Below, piece by piece: positions 1 to 33,623 of a DNA stretch of 33,623 bases. A program made the position numbers and the translations under genes. Source of the DNA: Candidatus Aminicenantota bacterium (GTDB taxonomy: Bacteria > Acidobacteriota > Aminicenantia > Aminicenantales > Saccharicenantaceae). Under the pieces are notes generated by a model. The model had not been told where the DNA came from, searched no databases, and saw only the letters and a list, made by a program, of their open reading frames with translations. The stretch spans positions 1-33,623 of the forward strand of contig PNJE01000063.1 in NCBI GenBank assembly GCA_002877915.1, read 5' to 3'. Positions within the stretch are counted from its first letter, which is position 1; each line of letters starts with the position of its first letter.

Positions 1-1358
1 TTCCCGCCGGCATTGTCGGCAATAGGTCCATAAGCATCGGTCGCCAGAGTGATGCCGAGAGTCGAAAGCATGCCGACCGCCGCAATGCCTATTCCATAGA
101 GCCCGTGCCCGACATCCAGAAAATTAAAATTAGAGGCGAAAAGATAAGCCAGGACAGTTCCAATGGCTACAGAAATTACGGGGATATAGGTTGAGAGCAT
201 GCCTGTGCCGATTCCAGTAATGATAACTGTCCCCGCCCCGGTGGCTGCACTATCGGCAATCCTTTGAGTTGGCTTGAAAGAATGCGAGGTGAAATACTCA
301 GTGGACTTCCCGATGATTATCCCGGCAATCAGGCCAGAAAGTATGGCCAGCCAGATTCCAATTGAGAGATTCAGCCAGCGGACTATAAAATAAGATCCAA
401 TCATGATCAGGAGAGAACTGGCATTAATTCCCCGGCCGAGAGCATTTATTAAGTCCTTTTGGGTAGCTCCTTCTTTAGTTCTTACTAAAAAAATCCCCAG
501 GATAGACAAGATGGTCCCTATCCCGGCCACGATCATAGGAGCGATAACCGAATTAAGTTGAAGAGCACCCTGTCCGGCGAAGGCTGAAGCTCCCAGGGCG
601 GCAGTCGCCAGAATGGAGCCAGCATAAGATTCATAGAGGTCGGCTCCCATGCCAGCTACATCGCCCACATTGTCCCCGACATTGTCAGCAATAACCGCTG
701 GATTCCTGGGATCATCCTCAGGGATGTTAGACTCAATTTTGCCCACCAGGTCGGCCCCGACATCAGCCGCCTTAGTGTAAATTCCACCGCCTACCCTGGC
801 AAACAGAGCCTGGGTTGAAGCTCCCATGCCAAAGGTAATCATCGTGGTGGTGATTAAAATTAAATTATGAGAATCAGAAATCGGGTAAAAATGCTTTAAA
901 ATCAAAAACCACATGGAAATATCAAAAAGGGCCAGGCCAACTACTACCAGCCCCATAACCGCTCCACTTCTAAAAGCAATTTTTAAGGCACTGTCTAAAG
1001 AATTCCGGGCAGCATTGGCTGTTCGGGCGGAGGCATAAGTCGCTGTTTTCATGCCAAAATATCCGGATAGGGCGGAGAAAAAACCTCCGGTCAGAAAAGC
1101 CACTGGCACCCAGTTGTTCTGGACTTTCAGAACGAACGCCAGGAAAGCCAGTAAAACAACCAGGCAGGCAAAAACTATTGCCACCACCTTATATTGTTGT
1201 TTGAGATAAGCCATGGCTCCCTTCCGGACATAAGAAGCAATTTTAGCCATTCTCTCAGTTCCTTCATCTTTTTTCTTCATCTGGTGATAAAACAGCCAGG
1301 CAAAAAATAAAGCAGAAATTGAAGCCAATGGAGCAATCCAGAAAGCTAAATTGATCAT
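1..1358 (-). CDS. hppA: Membrane-bound ion-translocating pyrophosphatase, C-terminus outside the window
   Basis: Couples hydrolysis of pyrophosphate to pumping of H+ or Na+ across the inner membrane. About 452 residues are visible and the frame runs off the left edge, so the last third is missing. The sequence shows many hydrophobic helices and the family's substrate-site signatures: GGGIYTKAADVGADLVGKIE near residues 190-209, then DDPRNPAVIADNVGDNVGD near 215-233. TDAYGPIADNAGGN is the last visible stretch. The start ATG is preceded by a strong AGGAGG ribosome site. The Ala/Lys position that separates K+-dependent from K+-independent enzymes lies beyond the edge, so the subtype and the pumped ion cannot be assigned. 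The gene is divergent from the DUF72 gene across 270 AT-rich bases in which I found no convincing promoter. Confidence 0.97.
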   Translation of the reverse strand, partial: MINLAFWIAPLASISALFFAWLFYHQMKKKDEGTERMAKIASYVRKGAMAYLKQQYKVVAIVFACLVVLLAFLAFVLKVQNNWVPVAFLTGGFFSALSGYFGMKTATYASARTANAARNSLDSALKIAFRSGAVMGLVVVGLALFDISMWFLILKHFYPISDSHNLILITTTMITFGMGASTQALFARVGGGIYTKAADVGADLVGKIESNIPEDDPRNPAVIADNVGDNVGDVAGMGADLYESYAGSILATAALGASAFAGQGALQLNSVIAPMIVAGIGTILSILGIFLVRTKEGATQKDLINALGRGINASSLLIMIGSYFIVRWLNLSIGIWLAILSGLIAGIIIGKSTEYFTSHSFKPTQRIADSAATGAGTVIITGIGTGMLSTYIPVISVAIGTVLAYLFASNFNFLDVGHGLYGIGIAAVGMLSTLGITLATDAYGPIADNAGG

Positions 1359-1628
1359 CTTTTTCCTCCTGTCAGGTTGGTAATTGATTTATTTAAATTT
1401 GGCATTATTTCCCCGGAAATTTTAAGCTGTAAATTTAACACAAAAAAAATTACCTGTCAAAAAGATGGCCGGCCTTTTGCCCAGCGCCAATTTAATATTT
1501 TTTCACCCGGTTTCTTTTTTCCCGCCCTTATCTACTTCTTTCGAGCCAGTATTCGTAAGAAAAAACTGATCAGCCATATTTTTTGTTGATTTTAATAATT
1601 ATTCTAAGTAAATTAGATTCAGGATTAA

Positions 1629-2366
1629 ATGAAAATTTATGTTGGTACCTCAGGCTGGAGCTATCCCGACTGGAAGACCAGATTTTACCCTCCAGAACTA
1701 AAATCTTCAGAGTGGTTAGAATTCTATTCCCGACACCTGGAAACAGTGGAAATCAATATGACTTTTTACCGGTCTCCCCGGCCGGAAACCTTGAGGTCCT
1801 GGGCTAAAAATACCCCGGAAAGTTTTAAATTCAGTCTAAAGGCCAATCGCCAGATAACTCATCTGAAAAAGCTGATAAAAGTCGAGCATGATCTGGAACA
1901 TTTTGCTTTCTTAGCCAAGCAGATAGGTCCCAAAATAGGCGGCCTCCTTTATCAGCTTCCACCTTCTATCACCAAAAACCTGGATTTGTTGGAAGCTTTT
2001 CTCAAATCACTGCCGACGGGCTTTAACCAAGTGATTGAATTCAGGCATCCCAGCTGGTATACTCCCGAGGTTTATCATCTAATGTCGAACTATCAAGCTG
2101 TTTTTTGCACAGTTTCTTCTAAACTGGTACCCCCAGAAGTGGTGGTGACTTCAGAGGTTGCCTACTTTCGATTCCATGGCCTGACCGGCGGCTATCGCTA
2201 CCGCTATTCAGAAGAGGAATTAAAAAAGTGGGCTGAAGCCATCAACCGAATCCAGGCCAAAGAAATTTACGTTTATTTTAATAATGATTACCAGGCCCAT
2301 GCGGTGTTTAATGCTTTAAATCTAAAAAAATTTCTGGGAATAAATAGCTCCTCTAATTCTAAATAA
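1629..2366 (+). CDS. DUF72 (YecE-like) family protein
   Basis: A cytoplasmic protein of 245 residues, the usual length for the DUF72 family, which folds as a TIM-like barrel and has no firmly established reaction. Visible family marks are the N-terminal VGTSGWSYPDWK, the EINMTFYRSP stretch near residue 40, the KANRQITHLKKL segment near 72, FRHPSWY near 137 and YVYFNND near the end. The ATG is preceded by a short AGGA ribosome site. It stands alone, divergent from hppA. An imperfect hairpin (2378-2402) follows the stop but lacks a T-run, so it is not called a terminator. The family assignment is firm; the function is not known. Confidence 0.9.
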   Translation: MKIYVGTSGWSYPDWKTRFYPPELKSSEWLEFYSRHLETVEINMTFYRSPRPETLRSWAKNTPESFKFSLKANRQITHLKKLIKVEHDLEHFAFLAKQIGPKIGGLLYQLPPSITKNLDLLEAFLKSLPTGFNQVIEFRHPSWYTPEVYHLMSNYQAVFCTVSSKLVPPEVVVTSEVAYFRFHGLTGGYRYRYSEEELKKWAEAINRIQAKEIYVYFNNDYQAHAVFNALNLKKFLGINSSSNSK

Positions 2367-2594
2367 AGGCCCTCTTAGCCAGAATCATTGATTCTGCTGG
2401 CCTTCTCACTGCCTTTAAAAAGATTTGAACCAAATCAACTGATTTCGCTTTAAAAGGAACTAAAGCCTGGGGTAATTTTTTAACCGACGGTCAACCAGCG
2501 CAAAAAATTTATGCGGCCTTTAATTTTTAAAGCTCTTCCCCAGCTTGAGCGGATAAATAAGAAAAATAAGGTTCTTAATAAACTGATCTGAAGT

Positions 2595-2623
2595 TTGATT
2601 TTATTATTAAGCTGACTTAAACT
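2595..2623 (+). promoter_or_regulatory. Candidate sigma-70 promoter for the DUF6305-like gene
   Basis: TTGATT (2595-2600) and TAAACT (2618-2623) are separated by 17 bases and lie 38 bases before the start codon of the next gene. The -35 matches well, the -10 only moderately. The rest of 2367-2661 holds no gene that I can see, only an AT-rich stretch with a short palindrome (2517-2531). Confidence 0.3.
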
Positions 2624-2661
2624 GATTCAGTAATAAATGGACCTAAATACAGGAGAGAAAA

Positions 2662-3261
2662 ATGAAAAAAACTCTTCTCGGATTGCTCTTGGTCTTATTT
2701 TGCTTTTTGCCTTTCAGCTCAGCTTTTTCTCAGAATAAGCCTATGGCCAAGGAGCCAGTATTATTGACTTCCTGCGGGCAAAGTCCAGGGCCCGTGATCA
2801 TCAAAGTAGTTTTGCAAAAACTAAATATTCCTTTTGACTATAATCCTTTAGCCACCGCCGCCGATCTACAAAAAAAGAAATCGGCCGGCCTTCCTTATGG
2901 TTCGGTGATTATTGTTATGGGGGCCAGCCTTAAGGGCATGGGAGCAGCAGGAATTTCAATAGAAGATGAAATAAAAAGAATCTCCCAGCTAATCCAGGAG
3001 GCCAAGAAGGAAAATATTACCATAATCGGAGGGCATGTCGAAGGAATGAAGCGAAGGGCTCAGGGAGCCGCCGCTGGAGATACCACCGATGAACAAAGTA
3101 TTGAGGCGGTAGCTCCCAATTCTGATATTATGTTAATAAATAAAGAAGGCAATACTGATGGGCGATTTACCACTATTGCCCAGTCAAAAAAGATTCCCTT
3201 GATTGAGGTCGAAAAGAACGTCGAATTACTTCAGGCTCTGAGCAAAATTTATGGGAAATAA
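2662..3261 (+). CDS. Secreted DUF6305-like protein
   Basis: 199 residues with a clear signal peptide (MKK, then a hydrophobic core to about residue 22, cleavage near FSQ), so it is exported to the periplasm. The mature part opens with EPVLLTSCGQSPGPVIIKVV, which I associate with DUF6305. It then alternates beta strands and helices: VIIVMGASLKGMGAAG near 91-106, and ITIIGGHVEG near 119-128. This suggests a small Rossmann-like fold. The catalytic role is unknown. The start is supported by AGGAGAG seven bases upstream. Its neighbours are a secreted peptidase on the opposite strand and, 2.3 kb on, an operon with an IT-type permease and an M14 enzyme. A ligand-binding role for that transporter is possible but is inference only. 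Confidence 0.75.
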   Translation: MKKTLLGLLLVLFCFLPFSSAFSQNKPMAKEPVLLTSCGQSPGPVIIKVVLQKLNIPFDYNPLATAADLQKKKSAGLPYGSVIIVMGASLKGMGAAGISIEDEIKRISQLIQEAKKENITIIGGHVEGMKRRAQGAAAGDTTDEQSIEAVAPNSDIMLINKEGNTDGRFTTIAQSKKIPLIEVEKNVELLQALSKIYGK

Positions 3262-3302
3262 ACCTGGCCTTCCCAAGTTTCCGAATCTTTAATTAAATTT
3301 AA

Positions 3303-5384
3303 TTATTTCTTCTTTATTTCCACGAAACCGGCCTTTTCCAGAGCCTGGAAATATTTTTCCACCTCCAGCAGAGGCAAGGGATCATATTCAGCTGAAGCCG
3401 CATTTCTGATATCAAGAATCGAACGTCGTCCATCTATAAAATTTCGCAGTTCAAACTCGGCCTGGTAGATGAGAGGTGAAACCTGAAGATTCATTTCTCT
3501 TAGTTTCATCAGAACGGCCCAGGGGTCAGTCCCTTCCGATTGAGGTTTTCTTACTGGAATCAACCGGCTTAAGCGAACCTCTTCCGAGCTTAAAGCTAAT
3601 TTTTCTGGTTTTATCTTTTTTTCGGCGCAGGTTAATTGATAAATATTTTCGAGCTCCCTCAGCCAGTCTTCTTTTAACTTTTCTAAACCGACAATTTTCA
3701 TTTTTAAATCATTAGCAAAATCCGGGCTGTTTCCGGCGAAAAATTTGACTGAACTCAGAGCCTCTTTCTCCCTTAAAAAAGCCTGTTCTATTATATTAAC
3801 CGCTTCCTTTCTGGCAGCAGCCAGATTTTTGCCTTCGGCCCTGAGTATCAGATCTTCGGCCCGGCCTTTTTCTTCACCCAGACGCTGCATTCCCCGAGAG
3901 GAAACTTCATTTAATATGCTTTCAGCTTCTCCGGAGCCGGCATTAGCCAAAAAAATAACTGAGGCCACCGTCAGAGTCACCACTCGTTTAAGCTGGGTGG
4001 AATCAGATTTGTCAGGTAGATCACCGCTCGTGTGATACCACATATCTGGCCAGCAAATAAACATGACCGCGGGAACTCGGACCGAACCATCAATAAAGAC
4101 AATATGGTCGCTGCCCCCAGAGAATCGGTCAATAGAAAAATAGAAGGGGTCACGGCTGCCAGCCGGAGAGAGCACCGCCATTCCTTTCCAGCCGGCATCC
4201 TGAGCCTGACGCTGACTGGCTCCTAACCACTCGACAAAGGACGCTTCTACATCATTCAAATAAGTCGGCAGAGAATAAGGAGTGGTTTCCAGCCGGAAGG
4301 CACTAAGATTTTTGACCAGGGCTTCACCCACCATGTCCTCATTAAGGTTGGCAAAAAAGTGCTTGGCAATTTCTGGGTACTTTTCGAGATAGGCCCTGGT
4401 GCCAGAAATTTCGGGAACAAATAAAAATCTCACCGACCGCTTGAGAGGAGGAATCCGACCATCAGCCATCAATTTTTTTATTACCCGACCGGCTTCCAGG
4501 ATGGCTACGCAACCCGAGGCATCATCATTAGCTCCCTGTTTGGCAAAGCCCTCAAAAAGATGGGCGGTAAGCACCAGTTCCTCTTCTGGTTTTTCGCTCC
4601 CTTTAATTAGCCCCATGCCCATTTCTTCTTTATAGGGAACCATCTGGCTTTTAACCACCGCTCTCATTCTAACGTTAATTTTTCTTTCCAAAAGTTGTTT
4701 TAGCTGCCAGTAAGTTCTTTCTGAAACCATGAAAGCAAAAGCAGGCCGGCTATGGCTGTCGCTTCGGATTGAATTCCAGCCAAGCTGGTCCCGATCATAT
4801 TCCGGATGGCTGGAGGAACAGGCAATAATTCCCAGGGCACCATATTTCTCGACAGCCAGACTTCGGGCTCTCTCGGGAGAACCATAAACCAGGACAATCT
4901 TTCCTTTAACCTCTTTATCTTTATAATAGGCCTCGCTGGAGCCTGGCCCGACATCGATCAGCTCAGCCGTAATATCAGTAGAAACGCTTCCGGGACATAA
5001 AGAAGCGGGCATTTCTTTAAGATCGGCTATTTTCTCTTTTTGAGGTTCAAGCATCCAGAGCTCGGCTTCTTCCGCATCCCAGGTGGTATTTTCTCGGGTT
5101 GGTAAATCCACTATGGCCGCTTCGTCATAACCATATTCTTTTAGCTTTTCCAGGATAAACCTGGTTTCAAAATAACCATTTTTATACTCATCAGCCTTCC
5201 GGTTACGATTTACTCCAGTCAAGAAAATTTCATTCTGAAGCGCCAGCTCACCGGAAGATTCGTTAATTATTTCTTGAAGAAGAGAAAGGGGTAAAAGAGT
5301 ACGGGGAAGTTTTTCCTGCGGCTGAGCTAAGACCGATGAAGCCAGAATTAAAACCACGGCTAAGGCTATAGCGTTTTTCTTCAT
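3303..5384 (-). CDS. Secreted M28-type zinc aminopeptidase with PA-like insert
   Basis: 693 residues, with a signal peptide (residues 1-20, cleavage after VLA). Residues about 135-245 look like a PA-type insert domain (DVGPGSSEAYYKDKEVKGKIVLVYG). The peptidase core follows: H275 in VLTAHLFEG, D287 in GANDDASG, E325 in VPEISGT, D350 in NEDMVG, and a late His in WYHTSGDLPDK. These match the metal ligands of M28 zinc peptidases. The usual Glu-Glu pair (general base plus ligand) reads Pro-Glu here, so activity may be altered or the base may lie elsewhere. The last 200 residues are helical and end in a small domain of unknown role. The start has AAGGAG upstream. It probably trims peptides in the periplasm. 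It converges on the DUF6305-like gene with 41 bases between them. Confidence 0.85.
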   Translation of the reverse strand: MKKNAIALAVVLILASSVLAQPQEKLPRTLLPLSLLQEIINESSGELALQNEIFLTGVNRNRKADEYKNGYFETRFILEKLKEYGYDEAAIVDLPTRENTTWDAEEAELWMLEPQKEKIADLKEMPASLCPGSVSTDITAELIDVGPGSSEAYYKDKEVKGKIVLVYGSPERARSLAVEKYGALGIIACSSSHPEYDRDQLGWNSIRSDSHSRPAFAFMVSERTYWQLKQLLERKINVRMRAVVKSQMVPYKEEMGMGLIKGSEKPEEELVLTAHLFEGFAKQGANDDASGCVAILEAGRVIKKLMADGRIPPLKRSVRFLFVPEISGTRAYLEKYPEIAKHFFANLNEDMVGEALVKNLSAFRLETTPYSLPTYLNDVEASFVEWLGASQRQAQDAGWKGMAVLSPAGSRDPFYFSIDRFSGGSDHIVFIDGSVRVPAVMFICWPDMWYHTSGDLPDKSDSTQLKRVVTLTVASVIFLANAGSGEAESILNEVSSRGMQRLGEEKGRAEDLILRAEGKNLAAARKEAVNIIEQAFLREKEALSSVKFFAGNSPDFANDLKMKIVGLEKLKEDWLRELENIYQLTCAEKKIKPEKLALSSEEVRLSRLIPVRKPQSEGTDPWAVLMKLREMNLQVSPLIYQAEFELRNFIDGRRSILDIRNAASAEYDPLPLLEVEKYFQALEKAGFVEIKKK

Positions 5385-5464
5385 CTTTTATTCTCCTTAA
5401 ATGGAATACAAAAAGAAAACAATTTTAATTTATTTGTCCGCCGGAAGCAAAGAAAAAGTTTAAT

Positions 5465-5494
5465 TTGTTATTTGGCTTTTCCTTCTGTTAAAAT
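5465..5494 (+). promoter_or_regulatory. Candidate sigma-70 promoter of the permease/M14 operon
   Basis: TTGTTA (5465-5470) and TAAAAT (5489-5494) with an 18-base spacer, 32 bases before the first gene of a four-gene operon. It lies in the only non-coding gap upstream of that operon. Motif match is moderate. Confidence 0.35.
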
Positions 5495-5526
5495 ACCATT
5501 GAAAGATTAAATAAAAAGGAAGAAAA

Positions 5527-6105
5527 ATGGTCCCAGTTTCGACGGTTAAAGCTATCGTGACTATCCTTCTGGTCATTGATATCTTTTGGCTACTCTACAT
5601 AATTATCCGGGGATACACCGAAAGCTTACTAAGAACTATCATCTTCGGCCTTATCCTGGGACTCTGCCTCGGTTATTTACAGAACACCAAGTTAGAAAAG
5701 CTGAGTTTCCAGGCGATTAAAAACGACCTCTTCCCAACAAAGGTGCGAACTTATGCTTATACCAAAGATGAACAAAATGATTTATATTCCTATAAAGTTG
5801 TGTACACTTTTCTTGAGCCACCGCCAGAGCTCAAAGTAGAGATGGACCCGAATGGAAAAACTTTTACTATTAGTGACCTTGAATCTGTTAACCAAGTTCT
5901 GGATCAACTTAACCTGCCAAGGGTTAGCGGAGGGGGAAAGGAGCTTTTATCCATTACCGGCAACCAGACCGATCTCGGTCTTTACCGCTGGGACAACTAT
6001 GAAAAAGGAACCCTGACTCTCGAACGAGGCCTGTATCAAAATAAACAAAATATGAAAAGCTATTATTGTATTACTCGAATTACCATAGATAGCCGAAAGT
6101 ATTGA
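5527..6105 (+). CDS. Uncharacterised protein with two N-terminal membrane helices, first gene of the permease operon
   Basis: 192 residues that I do not recognise. Two membrane helices are visible (about residues 7-28 and 34-51). A hydrophilic domain of about 140 residues follows, rich in Tyr, Asp and Asn with alternating beta-type segments (YKVVYTFLEPPPELKVEMDP, then TLTLERGLYQNKQNMKSYYC). An AAGGAAG ribosome site precedes the ATG. It stands 34 bases before the permease start and is therefore probably co-transcribed with it. Classical TRAP systems place a small membrane subunit (DctQ) before the large permease. This protein occupies that place but does not look like DctQ, which has four helices and no such domain. 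An accessory role in transport is inference. Confidence 0.75.
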   Translation: MVPVSTVKAIVTILLVIDIFWLLYIIIRGYTESLLRTIIFGLILGLCLGYLQNTKLEKLSFQAIKNDLFPTKVRTYAYTKDEQNDLYSYKVVYTFLEPPPELKVEMDPNGKTFTISDLESVNQVLDQLNLPRVSGGGKELLSITGNQTDLGLYRWDNYEKGTLTLERGLYQNKQNMKSYYCITRITIDSRKY

Positions 6106-6139
6106 GCTGTCTTCGGCTAAATTGAAAAGAGATGATTTA

Positions 6140-7432
6140 ATGTCTTCTACCGCCAGCGCCTTGATAATTTTAGTGGCGATAACAGCCACTTATCTTCTGG
6201 CCAGGCTTTTCAGGCTCTCTACCGAGCTATCTCTTTTTTCCGCCGCTCTTTCTGGTGCCATTATTGGAGGCTACGGAATTCCCGCCCGCCACCTGGCTGA
6301 AGGAGCAATGACCTATCTTGATATCTGTTTAATTTTTTTGACCGCTACCCTTTTTATGAACCTCCTCCAAGCGGCTGGAGGGGTGGCTTTTGCCGTCAGG
6401 GCTATTCTTCAGAAATTTTATCGCCGGAAGTTTATCCTCTTTCTCCTTCTGACTCTCTTGCTTTTGATACCGGGAGCTCTGACTGGAGCCGGTAGCATTA
6501 CAGTCTTAATTACTGGTTCTCTGGTGGCAGTCGTTCTAAGATACATGGGACTCCCAGATATTAAAATAGCCGCCATAATTTTTATAATTGCCGGTCTGAG
6601 CGCTGCCGCTCCACCAGTCAGCCTCTGGGCTATGTTAACGGCTGCTGGAATTAATATGCCTTATGTGGGCTTTTTCCTCCCGCTCCTCATCCCCTGTCTC
6701 CTCGGAGCTCTTTTTACTATTTTCATTCTTGGCTGGAAAGCTCAACCGGTTGACCTCGAAAAAGCTCTGGCCGAAATTCCAGTACCCCCAGAAAAAATGA
6801 ATTGGTGGCGCCTGGGCCTTCCTTTTTTGGTCTTTTTGGCTTTAATCTTGGCTGGCAGAATTTTCCCTTTCAGCTTTCCGATTCTGGGATTACCTTTAAT
6901 TTTTGCTCTAACTGCTTTAACCGCTTATTGGCTTTCTCCGGTGAGGCTTAATCTCTGGAAAATTTCCCTGAAGACAGCAGATCAGTTACTGCCTTTAATA
7001 GGGACCTTGACCTGTGTTGGCATCCTAATCCAGATAATGACTTTAACCGGGGTAAGAGGTTTAATTTCAGTTTCGGTCGTGACCCTGCCAGCGATAATAG
7101 TAATAGCCACACTCTTTCTTACTTTGCCGGTTTCAGAGGCGGTTTTAATGTGGGGAGCAGCTCCAGTTTTGGGCGTTCCCCTGGCTCTGCTATTTAACAC
7201 CCGGGGAATGAATCCGATTGTCGCTTTAGCTGGGATGAGCCTTATCTGGCCTCTGGGAGATGCCCTGCCGCCAACAGCTATAATCGGCCGCCTGACAATG
7301 GAGGTAGTAGGAACCAGAAAGTCTTACTATCAGTTTCTTAAACAATGCCTTATCCCCGGAGCGCTAATAATTCTGCTGGGAATGTTAATGGTAATTTTTA
7401 GCCATAAACTTAGTTTCTTGACAGTTTTTTAA
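6140..7432 (+). CDS. TRAP DctM-like / ion-transporter-superfamily permease
   Basis: About 430 residues made almost entirely of hydrophobic helices in two similar halves. GALTGAGSITVLITGSLVAV and SAAAPPVSLWAM in the first half, and LTLPVSEAVLMWGAAPVLG and WPLGDALPPTAI in the second, resemble the paired re-entrant loops of the TRAP large subunit and related IT-superfamily carriers. It probably imports an organic anion across the inner membrane. A TTG start 18 bases earlier is possible, but the ATG at 6140 has the purine-rich AAAAGAG before it and is preferred. No DctP binding protein or ordinary DctQ is encoded nearby, which is unusual for a TRAP permease. The 51-aa gene follows after 10 bases. 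Substrate unknown. The M14 neighbour hints at an amino-acid or acylated amino-acid product. Confidence 0.8.
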   Translation: MSSTASALIILVAITATYLLARLFRLSTELSLFSAALSGAIIGGYGIPARHLAEGAMTYLDICLIFLTATLFMNLLQAAGGVAFAVRAILQKFYRRKFILFLLLTLLLLIPGALTGAGSITVLITGSLVAVVLRYMGLPDIKIAAIIFIIAGLSAAAPPVSLWAMLTAAGINMPYVGFFLPLLIPCLLGALFTIFILGWKAQPVDLEKALAEIPVPPEKMNWWRLGLPFLVFLALILAGRIFPFSFPILGLPLIFALTALTAYWLSPVRLNLWKISLKTADQLLPLIGTLTCVGILIQIMTLTGVRGLISVSVVTLPAIIVIATLFLTLPVSEAVLMWGAAPVLGVPLALLFNTRGMNPIVALAGMSLIWPLGDALPPTAIIGRLTMEVVGTRKSYYQFLKQCLIPGALIILLGMLMVIFSHKLSFLTVF

Positions 7433-7442
7433 GGGGTAGATT

Positions 7443-7598
7443 ATGTCAGCCATAATTACCATTCTTTATTATTTTATGCTTGGCTTTTTCTCAGCCTGCT
7501 TTATCTGGAACTTCAGGAAAACTAAAGACTGGCAGCAGGAGATTCTTTATCTTATTATTCTCCTGCCTTTTTTGCTTCGCCTTTTCCGCTTGAAGTGA
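7443..7598 (+). CDS. 51-residue two-helix membrane protein
   Basis: A short gene that a length cut-off would miss. It encodes a hydrophobic segment (residues about 4-23), a charged turn (NFRKTKDWQQE) and a second hydrophobic segment (34-48) ending in basic residues. That pattern fits a helical hairpin with both ends inside. AAGGGG lies seven bases before the ATG, the gap to the permease gene is 10 bases, and its stop lies 7 bases before the M14 start. All of this argues for real translation within the operon. It may be a small subunit of the permease. I do not recognise a family. Confidence 0.7.
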   Translation: MSAIITILYYFMLGFFSACFIWNFRKTKDWQQEILYLIILLPFLLRLFRLK

Positions 7599-7605
7599 GG
7601 TTTCT

Positions 7606-8775
7606 ATGAAATTGGCACCTGGCCGTTTTAGAAAAATTATTATAGTGGTCATCTTTTTTGTCTGGTTCATTTTGTCAGGCCAGAGTTTTTATCAGAGCCG
7701 TCATCTTAAAGAACCGTTAGTTGTCGGGGAAGAGCTATTCCAAGTAAAAAGATTGAGCGATTATTTTCCTGGAATAAATGGTAGCTTCAATGATGCTAAA
7801 ATTTATATCCTGGGCCAGAATAAAAATGGAGGCTCGATTTTGATTTTAGGGGGTGCCCATCCAGAAGAACCGGCTGGGCGACTGGCTGCCTGGCTTATCA
7901 TTGAAAATGTTAGAGTGAAGAAAGGCCGCGTTTTGGTTATACCTACGGCCAATCCAAGCGCTTCCACTTCTACCCGGCCGGGTGGAGCTTACCCGCCAGA
8001 TTATTCGATTAAAACTCCTTGGGGGGAACAAAAGTTCCGCCAGGGGGACCGCTGGTCCAATCCACTGGACCAATGGCCGGATCCGGAAGTTTATATTCAT
8101 TATCCCTCCAGACAGCAGCTGGCTTATATGGATATCAGAAATCAGAACCGAACCTGGCCCGGGCGACCGAACGGAACTATGACTGAAAAAACCTGTTATG
8201 CTATGACCCAGCTTATTCTTAAAGAAAAAATTGACCTGGTAATCGATTTGCACGAAGCTGAGCTTCAATATCCGGTTATCAGCACTATCGTAGTTCACCC
8301 GAAAGGCCAGGATATCGCTGCCCTCGCTTCGATGATGATCAGCAGCGAGGAAGGTTTCAACATTGGGGTGGAGTTTTCTCCCGAAGCCCTCAGAGGACTC
8401 TCGCACAGAGAAATAGGTGATCATACCCCGGCCATTCCTTTCCTTATGGAAACGCCCGAACCATTTCTGGATGCTACCCGAGGGAAAACCGACCAGGAAC
8501 TTCTTTTGACCGGGAAAGATGAATTCGTAATGAAAGCTGGAAAACATGGACTTCTTTTTGAAAAGCTGGATAAAAATGGCTGGCCAATTGACGTGCGAGT
8601 CGGACGGCATCTCTCCTCCATCATTCAAATTATAAAAGTCTGGACTGAATCAAACGCCGACCGCCCGATTCTGATAGAAAATGTTCCTCATTACCAGGAT
8701 CTGATCAAGAATGGAATAGGATTTTATCTGAAAGACCCTTCTAAGGCAGAATCCGGCCGTGTTTTTTATGAATAA
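7606..8775 (+). CDS. M14-type zinc deacylase/peptidase (succinylglutamate desuccinylase/aspartoacylase-like), membrane-anchored
   Basis: 389 residues. A hydrophobic segment (10-26) near the N-terminus acts as signal or anchor, so the catalytic domain is periplasmic. Zinc ligands of the M14 fold are visible: H85 and E88 in GGAHPEEPAG, and H216 in DLHEAE. E282 in FLMETPEP is the likely general base. Relatives remove acyl groups from amino acids or cleave C-terminal residues, and some cut gamma-glutamyl bonds. It is the last gene of the permease operon. Its final 35 bases overlap the end of pgsW on the other strand. Because it faces PgsB/C/W genes, hydrolysis of gamma-glutamyl polymers or peptides followed by uptake through the permease is an attractive but untested idea. 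Family assignment is good; substrate is inference. Confidence 0.85.
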   Translation: MKLAPGRFRKIIIVVIFFVWFILSGQSFYQSRHLKEPLVVGEELFQVKRLSDYFPGINGSFNDAKIYILGQNKNGGSILILGGAHPEEPAGRLAAWLIIENVRVKKGRVLVIPTANPSASTSTRPGGAYPPDYSIKTPWGEQKFRQGDRWSNPLDQWPDPEVYIHYPSRQQLAYMDIRNQNRTWPGRPNGTMTEKTCYAMTQLILKEKIDLVIDLHEAELQYPVISTIVVHPKGQDIAALASMMISSEEGFNIGVEFSPEALRGLSHREIGDHTPAIPFLMETPEPFLDATRGKTDQELLLTGKDEFVMKAGKHGLLFEKLDKNGWPIDVRVGRHLSSIIQIIKVWTESNADRPILIENVPHYQDLIKNGIGFYLKDPSKAESGRVFYE

Positions 8776-9850
8776 AAGCCGGAAAGACCAAAGCCGATAA
8801 GAAAAGAACAAAAAGATAAGAAAAGACAAAAAGATATAGAGATGATTTTTTAGATCTCTCCTCAGGCCAATTAATCCCCTGGCCAGGTTGAGGCAAAGGC
8901 TGAGGATCCCAGGGCAGATTATAACGTTGAACTAAACTCCGAATATTAAGCAGGTGAATTACCGGAATGCCCTTAGCCGACATTTCCTGGATTAGGCCGC
9001 GCTTTTCAGGTGGCGGTAATTTTTTTACATTGGCAAGTCCAGGCGGTAATTCCAGAATGGATGAATCTCTACCCAAATTTACTAAGCTGCCACCCGCATT
9101 GATAAATGCCTTTATCCCACCCGGTGAATTTATTTCATAAAGATACAGATGTTTCTGAACCTTTTCTTGGAATTTTTCACCTTCCAGAAATTTAATTCCT
9201 AAATGGGCGGCTTTTTCTCTGAGTTTCAATTTCAAATCTTCGGGAAATTCTCTTCCCGAATCATCTTCCCCTCCCCAAGAAATCGCCAGAAAGTGGTAAT
9301 GATCAAAGCCAGCTAATCGCCAGCATTCCTCCAGGTCGAGAATAGAAAATTCAGGATTATTAGCCCCCCACTGAGAAGCTCCGACCGAAGCAATAATCGT
9401 AAGGTTAGCCTTGAGAGCCTCAGCCGCACAAATAGAAGCGAGGATTAGAGCCGGGAAAGAACCCGAAGCCCCGAGGGCAAAGTAATCTCCTTCTTTTACT
9501 CCGGCTTTTTCCAGCAGATGAACCAGGAGGGCGGCCATATTGGGATTAGTGGTGGTTCTTTTAGCCTCGAGATTTCCAAGGGTGGTGGTTAGGGGACTAT
9601 GTTCCAGGCCAATTAAACCGGTTTTATTCAGGTCAAAAAAGTTTTTCTCCGGCTGTAATCCCCTTTTTTTTTCGCAGGAAAAGGTTATTTTTTCAGCTTC
9701 CAACATAAGCCGAGCAGCTTTAATTTCAGTTAGCTTTGCCCCATTATTTTTAGGCCGAGGTTGAATCATTCCTAAATAAAGAAAATAAAAAATGAGGCTG
9801 ACGGCAGCTAACAGATAAAGTGTTATAGAGTTTATTTTTGGTTTAGGCAT
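8741..9850 (-). CDS. pgsW: Poly-gamma-glutamate system protein (PgsW-type)
   Basis: 369 residues with one membrane helix at the N-terminus (about 10-28) and another near the C-terminus (about 338-360), leaving a large domain on one face of the membrane. The middle carries stretches typical of the poly-gamma-glutamate system protein family: GLIGLEHSPLTTTLGNLEAK, FALGASGSFPALILASICAA and IASVGASQWGANNPEF. Its biochemical role in that system is not established. The start codon shares its A with the stop of pgsC (TGATG), so translation is coupled. It is the third gene of a pgsB-pgsC-pgsW operon, and no pgsA (CapA-type hydrolase) is present. Its end runs 35 bases into the M14 gene on the other strand. 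Confidence 0.85.
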   Translation of the reverse strand: MPKPKINSITLYLLAAVSLIFYFLYLGMIQPRPKNNGAKLTEIKAARLMLEAEKITFSCEKKRGLQPEKNFFDLNKTGLIGLEHSPLTTTLGNLEAKRTTTNPNMAALLVHLLEKAGVKEGDYFALGASGSFPALILASICAAEALKANLTIIASVGASQWGANNPEFSILDLEECWRLAGFDHYHFLAISWGGEDDSGREFPEDLKLKLREKAAHLGIKFLEGEKFQEKVQKHLYLYEINSPGGIKAFINAGGSLVNLGRDSSILELPPGLANVKKLPPPEKRGLIQEMSAKGIPVIHLLNIRSLVQRYNLPWDPQPLPQPGQGINWPEERSKKSSLYLFVFSYLFVLFLSALVFPAFIHKKHGRILP

Positions 9851-10284
9851 CAGTATAACAGCCGGCTGATAAAAAAAGTCAAAACAGAAACCACTATCAG
9901 AGAAGCCAAGGTTGGCAGCATTTTTTGTCTTTCTAAATTAGAAGTTAGGATTCCTGGCACTACCCAGCCAATAACCCTTAACCCGATTGGTTCAGAAAAA
10001 AGGTGGGGCAAAATTAGAGCCCAGACCTGGCCCAATAGGGCACCGCCCAGAATCATAAAAACAAACCGCCGGCGGCCAAACAAAATAAAATAGCGAAATA
10101 GCCAGCGATAAATTACCAGCAATAATAGCGCCACCAGGATGGTGGCCACCGGCCTCCAGGGCTGATCAAGATAAAGAGAAAAATAGGCTGGCACAATTAA
10201 CCCGCCAGGAGATACACCTGTTATTTCTACATAAATCAAAGAAAGTACCAGACCAAGAAATAGGCTATTATAATTTAAGGGCAT
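9850..10284 (-). CDS. pgsC: Poly-gamma-glutamate biosynthesis membrane protein PgsC/CapC
   Basis: 144 residues, nearly all hydrophobic, with four or five helices. This is the length and character of PgsC/CapC. The N-terminal half carries YVEITGVSPGGLIVPAYFSL, the family's typical Glu-Thr-Gly...Pro-Gly-Gly segment. The C-terminal half has WVVPGILTSNLERQKMLPT, also typical. In known systems PgsC forms a membrane complex with the ligase PgsB for synthesis and export of poly-gamma-glutamate. Its start lies 17 bases inside pgsB and its stop overlaps the pgsW start, so all three are translationally coupled. Assignment is firm; whether a polymer is actually made here is unknown. Confidence 0.92.
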   Translation of the reverse strand: MPLNYNSLFLGLVLSLIYVEITGVSPGGLIVPAYFSLYLDQPWRPVATILVALLLLVIYRWLFRYFILFGRRRFVFMILGGALLGQVWALILPHLFSEPIGLRVIGWVVPGILTSNLERQKMLPTLASLIVVSVLTFFISRLLY

Positions 10285-11527
10285 GAGCCGTCCTTTCCAG
10301 ATAATCTATTATTTCCTGACCGGGGCCGACAATATTGCCCAGGCCGAAAATAACTACGTGTCCGACCGAAGACCTGGTCAAATTATCGCCAGTTTCCAAA
10401 GCTGAATTCAAGGAAGAGCTGGATAATTCGGACGGGGGAAAGGAAAATGGTTGAGAGGAACCAACAGAAGCCTTAAAAATTTTAAGCTGGGAAATTGCTT
10501 CTTTAAGAATTTTTTCCGGCTTCTTTTCTTTAATTATTCTGACTCGGCTTTCAAGTGAACATCTTTTTCTCCTCAAATACCTGGCTGCCGCCTGGCTGCC
10601 AGGACCAGAGAAAGCCAGAAGTTGCCAATGGCTTTTTATAAAGCTTTCTTTTTCCCCAGATTCTAGAAGATAATCGAGCCATTGCCGAGTTCGATCTCCT
10701 CGGTCTGGACGAAGAATCAAGACCGCCGCCATCGGCCGGCTTTCCCAGCCCATTTTCTTAATAATCATTTTCATGGCTTCCTCGGTTGACTTGGGATCAT
10801 TAGCGGCAAAGAGGCTGACAAAATTAAAGGTTAGGCCTTCACCCTCAAATGTTTTCTCCCAGGCTCGGAGACAGCCATAATCCGGATGGACCTGAATTAA
10901 TCCTTCCCGAATTTCTTCTTCTTTCAAACCAAACTCTTTTAAAACGGCTATCGCCAATCGGACATTAACCTCAAATTCCGGGTAAGGTAGCGAACGAACC
11001 AGGTCAGTTGAAAATGAATTTTTATCGATTTTAAAGAGTGAGGAACAAGCCTTTCGGGCCAAATTTTCAACCGGCTCAATAGCTTCCTCACCTGGAGTAA
11101 AAATTTTCAATGACTTTAAAAAAGCTGAAGAGAGAGAGACGGCAATTTGTTCTTCAGTTTGACCCAGTTCTTCAAGGTGATCAGGTCTGATATTGCTTAA
11201 AACCAAAATCTCCGGTTTAATCAGATGGCTACTTTCTACCCGCAAACACTCTGGTCGAATGCTCATCATTTCGGTTACCAGAAAATCGACCTTTTCTCTA
11301 ACTGCCTTTCTGATGAGTCTCTTCTGCTCGAGAATAGTCGGCTGCCCTCTTCTCTTTATTTGCTCTTCTTGACCATCAGGATAGATTAAAACGGGCTTGG
11401 AACCGGTAGTCTTGGCCATAACTCTATAACCTGCCCCCCTTAACCCGGCAGCAATCAGTCTGGTGATGCTGGATTTTCCCCTGATGCCGGTGATAGCCAG
11501 GCGATGAGGGATTTTACCCAGGGCCAT
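10268..11527 (-). CDS. pgsB: Poly-gamma-glutamate ligase PgsB/CapB, N-terminal helix apparently out of frame
   Basis: An ATP-dependent amide ligase related to Mur ligases, which in characterised systems polymerises glutamate through gamma linkages. 419 residues from the ATG at 11527. The P-loop ITGIRGKSS is at residues 12-20, followed by AKTTGSKPVLIYPDG, then TEMMSIRPEC and SNIRPDHLEELG as in PgsB. FAANDPKSTEEAM, LRPDRGDRTRQW and the C-terminal FGLGNIVGPGQEIIDYL also match the family. PgsB normally begins with a membrane helix. Such a helix is encoded just upstream (11514-11594) but one frame away, across a T6 run. Either translation really begins at 11527 (GGGAAGCAGG lies upstream) and the anchor is lost, or a one-base difference hides the native start. 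It heads the pgsB-C-W operon. Confidence 0.9.
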   Translation of the reverse strand: MALGKIPHRLAITGIRGKSSITRLIAAGLRGAGYRVMAKTTGSKPVLIYPDGQEEQIKRRGQPTILEQKRLIRKAVREKVDFLVTEMMSIRPECLRVESSHLIKPEILVLSNIRPDHLEELGQTEEQIAVSLSSAFLKSLKIFTPGEEAIEPVENLARKACSSLFKIDKNSFSTDLVRSLPYPEFEVNVRLAIAVLKEFGLKEEEIREGLIQVHPDYGCLRAWEKTFEGEGLTFNFVSLFAANDPKSTEEAMKMIIKKMGWESRPMAAVLILRPDRGDRTRQWLDYLLESGEKESFIKSHWQLLAFSGPGSQAAARYLRRKRCSLESRVRIIKEKKPEKILKEAISQLKIFKASVGSSQPFSFPPSELSSSSLNSALETGDNLTRSSVGHVVIFGLGNIVGPGQEIIDYLERTAHALKL

Positions 11528-11594
11528 GGCAGCCTGCTTCCCAAAAAAGGTAGGCCGCCAATCCGAAGAAAGAAATCAGAAGAAAAGTATTCAT
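11514..11594 (-). other. Out-of-frame hydrophobic N-terminus of pgsB
   Basis: A 26-codon frame beginning at the ATG 11594 reads MNTFLLISFFGLAAYLF, a good membrane helix, before entering the wrong frame and stopping. Removing one T from the T6 run (A6 at 11543-11548 on the plus strand) would give ...AAYLFGKQAAMALGKIPHRL, which joins smoothly to the PgsB P-loop region as in family members. The ATG lies six bases after the stop of the upstream 133-codon frame, with no clear ribosome site between them. Sequencing error, real frameshift mutation and transcriptional slippage are all possible. Confidence 0.55.
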
Positions 11595-11600
11595 AGGAAA

Positions 11601-12002
11601 TTAAAAATTTATCTTAATTAACCGGGCTTTTATCTCATCTATTTCCCTGGGCCAATCGATGCTCAGGACCATGCTACTAACCTTGATAATAGGGATGGCA
11701 TCTTTGATTCTTACACCCAGGTTTTTCTCTGACAAATAAAGAGCTGGCTTGACAGGCATAACAATTTCCTCTTTTGGAATTAATTCATTTATTCCCCTGT
11801 TGCCTCTGAAATGTCCAATTACCTGCCCCCGCCGACCTTTAAATCTCCTGAGATCCAAAAGCGAGTCTTTAGCTTCATTTCTTTTACCCTTTTCTATCAG
11901 ATCTTCTCTAATGAGTTTAATAAAAATGGGCCAGCAGTGCAATTTATAATATTCTGAGGGGCAAAAAAATTCTTTCCGATATTCCAGAAATTTGATTCTC
12001 AA
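11601..12002 (-). CDS. Uncharacterised 133-codon frame upstream of pgsB
   Basis: I do not recognise this protein. It would start at a TTG (an in-frame stop lies just upstream), with no visible ribosome site. It is basic and contains KGRRGQVIGHFRGNRGINEL near the middle and a C-terminal half of alternating strand-like segments (EEIVMPVKPALYLSEK, IPIIKVSSMVLSIDWP). No signal peptide or membrane helix is seen. Its stop lies only six bases before the ATG that begins the PgsB helix, which suggests an operon link. The poor start suggests a remnant of a longer gene or a chance frame. Confidence 0.35.
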   Translation of the reverse strand: MRIKFLEYRKEFFCPSEYYKLHCWPIFIKLIREDLIEKGKRNEAKDSLLDLRRFKGRRGQVIGHFRGNRGINELIPKEEIVMPVKPALYLSEKNLGVRIKDAIPIIKVSSMVLSIDWPREIDEIKARLIKINF

Positions 12003-12081
12003 AGTCTAGAAAACTTAATCGCCTGTCCTGGGAGCAATGGTCCAGTTTATTTCGACACCGGGTTAAAAAATTAAATCCAAT

Positions 12082-12109
12082 CCAGAGGTGGTAAAACTAT
12101 CACTTCTGG
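12082..12109. repeat. Imperfect inverted repeat
   Basis: CCAGAGGTGGT (12082-12092) and ATCACTTCTGG (12099-12109) pair across a six-base loop with two G-U wobbles if transcribed on the plus strand. The minus-strand version contains A-C mismatches. There is no T-run, so it is not a simple terminator; an operator is possible. It lies in the gap between the 133-codon frame and the sigma-54 transcript. The rest of 12003-12198 shows nothing recognisable. Confidence 0.35.
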
Positions 12110-12198
12110 GAAAATAAGACAGATTAAAAAATACCCTGGCTTCCGCCTAAAAAATTCTGTCCAAAATAGCTTCTAACCTGATTTTTTGGGCTTGAACT

Positions 12199-12236
12199 AA
12201 AAAAAGAAATAGAGGGGTGCCGCCGTGCACCCCTCT
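12199..12236 (-). terminator. Intrinsic terminator of the sigma-54 transcript
   Basis: Read on the minus strand, AGAGGGGTGC and GCACCCCTCT form a perfect 10-bp stem (12211-12220 with 12227-12236) around a six-base loop. It is followed after a few bases by a T7 run (12205-12199). It lies four bases beyond the stop of the small frame at 12240 and about 240 bases downstream of the sigma-54 start point. Confidence 0.8.
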
Positions 12237-12239
12237 GAT

Positions 12240-12473
12240 TTAATTGAAGGAAGGGGGAATGGAAAGAAGGGCAAAGAAGGGCAAAAAGGAGGCAATTATA
12301 AAATTTTTGGTGCGCTCATCGTCTTTAAGGGAAAATAAAAGTGAGGGAGAAATTGGATTCTTTGGCTCATGTATCTTCGACTTCTCCCTCCCTAATCCAG
12401 CAAAATAATCTATATATATTGGCTTTCTATCATTAGCCTTTATATCCATTTTCTTCATCAACATTTTTCGCAC
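12240..12473 (-). CDS. Possible small protein within the sigma-54 transcript
   Basis: A 77-codon frame from GTG 12473, or 74 codons from ATG 12464, ends four bases before the terminator stem. The predicted leader is only 4-13 bases, with GGCGGGTG as a possible ribosome site for the ATG. The product is lysine-rich at the start (MLMKKMDIKANDRKP), then has a polar middle and a hydrophobic C-terminus (IIASFLPFFALLSIPPSF) that could insert in a membrane. I know no such family. The fit to the transcript limits supports it. The very short leader and the C/T-rich 3' part, which also makes sense as RNA, argue against it. Confidence 0.35.
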   Translation of the reverse strand: MRKMLMKKMDIKANDRKPIYIDYFAGLGREKSKIHEPKNPISPSLLFSLKDDERTKNFIIASFLPFFALLSIPPSFN

Positions 12474-12486
12474 CCGCCTTTATAAG

Positions 12487-12503
12487 TAGCAAATTTCGTG
12501 CCA
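12487..12503 (-). promoter_or_regulatory. Sigma-54 promoter of the small transcript
   Basis: The minus strand reads TGGCACG-AAAT-TTGCTA, a full match to the sigma-54 consensus (TGGCACG-N4-TTGCW). The GG (12502-12501) and GC (12490-12489) are separated by the required 10 bases. The predicted start point is about 12477. A candidate activator site lies 59 bases upstream. Confidence 0.9.
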
Positions 12504-12561
12504 ATTTTTATAAGAGAAAACTTGAAAAATTATAAAAAAAGTCATAAAAAAAATTACATCG

Positions 12562-12582
12562 AGCGTAAAGATATTTTACGAA
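12562..12582. promoter_or_regulatory. Candidate activator-binding site 1 (upstream of the small-transcript promoter)
   Basis: Plus strand AGCGT-AAAGATA-TTTTAC, containing the near-palindrome CGTAAA-N5-TTTACG. The same AGCGT-N7-TTTTAC pattern with identical spacing occurs before the second sigma-54 promoter at 13121. Its position about 60 bases upstream of the -24 element is normal for an NtrC-type enhancer site. The regulator encoded at 13162-14532 is the obvious candidate to bind it (inference). Confidence 0.6.
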
Positions 12583-12614
12583 CCCGCAATTTTAATAACT
12601 TGAGAATTAATTAA

Positions 12615-12628
12615 AACTCCGGGAAGTT
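12615..12628 (-). terminator. Weak hairpin after the receiver gene
   Basis: On the minus strand AACTT/GAGTT form a five-pair stem (one G-U) around CCCG, followed by TTTTAATTAATT. It may end the transcript of the receiver gene, whose stop lies about 22 bases earlier. The stem is short. Confidence 0.3.
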
Positions 12629-12649
12629 CAGCTTTTTCGGTTCATAGAA

Positions 12650-13012
12650 TCAAGCTTTTAAAAGCTCGTCTATGGTGTCAGTAAAGGCTTTAAGATCAAG
12701 AGGCTTGATAAAGAGATGGCTTACTCCCACTTGTTGAAGTTCATCAGATTTTAGCTGTTCGGGAAAGGCGGAGATTAGAATAACCTTTCCCTGGTAACCA
12801 GCTCGCCTGAATTCCTGAACCATCTGTAGGCCATTTTTATGTGGTAGCCGGAAATCGGCAATAATTAGATCGACCGGTGCACTTTGAAATCTGGCCAGAG
12901 CTTCCTGGGCATCCCTGGCTAAATAAACATTATATTTAGAAGTCAAAAGAAGAAAAAAAGTTTTTCTTATTGATTCATCGTCATCGACAATCACAATTTT
13001 TTTTTCCAGCAT
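12650..13012 (-). CDS. Single-domain response regulator (receiver only)
   Basis: 120 residues forming one receiver domain and nothing else. The acidic triad is D10-D12 region (IVDDDES), the phospho-acceptor is D53 in IIADFRLP, and the conserved Ser (ISAFPEQ) and Lys (FIKPLD) follow. AGGTGG precedes the ATG. With no output domain it probably acts as a phosphate shuttle or by protein contact. It has its own sigma-54 promoter (13037-13052) and a candidate activator site, so its expression probably depends on the NtrC-type regulator encoded just upstream on the same strand. It may take phosphate from the kinase at 14529-16013 (inference), giving feedback within the circuit. Confidence 0.92.
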   Translation of the reverse strand: MLEKKIVIVDDDESIRKTFFLLLTSKYNVYLARDAQEALARFQSAPVDLIIADFRLPHKNGLQMVQEFRRAGYQGKVILISAFPEQLKSDELQQVGVSHLFIKPLDLKAFTDTIDELLKA

Positions 13013-13036
13013 GAATCCACCTGATTTAAAGGGAAG

Positions 13037-13052
13037 AGCATTTTTCGTGCCA
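13037..13052 (-). promoter_or_regulatory. Sigma-54 promoter of the receiver gene
   Basis: The minus strand reads TGGCACG-AAAA-ATGCT. The GG (13051-13050) and GC (13039-13038) are 10 bases apart. It differs from consensus only by A for T at the first base of TTGC. Predicted start point about 13026, 14 bases before the ATG of the receiver gene. Confidence 0.85.
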
Positions 13053-13120
13053 AAATGGATTAGATAAGCTCAGGCAGAAAAATAGTCAAAAAACTATTCT
13101 AACCGCAAATTTCTTTTCTC

Positions 13121-13140
13121 AGCGTTAATTTTTTTTACAA
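13121..13140. promoter_or_regulatory. Candidate activator-binding site 2 (upstream of the receiver promoter)
   Basis: Plus strand AGCGT-TAATTTT-TTTTAC, matching site 1 in both half-motifs and in the seven-base spacing. It lies 69 bases from its promoter, against 59 for site 1. The 10-base difference, one helical turn, keeps both sites on the same face of the DNA. A related AACCGCAAAT box (13101-13110) also has a counterpart, AACCCGCAAT, near site 1 (12581-12590). Confidence 0.6.
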
Positions 13141-13161
13141 AAAAGATTAAATTCAGCTTAT

Positions 13162-14532
13162 TTAGTCAGATTCGGAATTTTCTACTTTGAGGTTATAATC
13201 CTTTATTTTCTTATCAAGCGTTGGGCGGCTGATATCAAGGATCTGGCAGGCTTTGGTTTTGCTGCCCTTAGTCACTTCCAGCACCTGCTGAATATACCTT
13301 TTCTCCACTTCCCATAGGGGAACAAGCTCTCCGGGAGAAAAAATATTTTTCTCTTCTGGAGGTTTAGTCGCAGGCTCAAAGGGCAAATTTTCCTTCAATA
13401 CTATGTCGCCCTTGGCCAGGATTACTGCCCGGGTGAGAGCATTTTCCAATTCTCTAACATTTCCTTTCCAGGGCTGATTCATTAAATATTCCATAACTTC
13501 GGGCGGTACCTTGCGCACATTCTTCTTGAGTTCACGGTTAATCTTTTCCAGAAGATAAGCCACCAATTCTGGGATATCCTCACGCCTTTCCCTTAGAGGA
13601 GGCAAAGTGATCTCTACCACCTTTAAACGATAATAAAGGTCCTCTCTGAATTTTCCCTGCCTGACTAATTCTTTCAAATTCTGATTGGTAGCTGCTATGA
13701 TGCGGGCTTCTGTTTTCAATATCCTTTCTCCCCCGACCTTCATGAAGTCCCGAGTTTCGATAACCCTCAGGAGCTTCGATTGAAGATTGGGAGAGATGTC
13801 TCCGATTTCATCGAGAAAAAGGGTGCCCTTGCCAGCTATCTCAAATTTTCCCCGGGTCTCGGCCACAGCATCAGTAAAAGCCCCCTTAACATGACCAAAG
13901 AGCTCCGATTCTAACAGGGTGTCGGAAATAGCCGAGCAATTAATAACGATAAAGGGTTCATCCTTGAATGGACTATTATAATGAATGGCTTTAGCCACTA
14001 GCTCTTTTCCGGTGCCACTTTCCCCCTGGATCAAAACATTGGTCCTGGTGTTGGCCACCGAGCCAATCAACTTGAAGACCTCTCGCATCTGGGGAGACCG
14101 ACCAATTATATTATCTATTTGATATTCCTTCTGCTTTTCCTCAACCAGATAGCTAACTTTTTCCTCCAAGGACCTCATCTGAAAGGCTTTATCAATGGTT
14201 AGGTCGAGTTCCAGGTAATCCAGGGGCTTAACTAAATATTCAAAAGCACCGGCTTTTATTGCTTCTACTGTTGTTCTCATATCATCAAAAGCGGTCATAA
14301 TCACCACGGAAGTGTTCTTGTTTTCATTCTTGATCTGCTTTAAAACATCCAGTCCATTTATATCCGGCAGCTTGACATCAAGTAGAACCAGCTCTGGCTG
14401 AAAATGGTGAAAAATTTCCAATCCCTCTTCACCACTTTCGGCTATCTTAACTTCAAATCCCCTCTTTTTAAGATGAGACCCCAAGGTACGGCTGACCAAA
14501 GGGTCATCTTCCACCACTAAAATCATTGTCAT
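13162..14532 (-). CDS. NtrC-family sigma-54-dependent response regulator
   Basis: 456 residues in the classical three-part layout. Receiver domain 1-120 with D9/D10 and phospho-acceptor D52 (LLDVKLPD). AAA+ domain about 142-375 with Walker A GESGTGKE (170-177), Walker B GTLFLDEIGD (236-245) and arginine finger FREDLYYRL. A Fis-type helix-turn-helix lies at the C-terminus (SKTKACQILDISRPTLDKKI). The sigma-54 contact loop reads GAFTDA (217-222) rather than GAFTGA; Phe and Thr are kept, so activity is likely. The start overlaps the kinase stop (ATGA), with GGAG upstream, so the two are coupled. It is expected to activate the two nearby sigma-54 promoters. Confidence 0.96.
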   Translation of the reverse strand: MTMILVVEDDPLVSRTLGSHLKKRGFEVKIAESGEEGLEIFHHFQPELVLLDVKLPDINGLDVLKQIKNENKNTSVVIMTAFDDMRTTVEAIKAGAFEYLVKPLDYLELDLTIDKAFQMRSLEEKVSYLVEEKQKEYQIDNIIGRSPQMREVFKLIGSVANTRTNVLIQGESGTGKELVAKAIHYNSPFKDEPFIVINCSAISDTLLESELFGHVKGAFTDAVAETRGKFEIAGKGTLFLDEIGDISPNLQSKLLRVIETRDFMKVGGERILKTEARIIAATNQNLKELVRQGKFREDLYYRLKVVEITLPPLRERREDIPELVAYLLEKINRELKKNVRKVPPEVMEYLMNQPWKGNVRELENALTRAVILAKGDIVLKENLPFEPATKPPEEKNIFSPGELVPLWEVEKRYIQQVLEVTKGSKTKACQILDISRPTLDKKIKDYNLKVENSESD

Positions 14533-16013
14533 GATAATTTCTCCTTAGCCGGGGATTGGTAGGGAAGAGTAATTAGGAAGCAGCTGCCTGGTCCCTCTTT
14601 CTCCACTACTTTAATTGAGCCTCCATGTTGCTCTAAAATCCGGCGGGCATTGGCCAGCCCCAGTCCAGCCCCGGAGCTTTTCGTGGTAAAAAAGGGATCA
14701 AATATATTCTCCCAATCTTTTGGTGGGATACCACAGCCATTATCGCTGATTCGAATCTCTAACTGCGGCTCAGGCCGCCCCCTATTAAGCTCCAAGGAAA
14801 TTTCAATCTCCCCACCTTCTTCTACTGCCTCCAGGGCATTCCGTAGAACATTTAAAAAAACCTGCCTCAATTTATCTCCATCCACGTAGACCAAGGGCAG
14901 GTCCTTTCCCAAGTTTTTCTTCAAAACCACTTTTTTTTCATTAAGAGCCGGCTGGAGAATTTTGAGCGACTCTTCCAGAATTTCTTCCATCGAAAAATAA
15001 TCAAGATTAAGAACCGTCGCCCGGGTAAAGGTGAGTAGTTCTTTAATAAACTTTTCGATCTGCTCGATTCCTTCCTGAGCAATGGCCAGGTGCTCTCTTT
15101 CCACTTTATCCAGCTGCTCATTTTCAGCCAGTTTCTGAATATTTAATTTAACCGAGGTCAAGGGATTACGGATTTCATGGGCAATAGTGGCTGACAGCCG
15201 GCCGATGGAAGCCAGTTTTTCAGCCTGCACTAAGCGCCGATTTGTTTCTTCCATTTTCTGCCTGGCAACGTATAACTGCTCAGCCATTTCATTAAAACTA
15301 CGGGTAAGCTCGCCTACTTCATCTGAGGAAATCACCGGTATTCGGTAGGAAAAATCGCCCCTGGAAATTTGCTTAGTCCCCTCCACTAAATTAAGGATCG
15401 GCCTGGTAATTCTCCGGGCTAAAATATTCGCCCCGAATACTGTCAGAACGAGGATTATAAGGCCAAAACCCATCAGAACCAACCGGGTCTGGTAGATCCT
15501 CTGAAAAACATCATCCAGCTTGAGGCCGATTTTAACCGAGCCCCATTTAGTATCCGAGCCGGGGACAAAAACGGGGATTTCAATTTCCATCACTTCATGA
15601 ATCAGGCCGTTAATCTCCAGTTTAAAATTATGGTAAAAAATTGCTTCGGGGGAAACACTCCCAGCGCAATTTGTTCGGTTAATCACTTCGGAATTGCCGG
15701 CGATATTTTCGCTGATTACCACCGGTCGTCCATCCCGATCATAAAAAATTACGTAAGCCAAGTCATCCCGGACGAGACCCGAAATATTCTCATCAATTGA
15801 TTCTAAATCCCAAAGAGCCAGCCGCCGGGCATTCATTTCGGCAATGTACCTGATCATCACCAGGCCCCGATTTCGCTTCTCCTGATAAATGGCCTGGACT
15901 TCCCTTCTCTGAATCAAAAACAAAACTCCGGACATTAGCAAAATAAGTATGACCGATGTCCAGAACACTAATTGAGCATAAATTGAAACCCGAAATTTTC
16001 TTCTTGGGCTCAT
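14529..16013 (-). CDS. Membrane sensor histidine kinase
   Basis: 494 residues. A first membrane helix (about 13-34), a periplasmic sensor domain of about 140 residues (36-175), and a second helix (about 177-198) lead into a HAMP domain (RRITRPILNLVEGT, to about 250). The phospho-acceptor H279 lies in AHEIRNPLTSVKL. The ATPase domain carries VFLNVLRNALEAVEEGG, ISDNGCGIPP and GAGLGLANARRILEQHGG. It phosphorylates the NtrC-type regulator encoded next. Its start overlaps the stop of the binding-protein gene by four bases (ATGA) and its own stop overlaps the regulator start in the same way. The periplasmic domain probably meets the anchored binding protein, but this is inference. Confidence 0.95.
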   Translation of the reverse strand: MSPRRKFRVSIYAQLVFWTSVILILLMSGVLFLIQRREVQAIYQEKRNRGLVMIRYIAEMNARRLALWDLESIDENISGLVRDDLAYVIFYDRDGRPVVISENIAGNSEVINRTNCAGSVSPEAIFYHNFKLEINGLIHEVMEIEIPVFVPGSDTKWGSVKIGLKLDDVFQRIYQTRLVLMGFGLIILVLTVFGANILARRITRPILNLVEGTKQISRGDFSYRIPVISSDEVGELTRSFNEMAEQLYVARQKMEETNRRLVQAEKLASIGRLSATIAHEIRNPLTSVKLNIQKLAENEQLDKVEREHLAIAQEGIEQIEKFIKELLTFTRATVLNLDYFSMEEILEESLKILQPALNEKKVVLKKNLGKDLPLVYVDGDKLRQVFLNVLRNALEAVEEGGEIEISLELNRGRPEPQLEIRISDNGCGIPPKDWENIFDPFFTTKSSGAGLGLANARRILEQHGGSIKVVEKEGPGSCFLITLPYQSPAKEKLS

Positions 16014-17620
16014 CGGTCTATCCAGGCATCTCTCAAGTTAAGATAAAAAAAGCCCAGAGGCTGGGCTTTTAAGTTCTTAATATATGGTTGATAGGCCATC
16101 CTCTGGTTAAAGTAATAAAGAGGAATGGCCGGCAAGTCAGCTTTAAGAAGAGTCTCTATCTGCCGGAAAATACTTAGCCGACGGTCAAAACCTGACAAGT
16201 TGCTTTGGGTCTCAAGCAACTCATCTACCTGCTGGTTCTGATAATGGAAATAAAGGCTGTTAAAATAAGATCGCGAGTAAAAAAGTGGCGAAATTAAAAA
16301 CTCGGGGTCTGGCAAATTTACCAGCCAGTCAAAATAAACGAGATAAGGAGTCTGTTCATTTTTAATTTCGCTCAAGGATTTAATTGGCCTTAACTCCAGG
16401 TTGATGCTAGCCGGTCGGAGATCCTCTCTTAATTCCTGATAAATATTCTGAACAAGCTCTTTCAGGGGAAATTCAAAATACAAATAAACGGTCAGCGGCT
16501 TAGCTGGATTGCCCAGTCCGGCTTCAGACAAGGTATTATAAATCCGACTTAAATCTGCCTCTTCCTCTCGCTGAATTGGTAAGAAACCGGGCAAAAATGG
16601 AGGTATAAAATTATTAAGCACCTGAGCAAAATAGGCTGGAGAAGAAACTAACCCCGCCAGCCGGCTTTTGTCGATAAATCCAGCCAAGGCTTTTCTGATT
16701 TCCGGACGGTCAAAGGGTGGCTGGTGACAGTTGAAAAAAAGATAGGCTAAATGATTGGAACTATTTTCGATAACCTGATATTTATTTTTAGAAATCCTAT
16801 AAGACAGGTAAGGAACAACTTGGACCTCGTCTCTGAAAAAGTCATCTAAAAGAAAATAAGGGCTGATTTCAATCGTCTGGAGATAAGGTTTCCGCCCGAA
16901 ATATTTTTCATTTCTGGCCAGGCTGATGCCGATAATATCCAAACGAGAGTTTCTAAGCCAGAAATCGAATTTAAACGGGCCCGCTCCGATCGGCTTTTCA
17001 AAAAATCTTCTCTTTTCCTTAAGTATCAGGTTGCGGGGAAGAATTTTGGCAAAGCTGGCGGCTAAAAAATAAAAATTATTTATATTAGGAGATTTCCAAT
17101 CAATTTCCAGGGTCTGGCTGTCAAGTACCTTTAACCCGAGGACTTCTGAAGCCGCTCCTTGCCAAAATTCCTCTCCCCCTTCTATTCTCGAAGCAAACAA
17201 ATAAAAAAGAGGATTTCCTTTGAGCTGGAAGAGCCTCTCATATGAAAATTTTACATCTTCGGCCGTCACTGGTTGGCCATTATGGAAAACAGCTCCTTTC
17301 CTCAAATAAAAGATTACTTTTTGTCCGCCTTCTGAAATTGTCCAGTAGTCAGCCAGGCCAGGGAAAAGGCTCAAATTGCGGTCAAGCCTTAATAAACCTT
17401 CATATAGGTTTTCAATAACTTCCGGGTAACCATTCCCAGCCGGATCCAGGTCCATATTGAGAGTGCGCCCATAAGCCTTGATTCTTAAAATGCCTCCGGG
17501 CCGGGGCTGGTCAAAGCTGAAGGAAGGAGCTGGCAGATTAATACCTGGATAAACAAAAAATAAAAGCAGAAGGATTCCCAGATAATATAGAGGCCAACGG
17601 GAAGAAGGACTTCGACTCAT
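16010..17620 (-). CDS. Membrane-anchored peptide/solute-binding protein (SBP family 5), first gene of the two-component operon
   Basis: 536 residues, with an N-terminal hydrophobic segment (about 9-27) that anchors or exports it. The rest follows the family 5 solute-binding proteins of peptide ABC importers: GGILRIKAYGRTLNMDLDPA at the start of the fold, the VIENLYEGLLRLD segment, then LRKGAVFHNGQPVTAEDVKF (about 127-146) and LPAIPLYYFNQRMAY near the end. No lipobox cysteine and no ABC permease or ATPase gene is nearby. It overlaps the histidine kinase by four bases and is thereby coupled to it. This points to a receptor that presents a ligand, perhaps a peptide, to the kinase rather than to a transporter. 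No sigma-54 promoter is seen before it; its own promoter is unclear. Confidence 0.88.
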   Translation of the reverse strand: MSRSPSSRWPLYYLGILLLLFFVYPGINLPAPSFSFDQPRPGGILRIKAYGRTLNMDLDPAGNGYPEVIENLYEGLLRLDRNLSLFPGLADYWTISEGGQKVIFYLRKGAVFHNGQPVTAEDVKFSYERLFQLKGNPLFYLFASRIEGGEEFWQGAASEVLGLKVLDSQTLEIDWKSPNINNFYFLAASFAKILPRNLILKEKRRFFEKPIGAGPFKFDFWLRNSRLDIIGISLARNEKYFGRKPYLQTIEISPYFLLDDFFRDEVQVVPYLSYRISKNKYQVIENSSNHLAYLFFNCHQPPFDRPEIRKALAGFIDKSRLAGLVSSPAYFAQVLNNFIPPFLPGFLPIQREEEADLSRIYNTLSEAGLGNPAKPLTVYLYFEFPLKELVQNIYQELREDLRPASINLELRPIKSLSEIKNEQTPYLVYFDWLVNLPDPEFLISPLFYSRSYFNSLYFHYQNQQVDELLETQSNLSGFDRRLSIFRQIETLLKADLPAIPLYYFNQRMAYQPYIKNLKAQPLGFFYLNLRDAWIDR

Positions 17621-17768
17621 TACCTATAAATGATAGCTTAATCTGAAGTTAAAATCATCTTTTGTTAATTAAGCTAATAGAAAATTTTCGCCAATCTTAT
17701 CTCAGGCTTTCTTTAATTTTATTATTATTTAAGATTATTATTTAAGGCGGCGCTTTAGTTTATCGACC

Positions 17769-17788
17769 AAAAAAGGCCCCCGAAGCCT
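17769..17788 (-). terminator. Possible terminator after the dipeptidase gene
   Basis: On the minus strand AGGC and GCCT pair around a seven-base loop and run into T6. The stem is only four pairs, but its place between the dipeptidase and binding-protein genes is right. The rest of 17621-17842 is AT-rich and shows nothing else I can name. Confidence 0.35.
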
Positions 17789-17842
17789 GGCTAAAACTGG
17801 AAGTTTATTTACCCAGTCTCTTATTCATTTATAATTTATTTT

Positions 17843-19132
17843 TCAATTCCCTGAAGCTTTGAGCCTTTTAGAAACTTCTTCAACCTTATGAAAAACCCGG
17901 AAGAAATTTTCTCCCCATATTTTCCGGAGATCTTTTTCTGAATAGCCCCGTCGGAGAAGCTCAGCTGTTACCTGGTACATTTCACTCACGTCATTACAAC
18001 CAAGAACTCCTCCCCCGCCATCAAAATCAGTACCGATTCCAACGTAATCGACTCCGACCAGCTTGACTACATGATCAATATGATCGACCAGATCCTTCAC
18101 TGTGGCCAAGTCAGCCGGGTATTTTCTATTTAATTCCTGCATTTCTTCCATAATTTTTTGGCGCTCGGCCTCATCCTGAATATTTCTCCAGTTGCCATAT
18201 TTGGCTCTAAACTCAGCCAGAGCTTTATCCCGTTCCGGGTTTGGCTTCGGAGTTTTCACATAGGCGGAAAGAAAGCAGATCTGAATTACTCCTCCCTTTT
18301 TAGCCAAGGCTTTGATCATATCATCGGTTAAATTTCTGGGATTATCACAAACTGCTCTGGAGCAACTATGAGAAGCAATTATCGGCGCCTGGCTGACGGC
18401 CAGAACATCATAAAAGCTCTTATCTGAGGCATGTGAAATATCCACGATCATCCCCAACCGATTGCATTCTCTGATGACCTGTCGGCCGAACTCGCTCAGC
18501 CCTTTATCCTGGTGGTTACCGGGATCGGTTGAGGAATCACAAATATCATTATTAGAAGTATGACACAGGGTGATATAGCGAACCCCAAGGTCATAAAAAT
18601 GCTTAACCAGGCTTAGGTCCTGCCCAATGGCATATCCATTTTCTATTCCTAAAAAGGCGGTTAGCTTCCCTTCCTTTTTCAGACGGTAAGCATCTTCTGG
18701 TCGAAAACCCAGACCAATTACCTGGGGGTTATCGGCCACCATTTTCTTTACCGCCTGGATTAATTCTTCGGCTCTCTGTTTAGCCTGGGCATAGCCGGCT
18801 TCAGTTCTTGGCCCTTGAGCGACGAAAGCTGCAAAAAATTCGCAGTCCAGGCCGCCTTCTTTCATCCGGGGCAAATCAATTTTGCCACTGTTAGCAAGAT
18901 TCGGGTCATGCCGTTCCGCTGGATTCCAGTTCCCTCTAAGCAGCATCATAGCGGTATCACAGTGAGTATCAACGGTAATCATTTTTTTCTGTATTAATTT
19001 GGCTTTCTGCACCCAGGGGTCTTCTGATGAGCCAGCTGCCTGGTAGACGCCAGCAGCCAGCGAAAAGATAAAAACTGAAAACAATAAGAAGAATACTTTG
19101 GTTTGGTTCATGTTTTTATTTAAACCTTTCAT
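17843..19132 (-). CDS. Secreted membrane dipeptidase (M19, renal-dipeptidase type)
   Basis: About 429 residues. A hydrophobic segment (about 12-32) acts as signal peptide. Zinc-site residues of the M19 amidohydrolase fold are visible: H57 and D59 in VDTHCDT, E164 in LGIENGYAIG, and the histidines in LCHTSNND, DISHASD and SHSCSRAVCDNPRNL. The active-site Asp lies in GIGTDFDGGG. The enzyme cleaves dipeptides, in some members with D- or dehydro-residues. Two starts are possible: 19132, or ATG 19111, which has AAAGGT before it; both leave the signal peptide intact. It has its own extended -10 promoter. With the M28 and M14 enzymes it suggests peptide catabolism in the periplasm. Confidence 0.93.
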   Translation of the reverse strand: MKGLNKNMNQTKVFFLLFSVFIFSLAAGVYQAAGSSEDPWVQKAKLIQKKMITVDTHCDTAMMLLRGNWNPAERHDPNLANSGKIDLPRMKEGGLDCEFFAAFVAQGPRTEAGYAQAKQRAEELIQAVKKMVADNPQVIGLGFRPEDAYRLKKEGKLTAFLGIENGYAIGQDLSLVKHFYDLGVRYITLCHTSNNDICDSSTDPGNHQDKGLSEFGRQVIRECNRLGMIVDISHASDKSFYDVLAVSQAPIIASHSCSRAVCDNPRNLTDDMIKALAKKGGVIQICFLSAYVKTPKPNPERDKALAEFRAKYGNWRNIQDEAERQKIMEEMQELNRKYPADLATVKDLVDHIDHVVKLVGVDYVGIGTDFDGGGGVLGCNDVSEMYQVTAELLRRGYSEKDLRKIWGENFFRVFHKVEEVSKRLKASGN

Positions 19133-19186
19133 TTCTGGAAGTTGATTAATTTTTTATTTCCAGGCTCTAAAAACATTTAGCTCAAG

Positions 19187-19195
19187 ATTATATCA
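19187..19195 (-). promoter_or_regulatory. Extended -10 promoter of the dipeptidase gene
   Basis: The minus strand reads TGATATAAT, a full extended -10 (TGN-TATAAT), about 55 bases before the upstream start codon. No good -35 is seen, which is normal for this class. A short GACC/GGTC hairpin just upstream (19222-19234) may end the preceding GNAT gene. Confidence 0.55.
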
Positions 19196-19235
19196 GAATA
19201 AATAATAATTTTTAAAATAATTTAGACCACCGGGG

Positions 19236-20210
19236 TCAGGATTTCTTCTGCAAAAGATAAAAGACGGCCTGGTGGTTTCCTTTTTCTGCCAGAAAATCGA
19301 TTATCTCATAACCTTTTTTAAAATAGTGCAAAAATAACTTCCGGGTTTGCAGGCGCCAGACAAGGGGGATCTGATGGATCTGAGAATCCTCAACTTGGGT
19401 AGCTCTCAGCATCAAGTAAAAATCAGCCGGGATAGGGACAAGAAGCTGTTCGGCTCCAATTTCAAGATTCAGGCCGGTACTAATTTCTAAAATTACCGGT
19501 CCATCTCGTCCGAGAACTTGTTGATAATTTACTTCGATGGCCCGGGGTAGCCTGTCAAGATAACCGGCCATTTCATTTTCCTTAATGGCAGGCTGATGTT
19601 TCTTCTTTAGATCCCAACAAGCAAAAAAACGGTCAGAAGGAACATCCTGGCGATTAAGCCTCCCGCCATACTCCCCATAAGGAGCCACCCGGTATTCCAG
19701 AACCTCCATCCCCAAGCGGCGAATATTACGATGGGCATTGACCGCCGTCAAGGGATCATAGGTACAGACTACGGTTGTTATTTTCAAAACTGAAAGGAGG
19801 ACCTCCTTCTGGAATTCTTTGATCAGTATCCCGAGACCGAAGTTAAGCCGGTCAGGGCGAACCCCCAGGAATTGAGAATAGAACCAGATATTTCCCGGTT
19901 GACTGAAACCAAGAGATTTATCTTTGATTCCAGCAAAACCATAGCTAAAGCCAACTAAATGGTCGGAATCATAGAGAAATCGGCCAGACCCGTCCTCTTC
20001 AAAAACACCAATAAACAGGCTGCTTCCTTCGTGAAGAAAATTCTCACACAAAAGATTCCGGGAGCCGGATAAATGGTCGGGCGCAAACTCCCAGACTACC
20101 TGCCTCAGCTCCTCGTATTTTTGGTAATCCTCAGCTTTGGAACTGCTTTCCACTCTGAAAAGAAACTTTTTCCCTTTGATTTCGATTATTTTTTCAGGAA
20201 GGTTTATCAT
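19236..20210 (-). CDS. GNAT-superfamily acyltransferase-like protein (COG3375 type)
   Basis: 324 residues with no signal peptide, so cytoplasmic. The central part (about 70-170) has the strand-loop-helix pattern of a GNAT fold: SQFLGVRPDRLNFGLGILIK corresponds to the acyl-CoA-binding strand and loop, followed by YDPLTAVNAHRNIRRLGMEV, the typical COG3375-type segment. A C-terminal extension of about 120 residues ends in FLHYFKKGYEIIDFLAEKG. Substrate unknown. No clear ribosome site precedes the ATG, so the start could be different. It lies upstream of the dipeptidase gene on the same strand, separated by 103 bases containing that gene's own promoter. Confidence 0.7.
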   Translation of the reverse strand: MINLPEKIIEIKGKKFLFRVESSSKAEDYQKYEELRQVVWEFAPDHLSGSRNLLCENFLHEGSSLFIGVFEEDGSGRFLYDSDHLVGFSYGFAGIKDKSLGFSQPGNIWFYSQFLGVRPDRLNFGLGILIKEFQKEVLLSVLKITTVVCTYDPLTAVNAHRNIRRLGMEVLEYRVAPYGEYGGRLNRQDVPSDRFFACWDLKKKHQPAIKENEMAGYLDRLPRAIEVNYQQVLGRDGPVILEISTGLNLEIGAEQLLVPIPADFYLMLRATQVEDSQIHQIPLVWRLQTRKLFLHYFKKGYEIIDFLAEKGNHQAVFYLLQKKS

Positions 20211-20619
20211 GGCTGAATAATTTTACCAATCAGAAGCTTCTTTGTTAAACCTTTTTTTACCGAGAAGTTCTTATACTGTTGCTTAAGGCAAAATAAAAAT
20301 AAATATCAATATTCTTTCTGACCTTTAATCTTAAGCCGTTTTTTTAAAAAATCTATTTATCGAAAAGTTTATTTTTGTTAAGATTTTTTAGTATAATCAG
20401 AAACTTAAATGGAAAAAAGTTTTGCCTGGTATTCAATTTTATACGAGAGGAAATCTGTAATTTTGCCCTCATCGGCCAGGCTGAAGCCGACAGAGGCGAT
20501 AAAAATTCACCATAATCTTAAAGAATCTCCAACTGGAAATCTTTCTTTATCGTCTCAGGTCCTTATTTTTTTCCCGGGAGCATGCAAAGGCAATTATTTA
20601 GGAGTTATGGCTGAACAAA
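20211..20619 (+). other. Intergenic region with a probable long 5' leader of the VTT gene
   Basis: A perfect TATAAT (20392-20397) is the best promoter signal; the nearest TTGTTA (20375-20380) is only 11 bases away, too close for a standard -35. If used, the leader before 20620 would be about 215 bases. It contains a 72-codon frame (20409-20627) with no ribosome site and no recognisable product, overlapping the VTT start by eight bases. The left part (20211-20370) is AT-rich with nothing else seen. Confidence 0.35.
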
Positions 20620-21330
20620 ATGACTGAAATTCCGGTCTTTAATCAGCTGCCGCTCAAGGAAACCAAGAAATCTAAACGGGTTAGAATATTAATTTTCTGT
20701 CTGGAAATAGTATTCGTAGGCGGTCTCCTGGCAACCTGGCTCCTGTCCAGGGCGATAAGGCAGAACAAGAGCTTATGGGTCCTTTTCTTTTATTGTTTTC
20801 CCTCCGAGTTCTTGATTTCTATTCTTCCCCATGAGCCAGTCCTTCTTTATTTCAGCAAATTTTATAGCCCGGCCACTGTGGCTCTGGTTTCGATTGTGGG
20901 AACAGTTCTGGCCGAAGCCCTCGACTATTCGGCCATTTTTATAATTAAGGAACATCGCTTTATCTCCAGGGCAAGAAAAAGCGCCTGGGGAGAAAAGTTT
21001 ATCAGGCTGTTTGGAAAAGCACCTACGGCCGCTCTCTGGCTGGCCGCTTTCTTCCCCGCTGTTCCTTTCTATCCTTTCCGTTTCCTGGTGGTCCTTTCTG
21101 ACTATCCTTTATGGAAATATCTGTTAGTCATATTTACTGCTCGCCTGCCCAAATTTTATCTCCTGGCTCTTGTGGGTCAAATCCTTAAAATTCCCGACCT
21201 CTGGATTATAGCCTTTTTTGTCATCCTGCTATTCTCGGCTTACCTACCAGCAGTTAGATTCCATAAAAAGAAAAAGATTAAAAAAGCCAGCCTGGCGGCG
21301 AGATCGGTCGAGGCCGGTTCTGAGCGTTAA
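20620..21330 (+). CDS. VTT-domain (DedA/SNARE-associated-like) membrane protein
   Basis: 236 residues with about five membrane helices. The central segment (LPHEPVLLYFSKFYSPATVA, then GTVLAEALDYSAIFIIKEH) and the later FGKAPTAALWLAAFFPAVPFYPFRF match the VTT domain, whose bacterial members (DedA-type) act as lipid scramblases or flippases in the inner membrane. It ends in a basic tail (HKKKKIKKA). The ATG has AGGAG 15 bases upstream, which is far, and it overlaps the stop of a short upstream frame. Coupled initiation is therefore possible. It lies 99 bases before a lipid-kinase-like gene on the same strand, in keeping with a role in phospholipid handling. Confidence 0.8.
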   Translation: MTEIPVFNQLPLKETKKSKRVRILIFCLEIVFVGGLLATWLLSRAIRQNKSLWVLFFYCFPSEFLISILPHEPVLLYFSKFYSPATVALVSIVGTVLAEALDYSAIFIIKEHRFISRARKSAWGEKFIRLFGKAPTAALWLAAFFPAVPFYPFRFLVVLSDYPLWKYLLVIFTARLPKFYLLALVGQILKIPDLWIIAFFVILLFSAYLPAVRFHKKKKIKKASLAARSVEAGSER

Positions 21331-21429
21331 GGGCAAAATTTAGCTCCTCTTAAACAATCAATTTTTCATTAATTTTGACAGGTTATTAAGAGAATGGTAT
21401 AAATACTTTTCCTTGCTCGGGTAACCATT

Positions 21430-22410
21430 ATGAAACTGACCCAAGAAAAAATGCTTAACAAAAATTTAGTTTGCCTAATTAATCCTCTGGCCGCTAATGA
21501 ACGTTGGAAAAGACGAAAAAGATTGCGAGAAGAACTCATTCGCCGGTTGCCAGGAAGCTGCCTGGATACTCCGCGGACCAAGGACGAAACAGTAGAGATG
21601 ACCAAGTCGGTTTGCGCCCAGGCCGAAGTAGTGGTAGCTGTGGGTGGTGATGGCACTATCGCTGACGTTCTCCAGGGGATATTTGAGGCTAAACGAAATG
21701 ATCAAATTATCTTCGGGGTGGTTCCTTTTGGCAGTGGTAACGCCTTCCGAGAATCTCTTGGACTTCCCCGGAATCCATTTAAAGCCATAAAATATCTGTC
21801 AGAAGGGGACCTCCTGACGATTGACCTGATCCAGGTTGAAGATCGGATAGCCGGTTTTGCCAGCGTTGGTTCTACAGCTGCAGTTACGGGTGAAAAACTC
21901 CGCCATTCAATACCCGGACTGATTGGCCATCTACTGGCTGCCCGGAAACTTCTTTTTTATAAGCGACAGCCAAAGGTCCTGGAACTCTATGAAGGAATAG
22001 ACGAAAAAGGGGGAAATTTTGATTATCTCCAGATTTCCTCTAAATTCTTAGATTGCATAATAGGGAATACCAATTACTTCGGCTATAGTTGGCTGGTGGC
22101 TCCCCAGGCCCGATTGGATGATGGTTATCTCGATATCACTTTATTTGAGATGCCACCGCTCCTCTATATTATTCTTTTCCCTTTGATTTATTTTGGCCTC
22201 CTCCAAAAAAAGTTAAGGCATTTTAAGGCTAAAGAAGTAGTAATTAATGGTCCCAACCTGGATATTCAATATAATGGTGAATATCTCGGCGCCCGGGATT
22301 CGGTCAGGATAAAAATATTGCCGAAGGCACTTAAGGTCCTCGGTAATCGGCGAAAAGCAGCTCGCTTCTTGATCCAGAAAGAAGATGAGCAGGAAAAACC
22401 GTCAGCCTGA
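21430..22410 (+). CDS. Diacylglycerol/lipid kinase family protein (YegS/DgkB-like)
   Basis: 326 residues. The catalytic domain shows VCLINPLAANER (14-25), the nucleotide-binding GGDGT (72-76) followed by IADVLQGI, and PFGSGNAFRESLGLPRNP (about 98-115). These are the defining motifs of the DAGK catalytic fold. VAPQARLDDGYLDI and IQYNGEYLG mark the second domain, where LDDG is usually the metal-site region. It phosphorylates a lipid or lipid-like alcohol at the inner face of the membrane; the exact substrate cannot be read. A short hydrophobic segment (LLYIILFPLIYFGLL) lies near residue 240. The ribosome site is weak (GGTAACC). Probably in a lipid-related unit with the VTT gene. Confidence 0.9.
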   Translation: MKLTQEKMLNKNLVCLINPLAANERWKRRKRLREELIRRLPGSCLDTPRTKDETVEMTKSVCAQAEVVVAVGGDGTIADVLQGIFEAKRNDQIIFGVVPFGSGNAFRESLGLPRNPFKAIKYLSEGDLLTIDLIQVEDRIAGFASVGSTAAVTGEKLRHSIPGLIGHLLAARKLLFYKRQPKVLELYEGIDEKGGNFDYLQISSKFLDCIIGNTNYFGYSWLVAPQARLDDGYLDITLFEMPPLLYIILFPLIYFGLLQKKLRHFKAKEVVINGPNLDIQYNGEYLGARDSVRIKILPKALKVLGNRRKAARFLIQKEDEQEKPSA

Positions 22411-22518
22411 GCAGCGCCAGAGAAAACATATTTTAGAGCTAAGTCTAACGATAAAGCCAGGGTCTTATCTTGACCAAATGCAGAATCTTCTTTACTGGCA
22501 TATCAAAAATCCATTCGT

Positions 22519-22536
22519 CCGATTTTATTTAATCGG
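22519..22536. repeat. Perfect 6-bp inverted repeat between convergent genes
   Basis: CCGATT and AATCGG flank a six-base AT loop in the 157-base gap between the lipid kinase and the DUF2961 gene. Neither strand has a T-run after it, so a terminator is not supported. Confidence 0.35.
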
Positions 22537-22567
22537 CCTCGGGTAATAGCCTGTTCAAAAAAGAGTA

Positions 22568-23776
22568 TTACTTTTTAACTTCCTTTTTTTCATTTCCCCA
22601 GAGAGTTCCACCACCCATTGACTCCCGCCAGGCTTCCCGCCAGCGATGAATATCCACCACCCCAATAGCAGGCATATTTTGCCTGGCCTCTTTTGGCCTC
22701 AAAGCAGGAAAGGGCTTATGAGGCTCTTTCTGGTACCAGTAAGCCACCGTTACCAAATCAAGAGTTAGGCAGTTATTGTGACCATGCTCAATAGTGGCTT
22801 TTAACGATTTCTCAAAAGTGATCGGAGATTCCAGGAAAAAATGGTAACAATGGGTCCGGCCAAGCCAGCCAGTTTCATTGTTCGCCCGGGCGTAACCAAA
22901 GTAAGGATGCTGGTAAATTTCCTTCGGACTCCAGGAACAGTTAAAGAAATCTTCTGTGCCAGTACCATGAAGGGAAGGCGGCCATTTTTCTCCGTCAATA
23001 AAAAACATATCATCTCCCTCTCCGTACCACATAGGCGAAGGATTATCGACGTAATAATTAATTCCAACCAGCTGGCCTTTCCCTTCGATATCGGCAATGA
23101 CATAGTTCCTGGCACCATCAAGATTGGGAGGCTGGGGCCCAAGGACACCCCATTCATTTTCTCCTTCTGGCCCGGGCTCGGTAATCTGCCGGTTCCAGAA
23201 AGCATGAAACCGGCCAAGGTCCGGCGATATCGATTTATACTGTTCATAATCGAGGTAATAATAGAAAGCTTCAATTGGCTTATCAGACTGATTCTCAATG
23301 GTCACCAGGGCACCCTCACTAAACGGCATCGGAAAGTAGCAATTCAGGGCATTGCCCCCGAGAGGAGCAGCCGCCAGCGGCAGGCTAATAAAATTATATT
23401 TTTCGCCCCAGCCCTGGCCGAAAAAATCTCCAAGAGGACATTCAACGCTGGGGTCCTTTTCCCCATCCCAGTACATCCTCAAAACTGCATTGCGACGAAT
23501 CATCGGATCCTCGGAAGCTAAAGTTATCCAGATATGCTTGATAATTCCGGCTCCCGGAATGCGGGCCAGTTCAGCGATCTGTCCAGGTTCAATTCTGATA
23601 AAATCGGCATTTTTCCCTGTTCGATCATAGCTGGAAATTCTTTTTCTCTGGTAATTTTTCAACCGGGCTAAATCTTCCAGAAGAGAATTGCCAGAAATTT
23701 TTTCCTGGGCCAGACCCAAATTGAATAAAAATAGAAAAGCTCCGATAACGGCCAGAAATATCTTTTTCTTTTTCAT
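22568..23776 (-). CDS. Secreted DUF2961 (GH172-like) protein
   Basis: 402 residues with a signal peptide (1-23, cleavage after GLA). The family marks of DUF2961 are present: the N-terminal SSYDRTGKNADF (about 49-60), IKHIWITLASEDP, LRMYWDGEKDPSVECPLGDF, and the late GEGDDMFFIDGE and GTGTEDFFNCSW. Characterised GH172 members of this family are furanosidases acting on fructose or arabinofuranose linkages and use paired glutamates. E in GEGDD and E in GTGTED are the likely equivalents here. A strong AAGGAGG ribosome site lies six bases before the ATG. No sugar transporter or other glycosidase is adjacent, so the substrate cannot be deduced from context. Family firm, activity inferred. Confidence 0.88.
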   Translation of the reverse strand: MKKKKIFLAVIGAFLFLFNLGLAQEKISGNSLLEDLARLKNYQRKRISSYDRTGKNADFIRIEPGQIAELARIPGAGIIKHIWITLASEDPMIRRNAVLRMYWDGEKDPSVECPLGDFFGQGWGEKYNFISLPLAAAPLGGNALNCYFPMPFSEGALVTIENQSDKPIEAFYYYLDYEQYKSISPDLGRFHAFWNRQITEPGPEGENEWGVLGPQPPNLDGARNYVIADIEGKGQLVGINYYVDNPSPMWYGEGDDMFFIDGEKWPPSLHGTGTEDFFNCSWSPKEIYQHPYFGYARANNETGWLGRTHCYHFFLESPITFEKSLKATIEHGHNNCLTLDLVTVAYWYQKEPHKPFPALRPKEARQNMPAIGVVDIHRWREAWRESMGGGTLWGNEKKEVKK

Positions 23777-23926
23777 GGTTAACCTCCTTAATTTGATTTT
23801 TCATCCTTTCCTACTGATGATTATCCAACACGATGCCTTTTTCCGTCCAGAAAAAAGATTGAACTACACTAACTTTAAAATTATAATTCTGACTGAATAA
23901 AAGCCAGGCGGAGAAAGCTAAAGAAG

Positions 23927-24943
23927 ATGACGGTGGCGGTTACAGGAGGCACAGGATTTATTGGCCAGGTTTTAGTCAGGCGCCTGGTTGAAGCTGGAGA
24001 GAACGTCCGAGTGATCGTTAGGGCCAGTAGCCAGATAGATGAGCTAAAAAAATTGCCTTTGGAAATTGTCCGGTCAGACTTGGGCAAGGAAAGCTCGCTA
24101 ACAGAAGCACTATCTGGCTGCCAGCAGCTTTATCACTTAGCTGCTTATGCGCGAAACTGGTCTTCCGATCCGAAAGCTTTTTATCAGGTAAATGTCCAGG
24201 GACTAAAAAATATCCTGGAAGCAGCCAAAAAATCAGGGCTTAAGCGGGTGGTCTATGTGAGTTCATCGGTGGTTTACGGTCCAAGCCTAACTGATACTGT
24301 TTCCGAGGCCAGCGATAGAAAGGATTTTCCTTATCTCACTGAATACGAAGAGAGTAAAGCCCTTTCTGAAAGAATCATCCCGGAATATCTTAAGAGCGGA
24401 CTCGAAATCGTCATAGCCAAACCTACGAGGGTCTTTGGGCCGGGTAAGCTGACGGAAGCAAATTCGGTTACCAGAATGATTTATTGGTATCTCCGGTACC
24501 GAATCTGTCTTCTGCTCGACCAGGGCAAACAAATTGGCAATTATGTTTTTGTAGAAGATGTCGTCCGCGGTCTGAAGCTGATTATGGAAAAAGGTCGATC
24601 CGGTGAAAACTATATCCTCGGCGCAGAAAACATCTCTTTATCGGGCTTTTTTAATATCCTAAGAGAAGTTTCCGGCCGGAAAGCTTTGCGCTTTAAAATC
24701 TCTATTCCTCTGGCTTTATATTTAGCCCGGTTTGAATCCTGGAAAGCCAGGACTTTCGGCTGGTATCCGCTGATTACTGAAGGCTGGGTAAAAACCTTTC
24801 TTCAAAACTGGTCATTTTCTCACCGCAAAGCCAGCCTTGAACTTGGCTATGATCCGAGAAACCTAAGGGAAGGTCTCAGGCAGACGTGCGAATGGTTGGG
24901 GTTCCGCTCAAAGGAGACTGGAAATAATATCAAGGCAGAATAA
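23927..24943 (+). CDS. NAD-dependent epimerase/dehydratase (extended SDR)
   Basis: 338 residues. The Rossmann motif TGGTGFIG is at residues 6-13, and the catalytic pair Y140-x3-K144 lies in EYEESK after VVYVSSSVVYGPS. LYHLAAYARNW (68-78) and AKPTRVFGPG are also typical. It resembles sugar-epimerase-like and sterol-dehydrogenase-like SDRs such as those linked to isoprenoid lipids, and the exact substrate is unclear. GGCGGAG lies about 13 bases before the ATG. The stop codon is followed directly by the ATG of the CPBP gene, so the two form an operon. With the lipid kinase and PAP2-type genes around it, a role in modifying a membrane lipid head group is plausible (inference). Confidence 0.9.
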   Translation: MTVAVTGGTGFIGQVLVRRLVEAGENVRVIVRASSQIDELKKLPLEIVRSDLGKESSLTEALSGCQQLYHLAAYARNWSSDPKAFYQVNVQGLKNILEAAKKSGLKRVVYVSSSVVYGPSLTDTVSEASDRKDFPYLTEYEESKALSERIIPEYLKSGLEIVIAKPTRVFGPGKLTEANSVTRMIYWYLRYRICLLLDQGKQIGNYVFVEDVVRGLKLIMEKGRSGENYILGAENISLSGFFNILREVSGRKALRFKISIPLALYLARFESWKARTFGWYPLITEGWVKTFLQNWSFSHRKASLELGYDPRNLREGLRQTCEWLGFRSKETGNNIKAE

Positions 24944-25648
24944 ATGATTAAAAAAATGCCAGTGGAAAGCAACCGCCAAACTACAATTATTCTTTTGGTC
25001 ACGCCGTTTCTTCTGGCTTTCTACCGATATTTTGGAATGCCGGCTAATTATGATCAGCTTCTATCGGGCCGGTTTTCCGGAGCTTACCTATCAGGATTTT
25101 ACCGGGATTTTTTTAATTTTTTCATGGCCTTCATCCTGCTTTTTCTGATCCCAGCGCTAATTATCAAGCTGGTCTTCAAAGAAAAATTAAGGGCTTATGG
25201 ATTCGCTCGTGGCGACTTAAGACTGGGAATCAAATTGATAATAATCTCATTGCCTTTAATAGTTATTTCAGGCTGGGCCTCTGCCCGTCGGCTCGATTTT
25301 CAAAAAGAGTATTCTGCCTTTAAAATTAATCCGCTCACCTTAAAAGCCATAATCATTTATGCTCTGGCCTTTTTCTTTTATTACTTCGCTTTCGAGTTCT
25401 TTTTCCGGGGATTTCTGTTGCAGGGTTTAAAACCAGCCTTCGGTTCTCTGAATGCTCTCCTTATCCAGACGATTCCCTGTTGCTTAGTGCACCTCGGCAA
25501 GCCAGTAAGTGAAGTATTTGCTTCTATCGTTGCCAGCCTGCTCTTCGGCTACTTCGTCTTCCAGACGAGGTCGCTTTGGTATGTCATTATTATTCACTGG
25601 CTGGTTGGAGTTTGCCTGAACATTTTTATCGGTTTAACTTTAAATTGA
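24944..25648 (+). CDS. CPBP-family intramembrane protein (CAAX protease/bacteriocin-processing type)
   Basis: 234 residues with about six to seven membrane helices. The family's active-site helices are visible: F150-E151-FFF-R155-G in place of the usual EExxxRG, IPCCLVH183LGKP for the second motif, and IIIH218WLVGVCLN for the third. The first Glu of the EE pair is replaced by Phe, a variant that may keep one catalytic glutamate or reflect a non-proteolytic member. It begins directly after the epimerase stop and its last nine bases overlap the end of the PAP2-type gene on the other strand. Substrate unknown. Confidence 0.82.
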   Translation: MIKKMPVESNRQTTIILLVTPFLLAFYRYFGMPANYDQLLSGRFSGAYLSGFYRDFFNFFMAFILLFLIPALIIKLVFKEKLRAYGFARGDLRLGIKLIIISLPLIVISGWASARRLDFQKEYSAFKINPLTLKAIIIYALAFFFYYFAFEFFFRGFLLQGLKPAFGSLNALLIQTIPCCLVHLGKPVSEVFASIVASLLFGYFVFQTRSLWYVIIIHWLVGVCLNIFIGLTLN

Positions 25649-26533
25649 TCCCCTTTCTGACCAATGGGAAAAAATAAATTGGGATAATAAAAAAGCCAGA
25701 AATCCAATTATAATTCCAGCCAGGACATCAATCCCATAGTGATACTGTCCATAAACTGTGCTGAGGAAAAAAAGAATAATAAGAGGAAATACTATCAGAA
25801 AAGTTTTCTTTCCAGCCCTCCAGGCATAAATAATCATTACCAGGCCAGCCGCACAGTGAGCTGAGGGAAAAGAGCCACCTTGATATTGGCCATGAGCCTC
25901 GACTACTTTCATCAAATTCCAGAAAAGGAAGCCCGAAGCTGGCTGATTAGAAAGGTAAAAGCGCGGGCTGGCCGCAGGCCAAAGAATAAAAATAATAAAG
26001 CAAAGAATATAGGCCAGCCCCAGCGTCAGGACATATCCTTCTGTTTCTTCAGGCCCGAATTTCCTGAAAAGCTGGTAGGCTAAAATTACTACCAGGGGCA
26101 AATAAAAAAAGTAAGAGAACATCATCAGCTCAGTCAGCCAGGGCTGATAATGAGAAACCACAGCCAAATTAGGTGAAAAACCAAATATCAATCGGTCAAG
26201 CTTCAATAGATGAGCATCAAACCAGGAATAGTTCAACAGGTGAACCAGGCTTCCTGCCAGCTTGTAAAGGTAGGCATAAACCGCCAGAGAAAAAGCTAAC
26301 CGCCCAAAAAGAGTCAGAGGTCGGGAGGAAAATCTAACCTGCCAGGAAGGAATTAAAAGCTGGAGAATAATGACCAGCAGGCTAAATGGCAAAAGATAAA
26401 TGGCTTTATTTTGGTGAAGGAAATAATCAATAATTATCAGAACCGAAAAAAAAGAAACTGATAAAATACTTAATTTTTCACTAGGCCATAGTTTTCCCCA
26501 AATGCCAGAATTTTCCGCAGGCCGGTAATTCAT
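25640..26533 (-). CDS. PAP2-superfamily membrane phosphatase/phosphotransferase (Aur1/inositolphosphotransferase-like)
   Basis: 297 residues with about eight membrane helices. The catalytic motifs sit near the C-terminus: FPSAH226 (phosphate-binding His) and STVYGQYH265YGID269V, the nucleophilic His with its Asp. The first motif (K-x6-RP) is not obvious. This arrangement, with YGQYHYxxD, is that of the PAP2_3/Aur1-type branch, whose eukaryotic members transfer phosphoinositol to ceramide. Bacterial relatives dephosphorylate or exchange lipid head groups at the outer face of the membrane. The ATG has no strong ribosome site. It lies 12 bases after the OsmC gene on the same strand, so co-transcription is likely. 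The lipid substrate is not readable. Confidence 0.85.
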   Translation of the reverse strand: MNYRPAENSGIWGKLWPSEKLSILSVSFFSVLIIIDYFLHQNKAIYLLPFSLLVIILQLLIPSWQVRFSSRPLTLFGRLAFSLAVYAYLYKLAGSLVHLLNYSWFDAHLLKLDRLIFGFSPNLAVVSHYQPWLTELMMFSYFFYLPLVVILAYQLFRKFGPEETEGYVLTLGLAYILCFIIFILWPAASPRFYLSNQPASGFLFWNLMKVVEAHGQYQGGSFPSAHCAAGLVMIIYAWRAGKKTFLIVFPLIILFFLSTVYGQYHYGIDVLAGIIIGFLAFLLSQFIFSHWSERGSI

Positions 26534-26545
26534 TTAAGCCTGATT

Positions 26546-26947
26546 TTATCCCTTTATTGCTTTTACCTCAAACTGAGGGGGATGGAGGATATGGGCCTTA
26601 ACCGCACATTGGTCAGCGGCCCTGACCACCGCTTCCAAATATTTCTCGGGGAAACTGGCCGGTAAATGGATAACGATTTCGCTCTTTTCAATCATTTTTG
26701 AGGCCCCTGTTTCCATCGACATTGTTAAATAGATACCATCCGTTGGAAGATTTCTCTGGCGGCAGAAAGCCAGAACGTAATAACCGGCGCAGGTAGCAAT
26801 AGAAGCCAGAAAAAGATCAAAGGGAGCCGGGGCGGACCCTTCTCCTCCGGCATATGGAGGCTGGTCGGTGGTAATAATCATTCCCCGCACTTCAGCATTG
26901 ACCTTGAGGCCCCCGGGAAAAGTGACCTTAATTTCGTTCTTAGCCAT
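26546..26947 (-). CDS. OsmC/YhfA-family protein
   Basis: 133 residues, the usual length of OsmC-like proteins. SAPAPFDLFLASIATCAGYY (38-57) carries C53, and ADQCAVKAH carries C114. These are the two cysteine positions that in OsmC/Ohr enzymes reduce organic peroxides. A further C62 lies in FCRQRNL. It is cytoplasmic and probably a thiol peroxidase or a related redox protein. GGAGC precedes the ATG. It is the first gene of a two-gene unit with the PAP2-type gene. The 214-base gap before the next gene (26948-27161) is AT-rich and includes a TATAAT (27103-27108) before the barrel gene. Confidence 0.9.
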   Translation of the reverse strand: MAKNEIKVTFPGGLKVNAEVRGMIITTDQPPYAGGEGSAPAPFDLFLASIATCAGYYVLAFCRQRNLPTDGIYLTMSMETGASKMIEKSEIVIHLPASFPEKYLEAVVRAADQCAVKAHILHPPQFEVKAIKG

Positions 26948-27161
26948 AAACTGCTCCTAAAAATACAAATAAGTTTTTTATTTTACACCTGTGGATAAAT
27001 CTGGCAATAGAAAATAATGAGATCGCAGAAAGCTAAATCGGCCGCTTCTCTCTTTTCCATAAAATAACCATCTAAATCACCCCTGGCGGGGATGTAAAAT
27101 TTTATAATAATCAGACTAAATATTATGGTAAACTAATGGTAAGCTAAAAAAGGAGGATGCT

Positions 27162-27785
27162 ATGAAAAAAATTACCACTCGGACACTAATCGCTGCTTTC
27201 CTATTATTTTCAGTTTTTTCCTCGATTTCGTTGGCCAATGTCAGATTGGGACTAAGAGCTGGGGGAAATGCGGCCAAATTGACTGGGGCTGATGTCCAAG
27301 ACATAGGGAATACTTTAAAAAACAAAGTGGGCCTGGTCGGCGGTATCTTTCTGGCTTTCAACTTAGGGAAAATTATCACTATTGAGCCAGAATTCCTTTA
27401 TACCATGAAGGGAACTGATATGAGCGACCCGCAAACCGGTTACACGGGCAAGCTCTTTGGAGATTACCTCGAAATTCCCCTATTGCTCAAAATAAGACTT
27501 CCTTTCCCCGGGATCCAGCCAGCCATATTTGCCGGGCCATCAGTAGGGTTTAAGCTCAAAGAAAAATTAGAATATAATGGTCAGCCTGTCCCCTTAACCG
27601 AAAAAATCCTGCAAAATAATGACTACGGGGCTATTTTTGGAGCCGGGTTGGACTTCGGGCAACATTTTATGATCGATGTGCGTTACAGCCTTGGGCTAAA
27701 AAAAGTACTAACCGCAATCCAGGGCCAAACACCCCCAGATGTGAAAAACGGTGTTGGGTCAGCGACCATCGGTTTGGCTTTCTAA
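27162..27785 (+). CDS. Outer-membrane beta-barrel protein (PorT/OMP_b-brl type)
   Basis: 207 residues. A signal peptide (1-25, cleavage after SLA) precedes alternating beta strands typical of a small eight-stranded barrel: NVRLGLRAGGNAAKLTG, then GLVGGIFLAFNLGKIITIEP, LEIPLLLKIRLP, IQPAIFAGPSVGFKLKEK and FMIDVRYSLGLKK. It ends in ATIGLAF with the C-terminal Phe expected for insertion into the outer membrane. Family members are often structural or of unknown role. A strong GGAGG lies seven bases before the ATG. It stands alone and converges on a kinase gene. Three tandem heptamers cover its stop codon. Confidence 0.9.
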   Translation: MKKITTRTLIAAFLLFSVFSSISLANVRLGLRAGGNAAKLTGADVQDIGNTLKNKVGLVGGIFLAFNLGKIITIEPEFLYTMKGTDMSDPQTGYTGKLFGDYLEIPLLLKIRLPFPGIQPAIFAGPSVGFKLKEKLEYNGQPVPLTEKILQNNDYGAIFGAGLDFGQHFMIDVRYSLGLKKVLTAIQGQTPPDVKNGVGSATIGLAF

Positions 27786-27799
27786 TTTCTAATTTCTAA
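27779..27799. repeat. Tandem heptamer repeat (TTTCTAA x3) over a stop codon
   Basis: Three perfect copies of TTTCTAA run across the end of the barrel gene, and the first copy contains its TAA stop. Because the period is not a multiple of three, copy-number change would not alter the protein end. An imperfect GC-rich inverted repeat follows, without a T-run. Confidence 0.7.
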
Positions 27800-27817
27800 C
27801 GCTCCTGAGGCCAGGGG

Positions 27818-30289
27818 TCAATGAGCCCCAGGAAACTGAAGCTGTTCCTGGCGATGAGATTCGAAGCTGATGGAGAAAGTAGTTCCACCTTTTCTTTCGA
27901 CCTCAATTCGAGCTCCAATTTGTTCTCCAAGCAAATTAATTAACTGCAGCCCAAAGCTCTTGCTTTCGCGAATATTAATATTATCAGGCAAGCCGATGCC
28001 ATCATCACTTATTTTGAGCTGATAATTTTCAGGAGCTATTTTCTTTAAACTGATGACCACTCGCCCTTTTCTCTCACCAGGAAAAGCATGTTTAAAGCAA
28101 TTAGAAATGATTTCTGTGGACAAAAGCCCCAGGGGTATAGCCATTCCTATTTCTAAAAAAATATCATCCAGATTTATTTCCAGATTAATTTTATCCTCAC
28201 TTATTTTATGCACGTTGTAGAGGTGGATAACTAATTTATTAAGATAATCAGCAAAATTAATGCTGGCCAGGTTAGTTGACCGGTACAGGTGTTCATGAAC
28301 CAGAGCTATGCTGCGAATCCGATTCTGACATTCCTTGATAATCGAAGTAAATTCAGGCCGGTTGACAAAATGAGCTTGAAGATTAAGCAAACTGGAAATT
28401 ACCTGCATATTGTTCTTTACCCGGTGATGAATTTCGCGCAGAAGGACTTCTTTTTCCCGAAGAGAAATTTCGAGGGCTTTTTCCAGTTCCACTCTTGTGG
28501 TCAGGTCTCGCCCTATGCCGCAAAGGGCATATATTTCTCCTTTTTCATTTCTCAAGGGGACTTCAGTCACATTTAAAATTATCTTTTTATCTCCGAACCT
28601 CAATTCCACATCTTCCCTGACCACTTCCCCCGAAAAAACGCGTTCAAACCTTTTGGCCGCCTCTGACCAGTTCTCTTGGGGATAAAGTTCCTTGAAATTT
28701 CTCTTTTCAATCTGTTCCCGCTCTAAGCCAAAAGTTTTGGCCGCGGCCTGGTTAAAAAGAATTAATTCATAATTTTTATCCAGAACAAAAACTATATCAT
28801 CAGCGCTATCAACTACTGTCTGAAAAAGTTTTCTTTGCTCGGCCAGGGCCATTTCCGCTAATTTCTTCTCAGTTATATCTTCTACTGTTCCCTCGTAATA
28901 AAGCACGCGGCCGCTTTCATCCCTCATTGCCCTGGCGCTTTCTCTTACATAGACAAGGCTTCCGTCCTTTCTTTTCCAGGCGGCTTCAAGCCCCCGAATT
29001 TCGCCATTTTTTTCTATTTGCTCAATAAACTTTTTCCGCTCATAGCCCGGTTCACCTTCTTTTTCCAGGTTCCTGGAAGCCAGTTCTTCAAAGCTCTCAT
29101 AACCGAGCATTCTTACCAGGGTAGGGTTGGCTAGCAGAATCCGTCCGTCCGGTGTCGTCCGATAAAGTCCGAGGGTGGAGTTTTCAAAGAGGCTTCGAAA
29201 GTCTCGTTCGCTCTGATTGAGCTTATCTTCAGCCAATTTTTTATCTGTGACATCACGACTAAGCCCCACAATCCCGTAGACTTGTCCCTGATCATCAATA
29301 AACAGGGCCTTGTGAGATTCAAAATAACACAGTTGACCATTTTCTAAAGGTAAAGTTTCAAAGAAGACGCCCGCCCGTCCTGTCTGAATGACTTGTTCGT
29401 CAGACTGGCGGCACTGCCGGGCCAGTTCCTCAGGAAAAATCTCTTCATCTTTCTTGCCAATTATTTCTTCTTTCCTCCGCCCAGTCAGCTTTTCCATCGC
29501 CTGGTTGACTATAAGGTATCTCCCTGAAAGATCTTTAAAATAGATGGCATCAGGAAAGGCTTCCATCAGTTCGCTTATCCGGGCATAAGCCTGCCGCAGT
29601 TCGTCTTCTGCTTTTACCCTTTCAGTAACATCATGAATGATGCCATAGAAACCAGATGGTTCCCCAGAAGTATTTTTTTTCAGAGAAATTGAAAATTCAA
29701 CGTTATGAACTTTGCCATTAACATCCGTGACCTGGATTTCCACCCCACCTTTCGGCTGACCGGTCCGATAAACCTCATTGAATACAGGAAAAACCTTTTC
29801 TATGCTTATGGGCTCCAGAAAATCCCGGTAATTCCGGCCAATCATGTTCTTACGGTTTCTGCCCCAGGACTTAGCTAAGGATTCATTAACAAACACAAAA
29901 TTTCCTTTTAGGTCTACTTCATAATATCCGTCTCTCATTCCATCAAGTATTTCCCTCAGTTTCTGCTGCTCAATAAGAAGTTCTTCAGTTTTTCTTTTCT
30001 CCACCAAGGCAGATCCCAGAAACCTAGTCAAGAAATTTAGAAAATCGACCTCTCTCTTCGAAAAGGCCCTCTTCCGGCTATCATGGACATCCAGAAGCCC
30101 CAGAACCTCATTTTTTAACCTGATGGGAAAACAGGCTTCTGAACCTACCTTCACCCCGGGCACCGCTAAATAATCTTTATCTTGGCTGACATCATTGACC
30201 ACTACCGGCTGCCGTTCTCTCACCGCCTTGCCCATAAGTCTATTTTCTGGCGGTATCCGGCAGGAAAATCCACCGGTTCTGTTTTCCAT
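27818..30289 (-). CDS. Multi-PAS sensor histidine kinase (HisKA_2 type), main part; N-terminus in another frame
   Basis: The main frame holds the second half of a GAF domain (RERQPVVVNDVSQDKDY) and four PAS domains in series. Their starts are near LREILDGMRDGYYEVDLKG, ISELMEAFPDAIYFKDLSG, FRSLFENSTLGLYRTTPDG and FQTVVDSADDIVFVLDKNY. Then come the HisKA_2 phospho-acceptor helix REIHHRVKNNMQVISSLLNL and an ATPase domain with DDGIGLPDN and KSFGLQLINLLGEQ. No membrane helix is seen, so it is a soluble sensor, perhaps of redox state or small molecules. The apparent ATG at 30289 falls inside the GAF domain. The first half lies one frame away (30220-30501). No partner regulator is adjacent. Confidence 0.85.
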   Translation of the reverse strand: MENRTGGFSCRIPPENRLMGKAVRERQPVVVNDVSQDKDYLAVPGVKVGSEACFPIRLKNEVLGLLDVHDSRKRAFSKREVDFLNFLTRFLGSALVEKRKTEELLIEQQKLREILDGMRDGYYEVDLKGNFVFVNESLAKSWGRNRKNMIGRNYRDFLEPISIEKVFPVFNEVYRTGQPKGGVEIQVTDVNGKVHNVEFSISLKKNTSGEPSGFYGIIHDVTERVKAEDELRQAYARISELMEAFPDAIYFKDLSGRYLIVNQAMEKLTGRRKEEIIGKKDEEIFPEELARQCRQSDEQVIQTGRAGVFFETLPLENGQLCYFESHKALFIDDQGQVYGIVGLSRDVTDKKLAEDKLNQSERDFRSLFENSTLGLYRTTPDGRILLANPTLVRMLGYESFEELASRNLEKEGEPGYERKKFIEQIEKNGEIRGLEAAWKRKDGSLVYVRESARAMRDESGRVLYYEGTVEDITEKKLAEMALAEQRKLFQTVVDSADDIVFVLDKNYELILFNQAAAKTFGLEREQIEKRNFKELYPQENWSEAAKRFERVFSGEVVREDVELRFGDKKIILNVTEVPLRNEKGEIYALCGIGRDLTTRVELEKALEISLREKEVLLREIHHRVKNNMQVISSLLNLQAHFVNRPEFTSIIKECQNRIRSIALVHEHLYRSTNLASINFADYLNKLVIHLYNVHKISEDKINLEINLDDIFLEIGMAIPLGLLSTEIISNCFKHAFPGERKGRVVISLKKIAPENYQLKISDDGIGLPDNINIRESKSFGLQLINLLGEQIGARIEVERKGGTTFSISFESHRQEQLQFPGAH

Positions 30290-30501
30290 CCCCGGACAAA
30301 AAACAATTCCTGGGTAGCCTCATCGTAGAGAAAAATAGTTACTCTCGTATGTCCAAAAGCTTTTCCTATAATGGCCGCGGTTTTCTCCAGGAATTTTTCA
30401 AGTTGGTGTTCTTCCTCAGCTGCTTCTTGAAGCTGGCGAAATAATGACAGGGCTGGCTCATCAAAAACAACCTCTTGGCTCTTTATCTTGGCTTTAATCA
30501 T
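30220..30501 (-). CDS. N-terminal fragment of the multi-PAS kinase (first half of the GAF domain), frameshifted
   Basis: From ATG 30501 this frame reads a helical lead (SLFRQLQEAAEEEHQLEKF) and the start of a GAF domain (AFGHTRVTIFLYDEATQELF), then leaves the family pattern after RGWKTEP and stops at 30220. The continuation GGFSCRIPPENRL lies in the next frame. One extra G in the CCGG at 30273-30276 would give RGWKTEPGGFSCRIPP and restore a kinase of about 890 residues. So this is one gene with a one-base disruption, or an error in the sequence. A GTG start at 30522 is also possible but lies only about five bases from the predicted transcript start. Confidence 0.75.
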   Translation of the reverse strand: MIKAKIKSQEVVFDEPALSLFRQLQEAAEEEHQLEKFLEKTAAIIGKAFGHTRVTIFLYDEATQELFFVRGWKTEPVDFPAGYRQKIDLWARR

Positions 30502-30533
30502 TGTTTCTTTCGATTTCCCCACTGATATTGTTA

Positions 30534-30563
30534 ATTATAATAAAAATAAAAACCAATTAACAA
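30534..30563 (-). promoter_or_regulatory. Sigma-70-type promoter of the multi-PAS kinase gene
   Basis: On the minus strand TTGTTA (30563-30558) and a perfect TATAAT (30539-30534) are separated by 18 bases. The predicted start point is about 30527, 26 bases before ATG 30501. The remaining 30564-30751 contains a GGAGAT/ATCTCC inverted repeat (30601-30621) without a T-run and nothing else recognisable. Confidence 0.6.
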
Positions 30564-30751
30564 TTGATTTCATGAAAAAATATTTAAGGCCAAAGAAGGC
30601 GGAGATAGCTTTATCATCTCCAGGCGATTCAAACTATTTTTCCAAAACATCAGCCATATTTAGATCTCACCTGTTCCTTTAACCTGCTCCGAAAGTACCA
30701 ACCCATTTCCAAGAGATCTTTTTTCTTTATATTCATTACTGGCGGGATTAA

Positions 30752-32065
30752 TTAAGCACCTAGATATTCAAAGGCCTTATCCATAGCCTTATGATCTCCA
30801 ACCAGAACCAGAATATCCCGCTTTTCTAGCCTGAAATCGGCTCCCGGAGCACTGAAGGTCTTTTCATTCCTAACCACCGATATTACCGTAACCCCGGTTT
30901 TCCCTCTCAAATCAAGTTCACCCAGGGTTTTATCGGCTATCAAGGAGTCATCGCTGACCAGGAATGTTTCTACCACTCCGGCTTCTAAATAATCATAGAT
31001 TTTTTCTGAAAGGCGGCGCGAAGAAGATTTGGCTCCTCTCCAGATTCCATAGCATTCACTGCGAATGACCTGCACCTGAGTGTTGATAATATTTCTTGGT
31101 AGATGAAATTTTTCGAGTACTCTGACGAAAATTTCAATTGAAGTTTCGAACTCTTCCGGGATGACTTCATCTGCTCCCAAGGAAAAAAGTTCTTCAATTT
31201 CTGTAGCAAACCACGTTCGGACAATAATAAAAATTTCAGGGTTGAGATTCCTGGCAATCTGGACTGCTCTTCTGGCGGCCGCCGGGTCGGAGATAGCCAC
31301 AACCAGCACTTTAGTCCTTTCCACTCCGGCTTCTCTTAAAATTAATGAACTGGAAGCATCTCCGAAAATAATTGGCTCACCAGCTTCCAGAGCGCGGCGA
31401 AATGATTCCGGGTTTAATTCCAAAATTAGATAAGGAATGCCCGTTTCCTTGAGGACCCTAACCAGATTTTGGCCATTCAATCCGAACCCAGCGATAATTA
31501 CATGTCCCGCAAGAGAAACCCCGCTGTTCTTATCAACCCGGACCTCTTTCCTTTTTTCTCGCCGGCTTATAATTTGTCCAAAAAAACGCGGTCCAAGTTC
31601 AATCAGCAATGGAGTGGCCATAATAGTTAAAACCGCTGAGGCCACAAAAACCTGAAAAATCTCCCTCTTCAGGAAACCATTTTCCCGACCTACGGTGGCC
31701 AGAACAAAAGAAAATTCGCCAATCTGGGCCAGCCCGCAACCCGTCTGCCAGGCTATTCGGACCGGAAATCTCATGGCTCTAACTGTAATTAAGACAATCA
31801 GAAACTTCACTATGATAATCCCAGCCACTACTGCCAGAACCAACCACCTGCTCGGCCAGATTCTTTTAATCTCAAGCATCAAGCCAATCAAAATGAAGAA
31901 CAAACTGTTAAAAACATCTCTAAAGGGGAGAATATCAGAAACCACCTGATGACTGTAATGAGACTCAGAAATGATGATCCCGCCTAAAAAGGCTCCCAAG
32001 GCCAACGAAAGTCCCAGAGAAGAAGTAAGATAAGCCAGGCCCAGGCAGACTAGAAGGGAAGACAT
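30752..32065 (-). CDS. KefB-type monovalent cation/proton antiporter, C-terminal part with TrkA domains
   Basis: 437 residues containing the last antiporter helices (LALGAFLGGIIISESHYSHQ at the start), then an NAD-binding TrkA-N domain (HVIIAGFGLNGQNLVRVL near 188-205, with ADEVIPEEF later) and a TrkA-C domain at the end (ADKTLGELDLRGKTGVTVIS). Together with the preceding frame it makes a normal CPA2 antiporter that exchanges K+ or Na+ for H+ under nucleotide control. Translation would begin at the ATG that shares its A with the stop of the first half (TAATG), so reinitiation could produce both halves. The break falls inside the membrane domain, which would make an unusual two-chain transporter if functional. 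Confidence 0.85.
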   Translation of the reverse strand: MSSLLVCLGLAYLTSSLGLSLALGAFLGGIIISESHYSHQVVSDILPFRDVFNSLFFILIGLMLEIKRIWPSRWLVLAVVAGIIIVKFLIVLITVRAMRFPVRIAWQTGCGLAQIGEFSFVLATVGRENGFLKREIFQVFVASAVLTIMATPLLIELGPRFFGQIISRREKRKEVRVDKNSGVSLAGHVIIAGFGLNGQNLVRVLKETGIPYLILELNPESFRRALEAGEPIIFGDASSSLILREAGVERTKVLVVAISDPAAARRAVQIARNLNPEIFIIVRTWFATEIEELFSLGADEVIPEEFETSIEIFVRVLEKFHLPRNIINTQVQVIRSECYGIWRGAKSSSRRLSEKIYDYLEAGVVETFLVSDDSLIADKTLGELDLRGKTGVTVISVVRNEKTFSAPGADFRLEKRDILVLVGDHKAMDKAFEYLGA

Positions 32066-32727
32066 TACATTAAAAAGATCTCTTTTATCCTCGTTCTGAC
32101 AATAACAGAAGTTATCACTGGCATGACTTTCCTGGCGATTAAGTACACCGCCAGGACCGCCAGAATGCTGATTAAGAAACGGCTTCCCAGGCTTATCAGG
32201 GATACAGATTCTAAGTTGGCCAGAACGGGGATCAAGGCCAGCATCGGTACTATCGCCATATCTTGGAAAATAAGAATTCCGGTAGAAATCTGGCCAGAGG
32301 GAGAATTCAATTGATTCTTGTCGGCTAAAATTTTCAACACTACAGCTGTAGAGCTAAGAGCCACTAAAAAGCCGTATAAAATAGATTCCTGAAGGTGAAC
32401 TCCTGACAGCTTGACGATAAGAGTCACTACCGCAACTGTTAGCCCAACCTGGGAACTCCCGGCCACCCAGAAGAATTTCTGAATTTTCTGAAGTCGCTCT
32501 AAGGAAAACTCAATTCCGATAATAAAGAGGAGCATCATGACCCCGATTTCGGCCAGAGCATTAATTGTCCGGGTATCTTTCACCAGAGAAAACCCGCCTG
32601 GTCCAATTAGGACTCCAGTCATCAGGAATCCAACTACTGCCGGCAGTTTCAGACGGTGGAATATTACGGTAATCAGGACGGCAGCTATCAGAACAATTAC
32701 CAGTTCCCCCAGCAAAGAAAGATTCAT
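32065..32727 (-). CDS. KefB-type antiporter, N-terminal part, truncated by a 5-bp duplication
   Basis: 220 residues with the first helices of a CPA2 antiporter: VIFHRLKLPAVVGFLMTGVL (25-44) followed by IGPGG, IGVMMLLFIIGIEFSLERL (61-79), the ALSSTAVVLKILADKNQL motif and ILIFQDMAIVPMLAL with the ion-binding-region Asp. It ends prematurely at RTRIKEIFLM. Intact relatives continue in a way that matches the next frame (SSLLVCLGLAYL). The interruption is a tandem duplication of TAATG on the coding strand (CATTA twice, 32063-32072, on the plus strand). AAGGAA lies seven bases before the start codon. It is divergent from the secretin-like fragment. Confidence 0.85.
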   Translation of the reverse strand: MNLSLLGELVIVLIAAVLITVIFHRLKLPAVVGFLMTGVLIGPGGFSLVKDTRTINALAEIGVMMLLFIIGIEFSLERLQKIQKFFWVAGSSQVGLTVAVVTLIVKLSGVHLQESILYGFLVALSSTAVVLKILADKNQLNSPSGQISTGILIFQDMAIVPMLALIPVLANLESVSLISLGSRFLISILAVLAVYLIARKVMPVITSVIVRTRIKEIFLM

Positions 32728-32837
32728 AACTAAATTCCTTCGTCCTAAGCTATCTTAACGGATTTATCTGAAATCTTCCAGAAAATCAAGCCCCAGCCAC
32801 CAGATAACGGCTGAAATCTTATCACGATCAATATACG

Positions 32838-33420
32838 ATGGTCAGCGTAGATCCTAAGAGCAATATTTTGACACTCAGCGATACTTCGGAGAACCTGGCC
32901 GAGATGCTGGCAGCTATCGGCAAGATTGACGTAAAGCCCAGGGGACCTTCTTTTTACTGTTCAGCTGGTGGTAGCCTCAGGATCTGAAGGAAACACCGAT
33001 CCTGAGCTCAAGAATGACACGCTGATGAGAGAATTCCAGAAGTTGCTGCGATATAAGAATTATCAGTTACTGGATTCTGCTATGGTTAGAGCCCTTGATG
33101 GTGAATATTCACAGATTAATTTCGGACCCAACAATCAATTTACTCTTTATCTAAAACCTAAGGTCTCAGAGGAAGCCTCCCAGGTTAACATAAACCTGCA
33201 AGTAAACTTAAATCAGATCAAAGTTCAAGAAGTGCTTTCAAACAATCAGATAGCCTGGATTAATATATCAACCAGTCCTCTTTCTCTGATAAGCAGCCAG
33301 CTTTACCTGAAATCTAAAGACAGGGCAGTGGTGGGCACATCCCGCCTGGAACAACACTCGAGCTCTCCTGTTAATAATAAAGGCCTCATTCTAATCATTA
33401 CCGGAAAAGTCCTCGACTGA
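32838..33420 (+). pseudogene. Secretin-like protein fragment with a frameshift
   Basis: Two frames together encode about 193 residues. The first (32838-32987) reads VSVDPKSNILTLSDTSENLA and KIDVKPR, which resembles the N1-type ring domain that precedes secretin barrels. The second continues as DLLFTVQLVVASGSEGNTDP (including the GTG at 32968) and ends in VVGTSRLEQHSSSPVNNKGL and ILIITGKVLD, a strand-rich end. The frames join if one G is removed from the G4 at 32941-32944. There is no ribosome site before the ATG, no signal peptide, and only about 110 bases to the divergent antiporter gene. The N-terminal part of an ancestral gene is therefore probably lost. Function unknown; decay is the simplest reading. 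Confidence 0.5.
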
Positions 33421-33539
33421 ATATCTAATCTCGAAGGCTCCTCTCCTCTAAAATAATTGAGTCAAATAGCCAGATTTGTTCTTATAAAACTTTTTTCTTG
33501 ACTAGTCCAGCCAAAAAAGTTAAAAAAATTGTGAAGGAG

Positions 33540-33564
33540 TGAGGTGCTCCCCATTCTTTGGACA
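33540..33564 (+). mobile_element. Possible left end of an IS3-family (IS150-like) element
   Basis: The stretch starts with TG and reads TGAGGTGCTCCCCATT followed by CTTTGGACA. It recalls from memory the terminal repeats of IS150-group elements (TG...TGC-CCC-ATT...TTGGACA). No transposase frame or partner repeat is inside the window, so this is only a pointer to what may lie beyond the right edge. The rest of 33421-33623 shows no gene. Confidence 0.2.
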
Positions 33565-33623
33565 GAAAATAGGCTGGTTTAAGGTACATTTTTGACCTGC
33601 CTGTCTTATCATCTTAAACATTT

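Follow-up and report, generated by a model that had tools for sequence, protein, structure and literature searches.

A palindromic enhancer site shared by sigma-54 promoters in Aminicenantia points to a probable autogenous two-component circuit with its own regulatory RNA

Introduction

In Pseudomonas, the two-component sigma-54 activator CbrAB turns on the small RNAs CrcZ and CrcY through sites located on one face of the helix, and each CbrB site is composed of three non-palindromic subsites (PMC6296734). The Vibrio LuxO-Qrr system similarly uses a response-regulator activator and sigma-54 to drive a regulatory RNA (PMC4878744, PMC10162802). For the PrsK/PrsR pair of proteobacterial PEP-CTERM systems, a 17-nt site ending in TTTACA and sometimes repeated has been predicted about 63 nt (SD 10.6) before the sigma-54 promoter (PMC1569441). 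Finally, the rhizobial NfeR1 (alpha-r14) RNAs are anti-Shine-Dalgarno RNAs with unpaired, ultraconserved CU-rich motifs and are involved in NtrB/NtrC feedback; the motif CCUCCUCCC is found in three hairpins of NfeR1, for which target pairing is proven, and NtrC acts as a repressor of the NfeR1 promoter, which has no sigma-54 signature (PMC10746234).

The Aminicenantia locus described here resembles each of these systems in part. It shares its circuit logic with CbrAB-CrcZ and LuxO-Qrr, and with the former also the placement of sites on one helical face, but its upstream activating sequence (UAS) is palindromic, its RNA has no Rfam match to CrcZ or Qrr, and it belongs to another phylum than Pseudomonas. 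The Qrr RNAs are not known to possess a CU-rich block or an overlapping open frame of the kind reported below. The small transcript and NfeR1 have an unpaired CU-rich motif in common, whereas their wiring differs. Similarity to PrsK/PrsR includes an NtrC-type response regulator with its kinase and a nearly identical site architecture, from which the regulator may be expected to work like PrsR at the promoter. It is nevertheless not classed as PrsR, since it scores 393.2 bits against the TIGR02915 (PrsR) model, below the cut-off of 502.6, and since a search for exosortase (EpsH, PF09721) gave no match in the 92% complete genome under study; 5 of 21 genomes had one. Its candidate targets also differ: they are a receiver, an RNA and an exported protein in which no PEP-CTERM tail was recognised. 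We found no literature on sigma-54 RNAs in Aminicenantes.

Results

Organization of the locus

The window, that is, the whole stretch of DNA analysed (33,623 nucleotides), corresponds to bases 1-33623 of contig C17 from a genome of 2.55 Mb in 187 contigs. Candidatus Saccharicenans and other Aminicenantes assemblies are its nearest named relatives. For comparison, we gathered 70 non-redundant loci from relatives in which both the regulator and the CheY-like gene are present; these are not phylogenetically independent, and counts drawn from them overstate the number of independent events. Genes for a solute-binding protein, a histidine kinase, an NtrC-family regulator and a CheY-like receiver follow each other on the minus strand (Table 1), and the stretch adjoining the CheY-like gene holds no listed open reading frame above 100 aa. 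The regulator comprises a receiver, a sigma-54 AAA+ domain and a Fis-type helix-turn-helix, the Pfam composition of NtrC-family enhancer-binding proteins, and its orthologues are 72-91% identical across Aminicenantia. Two further minus-strand features lie beyond: a short frame at 11601-12002, probably a gene remnant, whose end is like the C-terminus of an aminopeptidase-like gene in a relative (L054:10214-11554), and a CapC-like gene beside a Mur-ligase-like gene at 9850-11527, which suggests a polyglutamate-type capsule cluster.

Table 1. Features of the locus. Positions refer to the window except for the last row; UAS, upstream activating sequence; PWM, position weight matrix.
Feature	Position	Strand	Evidence and remarks
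Solute-binding protein, family 5; first gene of kinase-regulator operon	16010..17620	-	Pfam SBP_bac_5, E=3e-51
Histidine kinase (HAMP, HisKA, HATPase); overlaps regulator gene	14529..16013	-	Pfam
NtrC-family response regulator/sigma-54 activator, 456 aa; presumed UAS binder	13162..14532	-	Pfam Response_reg + Sigma54_activat + HTH_8
Enhancer site 2 (UAS), TGTAAAAAAAATTAACG; centre 79 bp upstream of TGG	13123..13139	-	PWM score 19.5; aligned in relatives
Sigma-54 promoter 2, TGGCACGAAAAATGCT; drives CheY-like gene	13037..13052	-	Conserved 30-74 bp before CheY-like start codon in most relatives
CheY-like single-domain response regulator, 120 aa	12650..13012	-	Pfam Response_reg, E=3.5e-19
Enhancer site 1 (UAS), perfect palindrome CGTAAAATATCTTTACG; centre 69 bp upstream of TGG	12564..12580	-	Sequence; PWM score 19.7
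Sigma-54 promoter 1, TGGCACGAAATTTGCT; drives small transcript, start expected near 12477	12488..12503	-	Sequence, genome scan, alignment conservation
Small transcript, about 280 nt; start inferred from promoter, end from terminator	12198..12477	-	Single copy in own genome
Small open frame, 74 aa from ATG, ending ...ASFLPFFALLSIPPSFN; overlaps CU-rich block	12240..12464	-	Open in 17/17 genomes
Hairpin GGGAGGGAGAA...TTCTCCCTC in transcript	12341..12392	-	Alignment fold: 16/17 sequences, few pairs with double-sided changes
CU-rich block GCCTCCTTTTTGCCCTTCTTTGCCCTTCTTTCCATTCCCCCTTCCTTCAAT, 51 nt	12243..12293	-	100% identical in 17 genomes, every synonymous site included
Intrinsic terminator AGAGGGGTGC-acggcg-GCACCCCTCT + U-rich run	12198..12236	-	Sequence; near-invariant stem
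Third gene of candidate regulon, 352 aa, apparent signal peptide, exported	L173:4171-5229 (contig C124, own genome)	-	Composite pattern

Two promoters share a palindrome

The two minus-strand sigma-54 promoters proposed in the initial annotation are present as placed. Both have GG-N10-GC at -24/-12, agree with the TGGCAY-N5-TTGCW consensus and occupy the same place in relatives, as is characteristic of the sigma-54 class, and they are two of the nine exact TGGCACG-N5-TGCW sites in the whole 2.55-Mb genome. The same annotation had described an upstream element common to both, AGCGT-N7-TTTTAC. This string does occur on the + strand (12562-12579 and 13121-13138), with the T of TGG 59 and 69 bp away, and nowhere else in the genome as an exact match; allowing one mismatch brings no enrichment (32 occurrences versus 38 for the backwards control). 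The element is real, but the string captures, out of register, only part of a 17-bp palindrome, TGTAAAA-N3-TTTTACA, and the string's leading AG is not conserved. As a marker of the regulon it was too narrow, missing a third site in the same genome that the redefined palindrome recovers.

Enhancer site 1 is the sole exact CGTAAA-N5-TTTACG in the genome and is aligned and kept in 17 Saccharicenans genomes. The distances from the centres of the two sites to TGG differ by exactly 10 bp. By itself, the palindrome with one mismatch occurs at three places in the genome, fewer than its backwards control; specificity comes from its pairing with a promoter. Another sigma-54 promoter of the genome (L003, at C51:20442) has TTGCGGTAAAATATC upstream, like half of enhancer site 1; it lacks the palindrome and was left uncounted.

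The palindrome is conserved and helically phased across Aminicenantia

A site matrix was trained on cheY upstream regions only, with the other promoter classes kept as a test. The trained matrix reads TGTAAA-N5-TTnACA, often with a second copy 20 bp away. A UAS at 45-110 bp was observed for 46 of the 69 strong sigma-54 promoters upstream of cheY (the training class), and, among the test classes, for 27 of 30 upstream of the sensor-regulator operon and 35 of 47 downstream of cheY. The remaining strong sigma-54 promoters gave 1 of 19. Over the 70 relatives, the upstream interval of 45-110 bp contains 121 palindromes, compared with 2 between 111 and 220 bp and a single one in the mirror-image interval downstream. 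The distances from centre to TGG cluster around 49, 59, 69, 80 and 89 bp (122 sites), with a phasing of R=0.54 and a best period of about 10.2-10.5 bp that was matched by none of 3000 jittered sets. The notion of a common helical face, initially based on two sites 10 bp apart, is thereby extended to a general rule. The palindrome is conserved across the whole class Aminicenantia.

It could be argued that the shared element is a chance match arising from AT-rich sequence, given that the literal string was picked after the fact and that its one-mismatch version is unenriched. The probability of such an origin is very small: it is refuted by the comparative data, namely the contrast between 121 sites upstream and only 1-2 in each control interval, the class-wide conservation and the absence of any control match in 40 genomes. 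The initial annotation had made its proposal depend on conservation of the element in relatives that keep both promoters and on its concentration near sigma-54 promoters. Once redefined, the element is conserved where the promoters are kept and is found almost exclusively near sigma-54 promoters. At the sequence level it has the properties of a UAS: it is a palindrome that precedes sigma-54 promoters, is kept in relatives and follows the helical repeat.

The UAS is missing before cheY, with the cheY promoter kept, at L076, L085, L088, L093, L095, L096, L124, L126 and L127. Several loci without the cheY palindrome retain a perfect one before the operon. A change from S to T in the recognition helix of the regulator (ISRPT to ITRPT) is found at most, not all, of the loci without the cheY site, which is no more than suggestive.

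The adjacent regulator and its candidate regulon

We searched with a composite pattern, GTAAR-N5-TTNAC-spacer-TGGCAY-N6-TGC, which has about 80 matches in 37 of 40 genomes; the reversed-pattern control has zero. The genome under study contains the pattern three times, twice in the window and once at C124:5268-5348, where the centre is 59 bp from TGG, one further turn closer. The latter site, which about 16 of 19 Saccharicenans genomes share, precedes the third gene of Table 1, whose product has no Pfam or NCBIfam match and whose neighbours are a gene for a GWxTD-like protein and an MltG-like gene. An exported target would fit the published view of sigma-54 as a central controller of the bacterial exterior, as put forward in PMC3162934.

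Outside the genus, in most other families, a UAS, often perfect (TGTAAAATAATTTTACA), and a sigma-54 promoter precede the regulator's own operon. This arrangement implies autoregulation in those families and points to the adjacent regulator as the binder. In the window, a PWM scan found no UAS with a sigma-54 site before the operon start at 17620. Each genome encodes several response regulators with a similar receiver, and some clades drop the cheY site yet retain the regulator gene, so the palindrome might be bound by a different activator or repressor, with the adjacent NtrC-type gene a mere neighbour. This is improbable in view of the sites that, in different families, precede the operon of this regulator as well as neighbouring genes, and of the 17-bp palindrome, tandem copies and phasing, which are typical of an activator contacting sigma-54 polymerase. 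Binding of the palindrome by the adjacent NtrC-type regulator is thus strongly implied by the sequence comparison.

A small transcript with an invariant CU-rich block

Promoter 1 is predicted to drive a stand-alone transcript of about 280 nt with a strong terminator at its end, which had been overlooked in the initial annotation. No recognised gene lies from the promoter to this terminator. The transcript is present in those Saccharicenans loci that extend far enough downstream and was aligned in 17 genomes; an Rfam search returned sub-threshold matches only and no family. Its internal hairpin is deleted in L065. The CU-rich block is unpaired in predicted folds and is directly followed by the terminator, and the same combination of unpaired block and terminator appears in all types of the RNA that were folded. 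From the CheY-like gene to the transcript there are about 1.0-1.3 kb in most relatives of the genus and 146 bp in the window (12504-12649). An ARMT1-like damage-control phosphatase gene fills this gap in one relative (L054:8104-8970), and the gap content is lost in the window and in L070 (346 bp).

Beyond the genus, shorter RNAs with a CU-rich block and a terminator, CTTTCAACTCTCTTCCTTTCAG... or ...CCCTTCCATAACCCTCCTTCTTTT..., occupy the equivalent position and again follow a promoter of this kind. When 613 kb were searched with a covariance model built from one type, the other types were recovered at the syntenic place, with E-values of 1e-5 to 7e-3 for type C, about 1e-4 to 4e-3 for type A and 0.001 for the window (12265-12202, model R2, from other genera), and the converse search also matches at the syntenic place. 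These cross-family scores are moderate and partly borne by the terminator, while the location is specific. Strong matches to model R1 occur in only 2 families among 142 genomes of the class, as one copy each bar one weak second match.

A hairpin and U-rich run after a short open frame are also seen in leader-peptide attenuators, so we considered whether the block and hairpin might serve a downstream gene as its attenuator or leader and not form a stand-alone RNA. We judge this very improbable, since the next gene is convergent in L054 and only the apparent degraded remnant at 11601-12002 lies beyond the transcript in the window. The transcript has the attributes of a small RNA, with its own promoter and terminator and a conserved unpaired segment under RNA-level constraint, and is most likely a previously undescribed regulatory RNA.

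An Hfq-like gene was detected in 20 of 21 genomes, the match in the genome under study being below the Pfam cut-off. In a duplex test against the 27 translation-start regions of the window, the CU-rich block showed no excess over shuffled blocks (-12.9 versus -12.7 kcal/mol); direct blocking of ribosome sites is thus unsupported at the scale of 27 genes. No match to a 16S 3'-end pattern was detected in the genome.

An open frame overlaps the CU-rich block

In all 17 Saccharicenans genomes, the transcript contains an open frame of 37-80 codons that ends in ...NASFLPFFALLSIPPSFN. Over 748 codons it has no stop, compared with 62 and 57 in the other frames and about 50 expected. Its internal gaps are all multiples of three (9/9), several flanking gaps are not, and its stop codon is retained as TAA, TAG or TGA. 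The absence of stops and the gap lengths indicate that the frame is maintained. No amino-acid constraint was detected in the N-terminal part, where pN/pS is 0.86 (0.88 and 1.0 in the other frames). The last 20 codons are invariant with zero synonymous change, pS being 0.001 in the block against 0.47 upstream. The Saccharicenans transcript therefore displays both RNA-level constraint and a maintained open frame.

The transcript could be an ordinary short mRNA for a peptide of 37-80 aa, the invariance reflecting a critical peptide with the fixed hydrophobic C-terminus. The open frame in every genome, without stops, with in-frame gaps and a retained stop codon, is what such an mRNA would have. 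However, the 20 codons lack synonymous change next to a highly diverged upstream part, the N-terminal part is as unconstrained as the other frames, and there is no clear ribosome site. Inspection of the homologous 3' modules of other families also found no conserved frame across the CU-rich block, and type D has TAA just before it. We thus consider this explanation unlikely. Tentatively, one transcript may instead have two jobs, the CU-rich block being a class-wide RNA module whose nucleotides are translated in Saccharicenans as the C-terminus of a peptide; this is possible, at somewhat under even chances. If so, translation and regulatory activity of the RNA could control each other.

At L108, about 2317 bp past the CheY-like stop, a palindrome and sigma-54 promoter drive a 29-aa hydrophobic frame ending in SIHPSLTF, which recalls the Saccharicenans C-terminus SIPPSFN.

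Discussion

The sites and promoters, their phasing and conservation, the RNA-level constraint and the open frame are directly seen, and from them we propose that the locus is probably an autogenous two-component/sigma-54 circuit that is conserved in Aminicenantia and includes a regulatory RNA of its own. An extracytoplasmic signal would be sensed by the periplasmic binding protein together with the histidine kinase, leading to phosphorylation of the NtrC-type regulator. The latter is predicted to bind the 17-bp palindromes, located integral helical turns upstream of sigma-54 promoters (centres at about 49-89 bp), and to activate sigma-54 polymerase by looping. Its targets in the genome under study would be the CheY-like receiver, which is probably a phosphoryl sink or output partner, the exported 352-aa protein and the RNA of about 280 nt. 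The RNA may act post-transcriptionally through its CU-rich block, by pairing with purine-rich mRNA sites or by titrating an RNA-binding protein. We infer from sequence that the regulator binds, which kind of signal is sensed, how the RNA works and what the CheY-like protein and the peptide do.

For a class represented here almost entirely by metagenome assemblies, this analysis provides a concrete enhancer motif with its presumed regulator and candidate regulon. It also predicts a family of small RNAs that Rfam lacks. The invariant RNA block that overlaps a maintained open frame offers a clean test case for dual-function RNAs. Two-component activators that switch on an adjacent RNA are known from Pseudomonas and Vibrio, and if Acidobacteriota use them as well, this would suggest that the circuit design is a recurrent one.
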